Positions 1 through 64,000 of a stretch of DNA of 64,000 nt are shown in pieces. Under the pieces are notes generated by a model. That model searched no databases. It saw only the letters and a program-made list of their open reading frames with translations, and was not told the DNA's origin. Position numbers and translations under genes: made by a program. Origin of the DNA: Dehalococcoidia bacterium. Its GTDB lineage: Bacteria > Chloroflexota > Dehalococcoidia > Lucifugimonadales > Lucifugimonadaceae. Numbering within the stretch: position 1 is the first letter of the stretch; each line of letters starts with the position of its first letter. Location: assembly GCA_022819585.1 (NCBI GenBank), contig JAJEGY010000035.1, positions 1-64,000 on the forward strand, given 5' to 3'.

Positions 1-305
1 CCGAGTTTCTTGCCGACGATGTCGTGGAGTGCGATGTCGATGGCGGAGATTGCGCCGGTGATGGTGCGTCCGCCTTCGAAGTATTGGCCTCGATACATCT
101 CCTGCCAGATGCGGCCTCGCTGCATGGGGTTCTGTCCGACTAGGAACTCACGGAAGTGGTCGACCATTCCGCTGACGGCGAGTTCGCGGCTGGAGAAGCC
201 GGATTCGCCCCATCCGTAGATGCCTTCGTCGGTCTCGATCTTGACGAGCATCTGGTTTCGGTGGCCGATCCATACCGGGTAGTTTTTGATGTCGGTGATT
301 TTCAT
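1..305 (-). CDS. Mandelate racemase/muconate lactonizing enzyme family protein, N-terminal part (cut by window edge)
   Basis: The minus strand reads from an ATG at 305 into the window edge: MKITDIKNYPVWIGHRNQMLVKIETDEGIYGWGESGFS and on, about 101 residues without a stop. This is the N-terminal capping domain of the enolase superfamily (MR/MLE group, galactonate-dehydratase-like), with the typical pattern 'VKIETDEGIYGWGE' and a later 'GAISAIDIALHDIVGKKLG' that leads into the barrel. The catalytic barrel lies outside the window, so the substrate cannot be judged; members usually dehydrate sugar acids. The ORF track does not list it because it is partial. A second, complete member of the superfamily lies at 24407-25552. 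Confidence 0.85.
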   Translation of the reverse strand, partial: MKITDIKNYPVWIGHRNQMLVKIETDEGIYGWGESGFSSRELAVSGMVDHFREFLVGQNPMQRGRIWQEMYRGQYFEGGRTITGAISAIDIALHDIVGKKL

Positions 306-686
306 TGGGGGTTGCTCCGTTGGGGAACTTTGATGTGAATGATGGGGAATGATTGTAATGGCGGGCGGCAGGGCCGCTTTTCTTCTGTTTGGTTTTGAAT
401 TGGGATTCTTGGGATTTTGTTGGGGGGAGTCCTTCTGGCCCCTCCCTTTTGCCCCGGTCACCCTCACCCTGGCCCTCTCCCGCCGAGCGGGAGAGGGGAT
501 TTGTTCATAGTGGGGGAGGTTTTAGTTGGAGAAAAAGGTTGTGGGAGGATGTGGTGGTTGGGACGAGGCACGTGGGCGTTGAGTGGTGGTTTTTGGGTCA
601 GTGCGTTGTTTTGCGTAGAGTGTTGGGCAGGTTTGAGGCCTGATCCTATGTTTGGAGCACCTCTCCGGGCGATTCTCGAATGGACC
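306..686. other. Gene-free interval with a GC-rich inverted repeat
   Basis: This 381-base stretch separates the MGMT gene (ending at 687 on the minus strand) from the enolase-superfamily gene (starting at 305). The ORFs in the track here have low-complexity, shadow-like sequence. The only structure I see is the perfect hairpin at 473-497, flanked by 'ccctcaccctggccctctcc'. Translations such as HPHPGPLPPSGRG come from this kind of interspersed repeat in many genomes. Confidence 0.6.
473..497. repeat. Perfect 11-bp inverted repeat, REP-like or terminator-like
   Basis: CCCTCTCCCGC, a 3-base CGA loop, then GCGGGAGAGGG pair perfectly. The preceding CCCTCACCCTGGCCCTCTCC resembles a repetitive extragenic palindrome common in bacterial genomes. 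There is no T-run, so a REP-type dispersed repeat is more likely than an intrinsic terminator. Confidence 0.6.
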
Positions 687-1214
687 CTATGGGGTTGCTT
701 CTAGTTGGAGGAGTTTTTGTTTTAGGGGTAGGCCTATGGTTCCTCCGAAGCCTTGTAGGTTGCCGTTGGAGGCGATTACTCGGTGGCAGGGGATGATTAT
801 TGGTATTGGGTTTGTGGCCATTGCTCTTCCGGCGGCGCGGGCGGAGTTTGGGTTGCCGGATGCTTCTTGTGCCAGCCAGGCGTAGGTGCGGGTCTGGCCT
901 CGGGGGATTGTCCGGCAGGCGGCTCTGGCGCGTTGGGTGTATGGGGTCCAGGCAGTGTCGTCTATGGGGATGTCGTCTAGGTCGACGTCTTCGCCGTTGC
1001 AGTATCGGGTTAGGAGGTCTTCGGCTTGGGTTAGAACGGGGTTTGGGGAGTCGGTTGATGAGGCGTTTGTGGTGTCGGCGATTGCTTCGTCGGCGGATTG
1101 GGGAGTGGGTTCGGGGAGGGATGTTCGCACAATGCCACGGTTGTTTGCGGCGATTGCGATCCAGCCCAAGGGGGTTGGGAAGGTGGTGGTGGAGATGGGA
1201 GTGTTGTTGGGCAT
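687..1214 (-). CDS. ogt: Methylated-DNA--protein-cysteine S-methyltransferase (MGMT/Ogt family)
   Basis: Repairs O6-alkylguanine by transferring the alkyl group irreversibly to an active-site Cys. The C-terminal half carries the diagnostic block 'RAAGRAMATNPIPIIIPCHRVIASNG', with PCHRV holding the acceptor Cys (about residue 143 from the chosen start), followed by the 'GFGGTIGLPLKQKLLQLE' tail. The track ORF runs from 1400, but its first 62 residues look like read-through of the neighbouring region. I chose the ATG at 1214 (MPNNTPIST), which gives 175 aa, the usual size of the family. No strong Shine-Dalgarno is visible. It lies downstream of the VOC gene on the same strand and may be co-transcribed. 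Confidence 0.9.
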   Translation of the reverse strand: MPNNTPISTTTFPTPLGWIAIAANNRGIVRTSLPEPTPQSADEAIADTTNASSTDSPNPVLTQAEDLLTRYCNGEDVDLDDIPIDDTAWTPYTQRARAACRTIPRGQTRTYAWLAQEASGNPNSARAAGRAMATNPIPIIIPCHRVIASNGNLQGFGGTIGLPLKQKLLQLEATP

Positions 1215-1360
1215 AGGACTGATTCTATTGAGGGGGATCGGCTGTGGTTGTCCGTCTTTCTCCACATCTTGTGCGTGATGCGATAGGTGGCAAGGATAAC
1301 GATCCTCGCCGTTTGGTCGAGGCGCGACGACGGGGTGCATCGTCAGGAGGACTGTGGATG

Positions 1361-1762
1361 CTATTCGATGGTGAAGTGGGGATTCCAGGCGATTTCCCAT
1401 AGGTAACCATCGGGATCAGAGAAGTAGCCTGAGTAGCCGCCCCAGAAGGTGTCTTGGGCGGGTTTGATGAGCGTAGCACCGGCGGATACGGCGATGTTTA
1501 TCAGGGCGTCGACTTCCTCGGTGGTGCTGACGTTGTGGGCGAGGGTGACGCCGGAGAATCCGGTGCCGTGAGTGGGAATGCCGATGTCTTCTGCCAAGGC
1601 GTCGCGAGGGTAGAGGGCGAGCCATGTGCCGCGGTTCTGGAAAAATGCGATGGATTCGGTGTTTTCGTCGAAGAGGGGCAGTCCGAGTCCGTCACGGTAG
1701 AACTCGACGGAGCGTTGCAGGTCGTCTACGCCGAGGGTGATGATGCTGATGCGTGGTTCCAT
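1361..1762 (-). CDS. VOC (glyoxalase/bleomycin-resistance/dioxygenase) superfamily protein
   Basis: A single betaalphabetabetabeta VOC-type protein of 133 aa starting at MEPRISIITLGVDDL (ATG at 1762); the track ORF adds seven residues (MKTKRPT) and that start at 1783 cannot be excluded. Typical features are the first module 'ITLGVDDLQRSVEFYRDGLGLPLF' and the terminal 'GYFSDPDGYLWEIAWNP', whose Glu is the usual metal ligand. The substrate is unknown; members include lactoylglutathione lyase and antibiotic-sequestering proteins. It follows the peptide-transporter permease on the same strand. Confidence 0.85.
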   Translation of the reverse strand: MEPRISIITLGVDDLQRSVEFYRDGLGLPLFDENTESIAFFQNRGTWLALYPRDALAEDIGIPTHGTGFSGVTLAHNVSTTEEVDALINIAVSAGATLIKPAQDTFWGGYSGYFSDPDGYLWEIAWNPHFTIE

Positions 1763-1800
1763 AGTCGGTCGTTTGGTTTTCAACCGGCCCCGAGAGGTTG

Positions 1801-2736
1801 TTAAAGCTGGCGGAGCCTTGGGTCCCAGCGGTCACGGAGCCAGTCCCCGATAAAGTTCACCGACATCACGATCAGCAATATAGCCATGCCGGGGAAAACG
1901 GCCATCCACCAAGCGGTATTCAGATATTGGCGAGCGTCGGAGACCATATTGCCCCAGGTCGGGATGTTGGATGGCACACCTGCGCCGAGGAAGGACAGGC
2001 CTGCCTCGGTGAGGATCAATCCGCCGACACGGAGTGTGATGAGAACGACGACGGTATTTATCAAGCCGGGGGTCAGGTGTCGCCACATTATGCGTAGATC
2101 GGAACCGCCGGCGACGCGGGAGTAGGCGACGTAGTCACGGGTTTTAAGGGTGAGGACTTCGGCCCTGACGTTTCGTACGACGCCGGCCCAAGTGGCCAGT
2201 ATCAGCAGGACCAGAAGGACTGTGACGCTTTGACCGAACACGATCGCTGCCAAGATTGCGATCAGCAGGAATGGCGAAGCGTTCCAGACGTCTACCAGCC
2301 GCATCATCAACTCGTCGAAGAGTTTGCCGTAGAAGCCTGAGACCATTCCGAGGGTCGCGCCGACTGCCATCCCCACTACCAAGGAGATACCAGCGACCGC
2401 GAGCGAAATTCGGGCCCCGTACATGATGCGGGTCAGGATGTCGCGGCCTAGGTGGTCCGCACCCAAGATGAAGCGGTCGGTGACGCGCTCGTTTTCCTCG
2501 TAGAACTCGGTGTACCAGATAGGCGGTGCTTGGCGTGCCCGGAGGTTTTGCTCGTCCTGTCCGTATGGCGCGAGCCAAGGCGCGGAGAGGGCCATGAATA
2601 TGAGGAGGGCGACGACGATGATAGGTATAACGGGCCATCTGCGCAGCACGTACCAGAGTTTGCTGAAGAAGCTTTGCTGGTCCGACGTAGTCGGAGATTG
2701 TGCGGTGCTCGCCACGCTGGCGGTGTCGGTAGCCAT
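1801..2736 (-). CDS. Oligopeptide/dipeptide ABC transporter permease, DppC type
   Basis: 311-aa inner-membrane permease of the DppC/OppC family. It has a cytoplasmic N-terminus, a first membrane segment 'PIIVVALLIFMALSAPWLA', the extracytoplasmic 'HLGRDILTRIMYGARISL' motif that marks DppC-type permeases, and the EAA loop near 'TEAGLSFLGAGVPSNIPTWGNM'. It starts two bases after the stop of the DppB-type gene, so the two are translated from one message and should form the heterodimeric channel. No DppD/DppF ATPase follows; the next gene is a VOC protein, so the ATPases must be encoded elsewhere. Confidence 0.95.
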   Translation of the reverse strand: MATDTASVASTAQSPTTSDQQSFFSKLWYVLRRWPVIPIIVVALLIFMALSAPWLAPYGQDEQNLRARQAPPIWYTEFYEENERVTDRFILGADHLGRDILTRIMYGARISLAVAGISLVVGMAVGATLGMVSGFYGKLFDELMMRLVDVWNASPFLLIAILAAIVFGQSVTVLLVLLILATWAGVVRNVRAEVLTLKTRDYVAYSRVAGGSDLRIMWRHLTPGLINTVVVLITLRVGGLILTEAGLSFLGAGVPSNIPTWGNMVSDARQYLNTAWWMAVFPGMAILLIVMSVNFIGDWLRDRWDPRLRQL

Positions 2737-2738
2737 CG

Positions 2739-3689
2739 TTAGTCGTACCTGATCCTAGGGTCGATGACGAGATAAAGCATGTCGGCCAAAAAGCTTCCGG
2801 CAACGTAGAGGATGGCGAACATGAAGATGACGCCGGTGAGCAGCGGGAAATCGTTGTTGTGGATCGAGTCGACTGCTAACCTGCCGACACCCGGCCATGC
2901 GAAGACAGACTCGACGAGGACGGATCCTTCGAGGAATCCGATGAGGATAAGTGCCGAGACTGTTATGGGCGGGATTAGGGCGTTTCTGAATGCGTGTTTC
3001 CAGATCACGGTATTGACATTGACGCCCTTGGCGCGTGCGAGTTTGACGTACTCGGAGTCGAGGACCTCCAGCATCGATGAACGCGTGAGGCGCAGATAGC
3101 CGGCGGCGGGCAACAGGCCGAGGGTCAGAGTGGGTAGAGCGAGCGCTCTGACTTGGTGAGGCCAGAAAGATTCGTCGACGGGACGACCACCGGGCGGGAG
3201 CCAGTCGAGGGTTACGGCGAAGATCAGGATGCCTACGATGCCCATGAAGAAGGAGGGGGTTGCCTGTCCTAACAAAGCGAAGGTGCGACCGAAGTAGTCC
3301 CAAACCGTTCCGCGTGCGATGGCTGATACGACGCCGAGGGGGATGCCGATCAAGGTCGCGAGGACAAACGCGGCGATGCCGAGTTGGATTGTCGCCCCGA
3401 GTTTTTCGAAGACGACGGTTCGCACATCGCGCTCGGCTAGAAGGGTTACGCCGAAGTCGCCTGTGACGACACGTCCCAACCAGATGAAGTATTGGACGAT
3501 CAGAGGTCTATCGAGAGCGAGTTTCTCAGACAGAGCGGCGATCTGTTCCTCACTCATGCCATAGCCTCCGGGCTTGGCGTAGAGGAGCAATGGGTCGCCG
3601 GCCATACGGGACAATACGAAAACTATGAGTGTCGCTGCTACGAGCGACATGATTGCAAATACGAAACGTTGGGCGAGGAATTTCTTCAT
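2739..3689 (-). CDS. Oligopeptide/dipeptide ABC transporter permease, DppB type
   Basis: 316-aa permease of the DppB/OppB family, recognised by the N-terminal 'FVLSRMAGDPL' segment, several hydrophobic stretches, and the C-terminal EAA region 'FRNALIPPITVSALILIGFLEGSVLVESVFAWPGVGRL'. It ends in 'LVIDPRIRYD', a standard family ending. It lies downstream of the substrate-binding lipoprotein gene, separated by a 135-base gap that holds a strong hairpin, and upstream of the DppC-type partner. Confidence 0.95.
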   Translation of the reverse strand: MKKFLAQRFVFAIMSLVAATLIVFVLSRMAGDPLLLYAKPGGYGMSEEQIAALSEKLALDRPLIVQYFIWLGRVVTGDFGVTLLAERDVRTVVFEKLGATIQLGIAAFVLATLIGIPLGVVSAIARGTVWDYFGRTFALLGQATPSFFMGIVGILIFAVTLDWLPPGGRPVDESFWPHQVRALALPTLTLGLLPAAGYLRLTRSSMLEVLDSEYVKLARAKGVNVNTVIWKHAFRNALIPPITVSALILIGFLEGSVLVESVFAWPGVGRLAVDSIHNNDFPLLTGVIFMFAILYVAGSFLADMLYLVIDPRIRYD

Positions 3690-3776
3690 TTGACTACGCG
3701 TCGATCATCGAGTCTGAACGTATCCCGTTGAGGGATTCGCACCAAGACGATGATACGGGACGCTGTGAAGATCGGC

Positions 3777-3811
3777 CCAACGTCGGGCGATACGAGTTCG
3801 CCCGACGTTGG
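3777..3811 (-). promoter_or_regulatory. Intercistronic 14-bp perfect stem-loop between binding-protein and permease genes
   Basis: CCAACGTCGGGCGA and TCGCCCGACGTTGG pair perfectly around a 7-base loop. It lies just after the stop of the binding-protein gene and before the DppB-type gene. No U-run follows on the minus strand, so it more likely stabilises the 3' end of the binding-protein message, or partly terminates it, than acts as a full terminator. This would raise binding protein over permease. Confidence 0.7.
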
Positions 3812-3824
3812 AACCTAGGTTGCT

Positions 3825-5879
3825 TTAGCGCTGGACGAGTTTGATGTTCTCGAACTCGTTGGAGCCAGCGAAGGCGGATGACGTACCTACCCACTCTGCG
3901 ATGGAGTTGGGGTTGTAGACGGTCAAGACCGGGACCTGAACGGTTCCGGCGAAGATCATCTGGTCGTAGAGGTAGTCGACTAGTTCGGTGTTCAAGCGGA
4001 TTCGCTCGACAGGGTCGCCTTCGACCGCGACTGCCTTGAAGGTGTCAGCGATCGCAGGGATCTCGATACCGCAACCGAAGCCGCCACGGGTGAAGCTGGT
4101 CTCGGTGAGGCCGTGGGGCCAGTCAAACGGAATGGCCGTGGAGCCTTCGTCACAGTCACCTGCGTACGGGATGGTGTTGGTTCGACCGACCAAGCTCGGG
4201 CGGATGATGGAGTATGCGGACTTGAAGACCTGCAGGTCCATGTCGGGCCAGAGCTCTTTCCACATACCGGCAATGGCGTCGTTCAACTCGGCGTTGGTGC
4301 CGCTTGAGCCGCCGAGTTCGCCACCGGTCCAGATACCGATCGGGAACTTGCCGGTGGGCCATGCGGTGCTAGCCATGTGCTCGAGAGCCTCGTCCGGGTT
4401 GTACGGGATCAACCACTCGTCTTTGAAGTAGCTGGCGGTGGTGTCAACGTACTCGATTGAACCGACGGTGCCGAAGCCATCGAGGATGGTCTCGACGAGG
4501 AGTTCGCGGTCAATGGCCTTGGCCAGCGCCCAGCGGACGTCTCGTGCTTCTTCCATGTCACCGGGCTGCTTGCCGGGGATGTTGCAACCGACCCACGGGA
4601 GGTCGTGCACGCAGTAGCCGGAACCTGTGCGGTCCAACGGCTCGCCGGTGCGGGCGTGGTTCTCTTCCCAGTAGTTTCCGGAGAAGATGACCTGGTGCAC
4701 GCGGCCGGAGCGGGTGATGCTCTCAGCGCGGAAGCCGCTCTCTACCAGCGGTCGGATGTCCTTTAGCGGGACGGCGTCAGCAATGTCGACGTCGCCGGTG
4801 CGGAGGAATGCGACACGGGTTGAGGGCTCGGGGACCTCGGTGAATCGGAGGGTCTGGATCTCGGGGTTCGCGAACCAGTGGTCGTAGTCGACGGCGGAAA
4901 GGACCGCTCGGTCGTCCTGTACCCACTCAACGACCTCGAACGGACCGGTGGAGACGATGTTCTCTCGGAGCCAGTCGGCACCGTTTTGGTCGTGGGCGGC
5001 CTTGGAGAAGAATGCCGTTCCTTGCGCCTGCTCGTTCAGGAAGTTACCGTTCCATCGGGGGTCGAAACCGCCTTCGGTGAAGTTGAATCGAACAGTGCTG
5101 TCGTCGATCTTCTCGGTCTCGCCGAAGATGGCAGCAAAGTCACCGGCCTGACCGTGGATGCTGGTCGGGTTGGTGTTGGCGTTGCTGTCGTTCATCGTGT
5201 AGACGACGTCGTCAGCGGAGAAAGCGCCATAGCCGTCGTGGAATACGACGTCTTCGCGCAGGTTGACGATAGCGTGAGACAGGTCTGCGGCGAGTTCCCA
5301 GTCGGTAGCGAGCTTTCCGATGGTTCGGCCGTCGGAGTCGACTGCGAATAGTCCTTCGCCTACGCCCCAGTACTGCATTGCTTCGACGGGTGCTTGTGCA
5401 CTACCGAGGCCAACGCCGGGAGCGATGTTGAATACTGCGACGCTGATTTCGCCGTATGCGTTCTTGGGCTCAGGAGCCGGTTCGATCGGTTGGATCGGGA
5501 GTGGAGTAGCGGTTGGTATCGGGGTTGCGGTTGCGACCTCGACGACGGTTCGAGTGACTTCGACCTCGACTTCTCGGACGACTTCCTTCTCGACCTCTAC
5601 GGGTACTTCGACCTGAACTTCGCGGATGACTTCTTTTTCGACTTCAACCGGAACTTCGACCTCGACCTCTCGGACGACTTCGCGTTCGACCTCGACGGCT
5701 ACTTCGACTTCGACGGTTCGAACGACTTCGCGTTCTACTTCGACGGGCACTTCTACTTCGACGGTGCGCACGACTTCACGCTCGACGGTGACCTCAACGA
5801 TTCTCTCGCTGGTGCACGCGAACGCTGCGATCGCAACTAGACCGGCCAAAGAGGCAAGTGCGAATTTCTTAGAGACCAT
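3825..5879 (-). CDS. ABC transporter substrate-binding lipoprotein (SBP_bac_5, peptide/nickel type) with Val/Glu repeat stalk
   Basis: Extracytoplasmic solute-binding protein for the permeases downstream. I use the ATG at 5879 (MVSKKFALASL), preceded by a strong AGGAGGGACA ribosome site; the track start at 6059 lies inside the neighbouring gene. The 684-aa product has a lipoprotein signal ending 'LVAIAAFAC' (lipid-modified Cys22), then about five 16-residue repeats of the type REVVRTVEVEVPVEVE, a short Pro/Thr linker, and the SBP_bac_5 fold ('LATDWELAADLSHAIVNLREDVVFHDG', 'SADDVVYTMND'). The repeat stalk probably holds the binding domain off the membrane. Ligand class is peptide-like; the exact ligand is unknown. 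Confidence 0.93.
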   Translation of the reverse strand: MVSKKFALASLAGLVAIAAFACTSERIVEVTVEREVVRTVEVEVPVEVEREVVRTVEVEVAVEVEREVVREVEVEVPVEVEKEVIREVQVEVPVEVEKEVVREVEVEVTRTVVEVATATPIPTATPLPIQPIEPAPEPKNAYGEISVAVFNIAPGVGLGSAQAPVEAMQYWGVGEGLFAVDSDGRTIGKLATDWELAADLSHAIVNLREDVVFHDGYGAFSADDVVYTMNDSNANTNPTSIHGQAGDFAAIFGETEKIDDSTVRFNFTEGGFDPRWNGNFLNEQAQGTAFFSKAAHDQNGADWLRENIVSTGPFEVVEWVQDDRAVLSAVDYDHWFANPEIQTLRFTEVPEPSTRVAFLRTGDVDIADAVPLKDIRPLVESGFRAESITRSGRVHQVIFSGNYWEENHARTGEPLDRTGSGYCVHDLPWVGCNIPGKQPGDMEEARDVRWALAKAIDRELLVETILDGFGTVGSIEYVDTTASYFKDEWLIPYNPDEALEHMASTAWPTGKFPIGIWTGGELGGSSGTNAELNDAIAGMWKELWPDMDLQVFKSAYSIIRPSLVGRTNTIPYAGDCDEGSTAIPFDWPHGLTETSFTRGGFGCGIEIPAIADTFKAVAVEGDPVERIRLNTELVDYLYDQMIFAGTVQVPVLTVYNPNSIAEWVGTSSAFAGSNEFENIKLVQR
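5535..5798 (-). repeat. Tandem 48-bp coding repeat (16-aa Val/Glu units) in the binding-protein stalk
   Basis: Reading the minus strand, units REVVRTVEVEVPVEVE, REVVRTVEVEVAVEVE, REVVREVEVEVPVEVE and KEVIREVQVEVPVEVE follow one another, with partial units at both ends. The alternating Val/Glu and Val/Arg pattern is regular at 48 bases and is visible in the DNA as repeated 'cgacttcgacctc'-like runs. Confidence 0.85.
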
Positions 5880-5947
5880 TGTCCCTCCTAGGTTTTGCGT
5901 TTTTGATTCGCCAACCTTTAATTCTAAACATCGGAGGGATGTGGAGC

Positions 5948-8900
5948 CTAAGTGGTGAAGCGGTACTGCTGCTGGGTCTCGTCTGGGACGTAGGGCGGTG
6001 TCATGCCGAAGAAGGACATTATTCGGTGTTTGAGCATGGCTCGGGATAGGCTTCGCCAAGCGTTGCCGAGGTTGGGTTCGGGGTTGTCTGCTGGTTCGTT
6101 TTGGTTGAGTTCAGGGTTTTCGGATTCGTCTGTGTCGGGAGGTTCTTCTATGGCGGCAACGGCTTCGGGTGCTGGTGGGCCGTAGATGGTTTTTTCGAAT
6201 GCGTTGATGATTGTTCGGGCGTCGGTGTAGCGTGCGGTCATTTCTCCGACTTGGTTGGTGAATTCTCGTGCGGATTCGTGGGACGGTCTACGGTAACCGA
6301 GGATGGTTGCGACGCGGAGGAACTGGGTGTATGCTCGGACGGCTTCGGGCTGTCCTCGGAGGTTCCATCGCCATGCTCCGATGGCGAGGATGATGAGGGC
6401 GATTGCCGACGCGGCGGATGCGGTGGGGATGACGGGGATGTCGATGAAGGGGTCGTCTTGTTGTCTTGCGGCTAAAGCGGCGGCACGGAATTGTGCCTCC
6501 ATCATGGCGATTTCGTCGAGGTCTTCTAAGTATTCGAGGTAGTCGGGGTCGAATTCGGCAGATGTGGGGAGTTCGGGCGGGATCTCGGTCGTCGGTGATG
6601 TGGGCACAACGACGTTTCTTGGGACGGCTGGTCTGTTGGGCGTGACTTCGATGTCGATCCATCCGTATGGCGGGGCGTAGATCTGCGTCCAACCGTGGCG
6701 GTTGCGGTCGCGGATGAGGAACTGTCCCTGGTCTGGGACGTATTCACCGGCGCTCCATCCTGCGATCATGCGTGCAGGGACTCCGACGGATCGGAGCATT
6801 ACGGTAGCGGCGGATCCGAAGTATTGGCTGTAGCCTTTGCGTTTGGAGGCGTCGCAGGTTGGGAATTCGCTGGGACAGGGCTCGTTGACGGTCTTGAAGA
6901 GGAAGTAGTGGATGCCGTCGTCACGGGGTCCGGGTCCTTCGATCTCGAGGGAGTAGATCTGGCCTTGTAGCCATTTCTTGATGGCCATGGTCTTTTCCCA
7001 CGGGGTTTCGGCGTTGGCGTTGTCGACGATCTGCTGAGAGATGGTGCGGACTTCTTCTGGGAGCTCGTCGGGTAGTTGGAGGTATCGGTCTGCGATCCAC
7101 TCGGGGTAGTTTTCTGTGGATTCTTCAAGTTCTGAGACTTCGGCGGTGGAGATGAAGGTGGTTACGGTGTAGCGCTGGTTGGGTTCAAGGACTTCGTCGA
7201 AGTTGACGGTGTTCTGTTCGGTGGGTCCGCGTCGGACGATGCGCATGAGGTTTGCGTTTGTGCCGTCGGGTTCGGAGAAGATTCGGTAGCTGAATGTTGT
7301 CCAGTCGATGCCGGAGCGTCGGAGGTCCATTGCATCGATGTCTTCGGCGGTGATGCGGAAGCGTGTCGTTTCAGGTCGGTTGGTGGATCCCAATGGGTCG
7401 AGATCGGTGATTGCGAGGGATTGGAGGTCTTCGGGTGTGAGGATGATTTCGAGGCGTCGTGGTCCATTGCCGTCGTTGCGTTCGGTCATTTCCCTTAGGA
7501 CGACGGCTGAGACTCGGATACCGACGGTAGTGGGGGTATTGATGGCACCGTTAAGCATCTGTGAGAGTGAGACATCAGAGATGGTGAAGGTCATATCGAC
7601 GAATTCGCCGGCGCTGTTGAGGTTGAACTCTTCGATGTAGCTTGCGGTGACGGTGTATGTGATCTGCTCTTCTGCGACATACGCAGGGTCGATGTTTGAC
7701 TGCATCTGCCGGATGACGGAGCTGACCTCGTCGAAGGTCATTGCGGGTTGGGTGTTCAAGGTGAAGGGAGGTCTGTCGTTTGCGGTATCTGGAGGCGAGT
7801 AGATGGGAGAATCAGTTGCCAGCTTCATGAGTCTTTCGCGGAGGAGGAAGGCGAAATCTCGGAGGTCTTCGGGGAGTTCGGCGAGTTTCGCGGGGCTGCC
7901 GGCGAGAGGGACGTCCCATGTGAGGGGTTCGAGGATTTCGACGTCGGCGGTGTAGTCGACGGCGTAGACGGCGCCTGCGGGTATAACGCGGTCGGTTCTG
8001 CCTAATGGTTCGACGGCGATGTCAAGGCGAACGCGTTCGTCGATGCCGTTTTCTGAAGGGTCGACTAGGAGTCTGGTGCCGCCGCTTGCCGGTAGGGCTA
8101 CGCTAGGCGCGGTAATCCAACCTTGGGAGGTGTAGGTCTGGTAGACGCGGGCCGGGTGGAGTTTGGCGTATCTGGTGCGTACCCACATGATGGGGTCGTC
8201 GGTAAGTTCGATGCCACCTTGGAACGGGAGGACGGAGTTGGGTGAGTAGAGGAGGTCGTCGTCGCCGCTGGGGACTCCTGCGAGGAGGCGTTCGGCGACG
8301 TCTCGGAACTGGGTGAAGGGATCGAGGAAGATGGTGTTCCACCTGACGCTGAGGGTTTCAGACCTTGGCACAAACATGGGCATCAAAGCGGCGACGACCA
8401 TGACGACCAATCCGAGAATGATTCCGTCTCGCGCGGCGATCCATCGTGCTTCACCGGGGAATGTGAGGCCGGATTTTCGCCACTGGTTTATGCGTCCTAC
8501 TGAGACGAGGTGAGCGAATAGTGCGACCGCGGCGAGCATGAATAGGTAGAAGGTCTGCTCGTGGAGTCCGATGCGGTGGCTGAGATTGGTTAGGAGGGCG
8601 GTGCCGAGGATGGCGGCTGGTATCCAGGGGCTGTTGAATCTGAAAGTGAGATCGGTGACGACGTATGCCATGATCCAAGTCGCGGTCATCATGATCAGTG
8701 CGAAGGGGATTTGGTCTCCGCTGACGCCGCCGTTTATGGCGATGTCGATCCAGATTCGGAATCGGTCCCAAGCGTCGTATGAGCGTGCGAATGCATTGGC
8801 GCCTTCGGCGTTTAGTGATGCTTGCCAGAAGACTATGAAGATGCCGGCGAGGAGGAAAACGGCGAGGTTAAGAGGTATGGATAATCTGAGGCTGCTGCCG

Positions 8901-9178
8901 CGTCCGGTGATTCTAAGGCGTTGCATGAAGAACGCAATAGCGGCGGCGATGAGAGCGGTTGGGACGATGTTTGGAAGTTCGCCCCAGTTTGCGAGTTGAA
9001 CAGACCATCCGACCATTGCGAGCATCCATGCGAGTAGGCCGAGTGCGATCCAGTCGCTGATGGGGATGTCGGTGAGGAATGCGCGTCGCATCAATCGGCG
9101 GCGCATGATACGTCGTGATCTTGCCGATCTTCTTGATCGGCCGAAGATGCTGCCGAGTTCTGCGGTTGCGGTGGTCAC
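5948..9178 (-). CDS. Transglutaminase-like membrane protein (TgpA/DUF3488 type) with Ser at the catalytic Cys position
   Basis: 1076-aa protein with several N-terminal membrane segments (roughly residues 30-270), a long periplasmic part, a transglutaminase-like core around 780-850, another membrane segment ('ASAASAIALIILAIGAWRW') and a C-terminal cytoplasmic DUF4129-like tail. The core reads 'RKGYSQYFGSAATVMLRSVGVPARMIAGW', where homologues have Cys at the position of Ser784 (codon AGC at 6827-6829). His828 is kept in 'HGWTQIY', and the usual DPTP is 'EVTP' with Glu844. The protease-like activity may therefore be lost or changed. It starts with GTG overlapping the DUF58 stop (GTGA), so the two are translationally coupled, and it belongs to the MoxR/DUF58/transglutaminase trio seen in many bacteria. 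Confidence 0.9.
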   Translation of the reverse strand: MTTATAELGSIFGRSRRSARSRRIMRRRLMRRAFLTDIPISDWIALGLLAWMLAMVGWSVQLANWGELPNIVPTALIAAAIAFFMQRLRITGRGSSLRLSIPLNLAVFLLAGIFIVFWQASLNAEGANAFARSYDAWDRFRIWIDIAINGGVSGDQIPFALIMMTATWIMAYVVTDLTFRFNSPWIPAAILGTALLTNLSHRIGLHEQTFYLFMLAAVALFAHLVSVGRINQWRKSGLTFPGEARWIAARDGIILGLVVMVVAALMPMFVPRSETLSVRWNTIFLDPFTQFRDVAERLLAGVPSGDDDLLYSPNSVLPFQGGIELTDDPIMWVRTRYAKLHPARVYQTYTSQGWITAPSVALPASGGTRLLVDPSENGIDERVRLDIAVEPLGRTDRVIPAGAVYAVDYTADVEILEPLTWDVPLAGSPAKLAELPEDLRDFAFLLRERLMKLATDSPIYSPPDTANDRPPFTLNTQPAMTFDEVSSVIRQMQSNIDPAYVAEEQITYTVTASYIEEFNLNSAGEFVDMTFTISDVSLSQMLNGAINTPTTVGIRVSAVVLREMTERNDGNGPRRLEIILTPEDLQSLAITDLDPLGSTNRPETTRFRITAEDIDAMDLRRSGIDWTTFSYRIFSEPDGTNANLMRIVRRGPTEQNTVNFDEVLEPNQRYTVTTFISTAEVSELEESTENYPEWIADRYLQLPDELPEEVRTISQQIVDNANAETPWEKTMAIKKWLQGQIYSLEIEGPGPRDDGIHYFLFKTVNEPCPSEFPTCDASKRKGYSQYFGSAATVMLRSVGVPARMIAGWSAGEYVPDQGQFLIRDRNRHGWTQIYAPPYGWIDIEVTPNRPAVPRNVVVPTSPTTEIPPELPTSAEFDPDYLEYLEDLDEIAMMEAQFRAAALAARQQDDPFIDIPVIPTASAASAIALIILAIGAWRWNLRGQPEAVRAYTQFLRVATILGYRRPSHESAREFTNQVGEMTARYTDARTIINAFEKTIYGPPAPEAVAAIEEPPDTDESENPELNQNEPADNPEPNLGNAWRSLSRAMLKHRIMSFFGMTPPYVPDETQQQYRFTT

Positions 9179-10554
9179 GAGACGGTAGGTGTAGGTTCGG
9201 TTGCCGCGGTTTCGGGTTCCGGGATGTTGCTGGAGTAGAGGGCGGAGATTCTGGCGGCTGCGGCATCGGCGTCGGCGGTTGTGCCTAGGGCGTCGGTGAT
9301 GTCGTCGCCGTGGTAGATGCGGTATGTGGTGATGCCGGCCATCGAGAGGCGGGGGAATACGGATGCGTTAGATTCGCCGCCGAAAGATTCGCGGTCTAGG
9401 ACGATGCAAATGACTTGTATGCCGCGTCGTCGTAGGACACCTAGGGCGTCGATCCAGTTTCCTTCGTCTGATGCGGTGATGACGACGACGGTGGAACTGA
9501 CGAAGAGTTCGCGGTCGAGGACGGCGAGTGTCTCCATGATTGGGACGTTACCGTCAGGTTTTGATCCGGCGATGTGTCGGAGGATGTTTTCGCGGTGTGA
9601 GCCGGTGTGATCGGGAGTGGCGAGGAGAGAGATGCTGCCGTGTGCGATGTATCCGACGTCAGTGAATGTTCGGGTGTATTTGTCGATGATGGAGGCGGCG
9701 ATGGTTGCGCCGTATTCGTCGGTGGAGTCCTTGCCTTCGCCGGCTTGGGCGTCGGCGTGTTGGTCGAAGATGACCCACATCTCGCCTGCTGAGCCTTGGT
9801 CGAACTGTTTGACCATTAGTTCGCCGGTACGGGCGGTGGTCAGCCAGTGGATTCGGCCGATGGGATCGCCGTCGGCGTATTCGCGGACGGATGCGACGTC
9901 GGTTGATAGGACGTTCATGCGCTGGCGTCGGGAGTGGCCGTCGGCGAGGAGGACGCGGGATACGGCGATGTCGGGGATGGGTAGGACGCGTGGATATACG
10001 AGGACTTTGTCTACGCCTTCGAATTCGATGTCGCGAGGAAAGAGGTTAAAGGGGTCGGAGGCTCGGATGACTAGAGGGCCGAGATCATATTCGCCGCGCT
10101 GGGTCAGGGCTGCTTCCATGTCGACGCGTTTGAATGTGACCATGAGGCCGAAGCTGGTGACTTCGCGGAACTCGACATCGGGGAGGGTTGTTTTGTCTTC
10201 GACTTCGACCCATGCTTTGGGAGCGCCGTTTGAGTTTTGGATGATGATGCGCTCGGTGAGTGTGTCGCCTACGGAGAAGGGGCCGGTTGGTCGGTTAACG
10301 CTGGCCCTCATGTTTACTGCGCCGACGCGGGACCAGACCCATGAGACGGCGATGAGGATGAGCAGCAGATACGCGAGGCGCATCGAGAGATCGAAACCGG
10401 TGGCTACGGTGTTGACGAGTTTGGCGGCGATCACGAAGATGATTGCCAGGAGCATGCGATGCCGGACCAGCGTGTCGAAAAGTCTCCGTAGCGGACTGCG
10501 GCCCTCGGATGGGCCTGCGATACCTCTTCCGATCTTTGGTAGTGTTCCTTGCAC
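9175..10554 (-). CDS. DUF58 domain-containing membrane protein
   Basis: 459 aa with two N-terminal membrane helices ('MLLAIIFVIAAKLVNTV', 'LAYLLLILIAVSWVW') and the DUF58 signature 'VREYADGDPIGRIHWLTTARTGELMVKQFD', followed by a von Willebrand A-like segment ('EMWVIFDQHAD'). Proteins of this family occur with MoxR ATPases and transglutaminase-like partners and are thought to be handled by the ATPase; the biochemical role is not established. It starts at GTG 10554, 35 bases after the MoxR stop, and its stop overlaps the next start. I see no strong ribosome site. Confidence 0.92.
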   Translation of the reverse strand: MQGTLPKIGRGIAGPSEGRSPLRRLFDTLVRHRMLLAIIFVIAAKLVNTVATGFDLSMRLAYLLLILIAVSWVWSRVGAVNMRASVNRPTGPFSVGDTLTERIIIQNSNGAPKAWVEVEDKTTLPDVEFREVTSFGLMVTFKRVDMEAALTQRGEYDLGPLVIRASDPFNLFPRDIEFEGVDKVLVYPRVLPIPDIAVSRVLLADGHSRRQRMNVLSTDVASVREYADGDPIGRIHWLTTARTGELMVKQFDQGSAGEMWVIFDQHADAQAGEGKDSTDEYGATIAASIIDKYTRTFTDVGYIAHGSISLLATPDHTGSHRENILRHIAGSKPDGNVPIMETLAVLDRELFVSSTVVVITASDEGNWIDALGVLRRRGIQVICIVLDRESFGGESNASVFPRLSMAGITTYRIYHGDDITDALGTTADADAAAARISALYSSNIPEPETAATEPTPTVS

Positions 10555-10589
10555 TTGTTTCTAAGGACCCTGAAGAACCCGATTGGCCG

Positions 10590-11588
10590 TCAGGCGGTGA
10601 CGGGTGCTGTTATTCTTCCGCCGCTGGCTCCGGGCACGTTGACGTTCTCCAATGCTTCGGAGACGATGGTGCTCTGGTTTACGCCTCTCATGCGTGCGGA
10701 CGGTGAGAGGAGAACGCGGTGTGACATTACGGGTACGGCGATGGCCTTTACGTCGTCTGGGATGACGTAGTCACGTCCTTGGAGCATGGCGAATGCTTTG
10801 GCACCTTTCATGAGGTTGATGCTGGCGCGTGGTGAGACGCCGAGGGTGGTGTCGGGGTGGCTTCGAGTGGCGTTGGCGATGTCGACGATGTATTGCTTGA
10901 TGAGTTCGTCGATGTAGATGGAGTCGGTGTATTGCTGCAGGGCGATGATGTCTGATGGGGTGCTGCTCGATTGAAGGAGGTCGATGGGGTCGGTTGCTTC
11001 TCTGCCATCCATGATCGAGACTTCTTCGCTTGGTTCGGGGTATCCGAGGGAGATGCGCATGAAGAAGCGATCGAGTTGGGCTTCGGGGAGGGGGAAGGTG
11101 CCTTCGTATTCGATGGGGTTCTGAGTAGCGATGACCATGAAGGGGCTGGGGAGGGTGTGCGTGACGCCTTCGACGGTCACTTGCTGCTCGCCCATTGCTT
11201 CGAGAAGGGCTGATTGTGTCTTGGGTGTGGCTCGGTTGATTTCGTCGGCTAGGACGACCTGGGCCATGATAGGTCCGGGGCGGTACTCGAACTGCCCGAT
11301 CTGCTGGTTGTAAACGGACGCGCCGGTGACGTCGCTGGGCAGGAGGTCTGGTGTGAATTGGACGCGCTTGAAGTCACAGCCTGTGGTGATGGCGATGGAG
11401 CGTGCGAGCATGGTCTTGCCGACGCCGGGGACGTCTTCGACGAGGATGTGTCCTCGGCTGAGCAGTGCGACCATGGCAAGACGGATGGCGGGGTCTTTGC
11501 CGATGATGACTTGTCCGACGTTTTCGACGATGCGGTCGACAGCCTGGGCGTGACCGTTGCTTGAGGTGTGTTCGGGGGCTGTGGTCAA
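10590..11588 (-). CDS. MoxR-family AAA+ ATPase
   Basis: 332-aa cytoplasmic AAA+ ATPase. Walker A is 'DVPGVGKT' (residues 52-59), Walker B 'VVLADEINRA' with Asp115-Glu116, and sensor 1 'VIATQNP'; the C-terminal lid includes 'LGVSPRASINLMKGAKAFA'. MoxR proteins act as chaperone-like remodelers of the von Willebrand A/DUF58 proteins encoded beside them. The start is TTG at 11588, supported by AAGGA eight bases upstream. It is first in the MoxR-DUF58-transglutaminase operon and faces the methyltransferase gene across a 198-base divergent gap. Confidence 0.95.
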   Translation of the reverse strand: MTTAPEHTSSNGHAQAVDRIVENVGQVIIGKDPAIRLAMVALLSRGHILVEDVPGVGKTMLARSIAITTGCDFKRVQFTPDLLPSDVTGASVYNQQIGQFEYRPGPIMAQVVLADEINRATPKTQSALLEAMGEQQVTVEGVTHTLPSPFMVIATQNPIEYEGTFPLPEAQLDRFFMRISLGYPEPSEEVSIMDGREATDPIDLLQSSSTPSDIIALQQYTDSIYIDELIKQYIVDIANATRSHPDTTLGVSPRASINLMKGAKAFAMLQGRDYVIPDDVKAIAVPVMSHRVLLSPSARMRGVNQSTIVSEALENVNVPGASGGRITAPVTA

Positions 11589-11786
11589 GCGTGGGTTCCT
11601 TTCGAGATCGAACTCTTGATGGGTGCGTGATGGCTTATTCGGTTCGATCTTTTTGGTTTGCTGCTAAAACGGTATGTAGCTTCACTCTTCAACTGCGCCA
11701 AATATAGCATCTAATCGTGGTTAAACCTAATCTTCCAGTTTGGATGGCATCGTTTTGGTCGCTTTGACTCGGTTGAAGGGACGCGA

Positions 11787-13250
11787 ATGGACATGACACA
11801 TTACGAAGGGGAAGACGGATTGGTTTTGGGTGATGAAGGTGTCGACAATGTTCGTCATCTGCATGTTGGTGACAACTTGGAAGTGATGCGAGGGATGGGA
11901 TCGGAGACGGTGGATTTGGTGTATCTCGATCCACCTTTTAACTCGAACCAGAACTATCGGATTGTTTTCAGGGGACCGGAGGGGTTGAAACCTAGGGCGT
12001 ACTTGCCAGCGTTCGAAGATGTTTGGGTTTGGGACGATGCATCGGAAGAGTTGTTGGGCGATTTGATGCAAGGGAGGAGCGATCAGGCGATTGGCAAGGC
12101 TGTGTCGGGGATGTTGATGTTGATCGGCAGGGATCGGATGATGGCCTATCTAGTCAACATGACACTTCGTCTCATTGAGATACATCGTCTATTGAAAGCG
12201 ACGGGGAGCGTATATCTGCATTGCGACCCTACCGCTAGTCATTATTTGAAGGTGTTGATGGATGCGTTGTTCGGGCGTGAGAACTTCAGGAACGAGATTG
12301 TTTGGTGTTACCGAGGTGGAGGCGTGCCACGTCGGGATTTTGCACGGAAACATGATTTGATACTTCGTTTCACAAAGGGTGATGAGTATGTTTTCAACCC
12401 GCAGTACACCGAGTACTCGCAGGCGTCGGTGGATTTAGTCGCGCGTCGCGGGGGTGTGAGTATCGATGATCGCGAACGGGATCTTGAGCGGGGGGCGCAT
12501 ATGAATGATTGGTGGTCGGATATCAATTCGTTGCAGACATGGTCGCCGGAACGAACGGGATATCCGACGCAGAAGCCGGTCCGGTTGTTGGAGCGGATTA
12601 TTCTCTCGTCAACAAATGAGGGTGATCTGGTATTGGATCCGTTCTGCGGTTGCGGAACGACGATGGTGGCAGCTGAAAGGTTGAGGCGTTCTTGGGTGGG
12701 AATTGATGTGGAGCCAATGGCATTAAGCGTCTTGCGCGGTCGATTTGATCGTGAAGACTTGGGTTGGGAGTTGGATGTGCGGGGTTTGCCTTCAGTTGAT
12801 CCGTTTGACGGCGATGACTGGTCAATGATGGCTATTGCGGACCCTGAACGGTTTGAACGCGCGGTGATCAGCTTGATTGAGGGTTGTGTCCCTTGGAGGA
12901 ATCGTCAGGATGAGGGCAAGGGGATCGAGGGCGTGGTGACTTTGCCGATTGGTCATGTGATCGTTGGAGTGAGGGGTGGAAATGGCATCGCGATTGATGA
13001 TGTACGGGACTTTTTGCGCGTAGTTGAAGGCGAGTCTGATCATGGCGTGATTGGCGGCGTGCTCGTTTGCGGCTTCGAGCCTAATGTGGATTTGCTGGAA
13101 GCGGCGGCTCAAGCCGGCACGGTTTGCGTTGAAGGAGAGAGCTATTCGCGGCTGAGTGTGGTTACGCCGAGGGAGGTGTTTCGGAACGATGGTGAAAATG
13201 GCTGGGGATTGGTTAACGCGGGGCGGCTGAATCGCCTAGGAGTTTCTTGA
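11787..13250 (+). CDS. DNA methyltransferase (beta class) fused to a degenerate Mrr-like nuclease domain
   Basis: 487 aa. The N-terminal part is an N6-adenine/N4-cytosine methyltransferase with motif IV 'DLVYLDPPF' (DPPF 48-51) before motif I 'DPFCGCGTT' (284-292), the beta order. The C-terminal ~140 residues resemble the Mrr-like module often fused to such enzymes ('DxGIDG ... IVxVKGG ... VRDLxGVV ... EAAxAG'), but here the motif is 'DEGKGIEGVV' and 'VIVGVRGG', so the usual Asp is Glu381 and the usual Lys is Arg396. No restriction gene is adjacent. Wobble positions are G/T-rich on the sense strand, unlike the C-rich genes around it, which hints at transfer. Its 3' end overlaps the convergent aldo/keto reductase by 38 bases. 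Confidence 0.9.
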   Translation: MDMTHYEGEDGLVLGDEGVDNVRHLHVGDNLEVMRGMGSETVDLVYLDPPFNSNQNYRIVFRGPEGLKPRAYLPAFEDVWVWDDASEELLGDLMQGRSDQAIGKAVSGMLMLIGRDRMMAYLVNMTLRLIEIHRLLKATGSVYLHCDPTASHYLKVLMDALFGRENFRNEIVWCYRGGGVPRRDFARKHDLILRFTKGDEYVFNPQYTEYSQASVDLVARRGGVSIDDRERDLERGAHMNDWWSDINSLQTWSPERTGYPTQKPVRLLERIILSSTNEGDLVLDPFCGCGTTMVAAERLRRSWVGIDVEPMALSVLRGRFDREDLGWELDVRGLPSVDPFDGDDWSMMAIADPERFERAVISLIEGCVPWRNRQDEGKGIEGVVTLPIGHVIVGVRGGNGIAIDDVRDFLRVVEGESDHGVIGGVLVCGFEPNVDLLEAAAQAGTVCVEGESYSRLSVVTPREVFRNDGENGWGLVNAGRLNRLGVS

Positions 13251-14157
13251 GGAGTGTGGTGTGTTCTTCTGGAAGGGCTGGATTGTTGAACGCGGCCACG
13301 TTTTCTTCCAGGTGGTTGATGTTGGAGGTTCCGGAGATGACGGTGGATATGGCGGGATGGTCGGCGGCGAATTTGTAACCGGCGGCGATGATTGTTGGGG
13401 CGTCTTCGGTGATTAACCAATCGAAGCCGTTGCGGATTTTGGGGTGATCGACGTCGATTTCGCCTTCGGAGCGCCAAGTTTCTAGGAGCTGGTCGAGTTC
13501 ATGCTGTCTGGTAAGAGTGAAGCGGACGGGAGCCATGTTTAGGATGGCGACGCCGTGTTTTTGGGCTAGCGGGAGGGCTTCTTTGGCTGCATATTGGTTA
13601 AGGATGCCGTATTTGAGCATGATGGAGTCCCAAAGTTCGGGATGCTCTTTTAGGGCGGCAACCGGGACCGTCAGTTTGGGGTCTTCAGTCATCATCTGAG
13701 AGAAGCCGATGAGCCGCGCTTTGCCCTCTTCTTTCAGCCTTAGGAGAGTGGGGGCGTATTTGTTGGCGATGTCGTGATAGGTGCCTGGAAGGATGCCGTG
13801 GATCTGCATGATGTCGATGACATCGGTGTTGAGGCGTCTCATGCTTTGCTCTACCGAAGCCAAGAGGGAGTCGGGGTGCGGAAGTTCGTCGCCGCCAGTT
13901 TTCCAACTCCACTTTGTTGCGATGAGGTAGGAGTCTCTAGGGACGCCTTTGAGGGCTTGGCCAAGTTGCGGTTCACTGTCGCCGTAGTTTGCGGCGGTGT
14001 CGAACATGTTTATGCCGAGGTCTAGGGCACGGGCGATTAGGTCTCGGCGTTGAGTCGAAGTGAGACCTGCGGCTCTTCCGAACTGGCTTGGTCCGCCTCC
14101 GCCGTAGGAGACTAGGGAGACTTTGATGCCGGATTTTCCTAGGGTGCGGTAGTGCAT
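13213..14157 (-). CDS. Aldo/keto reductase
   Basis: 314-aa NADPH-dependent TIM-barrel oxidoreductase. Family landmarks are the N-terminal 'MHYRTLGKSGIKVSLVSYGGGG', the catalytic Asp-Tyr pair region 'GINMFDTAANYGDSE', the Lys-bearing 'YLIATKWSW', and 'QSMRRLNTDVIDIMQIHG' with the active-site His. It resembles the L-galactose dehydrogenase or plant-type auxin-induced-protein subgroup. It is the last of a minus-strand cluster (cinA, lipoprotein, alcohol dehydrogenase, this gene), so a role in sugar or aldehyde metabolism is likely; the substrate is unknown. Confidence 0.93.
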   Translation of the reverse strand: MHYRTLGKSGIKVSLVSYGGGGPSQFGRAAGLTSTQRRDLIARALDLGINMFDTAANYGDSEPQLGQALKGVPRDSYLIATKWSWKTGGDELPHPDSLLASVEQSMRRLNTDVIDIMQIHGILPGTYHDIANKYAPTLLRLKEEGKARLIGFSQMMTEDPKLTVPVAALKEHPELWDSIMLKYGILNQYAAKEALPLAQKHGVAILNMAPVRFTLTRQHELDQLLETWRSEGEIDVDHPKIRNGFDWLITEDAPTIIAAGYKFAADHPAISTVISGTSNINHLEENVAAFNNPALPEEHTTLLKKLLGDSAAPR

Positions 14158-14216
14158 GTTGATTAGAACCGCAGATCAGCGGTTGGATCACTAAGTGTTG
14201 CGATGGCTGGATTCGC

Positions 14217-15269
14217 CTAGTCGTAGACCATGATTGCGCGGCCTAGTATTTCGCCGTTTTGGAGGTCGTCGCAGGCTTCGTTGATCTGGTCTAGGGAGTA
14301 GCGGCGGGTGACTAGCTTGTCGAGGGGGAACTTGCCCTCTTGGTGCCATCGGAGGAACTGGGCGAAGTCTTTTTCGGGGTAGGTTGCGCCCAAGGAGCCT
14401 CGGTACTGCTTCTGGTGGTACATGAACTGTCCGGGGTCGACGGTCATCTGGGGTGCGGGCATGCCGATGAGGACTGCCATTCCGCCATGGTTGTCTGCGC
14501 CAGGGCCGCCGCCTCGGACGGAGGGGAGAATCTGCTCGCTGGTGATCTGGAGTCCGATAGCGTCGAAGGCGTAGTCTGCGCCGCCGCCGGTGATTTCGTG
14601 AATCGCCTCGATGGGATCTTCTTTGGCAGCGTTGACGGTGTGGGTTGCGCCCATGTCCTTGGCGTATTCGAGTTTGGAGTCGTCGATGTCGATCGCGATA
14701 AGGGGGTATGCCTCTAGCATCGCGGCCATTATCAGGGCGGAGGTTCCGACGCCTCCGATGCCGTAGATGGCGCATGCGTCGCCGGGGCGTACGCGTGCGG
14801 TGTTGAGGACCGCACCTGCTCCTGTAAGGACGGCACATCCGACAATGGAGGAGATGTCCTTGGGGTTGTCTTCGTCGATGGGGATTACGTACCCGCCCCA
14901 GACCAGAGCGTCTTCGCCCCATGTGTAGGTTGCGCCGTTGAGAGGTTCTTCACGGTAGGTTGCGCCGCTTGGTTCGGGTGTCCATCGGCCTCGGATCGGG
15001 TCTTTGGGGACCCATGTGACGATGGCTAGATCGCCTTCGTTGACGTGGTCGACGTCGGAACCTACGGCAACGACGGTTCCGGTTCCTTCATGTCCAAGGA
15101 GCGAGGGCGTCTGCGTCTGCGGATTGTGCATCTGGTGCAGCTGCGAATGGCATACGCCGCTGGAGTGGAGCTTGACGTGGACTTGGTCGGCGCGAGGATC
15201 AGGGATTTCGATCTCGTCGACTTCCAGGGGTTTACCGTGTTCGACGTGGATTGCTGCTTTGCTTCTCAT
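14217..15269 (-). CDS. Zinc-dependent alcohol dehydrogenase family protein
   Basis: 350-aa medium-chain dehydrogenase. I use the ATG at 15269 (MRSKAAIHVEHGKPLEV), supported by AGGAG nine bases upstream; the track start at 15308 is less likely. Catalytic zinc ligands are visible in 'GVCHSQ', 'GHEGTG' and 'VGCAVLTG', and the Rossmann motif is 'YGIGGVGTSAL'. The four-Cys structural zinc lobe is absent: the segment 'WVPKDPIRGRWTPEPSGATY' has no Cys. It resembles the nitrosoalcohol/NDMA-type class III branch more than classical ADH. It lies between the lipoprotein and the aldo/keto reductase on the same strand. Confidence 0.9.
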   Translation of the reverse strand: MRSKAAIHVEHGKPLEVDEIEIPDPRADQVHVKLHSSGVCHSQLHQMHNPQTQTPSLLGHEGTGTVVAVGSDVDHVNEGDLAIVTWVPKDPIRGRWTPEPSGATYREEPLNGATYTWGEDALVWGGYVIPIDEDNPKDISSIVGCAVLTGAGAVLNTARVRPGDACAIYGIGGVGTSALIMAAMLEAYPLIAIDIDDSKLEYAKDMGATHTVNAAKEDPIEAIHEITGGGADYAFDAIGLQITSEQILPSVRGGGPGADNHGGMAVLIGMPAPQMTVDPGQFMYHQKQYRGSLGATYPEKDFAQFLRWHQEGKFPLDKLVTRRYSLDQINEACDDLQNGEILGRAIMVYD

Positions 15270-15377
15270 GTTGATGCACTCCTGGCGCACATTAGTCGGA
15301 TCAATCAACAGGCCGACAATTCGTTACGCCAAATGATATGCGTTGGCGCTTCGAATCGCGGAGCCGATTCTTGTTAG

Positions 15378-16073
15378 CTACTGTCCTGCGGTGAGGTCGA
15401 TTGCGACATCGCAGGCCTGCAATGAGCCGAGCAACGGAGCTAGCGCCATGATGTTCAGCGTTTGCGCCTGCTGTTCCTCGGTAATGGTGAAGAAGGCCAT
15501 CAGCATCTCGACGCCTGCCTGTTCGACCACACACTCGGCATCTTCGGGGCTGATCTGTGCCACCATGGGTGCGAATCGTTCAGGCATCACGCCGCAGTGC
15601 GTCAACGGTTCGGCAGCGGCCAAAAGATCGAGGATGTGTTGGTTTTCAGCGCCTTCGCCAGTCATGAGAGCTTCTGTCGCTTCGAAAACCTTGGCGGCGG
15701 TTTCGGCGTCGGCGTGTTCTTCGATACATGCAGCGTCGTGTGCTGACATTCCTGAGGGGCTGATCTCATCGATCGGTTCAGCTTCCTTAGCTTCGGGTTC
15801 TTCAACTGGTTCTGGTGTGGCGGTTGGCGGGACCGGTGTTGCCGTTGGCGGAACGGGCGTCGGAGTAGGTGGGACTGGGGTAGGTGTTGGAGGTATCGGC
15901 GTTGGTGTCGGCGGTATGGGCGTCGCGGTTGGCGGGACCGGTGTGGGAGTCGGAGGAACTGGCGTGGGTGTCGGCTCGGGTGATGAACACGCGACGATGG
16001 CGATTCCCATCGTGGCAATAACGAGGATTGCCAGAAGAATCTTGGTTCGGGCATTTCTAAGGATCGATTTCAT
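15378..16073 (-). CDS. Putative lipoprotein with Pro/Thr-rich stalk and Cys-pair helical domain
   Basis: 231 aa from the ATG at 16073 ([17 protein letters not shown]), preceded by AAGGA. The signal ends 'GIAIVAC' (Cys29), then about 60 residues of [17 protein letters not shown] repeats, then a helical part with two similar units beginning '[17 protein letters not shown]' and '[17 protein letters not shown]', each closed by a later Cys. The same type of unit appears in the N-terminal half of the lipoprotein at 27349-30711. No known function. The track ORF start at 16223 lies inside cinA. Confidence 0.8.
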
Positions 16074-16110
16074 CGCATTTCCTTGCACTTTGATCTTTGC
16101 GCGGATTCTG

Positions 16111-17346
16111 TCACTTGAGCAGGTATTGTCGGAGGGTCCCGAAAGCGTACATGGCGGCCCTTCGACGGTCGGGTGCGCCACTGCCCGCGGATCGGATGTG
16201 TCGCATCTCGGATTTTTCGGCACCGCTAACCACGATATAGGTGTCGCCTCTGGCGAGATTTACGGCGCTGGCATCGGGATCGGCAGACTCGGGGATTCCG
16301 TGAACTGCGATGCCTATAGTTGCCCCGGAGTGTTCGCGGATGGCTCGGGCGAGTGCTTTAGCATGTTCTTCGCCAGATTCTTCGCTGCCGTGAACATCTC
16401 CGATGAGACGGTGGCGGGGGACATCGGTATTGGCGACTATCGCTTCGAGGAACCTATCGCCTGCCGCAGTTCGCATCGAGTCGGAGACGGCGCCTGCGCT
16501 GAGGTCTTCGTATACGGCGACTGTGGCGTCTTGTTCTTGGAGCATCGATCCGATGACGCTTTCGATGGTTTCGTCGTCTGCGGCGAAGATGTGGTTGCCC
16601 AAGAGCTCGCGGACTTGGACTTCGACTGGTTGAATAAGCTCTTTCGCTTCGTCGATGTCCGGGGCGCGTGCTGCGATCCTGACATCGACTTGCCCGGGGT
16701 GGGCGAGAACGCCGACCGTTGGGTTTGAGGATTCGGCGATTAGATGTCCGATTTCGTGGTCGACCGCGCTCTCGCCCAAGTCAGCGACTTTGAGGACGCG
16801 GTAGTGGATGGTCTCTCCAAGGTCGTATCTGTCTCTCAGGTAAGGGATGATCTCGTTGTCTATCAACCACCTCATCTCGAAGGGCACACCGGGGAGGCTG
16901 ATGATGGTTCCTCGATCAGATTCGACCATGAATGCGGGGGCAGTGCCATTGGGGTTGCGGATGACGGTTGCGCCTGCTGGTATCTGTGCTTGACGTTCGT
17001 TGTTCTTGGTGAGGATGAAGCCACGGTTCTGGAAGCGTTCACGCAACTCGACTAGTGAATCGGGATCGGTCACGACTTCGACGCCAAAGACCTCGGCAAC
17101 AGCTTCACGGGTCAGATCGTCTTGCGTTGGGCCGATGCCGCCGCCGGTGATGATGACATCGGCGCGATCGAGAGCGATGTTGAGCACCTCGGTCATGCGG
17201 TTCATGTTGTCTCCGACGCATGACTTGTAGTAGACGTTTACGCCGTTTTCGGCAAGTCGTTGCGAGATCCATGCCGAGTTGGTGTCGACGATCTGCCCTA
17301 GCAGCAGTTCGGAGCCGATGGAGACGAGTTCGACGTTTACGGACAT
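16111..17346 (-). CDS. cinA: CinA-like protein (MoCF-biosynthesis domain plus divergent CinA C-terminal domain)
   Basis: 411 aa. The N-terminal MoCF/COG1058 domain is clear: '[27 protein letters not shown]' and '[23 protein letters not shown]', matching CinA and ADP-ribose pyrophosphatase-type domains. The C-terminal domain matches the nicotinamide-nucleotide amidase fold weakly: where active enzymes read AESCTGG, this reads 'YEDLSAG', so the catalytic Ser is displaced and amidase activity is doubtful. It is the first gene of the minus-strand cluster and faces a divergent promoter region at 17347-17525. Confidence 0.88.
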
Positions 17347-17450
17347 GTACAGAGCCGTCGCTTCCTAGAGTCACGTTGCCGATGTCCATTATGCACGAAT
17401 CGGAGAAAGGTCATCGGGTCTGATACGACCTGATTTTCAACGTCTTGGAT

Positions 17451-17480
17451 TTGACACTTGACAAATGTTCGATTTAGTAT
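17451..17480 (+). promoter_or_regulatory. Sigma-70-type promoter candidate for the 17526 operon
   Basis: TTGACA at 17451-17456 and TAGTAT at 17475-17480 are separated by 18 bases. A second TTGACA overlaps at 17458-17463. The region is clearly AT-richer than its surroundings and lies 46-75 bases before the ATG at 17526. Confidence 0.55.
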
Positions 17481-17483
17481 TAA

Positions 17484-17497
17484 GTTCTAAATAGAAC
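17484..17497. promoter_or_regulatory. Palindromic operator candidate GTTCTA-AA-TAGAAC
   Basis: A perfect 6+2+6 inverted repeat lies immediately downstream of the promoter -10, where a repressor would block initiation. Another GTTC half-site is at 17467-17470. The HTH protein encoded two genes downstream is the natural candidate for autoregulation. Confidence 0.5.
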
Positions 17498-17525
17498 ATT
17501 AATTCGTGATGAAAGGATTACGCGA

Positions 17526-18242
17526 ATGACAACTCAGACTTTGGAGCGTAACGCACTTGGCGCGCCGCGGCGGAGGCGTCGTCCGCACGGTTTGGAAGTC
17601 ATTGATGGCTTCAGCGGGATCGAGCGAGATGCGGCGGTGGGCGTGTTGCCTGCGGACCTTGACATCGATGCGGAACTTAGACGGCTGACGGAGCCGAAGG
17701 TGGAGCGCATCGACGACCGTGATGAGTTGGGCGAACACATCATGCAGTCGGCGGTTTCGACCGAGCGCGGTTCCTTTGCTGTCAAGTGCCGTTCGGTATC
17801 TCATGCGACGGATTTTGCTACTCCGATGCGGACCATGTTGCTGACTTTGTCGTCTGCATTCGGCGGCACAAGCGCTACAGTCTCGCCATCGCTGAACCTT
17901 CACACCTGGCCAGCTATGGACACGTTGGTCGCTTCGCTTGAGAAGTCGGGCGCGGGTGATCTTTGGCAGCCGATCGGGGAACGGAGCATAGGCGTGGGCA
18001 ACGCGAGGCACGTTTTCGTGAGTGTTGACAATCCGGTCAGAGACGAGTCGGCTAGGGTGTTTCCGAGTTTGCTCGTAGAGGTGGTTGGAGCGCATCTGGT
18101 AGACCCGGAATGGTTCGATCGCGTTGTGGCACCGCGTTGCATCAACGATGTCCCCACATTTGTTTATTACGGACAAGTGGGTTTTGATGGCTCGTTGTTT
18201 GAGCGTGAATGGCACAGAAGTCAGGTTCAAGGCAGCGTCTAG
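17526..18242 (+). CDS. Uncharacterised protein, first gene of a two-gene operon with an HTH regulator
   Basis: 238 aa beginning MTTQTLERNALGAPRRRRR, with a basic N-terminal patch followed by an acidic region. I recognise no family. Visible features are 'FAVKCRSVSHATDFATPMRTMLLTLSSAFGG' in the middle and 'HVFVSVDNPVRDESARVFPSLLVEVVGAHLVDPEWFDRV' near the end; no membrane segments or signal peptide. GAAAGGATTACGCGA before the ATG gives a ribosome site. The stop is three bases before the next ATG. A 285-aa antisense ORF (17499-18356) is Arg/His-rich and looks like its shadow. Confidence 0.65.
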   Translation: MTTQTLERNALGAPRRRRRPHGLEVIDGFSGIERDAAVGVLPADLDIDAELRRLTEPKVERIDDRDELGEHIMQSAVSTERGSFAVKCRSVSHATDFATPMRTMLLTLSSAFGGTSATVSPSLNLHTWPAMDTLVASLEKSGAGDLWQPIGERSIGVGNARHVFVSVDNPVRDESARVFPSLLVEVVGAHLVDPEWFDRVVAPRCINDVPTFVYYGQVGFDGSLFEREWHRSQVQGSV

Positions 18243-18245
18243 GAA

Positions 18246-18717
18246 ATGCTGACGGCAAGTTACGGGGAAATTGAACGAGTAGGCACGGACCAGAGTAGAG
18301 CAGGTAATCGGATCGAAACAAGGGTCTTCGCTGATAAGGGGCTGCCAGAGAACCAAGATTACACGGACACGGGCTGCGAACTAGCGCCGTCATGTCTTGA
18401 GTGTCCGTTGGCACTTTGCAAGTACGATGACCCAAGGTTGGGACCGTCGGAGCCGTACAGTGATGCGTGATCAGGAGATCGTGCGGCTTCGGAAAAAAGG
18501 ATTGCGGGTTGCTGATATCGCGAAGGTCGTCAAGACGAGCGACCGAACGGTTTATCGGGTTACTCAGCAAAACGGTGTGGCATCGGCGAAACCGTCACTC
18601 AAACATCGAAAACAAAGCCGACGGCATCTAACTCGTGTGCCCGAGGTTCCGGTTGAGCAGCTGGCAGTTTGGCAACAGTATTCGATGCAGAGCACGGCGG
18701 ATGTTGGAGCGGCTTAA
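18246..18717 (+). pseudogene. Cys-rich helix-turn-helix regulator, split by a frameshift near 18432-18436
   Basis: Two track ORFs in different frames form one protein. Frame one (18246-18470) gives 'YTDTGCELAPSCLECPLALCKYDDP', a Cx5Cx2Cx4C cluster. One base later in frame, the other ORF gives 'GWDRRSRTVMRDQEIVRLRKKGLRVADIAKVVKTSDRTVYRVTQ', an HTH of the 'IAKxxxTSxRTVYR' kind. In Chloroflexi regulators that I know, the Cys cluster and this HTH are in one chain, so the shift is an indel, a sequencing error or (less likely) programmed. The Cys cluster could bind a metal or Fe-S centre. It is coupled to the upstream gene (3-base gap), and the operator-like palindrome lies ahead of both. Confidence 0.65.
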
Positions 18718-18805
18718 ATTCCGGCCGTTTGCCTTGACCCTTACCGCCTAACCAGCGCATAAACTTCACGGCAATGTTTCTTCGGTTTCATCCGGGAGAG
18801 TTGTT

Positions 18806-20368
18806 GTGAAGTACGACGTAATCATCGTGGGTGCCGGCTCTGCTGGCTGCGTCTTAGCATCTAGGTTGTCGGAGGATTCCCAGCGTAGCGTGTTGTTGCT
18901 CGAAGCGGGGCCGGACTATCCTGAGTTTGAGTGGTTGCCGGATCAGATCAAGTATGGGGTTCTTCCCTGGTACGAGTCTTACGACGTCGATCAGCACACT
19001 TGGGGATATCAAGCGCTCGCAACACCCTTGCAGAAGCCGTTCAACCTGCCTCGCGGCAAGATCGTGGGTGGTTCGAGCGCGATAAACGGTCAGATCTGGT
19101 TCCGAGGCATCCCGGAGGACTACGACGAATGGGAGGCGATGGGCAACGAGGGATGGGGCTTTCTGGATGTGCTGCCTTACTTCAGGAAGATTGAGACGGA
19201 TTTGGATTTTCCGGGGGACGATTTTCATGGATCTGATGGGCCGATACCGGTACGGCGGTACACAGAAGACGAGTTGATGGCGAGTCCGAAGGCGTTCCTA
19301 GACGCGGCGCAAGCGGCCGGCTACCCGTTAACTCACGATCACAACCACCCCGAGTCGACTGGCGTGGGGTTTTTGGTCTTGAATCGCGTCGACGATATAC
19401 GCATGAGCACGGCGGTGACCTATCTGGACATGGCACGTGAGCGGATGAATCTCACGGTGCGGTCAGGGGTTTTGGTTCACCGAGTGTTGATCGACAACGG
19501 GCGGGCCGCCGGTGTAGAGGTCGAATCTGGCGGAGAAACCTATCGCTTGGAGTCCGATCTCACGATCCTCTGCGGCGGTGCGATCAACTCGCCGCAGTTG
19601 CTGATGCTGTCAGGCGTTGGGCCTGCTGAGCATCTGTCTGAACATGGCATCGATGTCATTGCCGATGTCCCCGGGGTTGGACAGAATCTGCGGGACCACA
19701 TCGCCTGCTTCATGAGCTACGAGAGCGGTGCTGATGAACCTGTCCCGGAACGTCCGCCGCCGCTTCAGATCGGTATGCGTTACACGACACCTGGTTCGCC
19801 GTACCGAAACGACATGCACATGCGACCGATAACTATTCGCACCGAGCATGTCCCGATCGATTTCGATCCTTCGCAGCGCGCAGCGCCCACGGGTTTCAGC
19901 ATCGCGTTGCAGAAGGCGGTCGGCAAAGGCGAAATCCGGCTTGCGACTGCCGACCCGCATGACCAGCCGATCCTCGACTATCGCTATCTGAGTGAGCCTT
20001 TTGACACGGAACGCCTGCGTGGCGCGGTGCGGTTGGCCGCGGAGATCTCGGAGATGCCCGAGTATGCACCCGCGAAGATGCGGAGATTAGACCCAACTGA
20101 CGATGTGCTCGCAGACGATGAGGCGCTTGACAACTGGCTGCGGCAGAACGTGCGGACACAGCTCTTCGGGGACTTGCAAGATGGGGCCGTCGTCAGACCC
20201 TATGGCAGTCGTATCGCCGAAGTGCGAGATGCATGTGGTCGATGGTTTGATGGTCGTGGATGCGTCGGTGATGCCGGATGTGATTCGGGCGAATACGAAC
20301 GCGACTACGATCATGATCGCGGAGAAGGTGGCGGGGGAGATGGGGTGAATGTTTGGCAAGGTCAGTGA
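18806..20368 (+). CDS. GMC-family FAD oxidoreductase (choline-dehydrogenase-like), frameshifted near the C-terminus
   Basis: Starts with GTG at 18806 behind GGGAG. The N-terminus has the FAD Rossmann motif '[17 protein letters not shown]', then '[18 protein letters not shown]' and '[16 protein letters not shown]', both GMC signatures. In frame, the sequence becomes meaningless after 'NVRTQLF'. The expected C-terminus continues in the next frame: '[19 protein letters not shown]' and '[29 protein letters not shown]', ending at a stop at 20346-20348. A single-base indel near 20155 therefore removes the catalytic His/Asn part. It is either a recent pseudogene or an assembly error; with one base repaired the protein would be of normal length. 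Likely oxidises a small alcohol. Confidence 0.88.
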
Positions 20369-20429
20369 ACGATTCGTTACGATTACTATTTTTGAGGGCA
20401 CACTCCCCGTACCTGAATGACTTCTTCAC

Positions 20430-20723
20430 ATGTTGGTTATAGGAACGGATAAATTGGAACGCTTTTGGCGGCGAAATCCGAATTCGAAACGATGGTTTCA
20501 GGAATGGCTTCGGGTCGCCCACAACGAAAACTGGCGAACCCCGTATGACGTCTTGGACCATTATCCGAGGGCCAGCGTTCTGCCTCGTAATCGTGTGGTT
20601 TTCAGGATCAGAGGCAATCGCTACAGAATGGTTGCGGCTGTCAACTATCGATTCAGTACCGTAAGCATCCGATTCGTTGGCACTCACGCGGAATACGATA
20701 CGATTGACGCGAGGAGCGTATAA
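20430..20723 (+). CDS. higB: HigB-family mRNA interferase toxin
   Basis: 97 aa, the size of HigB toxins of type II toxin-antitoxin systems, which cut mRNA on translating ribosomes. Family features: 'WLRVAHNENWRTPYDVLDHYPRASVLPRNRVVFRIRGNRYRMVAAVNYRFSTVSIRFVGTHAEYDTID', where 'FRIRGNRYRMV' and 'VRFVGTHAEYD' are the hallmark strands. The gene order toxin-then-antitoxin, with only two bases between them, is the HigBA arrangement. Confidence 0.93.
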   Translation: MLVIGTDKLERFWRRNPNSKRWFQEWLRVAHNENWRTPYDVLDHYPRASVLPRNRVVFRIRGNRYRMVAAVNYRFSTVSIRFVGTHAEYDTIDARSV

Positions 20724-20725
20724 CG

Positions 20726-21142
20726 ATGCAGATCTTGCAAAAGATCACAAACGAAAGCGAACACGCTGTTGCGATGAGCCGCATCGACGAGTTGTGGGAG
20801 GCGGACCTCGGCACTCCAGAAGGCAATGAACTAGATGCTCTGGTGAAATTGGTGGCGGCTTATGAGAAGGAAACGGTCGACTGGGGCGAGCCAGACCCTT
20901 ACACCGCAATCGAATTCCGACTCGACCAGCAGGGCATGACCGAAGACGATCTTGTACCCATCATCGGTAACCGTGAAAAAGTGGCAGAGCTGCTGTCTGG
21001 CAAGCGGAAAATCACAGAGGAGCAGGCACAAGCTTTGCATGATCTGTTGCGTGTGCCGATGGATGTTTTGATCGAAATTACCAAAACTGAGGGTACGTCG
21101 GGCCGTAGCAACGGCACCGAAGGCAACGGTGCCGATCGATAG
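20726..21142 (+). CDS. higA: HigA-like antitoxin (helix-turn-helix)
   Basis: 138-aa partner of the HigB toxin. The N-terminal half ('MSRIDELWEADLGTPEGNELDALVKLVAAYEKE') is the usual HigA/COG5499 leader, and the C-terminal half holds the HTH: 'RLDQQGMTEDDLVPIIGNREKVAELLSGKRKITEEQAQALHDLLRVP'. It should neutralise HigB and repress the operon. The tail after residue 120 (TSGRSNGTEGNGADR) is low complexity. Confidence 0.92.
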   Translation: MQILQKITNESEHAVAMSRIDELWEADLGTPEGNELDALVKLVAAYEKETVDWGEPDPYTAIEFRLDQQGMTEDDLVPIIGNREKVAELLSGKRKITEEQAQALHDLLRVPMDVLIEITKTEGTSGRSNGTEGNGADR

Positions 21143-21219
21143 CCGAGGTTATTCGGGTCGTTAGCGCGACTGAGGCTGACATCAATCCAAGCCATTCAGT
21201 ACTCGTTAAACAACAAAAG

Positions 21220-22950
21220 ATGATCGGCGCAAATCGTTTGACGGGCGCATCCAGCGCTGTAGGTTTGCTCTTTGTGTCGCTACTGACCGCATTTGCCTGC
21301 ACTCCCGAGAACAGTGAAACGCAGGCGTATCGATCGGCCACCACGCCCATACCTTTGTGGAAGACGGTCGTCGATGCGACGCTTATTCCAACTGTCACAC
21401 CGTCGCCTACGTCGACGCCGAACCCAGAGTGGACACCGACATCGACTCCTGACCCATCGCGGACGCCCACCCCGGCACCAACACCTACATCGATACCCAC
21501 TGTAACGCCGACCCCTTCGCCTACTCCAGAACCTCTTTCTGAGCGAGAAGCGTATTGTCGCGACCACGCTATGCCGACTGCGACGCCTGATCCAGGTGAG
21601 ACGCCTACGCCGGTCCCAACTTCACCACCTGGCATCCCGGAGGATGAGGTACCGAGCGAATGGACGTCGAGGATGAATGAGATCGAGGTGTGGGTACGCG
21701 ACCTATACGGAGTGGATGAGGCGTTGGTTGCGGATTTTGCCCGAAGGTACGTTGACGTGAAAGTCTGGAAAGAATGGATTTCGGACGACATTGAAGATTG
21801 GGCCGAAGACGAGGACTCCGACGTCGACCTATGGGAGCAGACCTATCGCACATTGGCTTTACTGTCGCCGAACGAGAATTACCTGGACTTCCTTTCCGGT
21901 TACTACAGTGATCGTTTCGTGGGTCTATATGACTCAGAAAAACGTGAATTCGTGGTGCAAGCGGTAGGCGGTGAATTCGATATCAGGGCTGAGATGATCT
22001 ACCTTCACGAATACGCGCATCATGTCCAAAACGTCAAGTACGATTATCCCTTCTTCAAGGACTGCTTCAAGGCGGATAATGATGCCTTCGAAGCCTTCAG
22101 AGCTTTGATCGAAGGCGATGCGGTTAGGACCGAGGCCGAATACATATTCAATGAGATCGGCTGGGACAGATTCGAGAGCTTGTGGGATCAGATCGAGGAT
22201 GAAGATGGCGGTGCGGACGACGAACCAGACCACCAATCCGCTTTGTCGAAATACTTAGACGCCACGACCGATTTCAGGTATAGCCAAGGTTTAACTTTCG
22301 CCCTCCATATCGCTCCTATCGCTGAGTGCCCAGAATGCGAAGCTGACAGAACGCCTATCGATAAGGCGTTTGGGCGACCGCCCTACACAACTGAGCAGAT
22401 CTACTACGAAGGGAAATACTACGGGGGTGAAGGCAGGGACGAACTGAGTTTGCCTGTAGATCTGATGGGGGACGAATGGGAACTGCGCTACAACTCCACC
22501 ATCGGCAGAACGGACTGGCTAGCTTTACTGGCGGCGTTAACCGATACCGAAGTCGAGGATCTCGAGTCGGATCTTCCAGGCTGGCGGGCAGACTACGCGT
22601 TCATGTTTAAAGACGGCGAAAACCGAGCGTTGTATCTCCAGGTGGCCCTATGGGAAAATGACCAATATATCGAAAGCTTGGTTAACGCGTTCGACGGAGT
22701 CGCACCACTGACCAGGTATCTGCCGATTGAACCCGTCGACCGTGCAAAGTTCAAGGATTATTACCTATGGAATGGTGATTCTGGTGTGATTGCACTCGGA
22801 ATCGACATTGAGGCCGCCGACCGGTTTTACATCATGTTCTTGGCAACGGGCCCCGACGGTGAGTCGGTCAACAAAGCCTTATCCGCGGCAAGGGACAACG
22901 TCACACTCTTCGGCGAACTGCCGTTTCCGCCAACCGCAGATTCCCGTTGA
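21220..22950 (+). CDS. Putative lipoprotein zinc metalloprotease (HExxH) on a Pro/Thr-rich stalk
   Basis: 576 aa. The signal 'VGLLFVSLLTAFAC' has a lipobox; then about 75 residues of TPTPS/TPEPT stalk. The globular part holds 'MIYLHEYAHHVQ', a HExxH with His263, Glu264 and His267, and 'ALIEGDAVRTEAEYIF' 31 residues later, where Glu298 can be the third ligand (gluzincin-like arrangement). It lacks a named-family match that I can give, so the protease call is by motif only. It is preceded by the HigBA pair and convergent with the alcohol dehydrogenase. Confidence 0.78.
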   Translation: MIGANRLTGASSAVGLLFVSLLTAFACTPENSETQAYRSATTPIPLWKTVVDATLIPTVTPSPTSTPNPEWTPTSTPDPSRTPTPAPTPTSIPTVTPTPSPTPEPLSEREAYCRDHAMPTATPDPGETPTPVPTSPPGIPEDEVPSEWTSRMNEIEVWVRDLYGVDEALVADFARRYVDVKVWKEWISDDIEDWAEDEDSDVDLWEQTYRTLALLSPNENYLDFLSGYYSDRFVGLYDSEKREFVVQAVGGEFDIRAEMIYLHEYAHHVQNVKYDYPFFKDCFKADNDAFEAFRALIEGDAVRTEAEYIFNEIGWDRFESLWDQIEDEDGGADDEPDHQSALSKYLDATTDFRYSQGLTFALHIAPIAECPECEADRTPIDKAFGRPPYTTEQIYYEGKYYGGEGRDELSLPVDLMGDEWELRYNSTIGRTDWLALLAALTDTEVEDLESDLPGWRADYAFMFKDGENRALYLQVALWENDQYIESLVNAFDGVAPLTRYLPIEPVDRAKFKDYYLWNGDSGVIALGIDIEAADRFYIMFLATGPDGESVNKALSAARDNVTLFGELPFPPTADSR

Positions 22951-22967
22951 TCTGACCGCGTAGGCCA

Positions 22968-24014
22968 TCACCCCTGCACAATATGCACCTTCACCGCTCC
23001 CGTCCCCTTATCAAACGCTGTGTCAAACGCCTCTCCCACATCTTCCAACCCGTAGCGATGCTTCACAGCGTCGCGGTAGGGGTACTGACCTGATGCCAAG
23101 AGGTTGATCGCCACTTCGTAGTCGTGGACGCCGTCGATGATGCCGTAGCAATTGGATGAGATGATCTTGATTTCTCGGAGCATGGGATCGAAGAGATCGA
23201 CTTCCATCGGTATCTTGATGCCGCCTAGGTAGACCATTGTGCCTTGGTTGCGGGTTGCTTTGATAGCTTCGTGGAAGGAGACTGTCTGGTGTCCACCGAC
23301 CGATTCGACTACGACATCGGCACCGACACCGTCGGTCTCATCAAGCACGCGTTCCGCTAGTTCGCCGGGTTCGGCTCCTGTGATGATGTCGGCACCCATC
23401 TTGGCGGCGAGTTCGGCCTGCTGCGGGTATTTGGCGGAGGCGATGACTCTGCTGGCACCGAAGGCGTGGGCGCTCGCGATTGAGGAGAGGCCGATGGGCG
23501 CGGATCCTACGACCGCGACGACGTCGCCGGGCTTCATGCCGGCGTAGCGCAAGCCATGAACTGACACCGCCATCGGCTCTACCAGCGCGCCGTCTGTCCA
23601 GTCCATGTCGTCGCCTAGCTTGAAAAGTCCGAGAGGTCGGCGTGTCATGTACTCTGCGAAGCCGCCTCCCGAGTCTTCGACGAAGTTCATGCAGTGCCGA
23701 TACTGTCCGTAGTTGCAGAAGCGGCAGTCGAAGCAGGCGCGGCCCGAGCAGACGGTGTCGATTGCGACACGGTCGCCGATCTGAAGCTTGTGGTTTCCCG
23801 CGGGGAGTTCGACGATTTCGCCCGTGACTTCGTGGCCCGAAGGTAGGTCCTGAGCCTCATCGCGGCGCGTCGTCATGTGGAGGTCGGAGCCGCAGATGCC
23901 GGTCTGACGGACGCGGACCAGCGCCGCGCCTTCGAACATCTCGGGCATTGGCACGTCTTGTGTTCGGTAGACGCCGTTGCCATCGTCAAGAGCCGCTCTC
24001 ATCGTCGTTGCCAT
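22968..24014 (-). CDS. Zinc-dependent alcohol/polyol dehydrogenase
   Basis: 348 aa from ATG 24014 (MATTMRAALDDGNGV), supported by a GAGG ribosome site; the track start at 24104 reads into the upstream region. Catalytic zinc ligands are in 'TGICGSDLHM' and 'GHEVTGEI', and a four-Cys structural zinc lobe is present (CFDCRFCNYGQYRHC). The Rossmann motif is 'VVGSAPIGLSSIASAHAFG'. It fits the sorbitol/threonine-dehydrogenase branch. It is divergent from the small ORF and enolase-superfamily gene, which suggests a sugar-acid or polyol catabolic pair. Confidence 0.92.
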   Translation of the reverse strand: MATTMRAALDDGNGVYRTQDVPMPEMFEGAALVRVRQTGICGSDLHMTTRRDEAQDLPSGHEVTGEIVELPAGNHKLQIGDRVAIDTVCSGRACFDCRFCNYGQYRHCMNFVEDSGGGFAEYMTRRPLGLFKLGDDMDWTDGALVEPMAVSVHGLRYAGMKPGDVVAVVGSAPIGLSSIASAHAFGASRVIASAKYPQQAELAAKMGADIITGAEPGELAERVLDETDGVGADVVVESVGGHQTVSFHEAIKATRNQGTMVYLGGIKIPMEVDLFDPMLREIKIISSNCYGIIDGVHDYEVAINLLASGQYPYRDAVKHRYGLEDVGEAFDTAFDKGTGAVKVHIVQG

Positions 24015-24047
24015 GTTTCTGCCTCGTTTTAACTCGTCGCCGATCAG

Positions 24048-24386
24048 GTGTTGGATCAAGGATACGTCGAATCGTCTACCTGCCAAACCGATACAATCTC
24101 GCACACGTCAGGAGTTAATCTACCGACCGAGGTCCAGGCAAACGTGCCTTACTACGTGTACCAAGATGATGGAGGCTATCGAGCTCGAATTCACGCCGAT
24201 GAGTGCGTCTTTTATCTCCGACGGACCCGCAAAGAGCGGCCGAACTACCGTTGGATCGGACCGATTGAGGATCTCCAGAAAGCACAAGATATCGTCGACG
24301 AATGGTTGGAGGGACGCAAGGCGCGCATGAAAACCGTTGCGGTCGTCGAAGTTGGCAAGTGCCAACTGTGCATCGGCGGCGATTGA
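24048..24386 (+). CDS. Small uncharacterised protein
   Basis: 112 aa as given by the track. The part from about residue 33 ('VPYYVYQDDGGYRARIHADECVFYLRRTRKERPNYRWIGPIEDLQKAQDIVDEW') has a natural composition, while the start is uncertain: a GTG at 24144 would give about 80 aa. It ends 'VGKCQLCIGGD' with two Cys. It overlaps no other gene and lies in the divergent gap before the enolase-superfamily gene. No family is recognised. Confidence 0.5.
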   Translation: MLDQGYVESSTCQTDTISHTSGVNLPTEVQANVPYYVYQDDGGYRARIHADECVFYLRRTRKERPNYRWIGPIEDLQKAQDIVDEWLEGRKARMKTVAVVEVGKCQLCIGGD

Positions 24387-24406
24387 AATCTGCAAAAACC
24401 AACACT

Positions 24407-25552
24407 ATGAAGATCACAAACGTCAAGCTTTCCATCCTCGAAATGGATGGCGTAGACCCGTACTACGACCTGATCAAACTCCACGGCCAACGTCGCGAGC
24501 GTTGGCTGCATCACACCGTGCCGGCTCGTGAGAAGAAGCGGTACGAGTACGTGCTTCATGTGGAGACCGATGAAGGCGTGGTCGGTATCTGTACCACGCC
24601 GGGAGACGGTCACACCGGATTGCATCCGGGGGATGTCGCACAATTGCAGGCCCTAGTTGTAGGCGAAGACCCGTTGAAGCGGGAGTATCTCTATCAGAAA
24701 CTGCATCAGGGGACACGGTGGGTATATCGATCCCCGAGCTGGTTCGGCGGTTTCGACAACTGTCTGTGGGACATCGCCGGGAAGGTTGCAGGACTGCCCG
24801 TTTATTCGCTGCTCGGAAAGGTCCGAGATGAGATTCACGCCTACTACAACACGCGCGGTTCGACGATCGAGGAGGCTGTGGAGGACGCGCAGATGGCGTT
24901 GGACCTCGGCTTTGTGGCGGTAAAGGATCACTTCTACCATCCAGTCGAGGAGAACATTCGATGGCTGACCGCGATCCGAGAAGCGGTAGGCGATGAGATC
25001 GATTGCATGCATGACCCGGTTGCGATTTACACCTTTGAAGAAGCGATTAAGGTCGGTCGTGCGCTTGAAGACTTGGACTACCGATGGTTTGAAGAGCCGT
25101 TGCCGGAGCGAAGCCACAACCAGCTAGTCGAGTTGGCGGCTACGCTCGACATTCCCATCATGGCGACCGAGACGTTCATGTATGACACGGACTTGTGCGC
25201 CCAATACCTGATCTCTGGAGCGACAGACCTGATTCGCCAAAACGCTCGCCACGGTACGACCAATCTGATGAAGCTGGCGCATCTCTCTGAACTTCACGGG
25301 ACTAACGTGGAGTTGAATGGGCCGGGAGGTCTCTATGGCTTGGTTCACGCCCACCTGCTGTGCTCCATTCAGAACACGTCGTACTACGAGTACTTCCCGG
25401 GTGGTCGTCACGACAAGGATGGCGAACAGATCGGGGTGTTGAATTGGGTCGCGCCTGTTGATGGGAAGTTGAGACCGCCTGATGGGCCGGGTTGGGGCGC
25501 CGAATGGGACTGGAAGCAGTTTGAGAATCGGACTGTCGAGGTTGTTGAGTGA
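24407..25552 (+). CDS. Enolase-superfamily sugar-acid dehydratase (MR/MLE group)
   Basis: 381 aa from ATG 24407 (MKITNVKLSILEMDG), which matches family N-termini; the track ORF adds 35 unlikely residues. Barrel features: 'GFVAVKDHFYH' with Lys173 and His175 as the K-x-H acid/base pair at the end of strand 2, metal ligands in 'CMHDPVAIY' (Asp203), 'WFEEPLPE' (Glu229 or Glu230) and 'MATETFMYD' (Glu255), and a C-terminal 'VELNGPGG'. It probably dehydrates an acid sugar; the exact substrate cannot be read off. Its stop overlaps the GTG start of the next gene. Another family member is cut by the start of the window. Confidence 0.9.
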   Translation: MKITNVKLSILEMDGVDPYYDLIKLHGQRRERWLHHTVPAREKKRYEYVLHVETDEGVVGICTTPGDGHTGLHPGDVAQLQALVVGEDPLKREYLYQKLHQGTRWVYRSPSWFGGFDNCLWDIAGKVAGLPVYSLLGKVRDEIHAYYNTRGSTIEEAVEDAQMALDLGFVAVKDHFYHPVEENIRWLTAIREAVGDEIDCMHDPVAIYTFEEAIKVGRALEDLDYRWFEEPLPERSHNQLVELAATLDIPIMATETFMYDTDLCAQYLISGATDLIRQNARHGTTNLMKLAHLSELHGTNVELNGPGGLYGLVHAHLLCSIQNTSYYEYFPGGRHDKDGEQIGVLNWVAPVDGKLRPPDGPGWGAEWDWKQFENRTVEVVE

Positions 25553-26220
25553 GGCGCGCATGGGCCATCCGTGAGTTCGCGAATGAACTTGCAAACACCG
25601 ATCCGCCTGGCGACAGCAGCGAGAACTTCTACCGATGCGATGTGCGACTCGCCAATCTGGTCAGGTGGTTGGATCGATTCGACGATGTGCCCGGTTCGGC
25701 GATATTCGTGGGTGCCGAACCGGGACGCCATGGAGCGGCGATGACAGGGGTGCCATTCGTTTCGACTTATATGTTGACTTCCGGTGGCGATCCATGGGAC
25801 GAATTCGGTGAGGGTACGGATTACGCGGTGCCCCCTGGCGAGAAAAGAGACCAGACGGAGCATACAGCCACACGATTCTGGCGCTACATCGCGCCCCAAC
25901 TCGCGGGACTGCCAAGGCCGTTGATCTGGAACACATATCCATTTTGGCCGTACAATCTCACCCACGACGGAAACCTCGAAAACCGTGGCGCGAATCCCGG
26001 TGAAATCGAAATTGGCAAACCGTGGCTGGAGCGGATATCGGCTATGTTCCCGGGTGCCCAATTGGTGGCAGCGGGCAAGCAAGCAGAAAAAACCCTCGAA
26101 TCGATGGCATTTGAACCGTTGAAGATGCCGCATCCTGCCGCCCGAATCAGCAACGACAAGCTTATCGCGGCGGCGAAACAGGTTGCCGCGGTTTTACGCT
26201 CAAGCATTGAACAGAAATGA
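25549..26220 (+). CDS. Uracil-DNA glycosylase-superfamily-like protein
   Basis: 223 aa, GTG start at 25549 overlapping the preceding stop (GTGA), so coupled to it. The motif-1 region 'IFVGAEPGRHGAAMTGVPFVS' (residues 52-72) and the later 'LIWNTYPFWPYN' and 'MPHPAAR' (194-199) match the layout of the uracil-DNA glycosylase superfamily (GxxPGxxG, then Asn/Pro-rich, then HPxxR). Family assignment is moderate; whether it excises uracil is uncertain. Its stop overlaps the M48 protease start (ATGA). Confidence 0.7.
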   Translation: MRRAWAIREFANELANTDPPGDSSENFYRCDVRLANLVRWLDRFDDVPGSAIFVGAEPGRHGAAMTGVPFVSTYMLTSGGDPWDEFGEGTDYAVPPGEKRDQTEHTATRFWRYIAPQLAGLPRPLIWNTYPFWPYNLTHDGNLENRGANPGEIEIGKPWLERISAMFPGAQLVAAGKQAEKTLESMAFEPLKMPHPAARISNDKLIAAAKQVAAVLRSSIEQK

Positions 26221-27338
26221 GTGTCAGCAATTCTCAAATAAGCCGCGACCCCAAGCGCTACGAACGGATCAAGCTGGCCTTCGGTCTGGCAAATCTGCTC
26301 ATCTACATCCTCATCCCCGCCGCCGTCCTCCTAACGGGCTTCTCCGCATCAACGCGGGATTGGATCGCAGATTGGACGGGCGGGTACGTGATCTTAGGCG
26401 CAATTGCCTACATAGTCATCGGGTCTCTGGTACTCGAACTGATCACACTTCCGCTTGGTTACTTCTCAGGCCATGTCATTGAGCAACGATACGGTCTTAA
26501 CCGAAGGTCTGTTTCGGGATGGGTGAAGGACTGGTTAAAGGGGCTGGGCGTCCAAACGGCGCTTCTGGCAGTGTTCGTGGGGTGCATCTACGCGCTGTTG
26601 GCTGCTGATCCCGATCTCTGGTGGGTATGGGCTTGGTTGGTGTTCTCCGCGATCTCGATCTTCATGGCCGCAATCGCTCCGGTCGTTCTAATGCCGATCT
26701 TCTTCAAATTCGAGCCTTTGCCGGACGGTGATTTGAAAGATCGCTTGATCCAGCTTTCCGAGAAGCTGGGGACGTTCGTGCAGGGGGCCTACATCTGGAA
26801 GTTGGGCGATCGCACAGAGAAGGCCAATGCCGCGCTCGCAGGTTGGGGCAAAACTCGCCGCATCATCATCTCAGACACGTTGCTGGAGAGCCATGATGCG
26901 GACGAAATCGAAGTAATCATCGCGCACGAGATGGGACATCACGTCAATGGCGACATCTGGCGAGGCATCGTAGTTCAGATAATCATCATCTTCGTCTCGA
27001 TGTGGGTCATCGACCTGGCTCTGGGCGCGTGGTCCGGATACTTCGGGTTGGACGGGACTTTGTCCGACTTCGCCAATCTACCTTTGCTGGCATTGGTGAG
27101 CACCGCTGTAGGACTTGTAGCTTTGCCGTTGGCCAACGCCTACTCACGACGCCGTGAAACTGCCGCGGACGATTTCGCCATCGAGGTCACGGGAATGCGC
27201 TCAGAGTTCATCAGCGCGATGGAGAAGTTGGCAACGCGCAATCTGTCAAATGCGGAACCTCATCCATTGATTGAGGCAGTATTGCACAGCCACCCCAGTG
27301 TTAGTCGGCGGATCGGTAGAGCGCACAACTCGGCATAG
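26217..27338 (+). CDS. M48-family membrane metallopeptidase (Ste24/HtpX-like)
   Basis: 373-aa integral-membrane zinc peptidase. Four N-terminal hydrophobic segments, then the zinc site 'IIAHEMGHHVNGD' (HExxH), another membrane pair, and the third ligand region 'YSRRRETAADDFAIEVTG' (Glu of RxxExxAD). The size and the 'HPSVSRRIG' ending match the CAAX-protease-like M48A group, which does quality control or maturation of membrane proteins. The start overlaps the upstream stop by the ATGA pattern. Confidence 0.93.
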   Translation: MSVSNSQISRDPKRYERIKLAFGLANLLIYILIPAAVLLTGFSASTRDWIADWTGGYVILGAIAYIVIGSLVLELITLPLGYFSGHVIEQRYGLNRRSVSGWVKDWLKGLGVQTALLAVFVGCIYALLAADPDLWWVWAWLVFSAISIFMAAIAPVVLMPIFFKFEPLPDGDLKDRLIQLSEKLGTFVQGAYIWKLGDRTEKANAALAGWGKTRRIIISDTLLESHDADEIEVIIAHEMGHHVNGDIWRGIVVQIIIIFVSMWVIDLALGAWSGYFGLDGTLSDFANLPLLALVSTAVGLVALPLANAYSRRRETAADDFAIEVTGMRSEFISAMEKLATRNLSNAEPHPLIEAVLHSHPSVSRRIGRAHNSA

Positions 27339-27348
27339 GCACCCACAT

Positions 27349-30300
27349 TCACTCGAGCAACTTGATGCTCAATCTGTATCCACCAGTGGACAGCGATGAC
27401 GACACGACGATGTAAAAATCCTTCGAAGCGACCGCTTGTGCCCTCAATTGGGACGGGTCGCTACCCAGTTCCAACCCATCAGCGTCTTGCAGGCTCAGCA
27501 ACGGGAACTGAAGCCCTTCGGGTGTCAGATCTATCTGATAGGCCTCTCCCTCGGTAGACGTAAATCGGAAGAAATCTCGCTCGCCTTCCAAACCGATGGT
27601 TCCCGACAGGGTTTCACCGATTTCAATCCGAGTTGCGGCTGCGAAATCGTCGCCATGATCGTTTGAGTAATCGAAACGATCAACCGTCACTTCATAGTCT
27701 CCTACGCCAAGGCCCGAAATCCGCACGTAGTGCTTGCCCGATCTCGTCGCCTTCCAGATGAGATTCGAAGCATCGGATTCCTGAAGGTCACCCGCAGCAT
27801 CGTACAACTTAATGTCAGATCTAAGCAGACTACCGAGTTCAACTTCGATCAAATATAGCTGTCCCCGCTCAGCGACGAAACTGAACATATCGTGGTCGCC
27901 GTCGGTGTTACCGCCCACATTCCAACCGAATCCGGCGTCAAGACCGATTATCCCGGAAACCGTCTTGCCCAACGACAACGGCGTCGCGTTCCTGTCATCG
28001 TCGCCGTGGTCATCTCGGTAATCTGAATTAGAAACCGTGAACGTGTACGTTCCTTCGCTATACGCCTGTATGTACACGAAATAATTGCCGGATTCACGTG
28101 CTTGCCATGTGAACCTATTCTCCTCGCTACGTTTCAGTTCGGCGCCTTGCGAGTCGATTAAACGCATGTTGACATGCTCCAAGGTGCCGAGATCAGCCTT
28201 AACCTCGTAAGCCTGACCTGCAACTCCCACGAAAGCGAACGCGTCAAGATCCCAAGAGTTGAGGATGTATCCCGCGGTCGGCTGTCCGATCAGCACCACC
28301 GTCGCCTCGTTATCACGATGATCGTCAACATAGTCGGAAGCATTTAGCGATATCGTGTAGTCGCCGATGTCGTTGCTCCAGATGCGGATAAAATAACGCC
28401 CCGATTCGATCGCCTGCCAAATCAACGGGGACTGTCCTAACGCTATCCTCCCTCTCTGCGCGTTTACTAAGTCGACATAGAAGACGCTGTCATTCTCTGT
28501 TTCGACATTCATCGCAAACGACTGACCCGCTTCCGCATCGAAGTAGAAATAGTCGTCATCAAAGTCTGTGCCGATAGAGCCCGCCACGCTTTCAATGAAC
28601 GTGATCTTGGTTGCCGTTTCCGGCTCGTCGCCATGATCATCGATGTAACTAGAGACCGCAACCGAGATCGAGTACGATCCTTGCTTATCACCAGAGACTT
28701 GCAGGAAGACTTCGCCAGATGATTGCGCTTTCCATACCTGACGGTCACTGATGCTGCCGATACGATTGCGGTTGGTGTCGATGAAATTCACGATCAGGTC
28801 ATTTTGACCAATATCTGGCCTGTATACGTCGCTCAGCGACACGTCTATCTGATAAGCAACACCTTCCTCGACGCTGAATTTGAAGAAGTCACTCTCCCTC
28901 AACAACCCGATTGTGCCCTCGACTGATCCGCCAACCGGTATCTCCGTTGCTGCCTCGAAATCGCTCCCAAAATCATCAACATAATCCGAGACCGAAATCT
29001 CAAACTCGTATGGCAATGGCCCCGCGCCAGCAACCACTAGGTAATGGACGCCGCTACTCGACGGCTCCCACAGCAATGGCGCCGACGTGATGAACTCTTG
29101 CATACCGCTTGGATTGATGACTTGGATTGAGAAAAACGCCCGTTCGTCACCTGTGAAGTCGATCTCGCCCCAAACGCCGTAATTGAGATCCAATTCATAC
29201 ACAAGACCGGGCACAGCGATGAATTGGAAAACGTCCTGGTCGAAAATGGCATTGAACTTCGCATCGAGATTTCCTTCAATGAAACTCCCTATAGCGATCT
29301 CAGTCGCACCCTCCACCCCATCGCTGTGATCATCCACGTCCATGACTGACGGCAACGATCCGACGCATAGACCAATGCCGATCAAAGCGGCGACGCCATG
29401 GCGGTAGCCATCCAGATCAACATCCGTTAACCCGGTTCCAATCAAGCGCGGGAAATCTATGCGCTTCAATACGTGTTCCAAGCAAGCCTCGTCATTGCTC
29501 GTAAGGTGTTCTTCGATGGCCTGATAAGGCTGATGCAGGAATCCAAATAGTGCAACGCTTTTGAATAAGTTGGCGCCAGACTCGCTTCCCAAACATCCCC
29601 ATATGGCAACCTCCCAAGGTTCCGTGTTGCCATCAAAGACCGCTTCGTCAAGAACAATTTCGTAGCGATCCGAACCGATCTCGCTCCGAATGCAATCCCG
29701 CTCTTCCGCCGAGACCGCGTAGACAGCATCACGCCACACAAATCTCGGATTCGGTGCGAAATCGATTGGTATCGCCTCGTAAACCGGGATCGCCCCCAAT
29801 GGAACCCCGTCGGATTGCCCAAATAAAGAACACTCCACAAGGCTCGTAGACATTAATGACCGCCCGCTATTCGGATTGCCCAATGTATCGGTCGCAGCCG
29901 ACTCAATGTAACGGGCGAGACCTGCATAACTCAACACAGCGCGATAGCACGCGTCGATTTCCGCGAGCTCCGACTCAGTGCGCTCACTCGCGGGCGTCAG
30001 ATAGAGAAAAGTAGACAGGTACAGGCCGACCGCGTTCTCGTGCGAAAGACATTCCCAAACTGCCAACTCATGCCGATCTGTTACACGCTCCCTTGATACG
30101 ACGTGTCGAACAAGCATCGCCTCGAAATCATCCGCATCAAGCGCAGACCGGACACATGAAACCTCAACATCGCTTAACGTTTCGAAATACTCATCCCAAA
30201 GCGTCTCGTCATCGACGATCAGTTCTTCCATTTCGACCGCCATCTCCACAACCGCAGTCGGAGTCGGTTCCGGCAAGGGCGTGCTTGTCGGCTCCGGCGT

Positions 30301-30711
30301 GGGAGTATGCAGAGGTGTGCTCGTAGCTGTCGGAGAGGGAGTCTCAGCAGGTTCGGGAGTGTTCGTCGGCGTCGATGTCGGAACGACGATAGTCGCCGTT
30401 GGCGTATTCGTCGGGGCCATCGTAGCCGTCGCCGTCGGTTCCGGCGTGGACGTCGGAACCGCAGATGAAGTTGGTGATGGCTCGGGTGTGGACGTCGGCA
30501 TTGGCGTGCTAGTCGCCGTTTCGATCACTTCCGACGTTGGCGTGATTGTAGGCTCCACCCGAACCACCTGCGCAACGGTCGGCGATGGTCCCACCGTCGG
30601 TTCAACCGGCGTCGGCTCAGCAGTCTCACAAGCCCAAACAGAAACAGCCAACACAAAACCGACAGCGATCACAGTCAATCGCGTCAGGTGGGCGACGAAT
30701 AGACATTTCAT
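27349..30711 (-). CDS. Large lipoprotein with Pro/Thr stalk, Cys-pair helical units and six PPC-like repeats
   Basis: 1120 aa. Signal '[12 protein letters not shown]' with lipobox, then about 100 residues of PTSTPEPT-type stalk. Next come helical units with Cys pairs ('[18 protein letters not shown]...AVWECL', '[18 protein letters not shown]...AIWGCL'), as in the small lipoprotein at 15378. The C-terminal two-thirds contains six ~100-residue beta repeats, each opening with a pattern like '[26 protein letters not shown]' and '[17 protein letters not shown]', the bacterial pre-peptidase C-terminal (PPC) type, usually found in exported proteins. No catalytic domain is visible. It lies downstream of sucCD on the same strand. 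Confidence 0.82.
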
Positions 30712-30810
30712 GGGCGAAATGAGAACCAGAGGGATACGTCAAGACTCTAAAGCCAAGACGTTCTCATCTACAGCATCGGTGAACTATACGCCCAAATCAG
30801 GCGCAGAGTC

Positions 30811-31683
30811 TCACCCGAGGATATTCGCCATCGCTTCGCCGATATATGCCGGCGACTCAACCACTGTAGCGCCCGCTGCCTCAAGCGCCTTGTTCTTCTC
30901 CGACGCCAACCCGGCCCTGCCGGTGATAATGGCCCCTGCATGGCCCATCCGCTTACCCGGAGGCGCTGTCTGACCCGCAACCGTCGCAACCACTGGCTTC
31001 GTCACATTCTCCTTGATGAACTGGGCCGCAACCTGCTCACGACTTCCACCGATCTCGCCGATCATCACAATCGCCTCAGTCTCATCGTCGTCTTGAAGCT
31101 GCTCCAGTACATCGATGAAGTTCGTACCCGGTATCGGATCGCCGCCAATACCCACACACGTCGACTGTCCCAAATTCACCGCGTTAAGCTGCGCCGCCGC
31201 CTCATACGTCAACGTACCAGACCGCGAGACAACGCCCACATTGCCCGTAGTGACCGCCGCGCCCGGAATAATTCCCAACTTGATCCGCTCTCCGGGATGT
31301 ATCAACCCCGGGCAGTTCGGACCCAGCAACCTAGAACTAGTCCGATCCAGATAGGCCTTCGCCTTCATCATGTCCTGGACCGGCACACCCTCGGTGATAC
31401 ACACTATCAACGACAATCCGGCATCCGCCTGCTCCAAGATCGCATCCACCGCGAACGGCGCTGGCACGAACACTAATCCTGTATTTGCCCCAGTCGCGTC
31501 AACCGCTTCTCTCGCCGTCTCGAAATACGGAATCTCATCCAGAAACTTCATCCCGCCGCGGTTCGGATGCACCGCCGCCACCATGTTCGTCCCATACTCC
31601 ACGATCCGCTCCGCCTGAAACGAACCGTCACGCCCTAAACCCTGCACCAGCAGGCGACAGGGATCTGCAACCAACACCGCCAT
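30811..31683 (-). CDS. sucD: Succinate--CoA ligase subunit alpha
   Basis: 290 aa. Forms with SucC the TCA-cycle enzyme that makes ATP/GTP from succinyl-CoA. The CoA-binding domain has '[28 protein letters not shown]', the signature '[21 protein letters not shown]' is complete, and the phosphorylated His is at 248 in '[12 protein letters not shown]'. Its ATG overlaps the sucC stop by one base, so it is translationally coupled. One point of difference: the usual TGKTGTFH-like CoA motif is 'LGRDGSFQ' here. Confidence 0.95.
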
Positions 31684-32867
31684 TAGTTCGACCCTCCGTT
31701 GCTCATGTTCGCCAGCTTGTCGCGCAACACAATCGCCGCACTAGCCATATCGGGGGCGGGCGTAATATCCATCCCCGACTCCTCGAACAGCTGCAAACCT
31801 TCTTCCGCATTCGTCCCCCGCATCGCCGCAACTACGGGCTTCGTCGACCCTACCTCGCGCGCCGCATTGATCACACCGGTGGCCACAACATCCGACCTCG
31901 CAATCCCCGCAAACAGGTTCACCAGAATAATCTCGACATCCGGATCCGACACGATGATCTTGAAGGCATGCTCAATCCGGTCGAGATCAGCCGAGCCGCC
32001 GATGTCGAGGAAATTCGCCGGTTCCGCGCCTGCCCACTTCGTGATGTCCATCGTCGCCATCGCCAGACCCGCACCATTCACCATGCAGCCAACACGACCA
32101 CCTTCCAGCTTCACATAGGCCAGATCGAACTCCGACGCCTCCCGCTCCAACGGGTCCATCTGCTCGGGATCATGCCACTCCCGCAACTCCCGATGCCTGA
32201 ACATCGCATCGTCGTCAATCCCCACCTTCGCATCCAGAGCCAGTATCTCGCCATCCTCGGTCTCGATCAACGGATTGATCTCGACCAACGAGCAGTCCTT
32301 ATCTGTAAACAGCCGATACGCGTTGGCGATCAACGCGCTAGCAGGCCGAATCAACGCCGACGGAAAACCCAGAGCCAGCGCAGCATCCCTGGCCCGATAT
32401 GGCAGCAATCCGATCAATGGATCGCCCACGATCCGAACGATCTTCTCCGGATGCTCCTCAGCCACCTGCTCAATCTCAACACCACCTTCACGCGTCGCAA
32501 TAATCGTCGGCGCTCCCTCATCGCCATCCATCACGATCGAGACGTAATACTCGTGCTTGATGTCCGCCGCTGGAGTGACCATCACTTTGCTTACCGGCAC
32601 CCCATTCGGACCCGTCTGATGCGTAACCATCCTTGTCCCCAACATCCCCTTAGCAGCCTCAACAGCATCATCCACAGTTGCCGCAAACTTCACACCACCA
32701 GCCTTGCCACGACCACCAGCATGAACCTGCGCCTTCACTATCACCGGGCATCCCAGATCCTTAGCGGCATCACGAGCCTCATCCGCCGATTCCACGATCC
32801 GCCAAGGCAGAACCGGTATCCCGTATTCCTTGAACAGTTCCTTGGCTTGATATTCGTGAAGATTCAT
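31683..32867 (-). CDS. sucC: Succinate--CoA ligase [ADP-forming] subunit beta
   Basis: 394-aa ATP-grasp subunit of succinyl-CoA synthetase. N-terminus '[19 protein letters not shown]' is a family signature, as are '[18 protein letters not shown]', the Mg/ATP region '[29 protein letters not shown]' and the CoA-side 'GLAMATMDI' and '[10 protein letters not shown]'. It is the first gene of sucCD; the dihydrodipicolinate-synthase-like gene lies upstream on the same strand after a 113-base gap. Confidence 0.96.
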
Positions 32868-32980
32868 CCGTGACGGCGTGGTTGTGGGTCGCGACGACTC
32901 ATCGATTCTAGATGACGCGTTTTTCGCAATTGTTAACCGACGCGTTCAGACCACTCGATATCCAATCCAGACACGACGAA

Positions 32981-33877
32981 CTAAACCAGCAATCCCACCT
33001 CCCGCAACACTGCTTCAATCTCTGCCCGCGCCTCGTCAGAAACCGGCGCTAACGGCCTGCGCGCATCGCCATACTCCCAACCAAGCATCGACAACGCAAT
33101 CTTCGGCGCACCGATCGTCTGCATCACGGTCACATTCAACTTCGACGCGACCCTCTGCAACTCAACGGCCCTCGTGTAATCCCCACGGAAACCCGCGCTC
33201 ACGATGTCCATGCACAACGCCGGAGCGATATTCCCCAGCAACATGCATGCACCATCACATCCGATCATCGTCCCGAACGCCAGCAACGCGCCGCTGCAGT
33301 TCCACTTCCTCACCCCATCTGGAATCTTAGGCAAGACCTGCTGCTCGAACAGGATCGAGTGGTCCGTGATGTAAGCGAACACATTATCCATCCCGCACAA
33401 CTCAGCAATCACTGGCGGCGGAGCAGCCGGATCACCCCCGCGAGCAAACGTCTGATGGATAACCACTACTGGCACCGGACATCGCGACGTCACCTCCCCG
33501 TAGTACCTAACCAAATCCGACGGAGCCATCCCCCGAGGTATCCGCATCCGAATGAAGTCAGCACCGGCATTCGCATAGTTCTCCGACAACCGCAAAGTCT
33601 CTCGCGCCGACCTCTCATCCACTCCCGCAATCACAAACTTCTGGCCCTCATGCGATGAAGTCACCACCTTAACCGTCTCCAACCTCTCCGCCTCGCTCAA
33701 CATCGTCTCCTCGCCATTAGCCGTCACTACAACAAACCCGGACAACGGCGTCTCCAACCATCTTCCAACGTTCCGTTCCAGAGCCCCGAAATCGACCGAC
33801 TGCTCCTCGTCATCCTTGTACGGCGTCGGCGTCGGCGCCACTACTATCGGCTGGTCGGATGATGGTATCGTTGACAT
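32981..33877 (-). CDS. DapA/NanA-fold protein lacking the Schiff-base lysine
   Basis: 298 aa of the dihydrodipicolinate synthase/N-acetylneuraminate lyase family: 'VVVTANGEETMLSEAER' (the TTGE loop region), 'GVDERSARETLRLSENYANAGADFIRMR', and 'SGALLAFGTMIGCDGACMLLGNIAP'. Two catalytic positions differ. The conserved Tyr is His141 in 'VVIHQTFARGG', and the Lys of the GIK motif is Thr171 in 'VFAYITDHSI'. So classical Schiff-base aldol chemistry is not expected, and the function is open. It starts at ATG 33877, only 32 bases from the divergent selenoprotein candidate. Confidence 0.85.
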   Translation of the reverse strand: MSTIPSSDQPIVVAPTPTPYKDDEEQSVDFGALERNVGRWLETPLSGFVVVTANGEETMLSEAERLETVKVVTSSHEGQKFVIAGVDERSARETLRLSENYANAGADFIRMRIPRGMAPSDLVRYYGEVTSRCPVPVVVIHQTFARGGDPAAPPPVIAELCGMDNVFAYITDHSILFEQQVLPKIPDGVRKWNCSGALLAFGTMIGCDGACMLLGNIAPALCMDIVSAGFRGDYTRAVELQRVASKLNVTVMQTIGAPKIALSMLGWEYGDARRPLAPVSDEARAEIEAVLREVGLLV

Positions 33878-33909
33878 ATCGAGTTGGCCCTTTGCGCTAG
33901 CTCTGCGAG

Positions 33910-34758
33910 ATGCAAGCGAGTCTAACCTTGTTCGCCAAACGCTTCATCACATCACCTTCTCATCTTTTGCCGCCCGCGCTCGCCATCCTCTCGGTAGCTC
34001 TGATGGCATGCGGATCAGGTGATGAACCGGAGCAACTCGTAGAGGTCAAAACCACGGAAATAACCACTTCCGACTCCGTCAACGAACCCGCGCCTACGAC
34101 AGCACCGGTCCCGCAACCCACCTCCCCTCTGACTGCAACTACGGCACCTCCTGCAACTGTCACGCCTCAACCAACACAAGCACCGACCGCAACTACAGAA
34201 CCCACGCCTGAACCCCCATACTGGACTCAGATCGGCATCCGCGACGCCATCGAAAAATATCCGCCCCTAAACGAACGCACCGACTACGCCCTCCGAAACA
34301 ACCAAGAGTGGCTGAACGGCGAACCCACCTCGATAAAGGAGCTCCAAGACGCCGGTCAGATCGTCCTGATCGACTTCTGGACCTACACTTGATACAACTG
34401 CGAGAACACGTGGCCGGCCCTGAGGGCATGGCATGAGAGCTACAAAGACCACGGGCTCACCATCCTCGGAGTTCACACTCCCGAGTTCGAATTCGAAAAG
34501 AAAATCGAAAACGTGCGCGAAGCCGCCGAAGAAAACGACCTAGACTGGCTCATCGTCCAAGACAACGACTTCTCCACCTGGCGCTACTTCAACAACCGCT
34601 ACTGGCCCGCCAAATACATCCTCGACACCAACAACAACCTCCGCTTCCAACACTTCGGCGAAGGAAAATACGCGGAGACCGAGCAGGTAATTCGACTGCT
34701 TCTGACCGAAGCCGGGAATGATGTTGCGGGGATTGAGCCGACGTATCCTCTCAACTGA
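33910..34758 (+). CDS. Putative selenocysteine-containing thioredoxin-like lipoprotein (UxxC)
   Basis: Track ORFs 33910-34392 and 34513-34758 are one frame, interrupted only by TGA at 34390-34392. Read through, the product is 282 aa: signal with lipobox 'AILSVALMAC', a Pro/Thr stalk, then a TlpA/redoxin-type thioredoxin fold. At the active site the sequence is 'IVLIDFWTYT-(TGA)-YNCENTWPALRAWHESY'; homologues read FWTYTCxNC, so TGA replaces the first Cys (position 161), leaving Cys164. Downstream is strongly conserved family sequence ('GLTILGVHTPEFEFEK', 'DNDFSTWRYFNNRYWPAKYILD', 'FGEGKYAETEQVIRLLL'). It would act as an exported thiol or peroxide reductase. A pseudogene or a miscall is the alternative. 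Confidence 0.8.
34413..34432 (+). promoter_or_regulatory. Candidate bacterial SECIS hairpin after the in-frame TGA
   Basis: GCCGGCCC (34413-34420), loop TGA, GGGCATGGC (34424-34432) fold into an 8-bp stem with one G-U pair and a bulged A at 34428. The apical loop starts 28 bases after the TGA and has a G at its second position, as bacterial SECIS elements require. The hairpin overlaps coding sequence, as expected in bacteria. Confidence 0.55.
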
Positions 34759-34784
34759 ACCCGGTGGTGCCTCGGTAGTCGATT

Positions 34785-35486
34785 ATGGCCAGAATCCAGA
34801 AATATCCAGGAAGGACAGACGGTGGTTATACACGCATCGTGGGCGACGCTGCGCTGGGGAAGTTGTTGTCACGAACGCAGTCGGCGATCATCGCCGCAGG
34901 TACCGAATTGGAAAAAACCGTCTACGCGGAAGTAGAAAAACAGGGACGAGCCGTCACAGACTTGGATGCTTTTCTAGACGCGCCAACTTCAGTTCTAGGC
35001 GCTTACCTCGTCAACAAGCGGTCAATCAAAAGGTCTAGGCGCGTCCGGATGGGTCGCTCTGAACCTGATTTGGTCATATTCGATACGGGTCAAAGACATG
35101 TTTACATAGTCGAACTCAAAGATGGCGATATGTTCGACACAAAAAAGGTAGATGGCGAGTTGAACACGTTAATCACGTTTCAAAACGCGATATCACCCCA
35201 TATCCCTTACATGACCTCGATCCATTTTTGTTCATTCAATCAAACTGACAAAGCGCAAATCATCAGCGGATTCAAAGGAAAGATCGACGAAAACCAAGCG
35301 ATGACAGGTGCCGAACTTTGTCAGATATTACAAATCGATTACGAGACAATCCTGCAGCAGCGGCAGAGCGATGCAACCGCAAATCGCGCATTTTTCATCA
35401 ACGAATTGCTTAAAGACCCCACGATTCGAAAGGACATCATCGAGATTTTGGTCTCTGCGATTGAGACTTCAAAAACATCGCGATGA
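34785..35486 (+). CDS. Type II restriction endonuclease, PD-(D/E)xK fold
   Basis: 233 aa. The nuclease core is 'SEPDLVIFDTGQRHVYIVELKDGD': Pro94-Asp95, then Glu110-Leu-Lys112, a PD-x14-ExK motif. The gene is directly followed (46-base gap) by a DNA methyltransferase, which gives a restriction-modification pair. Recognition sequence unknown. Its codon use is AT-richer than the housekeeping genes, consistent with transfer. Confidence 0.85.
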   Translation: MARIQKYPGRTDGGYTRIVGDAALGKLLSRTQSAIIAAGTELEKTVYAEVEKQGRAVTDLDAFLDAPTSVLGAYLVNKRSIKRSRRVRMGRSEPDLVIFDTGQRHVYIVELKDGDMFDTKKVDGELNTLITFQNAISPHIPYMTSIHFCSFNQTDKAQIISGFKGKIDENQAMTGAELCQILQIDYETILQQRQSDATANRAFFINELLKDPTIRKDIIEILVSAIETSKTSR

Positions 35487-35531
35487 TGGTCTAGTAGGAA
35501 CATCCGACGCGCCAGCGTCTAGACTCCCCCA

Positions 35532-36227
35532 ATGACCGTCTACTCTAACGAACGAGCCTTCACAATCCCTCAAAGCTCCCTTCCTGACGGGTTACTCACC
35601 GACCAGCGTGTAACCATGGACGGCCTCACTCTAATGTCGCAACTCCCCGACGACTCCATCGCCGCCGCATTCTTCGACCCCCAGTACCGAGGCGTCCTCG
35701 ACAAACTCAACTACGGCAACGAAGGCGTCCTCCGAGGCAAGCAACGCTCGGCCCTTCCCCAGATGTCATCCGACACCATCGCCGAATTCATCCGAAACAT
35801 CCACCGCGTCCTAGGTCCCAGCGGACACCTCTTCCTCTGGATCGACAAGTTCCACCTCTGCTCCGGCATCGACGACTGGACCCTCGAAACCACCCTCGAA
35901 ATCGTAGACCTCATCACCTGGAACAAATCCCGCATCGGAATGGGCTACCGCACCCGCCGCACAGCCGAATACCTCATAGTCCTCCAAAAAGCCCCGAAAC
36001 GGGCCAAAGGCATCTGGACCAGCCACAACATCCCCGACGTCTGGGAAGAAAAAGCCCCCTCATTAAAAGGTGTCCACCCCAAACCGGTTGAACTCCAGCG
36101 AGCCTTAATCGAAGCTACAACCGCGCCCGATGATCCGGTTTTGGATCCTGCCGCGGGGAGTTTCAGTGTGCTTAAGGCGTGTCAGTTGGCGGGACGGACG
36201 TTTGTGGGGTGTGATGTGAATGGGTGA
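35532..36227 (+). CDS. DNA methyltransferase (beta class) of the restriction-modification pair
   Basis: 231 aa. Motif IV is 'AFFDPQYRG' (DPQY 49-52, a DPPY variant), and motif I '[14 protein letters not shown]' (205-211) comes after it, giving the beta order for N6-adenine or N4-cytosine methylation. '[14 protein letters not shown]' and 'HNIPDVWEE' are typical between them. It protects sites cut by the upstream nuclease. The start at 35532 follows the nuclease stop closely; no strong ribosome site. Codon third positions are C-rich, unlike the AT-rich nuclease. Confidence 0.9.
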
Positions 36228-36422
36228 AACTGCTGGACGAGAACGTTACGACCACAACTTCCAGATGAAATGCAGCTGCGGTACATGCAATCTCCTCGAG
36301 GCCAAAATCAACAAGAATGCGAAGGCATTAACCATCAGTTGTTTAGACCCGTTCCGGCAATCTTAAGGTCAGTTAGCGATGCTCTTCAATATGACCCGAC
36401 TAGCCAGCGGACTTGAACCAGA
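36228..36422. other. Convergent intergenic gap between the two restriction-modification systems
   Basis: 195 bases with no ORF that I accept and no clear terminator hairpin. Both flanking genes end here. Confidence 0.5.
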
Positions 36423-37178
36423 TCATTCCTCATCGGTTAATTCTTCGACTTTGTTTCGCAGTATCTGCTTTACGAAATCCGGTAACGTCTGCTGTGCATA
36501 TCTAGCTAATCTGACTAACTCTTCGTGTTCACCCACTTCATGGCCAGCCCAAATAAGTTCCAACCGTTTGACAAGTCGAAGCGCGACGTGATCGTATCTG
36601 CTGGGCGTTGCCCAATAGCATGAACGACACACCTCTTCTAAACGGTCATCTGTCCAATTCCTGCAATGTTCACACGACCATGATTTCGCTCGGTTGCACG
36701 AACCACATAGCAACATGAATTCCTCAGGTGGGGATTGTTCATCATCGCCTGCAACCTCATATGGGACACGATGATCAATCTGCAGATAACGAGGCTCGTA
36801 TTCGATCGAAAAGATCCCGCAACGTGATCCTAGCGTCTCTACGAGAGTGCTCTTGAGATTTTTCGGCCATGCTTGACGTCCACGTAGCTGGCCAGCCCGT
36901 ACGTCGTTTGGATCGCCAAACCGATAGGCCCCAATTTGTCTGCCATCTGAACCAGTTACATTAAAAGTCTCCAAAGGGATGCCAAGTTCTCGAACATCAC
37001 GCGCTGCTCGCGGAGGATGGTTATATCCATACGTATCCCGCAAATCTTCCGTAGTGATTGACCCATGTTCCAAAATGTGATCAATTACCGTTTTCGCACG
37101 TTTGGTTTTAACAGAATTCAAGAGTCGAAGGAAATCATCGGGAAGGTTTGAAGTACGTTGTTGATCTTCACTTGGCAT
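36423..37178 (-). CDS. HNH restriction endonuclease with N-terminal winged-helix region
   Basis: 251 aa. The N-terminal ~70 residues look like a winged helix ('TVIDHILEHGSITTEDLRDTYGYNHPPRAARDVRELGIP'). The core is HNH: 'YLQIDHRVPYEVAGDD' (Asp135-His136) and 'LLCGSCNRAKSW' (Cys158, Cys161, Asn162), with more zinc Cys in 'CEHC' and 'CRSC'. It is followed, 11 bases after its start on the same strand's upstream side, by the D12-class methyltransferase, so it should be the restriction half of the second system. It may nick or cut sites that the partner methylates. Confidence 0.87.
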   Translation of the reverse strand: MPSEDQQRTSNLPDDFLRLLNSVKTKRAKTVIDHILEHGSITTEDLRDTYGYNHPPRAARDVRELGIPLETFNVTGSDGRQIGAYRFGDPNDVRAGQLRGRQAWPKNLKSTLVETLGSRCGIFSIEYEPRYLQIDHRVPYEVAGDDEQSPPEEFMLLCGSCNRAKSWSCEHCRNWTDDRLEEVCRSCYWATPSRYDHVALRLVKRLELIWAGHEVGEHEELVRLARYAQQTLPDFVKQILRNKVEELTDEE

Positions 37179-37189
37179 ACTCTTTAACT

Positions 37190-38095
37190 CTATTGAAATA
37201 TCAGTTGAGTCGTTGCAGCAGGTTTGCGAGTCGCGCCGAGCGCTTGAAGTGCGGGAGAGATATAAAGCGATTCGTACGTTAACTCTGATCGCCCCAGTAA
37301 GGTGGCTTGTGTTGACCTGCCTGCCGATATTTCCACTCGAACGAGATCGAGATGGGCCGGTAACGGTTCACCGTAGACTCGGTCGCCGGTACGGCCATCG
37401 TAAGAGACAGCGAATGGAATATTCCGGTCATTTAGTTCCGCCAATTGGACACAAAACTCTTCGTGATCGAATTCTGGCAGATAACGGCGGTCACGTTGTC
37501 CCCGAACACCTTGGTACGGTGGGTCCATGTAAATAAAATCCCGTTCTTCGCACTCACGCAGCACTTTTTTGTAGTCCCAAGCCGTGAGTCTCGCTCTGTC
37601 ATGAAAAAGTTGTGAGGTGCGAGTTATTCGTCTGCACATCTCCGCCGGCCTAGCCCCCTTCCGTCGGTTGTCTGGAGTGTTGTTGAACTCTCCTCCGGCG
37701 TTGTAGCGAATTGCTGCCTTTACGCACCTAGCCAGCAAATACAAAAAATCCGCCGGTTCTTGCCGTTGATTAAAGCGATCTCGAACTTTGTCGAAAAACG
37801 CTCGCTCGCGTCCAAGTTGCTCAACCCACATTGCAGTGTATTGGTCGCCTAATTCCCTGGGATGGTCAATAATCTGTTGCCAAAGTGTCATCAACGCCAA
37901 ATGTGCGTCGTTTAGCCAAAACTCACCGGCGCGATTGCGATCAGCGACCGCAATGGACATCGCTGCTGAACCTGCAAATGGTTCGACGAATCTTGACATT
38001 CTCTTTGGAAGGTGATCTAAGATGATCGGCGCGATTCTGCGTTTGCTACCTTGGTACGGTATTGGTTGAGGTAACATCTTGCTTCTGTAATTCAT
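37190..38095 (-). CDS. D12-class DNA adenine methyltransferase (Dam-like)
   Basis: 301 aa with alpha-class order: 'PIPYQGSKRRIAPIILDHLP' and motif I 'FVEPFAGSAAM' (36-46), then 'FIYMDPPYQGVRGQ' (DPPY 191-194), as in Dam and DpnM. It methylates N6-adenine in a short palindrome that cannot be deduced. It lies just upstream of the HNH nuclease on the same strand and protects host DNA from it. Start could be 38095 or the Met six codons later. Confidence 0.92.
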   Translation of the reverse strand: MNYRSKMLPQPIPYQGSKRRIAPIILDHLPKRMSRFVEPFAGSAAMSIAVADRNRAGEFWLNDAHLALMTLWQQIIDHPRELGDQYTAMWVEQLGRERAFFDKVRDRFNQRQEPADFLYLLARCVKAAIRYNAGGEFNNTPDNRRKGARPAEMCRRITRTSQLFHDRARLTAWDYKKVLRECEERDFIYMDPPYQGVRGQRDRRYLPEFDHEEFCVQLAELNDRNIPFAVSYDGRTGDRVYGEPLPAHLDLVRVEISAGRSTQATLLGRSELTYESLYISPALQALGATRKPAATTQLIFQ

Positions 38096-38155
38096 AGGAA
38101 TTTCGGTTTCAATTCGGGTTCTCGATGGTAAACCTTCAGGAGCGACTTTCAGTCC

Positions 38156-38347
38156 TCATTTTTCGCCGAAGATCTGCAACAGCGCAACTATCGCAGCCAC
38201 TTCAGCAATCCCTACGCCAACCAACCACATCACTAGACGAGATTGTAGACGCTCAAGGTCGGCCTTAGTCGCTAGATGTTCATATTGACCTTCAAGCCGG
38301 CTGGCTCTCTGCTCCACCTTCGACAAACGTTGTTCAACTGAGACCAT
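38156..38347 (-). CDS. Small coiled-coil protein with a C-terminal membrane helix
   Basis: 63 aa: 'MVSVEQRLSKVEQRASRLEGQYEHLATKADLERLQSRL' is a heptad-rich coil, followed by the membrane helix 'VMWLVGVGIAEVAAIVALLQIF'. It resembles the protein at 53519-53749 in layout (coil then helix), so the genome appears to have a small family. No function known. Confidence 0.65.
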   Translation of the reverse strand: MVSVEQRLSKVEQRASRLEGQYEHLATKADLERLQSRLVMWLVGVGIAEVAAIVALLQIFGEK

Positions 38348-38629
38348 GTTTCCTTAATCACCTTTTCCTAGCGGGTCATCCGTTTATATCTGGATCAATC
38401 GCAACTGTGTTGGACACATTGCGGGTGTGCGGTTTTGCAACTGTCATCCCTTGATGGTTTATTCGAATTACCTCTAGTGTATCAACAATTCTCGCTTCCT
38501 CAAGATCCAATGTCACAAGCCAGAATCCTTCGTTTCACATCCCGCCGTCAAAGATCGCTGACCCCATCATCTCACCCCATATATCCTTAACCACGCAAAA
38601 ACAACCACCATCACAACCCACCTAACCCC

Positions 38630-39427
38630 ATGTCCCACCACTCCCTACACGACTCACCCTTCGACCTCACAGACAAGACCGCCTTCGTAACCGGCGGAAA
38701 CGGCGGCATCGGCCTTGGCATTGCCCAAGGTTTCATCGAGCATGGAGCCAACGTAGCGATAGCCGCTCGCAACGCCGACAAGCTCTCCTCAGCCGTCGAA
38801 ACCCTCACCCAAGCAGCCGGCGGCGAATCCTCCCACGTCCTCGCACTCTCCTGCGACGTCACCGACCGCGCATCTATCCAAGCCGCACTAGATGAGACGA
38901 TGTCCGCTTTCGGCGGATGGGACATCATCGTCAACAACGCAGGAACCAACCGACGCTCCGACGAGCCCCAGAACCTCTCCGACGAGGACTGGCGATACGT
39001 CATCGACACCAATCTCACCTCGATGCACAACGTCTCGTCCCTGACCTTCGATCACATGCGAGACAAGGGCGCCGGAAAATACATCAACATCGGCTCCATG
39101 ATGTCCATCTTCGGAACCGCATACGCCTCCGCTTACGCCGCATCCAAAGGCGGCGTTGTCCAGTACACAAAATCATGCGCCGTAGCATGGGCACGCCACA
39201 ACGTCCAGGCAAACGCCATTCTCCCCGGCTGGATCGTCACCGAGATGACCAATCAGTTCAAGGAACTCTTCCCTGAACGCTACAAACTGGTCCAAGAACG
39301 CACTCCCGCCGACCGCTGGGGCATCCCCGCCGACCTTGCCGGAACCGCGGTATTTCTAGCCTCAAAAGCCTCCGACTTCGTAACCGGCACCTCCATCCCA
39401 GTAGACGGCGGCTACTCCGTCTGGTAA
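38630..39427 (+). CDS. Short-chain dehydrogenase/reductase (SDR)
   Basis: 265-aa classical SDR. Rossmann motif 'VTGGNGGIGLGIA' (20-31), 'NNAG' (102-105), catalytic Ser156 in 'NIGSMMS', Tyr169 and Lys173 in 'YAASK'. The C-terminal 'GTSIPVDGGYSVW' is typical. It resembles gluconate 5-dehydrogenase and related sugar-acid reductases, but the substrate is not clear. A near-identical C-terminal fragment lies 1.6 kb downstream (41029-41313), with a HEPN-motif gene between them. Confidence 0.94.
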   Translation: MSHHSLHDSPFDLTDKTAFVTGGNGGIGLGIAQGFIEHGANVAIAARNADKLSSAVETLTQAAGGESSHVLALSCDVTDRASIQAALDETMSAFGGWDIIVNNAGTNRRSDEPQNLSDEDWRYVIDTNLTSMHNVSSLTFDHMRDKGAGKYINIGSMMSIFGTAYASAYAASKGGVVQYTKSCAVAWARHNVQANAILPGWIVTEMTNQFKELFPERYKLVQERTPADRWGIPADLAGTAVFLASKASDFVTGTSIPVDGGYSVW

Positions 39428-39573
39428 ATCTACGGGCTATCGGGTTGTTAGTCTTGTTGACCAAAGATATGGTTAGATGGGAGTTTGACCGAGTCCAATC
39501 ATTGCCGGGCCAATTGCCTTTAACCAGTCGGAAATGTCATGCCGACATGCCATATGTACTTCAATAAAGGGAA

Positions 39574-40950
39574 GTGATGAAATCAATTGAACAATTCGGT
39601 AAGCCTATGATTGATTATGAAGGTGTAGCGGAGGCCGAATTCAAGGATAACAACACAGCTCTTTCATTCAAAGGCTATTTCCAGGCTGCGCAATTCGATT
39701 CTGGACGGCTCGCGATTTCACTAGTGCCAACGGACGTTCAACGCCCACGGAGGATGACGATTGGAGGCGATACGAACCCTCAACTCTCATTTCAAGGTCA
39801 GGATTTGAATGGATGGGAATTGGAGACAATAGAACCGTTGTTCTTTTCAAGGTTGAGTTGGTTATTGGCGCCCATAGCAGAGCACCCTTCTCATCTGGAT
39901 TTCGGGGCTGGTTACATTTTGGCCAAGCAAAAGACTACGGCGAATAACACGTACCGTAAGGCGAAATTCGTGCTATCGAACTTCCTGTGGCACGACAACC
40001 AAGACGACGAACCAGAACCGTTAACGCTATGCGTGAACGGTCTTAGGGTTGCAATCGATCCTTTAGAAGAATACTCAAACATCGCGCGGAGGCTGGTCCA
40101 GACCAAGGGAATCGAACCGACTGCTTCGCTCTGTATCGAAAAACTCGATGGATCCGAAGCTCAGTTGTTTGAGTTTAAGGAAGACCTTGAAGAACTTCTC
40201 GTACCGTTGCGACTCGTCACTGGTAACTTCGTCGATTGGTACTTTGGCGAGGGCACCAGTGAGCGGGACGGAAAGACAATCGCAAGGATCCACAAGTACG
40301 TTGCTACTAACAGATATTCGAATACAGTTACCTTCCGACCGACTAGGAGCTCACAAATCAGCCTAGTGCCGAAGTTAGACTTAAATGAACTTATAGAGGC
40401 ATATTTCGATCCTCGCAATCAGGGCCTCGATCATGCGACATTGAGGGAGTTAATCCACTATTTCACTAATGCTTGTGACGATTCCTCTTTTCTGGAATCT
40501 AGGGGATTACTGGCTTCCACCCTCACGGAGTTGATTTCCGCAAAGTATGCCGCCGTAACTACGATGTCCGAATTCATCCCGAAGCCTGTTTTCGATGTCA
40601 GAATTAGGCCATCCGTAGTGTCAACGATCAATGCAACTGAGTTAATAGGGAAACACAAACAACATCTAACAAATCAGTTGCAGGGTGCGTTTCGAACTAC
40701 GTTTCGCCAAAAATTAAGGAATATGGTGAGCGAAGTAGGGCTAACGTTGAACCGAGATGAGGTAAGTCGGATTGTAAATATACGCAATCATCTCGTACAC
40801 GAAGGAACTTATCGTTCGGACTTCGAAAGTGGTAGTTGGTACGAGGATTATCAGTTCATGATCTGGATAAACTTCATCGCTCTCTGCCGGTTATCCGGTT
40901 ATAAAGGCGACCTACCTGAATATCCATCTGGCAGACTATTCACGGTATAG
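39574..40950 (+). CDS. HEPN-motif protein, possible ApeA-like antiphage effector
   Basis: 458 aa beginning MMKSIEQFGKPMIDYEG after a ribosome site (GGGAAGTG). Near the C-terminus it carries 'RIVNIRNHLVHEG', i.e. Arg404-Asn405-x3-His409, the RNxxxH motif of HEPN ribonucleases. The N-terminal half ('NNTALSFKGYFQAAQFDSGRLAISLVP') is beta-rich, similar in layout to ApeA N-terminal domains, but that match is weak. It is AT-richer than its neighbours and sits between an intact SDR and a fragment of a second SDR copy, next to restriction systems. A translation-blocking defence role is inferred, not shown. Confidence 0.7.
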   Translation: MMKSIEQFGKPMIDYEGVAEAEFKDNNTALSFKGYFQAAQFDSGRLAISLVPTDVQRPRRMTIGGDTNPQLSFQGQDLNGWELETIEPLFFSRLSWLLAPIAEHPSHLDFGAGYILAKQKTTANNTYRKAKFVLSNFLWHDNQDDEPEPLTLCVNGLRVAIDPLEEYSNIARRLVQTKGIEPTASLCIEKLDGSEAQLFEFKEDLEELLVPLRLVTGNFVDWYFGEGTSERDGKTIARIHKYVATNRYSNTVTFRPTRSSQISLVPKLDLNELIEAYFDPRNQGLDHATLRELIHYFTNACDDSSFLESRGLLASTLTELISAKYAAVTTMSEFIPKPVFDVRIRPSVVSTINATELIGKHKQHLTNQLQGAFRTTFRQKLRNMVSEVGLTLNRDEVSRIVNIRNHLVHEGTYRSDFESGSWYEDYQFMIWINFIALCRLSGYKGDLPEYPSGRLFTV

Positions 40951-41028
40951 GTTCCTATCCGAGAACCATGTCGGCGTCAATCCCAAACCGATGTCGCGGG
41001 TGTTTGCTGAATCTTCTTCGACGCGTCG

Positions 41029-41313
41029 CCCAAAGGCGGCGTAGTCCAGTACACAAAGTCCTGCGCCGTAGCATGGGCCCGCCACAACGTCCAGGCAAAC
41101 GCCATCCTCCCCGGCTGGATCGTCACCGAAATGACCAACCAGTTCAAGGAACTTTTCCCCGAACGCTACAAACTAGTCCAAGAACGCACCCCCGCAGACC
41201 GCTGGGGGAACCCCGCAGACCTCGCCGGAACCGCCGTATTCCTAGCATCAAACGCCTCCGACTTCGTAACCGGAACCTCCATACCAGTAGACGGCGGCTA
41301 CTCCGTCTGGTAA
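41029..41313 (+). pseudogene. 3' fragment of a second SDR copy
   Basis: From 'SPKGGVVQYTKSCAVAWARHNVQANAILPGWIVTEMTNQFKELFPERYKLVQERTPADRWGNPADLAGTAVFLASNASDFVTGTSIPVDGGYSVW', the sequence is nearly the same as residues 172-265 of the SDR at 38630-39427. The frame closes upstream by TGA at 41008-41010 and has no start, so the Rossmann half is missing. The DNA differs at wobble positions, which suggests an old paralogue rather than a very recent copy. Confidence 0.9.
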
Positions 41314-41595
41314 ACCACCCTTACACTTCATTCCCGGCGAAATCAGAAACCCAAAGGGCAACGCCACCCGTAGCGGCCGTTCGTGAACGGTCCGGGAGGG
41401 GCTGTGAAGGGAGCAAAGCGGGCCTTCGCAGAATGATGGACTCCCCCAGCCGAAAAGCCCCAGACCTTCGCCTGCCGCTAAATACCAACCGTCAACCTCC
41501 ACCATCATGCTCATCATTCAAAATCATATTCGTCATGGTTCCAATCAAAACCCGTGCAAAACCCGTTTTACATACGGGAACTACCATTTCACGCC
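41314..41595. other. Intergenic region with a palindrome and possible dispersed repeat
   Basis: No gene is accepted here. It contains a perfect palindrome CCGTTC-GT-GAACGG at 41377-41390 and GC-rich sequence that looks like repetitive intergenic DNA. Its minus-strand translation ('SPSRTVHERPLRVALPFGFLISPG') resembles spurious peptides from dispersed repeats. Possible regulatory sites for pstB are not recognisable. Confidence 0.4.
41377..41390. repeat. Perfect inverted repeat CCGTTC-GT-GAACGG
   Basis: Two 6-base arms around a 2-base loop in the GC-rich gap before pstB. It may be part of a larger dispersed repeat or a weak terminator for the SDR fragment. No T-run follows. Confidence 0.45.
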
Positions 41596-42390
41596 ATGCA
41601 GGAATCCATAATCACCTTCGATGACCAAGACCTCGTCCTCGAAGCCGAGAACATGAGCATCCACTACGGTTCTACGCTGGCCGTCGAAGATGTCTCAATG
41701 CAGATTCCACGCAACACGATCGTGTCCCTTATCGGGCCGTCTGGGTGCGGCAAGAGCACCATTCTGCGCTGCTTCAACCGGATGAACGACCTCATCCCAA
41801 GCGCACGCGTCTCCGGAAACATCAAATACCAAGGCGTAAACATCTACGACGATGACGTCGATCCAACCGACATCCGCTTCCGCATCGGAATGGTCTTTCA
41901 ACGTCCAAACCCGTTCCCTAAAAGCATCTACGACAACGTCGCCTTCGGTCCTAGGGTCAACGGACTCACCAAAGACCTAGACCGCGTCGTGGAAGAGTCG
42001 CTACGACGCGCGGCGCTTTGGGACGAAGTCAAAGACCGCCTCAACGAAAGCGGACTCGCCATATCCGGTGGACAGCAGCAACGCCTCTGCATCGCCCGCG
42101 CACTCGCCGTCGACCCTGATGTTGTCCTCATGGATGAGCCCGCTTCTGCTCTCGACCCCATCTCCACACAGGCCATCGAAGACCTCATTCGTGAACTCGC
42201 ACAAGAGGTAACGATTATCATCGTCACGCATAACATGCAGCAGGCAACCCGGATCTCAGACTATGCCGCCGTCATGATGGTCGCCGAAGACCGCGTCGGA
42301 CACCTCATCGAATACGGCACCAATGAGCAGGTCTTCGGAAATCCCGTCGACCCACGAACCGAAGCGTACGTTACCGGACGCATCGGCTAG
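41596..42390 (+). CDS. pstB: Phosphate ABC transporter ATP-binding protein
   Basis: 264 aa from ATG 41596 ([12 protein letters not shown]); the track's GTG start at 41554 is possible but lacks support. Walker A is 'GPSGCGKST', the PstB-specific sequence '[61 protein letters not shown]' is complete, the signature is '[15 protein letters not shown]' and Walker B 'VVLMDEP'. It powers phosphate import. The PstS, PstC and PstA genes are not in this window; only phoU follows, 20 bases later. Confidence 0.96.
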
Positions 42391-42410
42391 GAAAGCGAGG
42401 GCACTACACG

Positions 42411-43103
42411 ATGCCCAACGAACAACTCGACTACAACCTCGCACATCTCGAAGGTGAAATCGTCCTCCTCGGCGGACTAGTCGAAACCGCCATCTTTAAA
42501 GCCGTCAGAGCACTGCGCTACCGGGACCTCGACCTATCCCGCGAAGTGATAGCCGAGGATGACCGCATCGACGAATTCGAGACCAAAATCCAGAACGACT
42601 GCGTGGAACAGATCCGCCGCCAAGCCCCCCTCGCCGCCGACCTGCGACGCATCATCGGAATGATGTTCATCGCAAACGAACTCGAGCGCATGGGCGACTA
42701 CGCGGAAGGCATCGCCAAAGTCTCCATAAACATGGGTCACGAAGCGCCGCTGAAAGAGCTGGAAGACATTCCTAAAATGGCCGATCTCGCCGTCTCTATG
42801 ATGAAGCGAAGCATCGACGCCATGACCACCACAAACCGAGAAGACTCCGCACGCATCGCCCTAGAGATCGAAAATGACGATGACGAAGTCGACCGCTTAT
42901 ACCAAAAGGTCCAATCAGACATCCTCACACTAGTCGAGGAAAACCGAGAACGTGCCGTTCGTGGAACCTACCTGTTATGGGTCGCGCACAACATCGAACG
43001 GGTCGCCGATCGATCGACCAACATCGCCGAACGGGCTATCTACATGTCCACAGGCATCATCGTAGGGGGCAACGCCGAAGCCCAAGCGGCTGTTCTGAGC
43101 TAG
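42411..43103 (+). CDS. phoU: Phosphate-signaling protein PhoU
   Basis: 230-aa all-helical protein with two PhoU three-helix units: 'LEGEIVLLGGLVETAIFKAVRALRYRD' plus 'RRIIGMMFIANELERMGDYAEGIAK', and 'VSMMKRSIDAMTTTN' plus 'LLWVAHNIERVADRSTNIAERAIYM'. The E(x)ERxxD and NIERVxD metal-cluster motifs are intact. PhoU restrains the Pst transporter and the phosphate regulon; its place after pstB is standard. Confidence 0.96.
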   Translation: MPNEQLDYNLAHLEGEIVLLGGLVETAIFKAVRALRYRDLDLSREVIAEDDRIDEFETKIQNDCVEQIRRQAPLAADLRRIIGMMFIANELERMGDYAEGIAKVSINMGHEAPLKELEDIPKMADLAVSMMKRSIDAMTTTNREDSARIALEIENDDDEVDRLYQKVQSDILTLVEENRERAVRGTYLLWVAHNIERVADRSTNIAERAIYMSTGIIVGGNAEAQAAVLS

Positions 43104-44359
43104 GCACCTGGATCCAACATATCCACCGCCACCGTCGCCCAACCAAAATCGGTTCCGCGCAACCCGCGACCGGTTAACGGCGAGTAAAACTCCCTGAAAT
43201 CCCGACTCGCCATCTCAACCGACTTCGTCTCAATCATCTGAGCGATGTCATCAAATCCATGCCGACGCAACCCACGCGCCAGCAGCCAGTTCAAGTTCAA
43301 ACACACCGGCCCCCGCCAAATCGTCGACTCACCCTCGGCATCGAACGTCGGCTCCGAAACAGCCACACTCGGCACCGGATACTCCGTCCAAAACGCGTCC
43401 TCATTCGTCAGGTGCCGCTCAACGACCTTCGCAACCTTCTCGTAGTCCTGTCCAGCAATAATCAGCGGAAAAATCGATCCCACAGCCAGAGTCTCATCCC
43501 GAAGCTGCTCTTTCCCTCTTAGATACACCCATCTTCCGAACTCCTCATCCCAACACATCTCGTTCAACGCTCGCGTCGTCCGATCCCGCATCTCACGCGC
43601 CGACACCGCCTCGTCTCCCTGATCCAACAACTCGTGCAACGCACCAATCGCGTCCCATCCATCTGCATATACCGCATTCATGAACGGCTCGATCAACACG
43701 AACCGATTCCTATCCCGCAACCGTCGATAATCATGTCCTTTACCAAAGAGCGAATTGTGCCAATCTAACAACCAGTTCTTCCACAGCAATTGCCGACGCC
43801 CGGGCATATCCAACCCAAGTTCAGCATCATACGCAGGTGAGTTGTCCAACCCGCACTCATACGGCGAAACAACCCCGATCAACCCTTCACCATCAGGGTC
43901 CCGCTCCCTGCTCAACCACTCGTAAAACCGCCTCACCCGCGGTAGCATCTGGCGAGCGAACTCTAAATCACCCGACTCCTCGACAACGCGCAGCAAAGCA
44001 TGAGCCAACACCGGAGGTTGGATCATCCCCGAATTCCGCCGACGCCAATCCCCGAAACTGCTCTGACCAGCCGCCGCACTCGCAAACGCTCCCCATCGCC
44101 CCCAATACGTCATATGACCCACTAAGCCATCTGCCCGTTGCGGTATTAACAGCGTCACCAACTCCGCCTTCGCCAACTCCACATCCAGCGTCGACAATGC
44201 AATCGCATGAAAGCAAGAATCCCAGAACCACTGCCACTCATACCGACCTACCGACGGCATCACATAAGTGAACCGCTGCCCATAGTACGGATCGAACCCC
44301 GTCCGCACATTCCGCAGCATCTGGTCCAAAGCCCTAGACCGCAGGTCTTCACTGTTCAT
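43100..44359 (-). CDS. GH63-like glycoside hydrolase (mannosylglycerate-hydrolase type)
   Basis: 419 aa from ATG 44359 (MNSEDLRSRALDQML); the track's longer start lies in the divergent kinase gene. The sequence is an (alpha/alpha)6-barrel: 'YEWQWFWDSCFHAIAL', 'GLIGVVSPYECGLDNSPAYD' and 'STIWRGPVCLNLNWLLARGLRRHG'. The motifs resemble bacterial GH63 enzymes that hydrolyse mannosylglycerate or glucosylglycerate, compatible solutes; that substrate is an inference. It is divergent from the ROK kinase, which would phosphorylate the released sugar. Confidence 0.82.
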   Translation of the reverse strand: MNSEDLRSRALDQMLRNVRTGFDPYYGQRFTYVMPSVGRYEWQWFWDSCFHAIALSTLDVELAKAELVTLLIPQRADGLVGHMTYWGRWGAFASAAAGQSSFGDWRRRNSGMIQPPVLAHALLRVVEESGDLEFARQMLPRVRRFYEWLSRERDPDGEGLIGVVSPYECGLDNSPAYDAELGLDMPGRRQLLWKNWLLDWHNSLFGKGHDYRRLRDRNRFVLIEPFMNAVYADGWDAIGALHELLDQGDEAVSAREMRDRTTRALNEMCWDEEFGRWVYLRGKEQLRDETLAVGSIFPLIIAGQDYEKVAKVVERHLTNEDAFWTEYPVPSVAVSEPTFDAEGESTIWRGPVCLNLNWLLARGLRRHGFDDIAQMIETKSVEMASRDFREFYSPLTGRGLRGTDFGWATVAVDMLDPGA

Positions 44360-44413
44360 TACTACGAGGTTAATCAATAATCCTGTTCGGGCTAGCAAAT
44401 TAACATCACCCCC

Positions 44414-45406
44414 ATGATCAAAACCGACAGCACTTCCAACCTGACCGCCGCCGGTGACATCGGCGGAACCCAGATCCGAGCCGCGCTGGTCAACCGCGAC
44501 GGCAAAATTCTCGCAGAATCCGTCGGACAAACCCTCCCCGAACGCGGCATCCAAGACGCCGCAACTCGCCTTTCAGACCTCATCCACGAAGTCACCTCCC
44601 AAACCGATGGTGTAGTAGGACTCGTCGTCTCAACCGCAGGCCCAATCAATCCAGCATCAGGCACCTACGACCACCCGCCCAACCTCACAGGCTGGCATGG
44701 CAAGACGATGAAGCCAGACCTCGAACGCCTAACAGGTCTGCCCGTCGCCATCGGCCACGATGCAACTCTTGCCGCCCTCGCAGAGACACGTTTCGGACCA
44801 TTCAAAGGTTCACAAAACCTCGTCTACGTCACCATCAGCACTGGCATTGGCGGAGGCATAGTCGCCAACGGCCAGATGGTCACAGGCTCCACCGGCCAAG
44901 CCGGCGAACTCGGACACATCAGCGTTCGCACAGACAGCGAAGCCTTGAGTTGCGGTGTCGGTTGCCACGGGTGCTTCGAAGGCAACGCCTCAGGCCCCAA
45001 TATCGGCAGAGTGGCCCGCCAAGCAGCCCGGAACGATCCTGTCAACGCCGCAAAACTGATCGAACTAGCAGGCGGAGAAATCGAAAACATCGACGCGCGC
45101 TTAGCCTTCCAAGCCGCAGAACAAAGCGATCCCGTCGCTGAGAAGGTCATCCTCCAGGTGATCGAAAACGTCGGACGCGGCCTCGCCAGCATCCTCGCCG
45201 TCCTCGACCCCGACGGTGTCATCGTGGGCGGCGGAGTAGTCCACAGTCTCGAAAGTCGCTGGGACGAAGTCATCGACGCCGTCAGAACCTACGCTCTCCC
45301 TCGCTACCAGACCCGCGGCATCCCCGTATCAGTCACCCAACTCGGCGACGACGTAAGTCTCATCGGAGCCTCGGTCCTATCCTTCTCCCGCTTCGGCGCC
45401 TCTTAG
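44414..45406 (+). CDS. ROK-family sugar kinase (glucokinase-like)
   Basis: 330 aa. Nucleotide-binding motif 'AAGDIGGTQIRAALVNRDG' at the N-terminus, then 'VGLVVSTAGPINPASG', 'TISTGIGGGIV', and the ROK zinc signature region 'AGELGHISVRTDSEALSCGVGCHGCFEGNASG'. Catalytic Asp is in 'IGHDATLAALAE'. It probably phosphorylates glucose or a related hexose. Divergent from the GH63-like gene over a 54-base gap. Confidence 0.92.
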   Translation: MIKTDSTSNLTAAGDIGGTQIRAALVNRDGKILAESVGQTLPERGIQDAATRLSDLIHEVTSQTDGVVGLVVSTAGPINPASGTYDHPPNLTGWHGKTMKPDLERLTGLPVAIGHDATLAALAETRFGPFKGSQNLVYVTISTGIGGGIVANGQMVTGSTGQAGELGHISVRTDSEALSCGVGCHGCFEGNASGPNIGRVARQAARNDPVNAAKLIELAGGEIENIDARLAFQAAEQSDPVAEKVILQVIENVGRGLASILAVLDPDGVIVGGGVVHSLESRWDEVIDAVRTYALPRYQTRGIPVSVTQLGDDVSLIGASVLSFSRFGAS

Positions 45407-45487
45407 TGAACTCAGCATCGACAGCGAAGCAAGTTTAGCTAAGGGTCTAGAAATCGCCTCCGCGTATAATCGAGGTTAGTTCAGCGT

Positions 45488-45564
<77 letters not shown>

Positions 45565-45602
45565 TTCCCATTCCTCGCTTCCCTAACGGTCGCAATCCCT
45601 AG

Positions 45603-48600
45603 TCAGTCGCGCGTCCTGCTCGAAGGCATGTCGTAGCGCAACACCTCGTACTCATCGTCGTCCGGAGATTGCGTCGGCAGTTGATCGTCGTCATCGTCCG
45701 AAGAATCGTCGTCATCGCCTTCCGGTCCTTCATCCGCGGCCCCGGTTTCTTCTTCGGGTTCTGACGGGCCGATGTTAGACCGGTAGATCATCGCACCTGC
45801 ACCGATCACCACCGCCACGATAATCGTCACGATGATCGCCAAGATCCAAGCGTTGGTGCCAGCGTCTTGCTCTTCCTCAACAGGCGGTGTTGGGGTAGGC
45901 GGTACCGGCGTCGGTGTGTCAGTCGGCACTGCGGTCGGAACTGGCGTATCTGTCGGAGCAGGCGTCGGCGTCTTAGTAGGTTCAGGAGTCGCCGTAGGCG
46001 TCGAAGTGCTGGTCGGCACTGGCGTGTTGGTCGCCGTCGCGGTTGGCGCTGGAGTATCCGTCGGAACTGGAGTAGGCGTGTGTGTAGCCGTTGGTTCGGG
46101 AGTTGCTGTGTTAGTCGGTGTTGGGGTAGGAGTATCCGTCGGAGCCGGCGTGAACGTCGCAGTAGGCATCGGCGTCTCAGTCGGCGTCGGAGTTTCTGTA
46201 GGCGGCAACACAACTGGTGTCGGCGACGGCGGAGGCGCAAACGTAGCAGTAGGCTCCGGGGTAGCAGTAGGCACTGCTACTGTCGGCGTCGGAGTCGGCG
46301 TCTCAGTCGGCGGAATCGGCGTAGCCGTCGGCTGCAACGCTTCAGGCAGCACCAAGAAGATCAGCCCATCAAAAGTCGCAGCCCTCGCGCATACCTGTCC
46401 CGGCGAGCCAATTGCCGCGTCGGGCGCTTCTCGCGTCGGCGAATTCAGCAACTGCTGGACTCCATCGTCAAGCAGTAACATGATCTCAACATCATCAAGG
46501 AATGCGTGCGTGACAGTCGGTGGTACGGGCAAACAAACCTCTGCATGAGGCGTAAAGGCGATGTCCTGGATGGGTAGCGCATCAGCAGAAACGTACGCCA
46601 CCTCATACCACTTGCCGATAGTGTCGAAACGCCGGACATCGGACTGCAATATCGAGGCCTCAGAACCTTCTACCAACCGTACCCCGATCCAATCTCGGAC
46701 CGGTATCGTCAAAGGTGACACGTTAAACGAGGCTCTGGGCATGCCCTCGATCTCATATCTGCCGCCATGGTTATAGGTGGCTGTTGCATATCTGTCGCCT
46801 CGGTAAACGATCCCCTCAGGCGCCACCTGCCCACCTGAAGAAATCACCACCTCTTGGTCCTCGCCCAAAACTCGCACCGGAATCCGTTTCCGCACCTCAA
46901 CCGCGCCGCCAGGAATGGCCTGGGTTATCGATACTCGGATGGCAAAGTCACCTACTCGATGTGGGGCTGTGTATAGCGTGGATCGCGCGACGGAGTTGGC
47001 AATGTCGCCGATCGAAGCCGTCCAGCGGATCGACACATCGTCCCGATCCGCCAAAGAATTATCAAGCGCCCCATCGATGTTGAACATGTTGATGCCAACA
47101 AAAACGTCCTGCCCCTTCCGAAGGTTGATGTAATCCTGATACGGCACGACATCACCCAACGCAGCACCCTCGCGCGGATTCACGATAGGCAGAATCGTCG
47201 GTGCCTCGTCCGACGGCGTAACTACCGTCTCAGGCGACCAAGGCCCTGTTTGCCCAATCAAGTTACGCCCCCGGATACGGAATGCGTATCGCGCTTCAGG
47301 ATCGTCAATCTCGACCACACGCGGCGACGAGGCATTCTCGTCCTTAGGCTCCAAACCGTATCTCTCATCCTCCCGCCGCCAGTCCAAGTCGTATTTGAAA
47401 TCAGTGAAGTTGTCCCACAAAACCACGACCTGCTCGTGACCCACAGCGACCGCTGGAGCTATCGGCGCAGCAGCCGGAACATCGATCTCGATTGCATTCG
47501 TTACCGATACTACGACTTCAGTTTCATCCGTAAGGCCGCAAAGGTCCTGAACGATGACGTTCAGCGTGTACGCGGCAACCGATTCGTAGTCGAGCTGCTC
47601 TGTAGTAGTAATCTCACCGCTCGTCTCATTGATCCGGAACGGGGCATTCTCTGGATCAGTCACCCCAATCAAGTATCGGAGTTGAGAGTAATCATCCGGA
47701 TCATCAGCCGTCAGCGTCCCCACACTCAAATCCGCAGCCTGTTCTTCACGAACTTCAAATCTGTAACTCGCCCGCCGGAACGATGGCGGGTTGTTGGACC
47801 GCGTCTCGTCAATCGAAGGGACTACGACGTACTCAACAGACCACTTCGATTGTTCACCTGTCTCTTTGTCCACCGCCCTTATGTGGAACACCCACTCAAC
47901 ACCGTTTGTCAGACTTTCGATGATCCGTCGATCGCCGTCGATGCCTATCGCATTCCGAGATTCCACCACGCTGTAGTTCGGGTTTGAAAGTTGCCGCCAC
48001 TGGATGTCGTATTTCGCAGTGTTAATCTGATCCCAGACCAAAAACGCCTGACCATTCCCACCACAGACTTGCCTCACATTAGGAATGTCAGGCCCTGCAA
48101 CATCCTCGACTCTGACCTCGAGTTCGTGCCGAATCGACGCCCCACCCAAGTCCGTCGCACCGACGTTTATCGTGTATTCCTCTATCGATTCGAAATCCAG
48201 CAACTCGTAAACATAGACGTCACCTGTTTCAGCATTGATCGCAAATGGACCCCGCACCGGGGTTAAAAGCTCATAATTGACTACATCATTCGTGTCCCCA
48301 GCAGTCGCCTCGAACCTCGCAATGGCACCGGGGTAAATCCGGTTCTCCTTAAGCGTTACCAAATTCTCCGTAACTCGCCAAGTAGGAGTGTCGTTGCTCG
48401 AACTCACCAGTGCTCTAGGCTCTTCAGACACGACTTCCGTCCACGCACTCCAAATATTCGACGACGCCGTCGATTCATGCGGAGCCATACCACGCATCCT
48501 CACCTCATACTCTGTACCATTCGCCAGACCCGTGATCTCGAAACGATAAACCCCAGGGTCCTGCACTAAATTCCACCGAGTCGCGACCCCCTCCGCAGAT

Positions 48601-48857
48601 CGCCATTGCAGCTCATAGGTATGCTCAGGATCTGGACGCCAAGACACGTACAGCTTTCCATTACCCGGAACTACCGTGAAGTACGAAGGTGTATGGGAAT
48701 GATCTGCCCGTACCGGAACTGAGTCGCTTACTACCAGCAACGCCACGGCATTGGCAGCTGCGAACAACATAAAAGCGATCGTCGAAAGCGCAGTCAGGTG
48801 TCTGATCCGAACGCCCGCGGATGCACTCCAATTTCGATTAAGCAACACGTATTTCAT
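45603..48857 (-). CDS. Giant surface protein: FN3 and cadherin-like repeats, Pro/Thr stalk, C-terminal membrane anchor
   Basis: 1084 aa. Signal peptide near residues 20-52 ('[24 protein letters not shown]'), then alternating fibronectin-III ('[29 protein letters not shown]', '[14 protein letters not shown]') and cadherin-like units ('[37 protein letters not shown]', '[37 protein letters not shown]'). Then about 130 residues of TPTATPEPT stalk, one membrane helix ('[23 protein letters not shown]') and an acidic tail ([12 protein letters not shown]). It is anchored at its C-terminus with the repeats outside. Paralogue of the next gene. Probable adhesion or cell-contact role, by architecture only. 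Confidence 0.85.
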
Positions 48858-48972
48858 CAGGCGTCAAACAGGATTCCGCCGTAAGGTCCAACTCGATGGC
48901 GTAAACATAGCAAAATGGCATCCCAACAATCAGCGGTTTACTACGCGCCCAAATCGGCAATTCCAAAATACG

Positions 48973-51900
48973 CTACCTGTCGAACCGCAGATCGTCCCGC
49001 GAACCCTCTTCTTCCGTCTCATCCTGCGTATCGGCAACAGGCAGTTCAACGGGTGAAGATTCCTCTGCCACATCATCATCATCGGCGTTGTCTGCAGGAC
49101 TACGAGATCGGTCTCGTCGATCATCCTGTGCTCGGCGCAGAGCCTGCCCCAAGAAGAATGCGACTATAACCGCACCTAAGACCACGGCCACAACGATCAC
49201 CAGGAGCAATGTAACGTTCAGACCTGCTTCATCTTCATCCTCTGGCTCGACAATAGGTTCAGGCGTCGCAGTCGGCTCGATCTCGCGCTCAACCCCTGCA
49301 GGCGGTACGGGAGTATCAGTAGGTGTCGCAGTTGGAACCGGAGTATCGGAGGGCACCGAAGTCGCAGTAGGAGCCTCCGTCGGTACCGCAGTTGACGTTG
49401 GCGTGTGTGCAGGCACGGACCTCTCGGACGGGATAGGTGTATCAGTGGGAACTGGTGTAAACGTCGCAGTCGGTTCAGGAGTCGAAGTTGCTGTCGGAGT
49501 CGACGTCGGCGTAAATGTAGCCGTCGGGGGCACTGGGGTCGCCGTTGGCGTCTCTGTCGCTGGCGGCATCGCCGGCGCAGTGTTAACCATAACCACTACT
49601 TCCGGTGTCGGTGTAGCCACAGGAGTCTCTGTTGCAACCGGTGTCGGCGTGGGCGTAAAAGTCGCAGTCGCAGGTACCGGAGTCGCAGTCGCTGGCACTG
49701 GCGTATGAGTCGGTGCAGGCGTGGCCGTCGGTTCTGGAACATCCTCCTCCGCGATCACCAAGAAGATCTGACCATCGAACAGTTCCGAGTGACCACACAC
49801 CAACGCCGGATCGTTGAAATCCGGATTCGGCTGGAACCGCACCGGTAGATTAAGCAGTGTCTGCGCATTCGACGGCGAAATTCTCATCACATGGATCGAC
49901 TCGAGCGCCACTACCCACTCATCCGGCACCGGCAGACACAACGCCGCACTGTTCGTGAACGACATGTTGATGATCGGCGACCCGCTCCGCGCCACGAAAT
50001 CCGCCACAAAGACATCCCCCATGGCCACATAACCCGGCACTTGCCACTCGATCGTAGACGCAGCATCGCCCGGTGCAATATGCATTCCGACCCACTCATA
50101 ACTAGGTATCGACCTCTCGCGCACCCTGAACAACGCCTTGGTAGCTTGTGGTGGTCGATACTCCTTTGGTTGGAAATACGAAATCACTCCGTACGTCACG
50201 CCGTTCAACTCGATCTCCTCAGGGATATCTTCGGCCGACCTGTACGGCTTGACCAGTCGATTGTCCCCGATCACGTGCACCACCATCTCAGTTTTGAACT
50301 CCACCAATCCGCCTGGCACTTGCTGCTTCACCAATACCGAGATGTCGTACACACCTTCGTTATCCGGCGCGGTATATGTCACGACACGGGCGTTCTCGTC
50401 CGAAATATCCCCATCCTCTATCCGCCAAGAAACGTGCACATCATCCCGTTCATACAACGAGTTGTCCAATCGCCCATTGATATTGAACAACTCAATCCCC
50501 AACCGCGTCGGCTGCTCGCGCCGCAGGGTTATCCCATCCAAATAACTCTTCACGCCACCAAGCAACTGTCCCTGACGCGGCACATCCACCGTCGCGATCC
50601 TCGGCTCAGCCGCAGTCGAATCCACAATCGTCTCCTCAGACCAATCCCCGACATCCCCTAACCGGTTCACCCGGCGCAACCTGAAAGCATACGCACTATT
50701 CCCATCCGGCAGGTCCACAACCCGAGGCATCGCAGCATCAGTGTCCCGCGGGCGCGACAGGTAATCCCCATTGATCCGTCGCCAATCGAGGTCGTACCGG
50801 TCCTCATAATTCGTCGGCCACAACACAATAACCTGTTCATGCAGAGGAATGATCGCTGGAGCATTCGGAACCAACGGCACAGAATCGACATTTGGATCGT
50901 CCAGCACCGTCACCACAACCTCGGTATAGTCTCTCGACCCGCAAAGATCCGCCGCTTTGAGCAGCAATTCATAACTCTCCTGCGTCTCGAAATCCAACCG
51001 ACCAGTAGTTGTCAAAGCTCCCGTAAATGGATGAATATCGAATGGCGCATCCTCAGGCGTCGTCTCCTCAACGCTGTAACGCAACGACGAGAACCTGTCA
51101 TCATCATCCGCCAACACAAACCCAATGTGTACGCCACCAGCCTGCTCCTCTAACACATCAAACTCGAACATCTCCTTGCGGAACACTGGCGGGTTGTTGT
51201 CCTGACCACCGACAAAAACCGCCTCTTGTGCCGACCACTTGCTCTGCTCCCCTATCACCTTGTCTATTGCTCGCACCTGAAACACCCAAGCGGTGTTGTT
51301 CGGCAGATTCAACCCGCCATCTTCATCTACCGACGCATCCCGCCATTTGCTTCCCGTCGAACCAGCACTCGCAGACCGGTACTGCAGTTCGTAGTCATAC
51401 TTGGCATTGTCTCGATTCCATGTGACAGTCACGCCATCCGCAGTCGAGCAGACCCGATGGAAGATCGGCTCTGGCGGGCCCGGCACATCGATAACGTTGA
51501 CACGAATCTCATCCTCGTCCTCCTCTCCCGCAAGGTCCGTGACTCGGACCACCAGCGTGTAGTCTTCTTGAGCCTCATAATCCAGCTTCCCATACAGATA
51601 TATCTCGCCATCCCTGACGTTGATCGCAAACGGAAAGACATCTGGAACCGGCGACGGTGGAACGATCTCGTAACGCAACTCATCGAGACGATCAGGATCC
51701 GCCGCTTCAATCGTCGCGATAGGATCGTCATAGTTCTGGTTCTCGGAAAGCGAGATCCGGCGAGGCACATCAGTGAACCGCGGAGCGCGGTTGGGGTCAA
51801 TCGGATCATCTGGCGCCGCTACATATCCTCCCGTCGGACTGCTAACGCCCCCGTCCAGTCGACTCCTGACACGCACCTCATATCGGGTGTCGTTAACCAG

Positions 51901-52902
51901 ACTCCGTATTTCGTGGTACCCGGCGTCCACGTTTCGCCAGTTCGCGTCGGTCTCCCAGTCAGCGGGGAGGTTATTCCGGTTTGCATATGCCAATTGGTAC
52001 TCATGCTTTGGACACGGCCGCCAACTCACATGCAGCCGTTGATTGCCTGGCACCACCACGAAATCCTGTGGAACTACCACGCGATCTGCGGGACACTTAG
52101 ACGTCGGGCGCCCGTCCACCGGGACACTCCACTCGCTCATATAAGGCTCACGGTTCGGCTTGATAACCGGCGCCTGGTTCCTAAACACCGAACGCAATTG
52201 AACGTCATACTGTGAACCGTTGCTCAAATCCTCAATCGCATACGATTCGCTGGTCCCCACATCGACATAATCCACCCAATCCCGCGCTGTGTTGTCCACA
52301 ACCTCTCGCCAACGAATATGATTTCTCATCCCATCGCAACTGTTCCACGAAACCAGCAACCGCGAATCACCACCCAAAACCCGGATATCAATGGGCGTCT
52401 CCGGCAAATCCCCGCACCGACGCGGCGTCCCAAAGTAGTCGTCGCTCCAACTCCCCTCGTCAAACACGTTGTCACGCACATGGACTGGTCGGATCTGGAC
52501 TATATATCTTTCGTTGTTAGTCAACTGCGTGATGTCGTAAAAACCAGAGGAGCCAGCACTTGAGGTCGTCGGCCAGTTGAATGGATTTTCCGGTTGTTCC
52601 GACCGCGACCGCCACCGTATGTCATACCGATGATCAGGACAAACATCCCACGTCACCAGAATCCCACCGTCGTGATCCCAAAGCTGCACATTCCGCGGCT
52701 CCAATGGCTCGCTATCCGGGTTGGCGCACGCCGTACCGCCGCTCTGTCCCAATACCCGATCCTCCGACTGTACCGCCGCCGCCACGATGCTCAACGCCAT
52801 CAACCCTGACACCACCGCCAAAGCCGCAATCATTCTCGATAAACGACCGAGTTTCGCGCCGAAATAACCATCTCTGACTCGGTCTATGTGGCTCGACCAC
52901 AT
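48973..52902 (-). CDS. Giant surface protein, paralogue of the 45603-48857 product
   Basis: 1309 aa with the same plan: N-terminal signal ('[22 protein letters not shown]'), several FN3 units ('VRLRSVF', '[20 protein letters not shown]'), cadherin-like units ('[39 protein letters not shown]', '[38 protein letters not shown]'), a long Pro/Thr stalk, membrane helix '[23 protein letters not shown]' and an acidic tail. Blocks of 60-100 residues align almost colinearly with the downstream protein ('EEQA...LxADD', 'HEQVIVLW', 'YDLDWRR'), so the pair arose by tandem duplication. Start could be 52902 or the Met at 52833. Confidence 0.85.
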
Positions 52903-53027
52903 CGATAAATCGAACTCTGATTGAAGGGGATTTTGCGTCGCGTCACTATCTCCCAGCCCACTTCAAAGGCTGGTTTTGCCGATAACATAACAAAGCAAAA
53001 CCAGCAAAATCCTTGAGTTGATATGCG

Positions 53028-53522
53028 ATGAAACTGCTAATTCTCAGACACGGAAAGGCCTACGACCCAGATCCAAGACGTTGGCCTGATGATAGTGAGC
53101 GCCCACTCACCGACGATGGCAAGAAACGTCTAGCCAAATCCGTCCCTGCCATCAAGGCCTTGGCACCCAAAAACGTACGCGTCATCTCCAGCCCATACAC
53201 CAGAGCCCTCCAGACCGCACTGATCGTCTGCCAAAAAGCCGGATGGGATGAACCCGAAATCGACGACCGTCTCTCCGCTCACCACGGACCCGAAGAAGCC
53301 CTCGAACTCCTTCAATCCCTGCCCGTCTCCGGCAACTACATCATCGTCGGACACGACCCCACATTCTCCTACCTTCCCGGATACCTCATCGGCGCAAACC
53401 GCCTAGGAGCCACCACCCTCAAAACCGGCGCCGTCGCACGCATCGATACAGGAATGGCAACACCAGCCCAAGGCACCGGCACCCTCATCGCCCTCATCCA
53501 ACCTAAGATCTTGGCTCGTTAA
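53028..53522 (+). CDS. sixA: Phosphohistidine phosphatase SixA
   Basis: 164-aa small histidine-phosphatase. The catalytic motif 'LILRHGKAYDPDP' is at the N-terminus; 'RPLTDDGKKRL', 'VISSPYTRALQTALIV' and 'IIVGHDPTFSYLPGYL' (second His) complete the family pattern. SixA removes phosphate from histidine of phosphotransfer proteins. Its 3' end overlaps the convergent small coil gene by four bases. Confidence 0.92.
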   Translation: MKLLILRHGKAYDPDPRRWPDDSERPLTDDGKKRLAKSVPAIKALAPKNVRVISSPYTRALQTALIVCQKAGWDEPEIDDRLSAHHGPEEALELLQSLPVSGNYIIVGHDPTFSYLPGYLIGANRLGATTLKTGAVARIDTGMATPAQGTGTLIALIQPKILAR

Positions 53523-53749
53523 CTGGCGAAAACGATCCCGATCAGCGCCAGAACGATAGCGATCCCACTCCCACCGGCCACACCTATCAACACATTTAAC
53601 TTAGCCTCGAACTTCATGTCCATAGTGTCGAGCCGCCGATTCATGCCATTCAGACGCGTATTCATCTCCCCACGCAAAGACTCAACTGACCCTGTCAAAT
53701 CCCCAAGTCGCTGGTCCACCTGTTCGTAGGTACCTTCGAGTTTGCTCAA
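53519..53749 (-). CDS. Small coiled-coil protein with a C-terminal membrane helix
   Basis: 76 aa: 'MSKLEGTYEQVDQRLGDLTGSVESLRGEMNTRLNGMNRRLDTMDMKFEAK' forms a coil, then the helix 'LNVLIGVAGGSGIAIVLALIGIVFA'. Same layout as the protein at 38156-38347. The function is unknown. Confidence 0.65.
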   Translation of the reverse strand: MSKLEGTYEQVDQRLGDLTGSVESLRGEMNTRLNGMNRRLDTMDMKFEAKLNVLIGVAGGSGIAIVLALIGIVFAS

Positions 53750-53841
53750 TCACTCCGGGCTGGTCGTCACTGAATACTCCTTGTAACCTTAGCTATTCGT
53801 CCATTATCACTCATGATAGTACATAACTTCTAGCGCGGCGT

Positions 53842-55104
53842 CTAAGATGTCAGTCTCTTCATCGGTAAAATCAGCGCCAACGCTGCACCTAGCACCGCTA
53901 TCGTACCGCAGTACCAGACGATCCCCTCAAACCCGCTAGTCTCATAGATCTTGCCCGCAACGATCGGAGACAACGAACCCACGACCGATCCTCCGGCAAA
54001 TATCAACGCAGTAGCCGATCCTTCCGAACCCCGTTCTACTTGGTCCATCGTCGCTGCCGTGACAATCGGCATCACCGAAAAGAAGAACAGCCCCAGCGAC
54101 GCCATCAGGATCGTAAACCCGACACCTCGATCTATCCACAAAAACGCAAACACCATCGCCGCCATCGAAGCCATCGCCGCAAATATCACAGGCTTTCTGC
54201 CCACACGGTCCGAAAGCCACCCCATCGCCGGCGTCGATACGATCCCCGCAAGCGTCAGCAACGAAACATGCCACCCGATCGTGAAGTCCGAAAGCTCCAG
54301 CGTCTCCTTCATATACAGCACGATGAACGCCTGAAACGACATATGTATCGCCGACCTGAACGCTCCGAGGAACACCAGACCCAATACCCGGACATTCGAC
54401 ACCAACCGCCAAGCCGACTGCATGTACTCCCCGAAATCGAGATTTCTCGATGCCTCCGATCCCGCCGTCTTGAAACGCCACATCACCACTATCGCCGTCA
54501 AAAACATCGGCACCGAAACCCCAATCCCGACCCATCGCCAATCAAACCCCGAAAACTCGAAGCTGCCGATCGCTCCACCCAGCAGGAACCCGATAATCAC
54601 CGGACTCGTCGTATTCCCGATCTGCGCGCCCGTCAGATGCGCCGCCATCGCTACTCCACGACGCCTCGGATAGCGCGCCGCCAGCGTCCCGAACGCCGGA
54701 GCATGCCACATGCTCGTACCAAACCCGATGATCGCCACTGCAAAACCGATCAGCCACACCCACGGGCTTATACCGATCAAAAAGTATCCCGCCCCCACCA
54801 TCAACATGCTGATCGTCAACAACCAAGCGATACGCTTCCTGTACATATCCGCCAGCATCCCCGCCGGCACATTCGCCACACCCGACGCTATCGAACTGAT
54901 CGCAAAAATCGTCCCATACGCAACATCCCCCAATCCGAACGTCGCACGGATCGAAGGCATCATCAACAACAACGCACCCTGCCCGAAATGCTTGATCCCG
55001 TGCCCAGCCGAAAGACCGTACATCAACCCTGAAGACCTATCATCCTGAATCTCTTCAGCAGTAGATCTTCGCCCCTCAACAGAGACACTGCCACTAGCAG
55101 ACAT
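53842..55104 (-). CDS. Major facilitator superfamily transporter
   Basis: 420 aa from ATG 55104 (MSASGSVSVEG); the track start adds eight residues. Twelve membrane segments are apparent, with the MFS loop 'GMLADMYRKRIAW' and a second 'GWLSDRVGRKPVIFAA' between helices 8 and 9. The substrate cannot be read from sequence. It lies on the C-rich side of the composition switch at about 55.15 kb. Confidence 0.92.
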   Translation of the reverse strand: MSASGSVSVEGRRSTAEEIQDDRSSGLMYGLSAGHGIKHFGQGALLLMMPSIRATFGLGDVAYGTIFAISSIASGVANVPAGMLADMYRKRIAWLLTISMLMVGAGYFLIGISPWVWLIGFAVAIIGFGTSMWHAPAFGTLAARYPRRRGVAMAAHLTGAQIGNTTSPVIIGFLLGGAIGSFEFSGFDWRWVGIGVSVPMFLTAIVVMWRFKTAGSEASRNLDFGEYMQSAWRLVSNVRVLGLVFLGAFRSAIHMSFQAFIVLYMKETLELSDFTIGWHVSLLTLAGIVSTPAMGWLSDRVGRKPVIFAAMASMAAMVFAFLWIDRGVGFTILMASLGLFFFSVMPIVTAATMDQVERGSEGSATALIFAGGSVVGSLSPIVAGKIYETSGFEGIVWYCGTIAVLGAALALILPMKRLTS

Positions 55105-55223
55105 GATGAAACGCAAGTTTAGCAACAAAAACCAGACGCAGACGGAGCCCCGTCTTCCTCCTTCATGGATACATTTGCAAAGAAGGAAGTGGTGATCGGT
55201 TTCGGGCTATCTCTTACTCGATG

Positions 55224-56618
55224 TCATTCGATTCCTCGGTCATTCAGAAGATCGAGGAAGTCGTTGTAGTTGGAGATTGTTTGGAGGGTTTTTACTAGTT
55301 GACCGGCATTGGTGGTCTGCTGTCGGAGTTGATAGATTTGTCGAGCTAGGGGGCTTGTTGAGGATGGGCTGTCGGCGTATGTTCCGTGGAATGCAAAGTA
55401 TGCTTGGTTGATTTTGCGGATGTTGTGTCCGTTTTCGACTAGTGTTTGGCGTCGCGACTCCATGTAGATCTCGGCTTCGTCGATCTTGCCGCCGGATAAG
55501 AGTTCCTCAGCCTCGTGCCGGGTTTCGTGCAGGAACTCTTGAGGGTCGAAGGTCTCTTCTTTGCCGGGGTCGTCTTTCTCGTGGTCGGGGATGTACGGGG
55601 GTTCCAGAGTTGGGACGTTTTCACCGGTGAGTTGGTTGTAGACGGTGCGTCCGACTTCTTTTCCGAAGAGATTCGCCAATGTCTCGTTGAGGGATGTCAT
55701 GTCGCCGTTCGACCAATAGGCGCGTCCTAAGGGGTGGAATATGAGGTAGGCGTGGAGCCATTCGTGGGCAGAGACCTCCAGCAAAGACTGCAAGGAGTAG
55801 TCGGAAGGAACCAGATTCGGGTACGATGCGAGGCCCCCGGTTGGTAAAACTACGGCGGAGAGATCTGCCCTTTCGAGGACTTCGGTCTCCATGTGGAGCT
55901 TGTCTTGCTCTGTGAGGTCTGGTTGGAGGAGGCGGACGGAGTCGCGTTCGATCTTGTCGCGTGGAGATGTGACGAGGATGTGCGGCGTGTCGTCGATGCG
56001 GAAATCGACGGGTGGCCAGATGAATTCGCCGTCTTGGTGGAGCCCGAGTTTGATGAGTTCTGTGGAGATTGCGGATTCTAGGAGTTCTTCGACGGCATCA
56101 CGGATCTGGTTGCGTTCGGCGATGAGATTGTCGATATGGGTCTGATGTATAGAGACGGCGATTTGGTCGTTTTGGGCTAGAGCCAGTTTGAGACCGTCGC
56201 GTGCTTTTCTGAGTTCACGGGCTAAATCTGGGTGGCGGTCTAGGTGAGCGTTGCGTGTCTGGTTGTCGATCTCAACCCATGGGAGAGACGAGTAGATGCG
56301 GTGCGCCCATTTTGCGGGTAGATTCACGATCTCGAATGAGGTGAGGTTGTATCCGAATCCTGCGGTGGCGATCTCTTCAGGTTCGAGGAGTCGTCGGTCG
56401 CCGGGCTGCATGATGATGACGACGAATCCGAGTGCGAAGAGGATAGATATAGGTATTTGGTATGTGAGTCGGATGCAGGTTCTGCGGATGCGGCCGCGCC
56501 GCGCTTGGCGCTGTCGGCGTCGGCGGACAATCTCGTGGTAGCCGCGCCCGCTGCGCGATCTGATGTCACGCAGTCGGCGAAGGGTCAGCCAGCGGGTTGG
56601 GTTGCGGAACGGGGACAT
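55224..56618 (-). CDS. Membrane-anchored zinc metallopeptidase candidate (HExxH)
   Basis: 464 aa. Very basic N-terminus, one membrane helix 'LTYQIPISILFALGFVVIIM', then an external part. Zinc site: 'EVSAHEWLHAYLIFHPLG' with His285, Glu286 and His289, and 'TSLNETLANLFGKEVG' with Glu312 as third ligand. The call is by motif; I do not assign a named peptidase family. The + strand turns G/T-rich from here on. Confidence 0.75.
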   Translation of the reverse strand: MSPFRNPTRWLTLRRLRDIRSRSGRGYHEIVRRRRQRQARRGRIRRTCIRLTYQIPISILFALGFVVIIMQPGDRRLLEPEEIATAGFGYNLTSFEIVNLPAKWAHRIYSSLPWVEIDNQTRNAHLDRHPDLARELRKARDGLKLALAQNDQIAVSIHQTHIDNLIAERNQIRDAVEELLESAISTELIKLGLHQDGEFIWPPVDFRIDDTPHILVTSPRDKIERDSVRLLQPDLTEQDKLHMETEVLERADLSAVVLPTGGLASYPNLVPSDYSLQSLLEVSAHEWLHAYLIFHPLGRAYWSNGDMTSLNETLANLFGKEVGRTVYNQLTGENVPTLEPPYIPDHEKDDPGKEETFDPQEFLHETRHEAEELLSGGKIDEAEIYMESRRQTLVENGHNIRKINQAYFAFHGTYADSPSSTSPLARQIYQLRQQTTNAGQLVKTLQTISNYNDFLDLLNDRGIE

Positions 56619-56768
56619 GGTGGAGATTCAAGAATAGGTTTTATTTGCGGGTATTCACAATCATGTATCTGCAGATTAGGCATACATAGTCTCATATTGA
56701 ATCGTCACATGGTGTAACTTAATCTCAAGCGCGGCGTTAAACCCATGTGAAATTGCGGGAGAACCATC

Positions 56769-57620
56769 GTGAGCATAGCAGTAGTAACCGACAGCACCGC
56801 CGACATTCCATCGGATCTCGTGGAAGAGAATGATCTCACCACCGTTCCGGCGTTCGTGAGGTTCGGAAACGAGGAGTTTCGGGACAAAGTGGACATCGCG
56901 ACGGAGGACTTCTACGCTCGGTTGGCGCGTGACAAGGATGTGTTCCCTACTACGTCTCAACCATCCCCCGGGGATTTTAAGACGGTATACGACGGATTGC
57001 TGGAAGAGCACGACGAGATCGTGTCGATCCACATCTCGTCAGCGGTGAGCGGTACGTATGCTTCGGCAGTAGCAGGAGCGGCTCAGGCAGACCCGAGCGG
57101 CGAGAGGATAAAGCACGTCGACTCGCGATCCGCGTCGATGGCTACAGGCTGGCTGGCGCTCGCTGCGCGAAGGGTGATCAATGATGGAGGGAGTCTGACG
57201 GATGCGGTATCGGAGGCACGGAACATGGTGCCTAGGGTGCAGTTCGGTGGGACACCCGAAACGCTGGAGTATTTGAAGCGGGGAGGTAGATTAAAGGGCG
57301 CACAGGCGCTGATGGCGAATATTCTGAATATTCGCCCGGTCTTGGCGATGGTTGATGGCGAGGTGGAGGTGCTGGCCAAGCCTCGGTCCCACCGCAGAGC
57401 CATGTCGAAGTTGATTTCAGCTCTGGTCGAGGATCATTCCCCATTGACAAACTTGGCAGTTCTGCACGCCGATTCGTCGTCAAAAGGCGAGGCTGAAGAT
57501 GTGCTTGAGGATTTGAAATCGCATGTCGCGCCAGGCGGTATGACGATCACCGCGACTATAGGACCGGCGATCGGCGCGCATCTGGGCAACGGAACCGTCG
57601 GGTTGGCGGTTTCGTGGTAG
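56769..57620 (+). CDS. DegV-family protein
   Basis: 283 aa. N-terminus 'MSIAVVTDSTADIPSDLVEENDLTTVPAFVRFGNEEF' is the DegV opening; 'TTSQPSPGDFKTVYDGLLEEHDEIVSIHISSAVSGTYASA' and 'YLKRGGRLKGAQALMANILNIRPVLAM' complete the fatty-acid-binding fold. In Firmicutes, DegV (FakB) binds fatty acids for a FakA kinase; no FakA is in this window. The helicase gene recG follows 88 bases later. Confidence 0.95.
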   Translation: MSIAVVTDSTADIPSDLVEENDLTTVPAFVRFGNEEFRDKVDIATEDFYARLARDKDVFPTTSQPSPGDFKTVYDGLLEEHDEIVSIHISSAVSGTYASAVAGAAQADPSGERIKHVDSRSASMATGWLALAARRVINDGGSLTDAVSEARNMVPRVQFGGTPETLEYLKRGGRLKGAQALMANILNIRPVLAMVDGEVEVLAKPRSHRRAMSKLISALVEDHSPLTNLAVLHADSSSKGEAEDVLEDLKSHVAPGGMTITATIGPAIGAHLGNGTVGLAVSW

Positions 57621-57708
57621 ATTTCTGTCTGCCACTACCGCCTGGGAATGATGAGGTTTTGGCATAAGGTTGTTTACATCGTTGTTGGAGATTCGTTGAT
57701 TTTGATGG

Positions 57709-60210
57709 ATGCCTGAACCAGTTGTTGAGCGCCAGACCGAGCTTCTGGTGAATGTGCTTAAAGTCGAGGCCAAGAATGGCTTCGACAACAGTGCGGTGAT
57801 GGGCGGTGGATTCGATTCGATGTGGCCGCGTTTTGACCGGATTGCGGGGACGATTCGAGGCTTGGCACCGATGGAAGGGCGGCGGTACGCTGTGATGTCT
57901 CCAGCGGAGAGGCGGTCCTGGGCAACAGCGGCTTACCGAAGGTTGCATGGAACAGCGTCACGTCCTAAGAACGAACCAGCATCGGCTCAGCCAAAAACCG
58001 TCGTTACAGCTGAAGCACCTAAGAAAGTAGCACCGCGATCCCGTCGACCTCCTGCGCCTGCTAAGACAGGCCTTGACGCACCAGTGGCATCCTTGAGGTA
58101 TCTACATTCTTCCCATAGGAAGGCATTCGAGGCTTTGGGATTGGGGACTTTGCGGGATGTTTTGTGGCACTTCCCGTTGCGGATGATCGACTACACGCAG
58201 CGGTCGAATATCGTTGATCTGGTGCCAGGAGAGGAGGCGACGGTTGAGGGGTATGTGGTTACGTCGGAGTTCAATCGCTTTGGAGGGCCGAGAGGTTCGG
58301 CTCGGGTTCGGATCAGCGATGGCAGCGGTTATCTGCCCATAACTTGGTTCAACATGCCTTACATGGCTACGAGATGGGAGAACGGAGACCAGATCGTCGT
58401 CAGTGGGAGGGTTGGGGAGTTTCGTGGACGCCCCACGATGGAGAACCCGGAGTATGACGACATCACTCGCGGCGGTCGAGAGAATCAGAGGGGATTTGTC
58501 CATGCCGGATCGATAGTGCCGGTCTACCCGTTGAGCGCCGGATGGAACCAGCGGACAGTGCGAAACGGGGTGATGCAGTCTTTGGACAAAGGGCTGCCGT
58601 TAATACAGGAGACGTTGCCAAAATGGGTGCGTGAGGAGCACGATCTGATGGGCTTGGCGGATGCGTTTGAGGCGATGCACCGGCCATTGGCAACGCGTCA
58701 GCGATGGTCGGCTATCCGGCGATTCGCATTTGATGAGTTTCTGTACAACCAGATAGCCGCGATAAGGAGGCGCGCTAGGTGGCGTAGGACGGTCGAAGCG
58801 GTGGAGCTATCGCCGGATCGTGAGATCGTGAAGAGCTTTGTGTCGTCGTTGGGGTTTGAGTTGACCGGGGATCAGAGCGAAGGAATCGCGACGATTCTGG
58901 CAGATATGGCGTCTGGTTTTCCGATGGCACGGTTGCTACAAGGAGAAGTTGGAAGCGGCAAGACGGTCGTTGCGATCGCCGCGATGCTGTCGGTTTCAGG
59001 TGCTAACGGAATGCAGGCCGTGATGATGACTCCGACCGAGGTCTTGGCGGAGCAGCACTTCTTGAGCATGTTGGAGCAGCTGGAGTGTCGCGAAGGATTG
59101 AGCGGACATGGACCAGTCTATGAGTCGCCGCTGTATCGGGTAGAGAAGCGAGGACGGAATCTGCGCGTCGGATTGTTGACAGGGAGTCTGTCTCAGAGAG
59201 AAAAGCGGACTATGCACGAGATGTGTGCGAATGGAGAGCTTGATCTGGTGGTAGGAACCCATGCGTTGCTGCAAGAGGGTGTGGACTTCGATGATTTAGC
59301 GCTGGTTGTCGTGGATGAGCAGCAGCGATTCGGAACGGAGCAGAGAGCCGTGTTGACCAATCGGACGCCGCGACCTCATCTATTGGCGATGTCCGCGACC
59401 CCGATACCTCGGACTCTGCACATGACAATGTATGGCGAGATGGAGTTGTCCACATTGAGGGCGATGCCGCGCGGCAGGCAGAAGATCGAGACCATCTGGG
59501 CTCAGACACCGTTTGAAGTTGCAGAGGCGTATGGGAAGGTCCGAAGCGAAGTCAAGGACGGACGGCAAGCGTTTGTTGTATGCCCACTGATCGATCCTTC
59601 AGAGAACGTGTCAGGTGCATCGGCGGTCGTTGAATTTCAAAAGTTGAGCAGGGATGTCTTCTCAGGTCTGAGAGTCGGCTTATTGCATGGACGGATGAGT
59701 CTGGCCGAAAAGCAATCTGTAATGGAGTCATTCAGGAGTCGCGAAATCGATGTCTTGGTGGCGACGCCAGTTATCGAGGTAGGCGTGGATGTTCCGAACG
59801 CCACGGTAATGGTGATCATGACCGCGGACCACTTCGGCTTGTCGCAGTTGCATCAGATACGCGGGCGAGTAGGACGAGGCGAGCATGGCGGCACCTGCAT
59901 TTTGGTTTCCGACGCTGAAGGGGAGTTGGCACAGGCCCGGTTGCAGGCGGTCGTCGATAACATCGACGGTTTTGACTTGGCGAACAAGGACTTGGAATTG
60001 CGAGGGCCGGGAAGGAACTTGGCAGAGGTGCAGAGCGGATGGAGCGGATGGCGGTTTGCACGGTTCGATGATCTAGAGATGTTGGGCAAAGCACGTGGAG
60101 TTGCGGAGGAATTGCTGGACAGGGATTTCGACTTAAAGATGCCGGAGCACCAAGAGTTGAAACGCGAGGCGATACGGATCATCCCGCGAGACGTTTCAAG
60201 TTACGCCTAG
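57709..60210 (+). CDS. recG: ATP-dependent DNA helicase RecG
   Basis: 833 aa. After a ~120-residue N-terminal extension with a Lys/Pro linker ('APKKVAPRSRRPPAPAK'), the wedge OB domain ('GEEATVEGYVVTSEFNRFGGPRGSARVRISDGSG') and helicase motifs follow: Walker A 'LLQGEVGSGKT', motif II 'VVVDEQQRFG' (DEQQ where E. coli has DEQH), motif III 'MSATPIPRTL', and 'IRGRVGRGEHGG'. It remodels stalled forks and branched DNA. Convergent with the CocE-type gene, overlapping by four bases. Confidence 0.96.
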   Translation: MPEPVVERQTELLVNVLKVEAKNGFDNSAVMGGGFDSMWPRFDRIAGTIRGLAPMEGRRYAVMSPAERRSWATAAYRRLHGTASRPKNEPASAQPKTVVTAEAPKKVAPRSRRPPAPAKTGLDAPVASLRYLHSSHRKAFEALGLGTLRDVLWHFPLRMIDYTQRSNIVDLVPGEEATVEGYVVTSEFNRFGGPRGSARVRISDGSGYLPITWFNMPYMATRWENGDQIVVSGRVGEFRGRPTMENPEYDDITRGGRENQRGFVHAGSIVPVYPLSAGWNQRTVRNGVMQSLDKGLPLIQETLPKWVREEHDLMGLADAFEAMHRPLATRQRWSAIRRFAFDEFLYNQIAAIRRRARWRRTVEAVELSPDREIVKSFVSSLGFELTGDQSEGIATILADMASGFPMARLLQGEVGSGKTVVAIAAMLSVSGANGMQAVMMTPTEVLAEQHFLSMLEQLECREGLSGHGPVYESPLYRVEKRGRNLRVGLLTGSLSQREKRTMHEMCANGELDLVVGTHALLQEGVDFDDLALVVVDEQQRFGTEQRAVLTNRTPRPHLLAMSATPIPRTLHMTMYGEMELSTLRAMPRGRQKIETIWAQTPFEVAEAYGKVRSEVKDGRQAFVVCPLIDPSENVSGASAVVEFQKLSRDVFSGLRVGLLHGRMSLAEKQSVMESFRSREIDVLVATPVIEVGVDVPNATVMVIMTADHFGLSQLHQIRGRVGRGEHGGTCILVSDAEGELAQARLQAVVDNIDGFDLANKDLELRGPGRNLAEVQSGWSGWRFARFDDLEMLGKARGVAEELLDRDFDLKMPEHQELKREAIRIIPRDVSSYA

Positions 60211-62174
60211 GTGACAGGCATGATCGGCAAGACGACATGCGACATGTTGGGCTTGCCCAAATAGAGCGTGTTGCGCGCAGTTTGCGTCTGCGTGTGGCAT
60301 CCCATCGGTTCGCCAGTATTGGGATTGATGTCGAAGCGAGGGAAGTTGCTGCTGGAGATGTCGACGCGGATACGGTGCCCGGCCTTGAAGAGGTTGCTCG
60401 TAGGAGGAAGCGGGATCTTGATCAGGTACATCTCGGTTGGCGACATCAACTCAGGTTCAGTCCACGAGTTGCGGTATCGACAGCGGAGGATCGAGTCGAC
60501 CAGATTCATGTGGTATCCGTCCGGGTAGTCGTCTGAGGGAGGATAGACATCCAGCAGCTTGGCAGTGAAGTCGGTGTCCGGCGCGGTCGAGGAGACCCAG
60601 AGGTTGACCTCTATAGGACCTGTGATTTCGACGTCTTCCTCGAGAGGCGGAGTTTGGAATACGAGTACGTCGGGACGATCTGCAAGCGGACCGTAAGGTG
60701 GTTTGCAAGCCATGAGTTCCGGACGCTCTGCCTGGTGCATCGGGCCGGGCGTGACCAACGAGTAGGAGTGTTGTAGTATGGTGTCGGCCTGTTGCCCCGG
60801 AGGAGGGCTATCGGTGAAGGTTGGCCCGCCCTCTTCAGGTTTGTCTATCACGCTAAAGCCAGCAACGCTCCCGCCGAGAGTGGGCACAGGGTTGCTCGGG
60901 TCGAAGGTGTAGGTGATCGAAGCAGCATCCGGTTCAGGTTCGTCGGTGGACAAAGCACCGTCGGCGTGGAGATACAAGCTGGTGAACTGCGTTCTTGCTA
61001 AAGGCCACTCTTGCTCGTTTCGCCAGTATCCGCCGTGGTTCAAGCGGCCCTCAGCATTCTTATTGCCGTCGCCTCCGCCCATCACGAAGAGAAGGATCGG
61101 AGGATCATCATCGACTCCGTTCTGTTCGTCTTTTAGCCAGCGATCGAACCATCGACGGCGTATCGGATTGAACTTCGACATCCCCCACTGCGCGTCGGGC
61201 CCGAAGTCGACATCGCCCTCATGAGTGGCGTCGACACGCTGAGTCCCATGCGCCCAAGGTCCGAAGACCATGTGGGTGGGATTTTCATTACGGCGTGTCA
61301 GATCGACGAATAGGTCGGCGGTGCCACCGGCAAACGGGTCCCACCATCCACCCGTGAGAATGACCGGGATATCCGCATGACGGTCGAGGTACGGGGTCTG
61401 GTCGAGATTCTCGTTCGCCCACCACTCGTCGTACTCGCCGCGCGTTATGTAGTTGAAGAGGGTTTCCTCGAGGTGCGGAGCATGCGACAGCGCGATCTTG
61501 CCGCGTTTCCAAGGAACGTTGGAAAGGAACTCCCGCATGTTCTGGAAGGTTTCAGCGACGGCCAGAACGCCTTCGGGATTGTCTCTAAGCTCATGTGAAT
61601 CAAGAGCATGATTATGGATCGCAGCCGCCATGTGGAAGCACATAGCGCCGCCTTCGCGGGCCTCGTGCGCATAGATGTTGGTCGGTGCCTGCTCCACCCA
61701 TTGGGCGACGAGGTGAGGAGGTCGATGAAGTGCCGCTACCGTCTGGACGATGCCTCGATGCGAGCTTCCGAGGGTCCCAATCTTGCCGTTGCACCAAGGT
61801 TGCTTCGCGATCCATTCGATAGTGTCGTACCCGTCTTCACCCTCCCATGGGTTGCAGGTGTGGTAGTAGCGACCATCGCCCTCAGACCGGAAGCGCGAAC
61901 GGAGGTCCTGATTGACGAAAACATAGCCATGCTGCGGATAGTAGTCCCGAACCGTGTCCCACTCCTCCTTGGACTTGTCATAGGACGTGCGAACGAGCAG
62001 GACAGGAGCAGGATCGCTGATGCGATCTCCGTCTTCGTCCACCGGGAAGTGGATGTCGGCGGCTAGACGAACCCCGTCGCGCATGGGGATCATTGCTTCC
62101 TCGTAGTGCGCGTAGGGGTCGAAATCTGAGGTTGGCTCAGCCATCCCTTGGGAAACTGGATGTGGCAGGATCAT
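60207..62174 (-). CDS. CocE/NonD-family hydrolase (X-Pro dipeptidyl-peptidase type)
   Basis: 655 aa. The alpha/beta-hydrolase part has the nucleophile in 'GKIGTLGSSHRGIVQTVAALHRPP', where the usual GxSYxG is GSSHRG, the Asp/His region 'ILTGGWWDPFAGG' and 'GPWAHGTQ', and a C-terminal jelly-roll typical of CocE and X-Pro peptidases. The ATG at 62174 overlaps the upstream stop (ATGA), which supports that start. It probably hydrolyses esters or acyl amides; the substrate is unknown. Coupled to the SelA-like PLP enzyme. Confidence 0.9.
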   Translation of the reverse strand: MILPHPVSQGMAEPTSDFDPYAHYEEAMIPMRDGVRLAADIHFPVDEDGDRISDPAPVLLVRTSYDKSKEEWDTVRDYYPQHGYVFVNQDLRSRFRSEGDGRYYHTCNPWEGEDGYDTIEWIAKQPWCNGKIGTLGSSHRGIVQTVAALHRPPHLVAQWVEQAPTNIYAHEAREGGAMCFHMAAAIHNHALDSHELRDNPEGVLAVAETFQNMREFLSNVPWKRGKIALSHAPHLEETLFNYITRGEYDEWWANENLDQTPYLDRHADIPVILTGGWWDPFAGGTADLFVDLTRRNENPTHMVFGPWAHGTQRVDATHEGDVDFGPDAQWGMSKFNPIRRRWFDRWLKDEQNGVDDDPPILLFVMGGGDGNKNAEGRLNHGGYWRNEQEWPLARTQFTSLYLHADGALSTDEPEPDAASITYTFDPSNPVPTLGGSVAGFSVIDKPEEGGPTFTDSPPPGQQADTILQHSYSLVTPGPMHQAERPELMACKPPYGPLADRPDVLVFQTPPLEEDVEITGPIEVNLWVSSTAPDTDFTAKLLDVYPPSDDYPDGYHMNLVDSILRCRYRNSWTEPELMSPTEMYLIKIPLPPTSNLFKAGHRIRVDISSSNFPRFDINPNTGEPMGCHTQTQTARNTLYLGKPNMSHVVLPIMPVT

Positions 62175-63370
62175 CCCAGGACCTCGCGAAGTCGCCTGGA
62201 TATTTCGGCGATCTCTTCGTCTTCCAACAAGCGGACGTCTATGCGGACGATTTGCGGGTCTCTAGCGTGGCCGACCACGGCGATCGCAGGATCGCCATCG
62301 TGGAGTTCTCCGATGAGCCATTCGGCGTCTTTGCCTGTGGCCGGGTCGACTTTGACGTGGACGTTCGGCATGGGCCGGTTGTCTTCGTCTGGGAACTCGA
62401 TGTAGGAATCAGACATTTTTGGAAGGCCCGCGAGGCTGTTGAAGAGCATTCCCGTCTTGCGGTGATGCTCCGTCATTCGCTCCTCGTCGTCCTGCTGCAC
62501 CCACCAGATGAAAGACGCGATCTGGCCCACGACCTCCTCTTTAGAGACCTTCGCCACGCGTCCGATCCCGTGGGATGGTGCGGACTGCATAGCGATGGAG
62601 TCGATGATGTCCTGGCTGCCTGCGATGATGCCGGAGCCTTGAGGACCTTGGATGCCCTTGCCGCCGCTGAAGCAGACTACATCAGCACCGAGGTCGATGA
62701 AGCGATAGAGGTTTTCACGCGGGGGAAGACAGTTGGATGCATCGATGATCACGCGCGCTCCATGAACGTGCGCGATGTCAATGACGTCTTCCAAGGCGAT
62801 GTCTTCCGGCGGCGCGTACCCGACCCAGTAGACCATCTTGGCGTCCGGATTGTCGATGAAGGCCTGCTCGTACTCCTCCGCGCTGACGACCTTCGTGGGA
62901 CGACCTTCCGGGTCTGGTTCGCCGATCTCGACGAATTTGACACCAGCCGTCTTGACCGCCATCGCGTAACCGTGATTGACGTACTCTTCGCCCTTGTAGT
63001 TTTTCGCTCGAGCGAACCGTTTGGCGACGCACGGGACTTGACCGCCTTGGACATACGGCAATTGCTCGATCAACGCTTCGTCGGTGCCGGTGATGATTGC
63101 GGCGGCGGAGACCATTAGACCTGCCGCACAACCTGAGACTATGTATCCGTCATCAGCGTGTGTCACTTCGGCGATGATGCGACCAGTGGCCTTTTGCAGT
63201 TCTCGGAGGTCGACGAAGTTATCGGCCGCAGTGCGCATCGCCTTCAGCGTCGTCTCCGGGATCAGAGTGCCGCCCATGTTCGTATGGTGGCAGGTTGCGT
63301 TGATGAACTTGCGAACACCTAATACGGAGTACGGATCTTGTTCAAGTTGTTCGAGGGTCGGCAGTGTCAT
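62171..63370 (-). CDS. PLP-dependent SelA-like enzyme (class V aminotransferase fold)
   Basis: 399 aa, fold-type I, of the SelA/DgaE-like group rather than SelA itself. Landmarks: 'VRKFINATCHHTNMGGTLIPETTLKAM', 'GCAAGLMVSAAAII', the cofactor Asp in 'HGARVIIDASNCLPP' (Asp210) and Lys238 in 'VVCFSGGKGIQGPQGSGII'. Relatives in the group act on amino sugars or hydroxy-amino acids. It lacks the SelA-specific N-terminal domain, so it is not evidence for selenocysteine synthesis. Coupled to the hydrolase downstream. Confidence 0.85.
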   Translation of the reverse strand: MTLPTLEQLEQDPYSVLGVRKFINATCHHTNMGGTLIPETTLKAMRTAADNFVDLRELQKATGRIIAEVTHADDGYIVSGCAAGLMVSAAAIITGTDEALIEQLPYVQGGQVPCVAKRFARAKNYKGEEYVNHGYAMAVKTAGVKFVEIGEPDPEGRPTKVVSAEEYEQAFIDNPDAKMVYWVGYAPPEDIALEDVIDIAHVHGARVIIDASNCLPPRENLYRFIDLGADVVCFSGGKGIQGPQGSGIIAGSQDIIDSIAMQSAPSHGIGRVAKVSKEEVVGQIASFIWWVQQDDEERMTEHHRKTGMLFNSLAGLPKMSDSYIEFPDEDNRPMPNVHVKVDPATGKDAEWLIGELHDGDPAIAVVGHARDPQIVRIDVRLLEDEEIAEISRRLREVLG

Positions 63371-63550
63371 TTCGTCTCACCTAAGGTCGGATTTCACTGC
63401 CGCATAGCATACTAGGTTCTGGGATACGATGACGCGGTTTCCCGCTTTGAATTCTCGTGTTCAGATGCAACGTGTATAAACTGGAAAAACTTAATCGACA
63501 GGCGAAAACCGACTGAGAGGACTGAGCAATGGAAAGGCGTGATTGCAAGG

Positions 63551-64000
63551 GTGACCGACCAGTTCGTCCATCTACATAACCACTCCGAATATTCCTTGCT
63601 CGACGGTTACGGGCACGTAGAGGACATGGTCGGACGTGCGGCAGAGCTGGGGCAACCAGCCATGGCGCTGACGGACCACGGGAACGTCTACGCGGCGATC
63701 GATTTCTACAAGGCAGCAAAATCGGCGGATATCAAGCCGATCATCGGGATGGAAGGATATGTAGCGTTCGGATCGAGGCACGAACGCACGGCGGCGGAAG
63801 GAGCGAGCGGAGGATCGCAGCCTCACATCACGTTGCTCGCAGAGGATCTGACCGGCTACCGGAACCTTTTGCAACTGGCAACGAAGGCGCACCTCGAAGG
63901 CTTCTACTATCGCCCCCGCGTCGACCGCGAGTTGTTGGAAGAGCATTCCGAAGGCGTAATCGTCCTATCCGGGTGCCTATCAGGCGAGTTGGCGCGTGAT
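63551..64000 (+). CDS. dnaE: DNA polymerase III subunit alpha, N-terminal part (cut by window edge)
   Basis: The frame beginning at GTG 63551 reads 'VTDQFVHLHNHSEYSLLDGYGHVEDMVGRAAELGQPAMALTDHGNVYAAIDFYKAAKSADIKPIIGMEGYV' to the window end, the PHP domain of DnaE, whose His and Asp residues form the metal site. The start is slightly unclear: an ATG at 63529 with a good ribosome site (AGAGG) is in another frame and would give a 16-codon leader (MERRDCKGDRPVRPST). A GTG at 63539 is also in the DnaE frame. About 150 residues of the full protein are inside the window. Confidence 0.93.
   Translation, partial: MTDQFVHLHNHSEYSLLDGYGHVEDMVGRAAELGQPAMALTDHGNVYAAIDFYKAAKSADIKPIIGMEGYVAFGSRHERTAAEGASGGSQPHITLLAEDLTGYRNLLQLATKAHLEGFYYRPRVDRELLEEHSEGVIVLSGCLSGELARD

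Follow-up and report, generated by a model that had tools for sequence, protein, structure and literature searches.

The window analyzed here, a stretch of 64,000 nucleotides from a sponge-associated Chloroflexota bacterium, carries on its minus strand the gene order MoxR, DUF58 and a transglutaminase (TGase)-like gene. The latter (5948..9178, minus strand) is an ORF with a GTG start that encodes 1076 amino acids, and the segment RKGYSQYFGSAATVMLRSVGVPAR was found within it. It overlaps by 4 bases the gene for the DUF58 protein (9175..10554, minus strand; PF01882), while the MoxR AAA+ ATPase (10590..11588, minus strand; PF07726, PF17863) is encoded at the head of the group. The three genes are presumably co-transcribed, and the two partners are intact and on the same strand as the TGase-like gene, as the preliminary description of this DNA had it. 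We take MoxR and DUF58 to be the gene families of the three-gene unit of TgpA, and a unit of this composition is present at the window locus. TgpA (PA2873) of Pseudomonas aeruginosa is encoded in a three-gene transcription unit (PMC3507681). The rest of the window genome contains a single other Transglut_core protein, which is short and of the Cys type, and therefore no close Cys-type paralogue covers for the window protein.

This gene encodes a membrane protein that resembles TgpA and has a TGase fold. Its Transglut_core domain (PF01841; residues 712-844, 6647..7045, on the minus strand like all features given below) was matched by Pfam at 50.1 bits (cut-off 23), as was the same domain in 40 out of 40 homologues. 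The AlphaFold model of the domain reached a mean pLDDT of 91, and its top Foldseek match was TgpA (6g4h/6g49, E 1e-8), followed by 3isr and, more weakly, by the animal transglutaminases TG2, TG3, and FXIII; model and structure matches both identify the TGase fold. In the full-length model, about eight N-terminal helices are followed by a beta-rich part, an extra segment, the TGase domain, a membrane helix and a DUF4129-like end, and the N-terminal membrane part, TGase domain and C-terminal membrane helix together make up the TgpA architecture. The eight predicted helices of the N-terminal membrane part (residues 40-269, 8372..9061) are TgpA_N-like, and the TgpA_N profile itself (PF11992) matched nine of the 40 homologues, the window protein not among them. 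The C-terminal membrane helix spans residues 916-940 (6359..6433) in the model, and the DUF4129-like domain behind it (residues 949-1008, 6155..6334) scored 22.1 bits with PF13559, just under the cut-off of 24.8; this profile matched 36 of the 40 homologues. The extra segment of about 185 residues (about 455-640, 7259..7816), which follows the beta-rich part and precedes the TGase domain, was recognized in the model and as a gap in the matches of other family members. Among the members of the family it is restricted to the window genus, its pLDDT is mostly low, and its dN is faster than that of the TGase core. Repeat-like motifs (TISDVSLSQML, TPEDLQSLAI, and TAEDIDAMDL) were seen in this segment. 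TgpA, the best match in both sequence and fold, shares the N-terminal membrane helices and the extracytoplasmic TGase-fold domain; unlike the window protein, it has five N-terminal helices before the domain instead of about eight, and it has neither the extra segment nor the DUF4129-like end.

A further difference from TgpA concerns the active site, which is Cys-His-Asp with measured transglutaminase activity in TgpA and Ser-His-Glu in the window protein. An alignment with the periplasmic domain of TgpA (6g49, E 3.3e-9) placed Ser784 (codon AGC, 6827..6829) on the Cys of GFCAHY, His828 (6695..6697) on the His, and Glu844 (6647..6649) on the Asp. In the model, the core helix (784-797) begins with Ser784, His828 opens a strand and Glu844 directly follows the next strand, as in the Cys enzymes. 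The preliminary description had reported a Ser in the place of the family Cys and a retained His, and both readings agree with the numbering of the ORF, the codon, and the Pfam and TgpA alignments. It had also singled out Glu844 in place of Asp; the residue is indeed Glu, but it is no oddity since Glu is the norm at the acid position in the phylum (48 of 52 Cys-type relatives). The His and the acidic residue of Transglut_core are therefore present, but the core helix does not begin with the catalytic Cys, and because this defining Cys was tested for and is absent, the window protein, although it has the Transglut_core fold and the TgpA architecture, is not a canonical transglutaminase. Tyr742 (6953..6955) is a candidate oxyanion-hole residue, presumably comparable to Trp241 of human TG2; Tyr occupies this position in 52/52 Cys proteins, in 91/95 Ser proteins, where it is thus not fully invariant, and in 10/28 pseudoenzymes.

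We then examined how widely the Ser is distributed. A search over 149 related genomes gave 96 with a homologue, and searches of the class and phylum together with 120 genome stretches brought the collection to 176 distinct proteins. Ser-His-Glu was found in 95 of these 176 proteins, which came from some 25 families sampled within the order and outside it, in a sample that was not random, as the query was Ser-rich and the stretches were picked for diversity. The Cys types comprised 48 Cys-His-Glu, four Cys-His-Asp and one Cys-His-Asn, and the remaining 28 proteins had a broken triad, with the forms Phe-(Tyr/Phe/Trp)-(Asn/Ser), Ala-His-Asn, Ala-Leu-Asn, and Ala-Phe-Ser as well as Pro or Val forms; three of the 28 had Ser without the His and the acid. 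All seven genomes of the window genus carry KGYSQY (some of these assemblies are named SAR202 or Dehalococcoidia), Ser was present in all readable homologues of the window family, and in nearly all homologues of the order GYS precedes an Asp or Glu. The preliminary description had proposed asking whether the Ser is fixed in a clade, and it is: in the genus, in the family, and in most of the order. Within the order, Cys at this site was limited to two families of the final set and one broken copy (L067), the gene of which is split by an in-frame TAA. Proteins from outside the class had Cys in 24 out of 24 cases read. One Ser gene of the window-family type (L159) came from a genome that belongs to a different family of the class and whose own relatives have Phe-Trp-Asn, and may reflect either gene transfer or mis-binning.

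A quick LG+G4 tree of 129 proteins, built with the triad columns excluded, placed the window protein within an all-Ser clade of 36 rows (SH-aLRT 99). The Phe/Asn pseudoenzymes formed a separate group of 23 (SH-aLRT 98), which included the three triad-less Ser proteins; these use TCN Ser codons, one step from the TTY codons of Phe. Among rows keeping the His and the acid, at least five changes between Cys and Ser were counted on this tree, in which the root and the direction of change are not fixed, and a single clade for all Ser rows was rejected (AU test, p 0.013). An independent-pairs test of nucleophile loss against triad loss gave two agreeing and no opposing pairs, a small number of pairs. 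These sequence comparisons show that Ser has long been fixed in a large clade.

The triad columns themselves were strikingly constant. Ser784, His828, and Glu844 each had no change in 62 Ser rows, for a median core column of 14 changes, while the same columns in the 28 pseudoenzyme rows had 8, 8, and 6 changes for a median of 8. Likewise, the His and the Glu were each kept in 95/95 Ser proteins, compared with four His and no acid among the 28 pseudoenzymes. Six other positions (R796, P801, R803, G807, W830, and G839) were invariant in both Ser and pseudoenzyme rows and are presumably structural. At least five switches of the Ser codon between the AGY and TCN sets occurred on well-supported branches, with Ser kept each time, which indicates that Ser itself is selected, and the absence of triad changes despite these switches indicates that selection holds Ser, His, and Glu together. 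In terms of sequence evolution, the whole triad is thus shown to be under purifying selection in the Ser lineage. The TGase core had a dN/dS of 0.03-0.13 within the genus, below or similar to other parts of the protein. The triad loss beyond the nucleophile that defines a pseudo-transglutaminase was not observed, His and Glu being invariant; the lineage instead shows the pattern of Ser-type papain-like proteins, in which a conserved Ser replaces the Cys and the other two residues are kept.

Judging from this pattern, we consider it slightly more probable than its opposite that Ser784-His828-Glu844 forms a working catalytic site that replaces Cys-His-Asp/Glu in the extracytoplasmic TGase-fold domain. 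The wider reading that the whole clade consists of Transglut_core enzymes that swapped their Cys for Ser, and thus of serine transglutaminases or serine amidases of natural origin, has in our opinion a nearly even chance of being correct. At such a site, Ser784 would occupy the nucleophile's usual place, where the core helix begins, and His828 would activate its hydroxyl; acyl transfer or hydrolysis would follow. The activity would be that of an amidase, esterase or transamidase and the target an envelope protein or peptide, and MoxR and DUF58 would partner or regulate the membrane complex from the cytoplasm. Papain-like enzymes can retain partial activity after a Cys-to-Ser change (PMC10318531).

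The preliminary description had left the choice between a Ser-nucleophile variant and a non-enzymatic scaffold. The triad is invariant here and eroded in sister lineages with the same operon. A working site would lead one to expect this and an inert scaffold would not, and the way in which Ser, His, and Glu have stayed invariant together therefore favors the functional-site half of that proposal over the inert scaffold. This invariance fits catalysis and ligand binding alike and does not separate them. It is accordingly quite possible that the pocket is non-catalytic, with Ser, His, and Glu binding a peptide or glycan and the domain sensing or scaffolding for MoxR-DUF58. A Cys-to-Ser change usually reduces the activity of an enzyme strongly, and there is a precedent for such a binding role in SERA5 of Plasmodium falciparum, a papain-like domain of a different family with Ser in the Cys position, for which no detectable activity, a Ser-to-Ala change without phenotype and a non-enzymatic role have been reported (PMC4671257). 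The operon also speaks for this alternative, as sister lineages with the same operon lost the triad outright, implying that the module has a non-catalytic use. DUF58 was upstream in all 52 Ser loci with enough flank and MoxR in 47 of them, and both genes accompanied 20/20 pseudoenzyme loci and 11/14 Cys loci. The module is thus maintained irrespective of which residues occupy the site, which suggests that its role is partly independent of catalysis. However, a binding pocket is not expected to need all three triad residues at zero changes across such divergence. Moreover, none of the 176 proteins combined Ala at the nucleophile position with an intact His and Glu; the Ala lineage had its Glu changed to Asn.

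The sister pseudo-transglutaminases are of interest in themselves. A TgpA-like clade of the class (L169-L204, for example L172, L177, L185, and L188) has its triad erased to Phe, Tyr/Phe/Trp, and Asn/Ser, and its members are well conserved and still within the MoxR-DUF58 operon. A separate Ala-His-Asn lineage (L115, L163, L167, and L173) is less close to the Phe clade than to relatives of the Cys type.

Fully eroded triads thus occur in the same class, and the Ser could in principle be a neutral or slightly harmful step in an early decay towards a pseudoenzyme. We regard this as very unlikely, since the Ser state is common to most of the order, His and Glu are unchanged in 95 proteins, dN/dS is low and the tree keeps the pseudoenzyme clades apart; the earlier impression that the locus does not look decayed is in line with a Ser state shared across the order and with the unchanged triad. 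The preliminary description had also named the case in which another Cys, for example in PCPSEFPTC, takes the catalytic position. Two core Cys, Cys768 and Cys775 (6854..6877), are indeed conserved in 40/40 window-family proteins just ahead of the site, but sequence comparison places them in a family-specific loop insert directly before Gly-Tyr-Ser, away from the start of the helix. The same Ser-His-Glu is found in the Ser relatives outside the window family, 54 of 55 of which have no core Cys (the remaining one is most likely L159). It is simpler to read the pair as a disulfide of an extracytoplasmic loop, possibly forming a lid before the active site, and a role of Cys768 or Cys775 as substitute nucleophile in the window family is extremely unlikely. 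A sequencing or assembly error at the single codon is scarcely conceivable, as AGC was found in each of the seven separately assembled genus genomes and Ser in all readable family homologues.

With regard to known systems, several papain-like families (menin, APC5867, DUF2145, DUF2272, and DUF3750) have a conserved Ser for Cys beside the other active-site residues and have been proposed to be active, without proof (PMC10318531). They differ from the window protein in that they are other families of the superfamily, none of them Transglut_core. EPB42 and FBXO21 have a Transglut_core-like fold in which catalysis was lost (PMC10318531), whereas the window lineage keeps the His and the acid invariant; these two proteins are better compared with the Phe/Asn clade of the same class. 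We found no Ser-type member of Transglut_core reported in the literature, and likewise nothing useful on SAR202 transglutaminases. While Ser-type papain-like families are already known, a Ser type within Transglut_core is new as far as our literature search shows.

Replacing Cys by Ser is the classic laboratory way of killing a Cys enzyme. A natural and deeply conserved Ser lineage, flanked on the tree by Cys relatives and by true pseudoenzymes with the same operon, offers a way to test what a papain-like site needs in order to work with Ser, and the same lineages allow the widespread and poorly understood MoxR-DUF58-TGase module to be tested with and without catalysis. If the window protein is a serine enzyme, it would belong to a family in which Cys and Ser were interchanged several times while sister lineages in the same operon turned into pseudoenzymes.

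We also considered an excess of charge at the site, an idea taken from previous work (PMC10318531). The Ser domains had a net charge of -9.2 and the Cys domains of -5.0, but the upstream part was equally shifted and the difference between core and upstream charge did not distinguish Ser from Cys proteins (p 0.30). The acidity of the Ser domains is therefore a general acidity of these proteins and not a property of the site, and the idea was rejected. Finally, the gene was missing from many small genomes of the family (0.7-1.5 Mb; G010-G012, G014, G020-G022, and similar) and thus appears dispensable in streamlined lineages.
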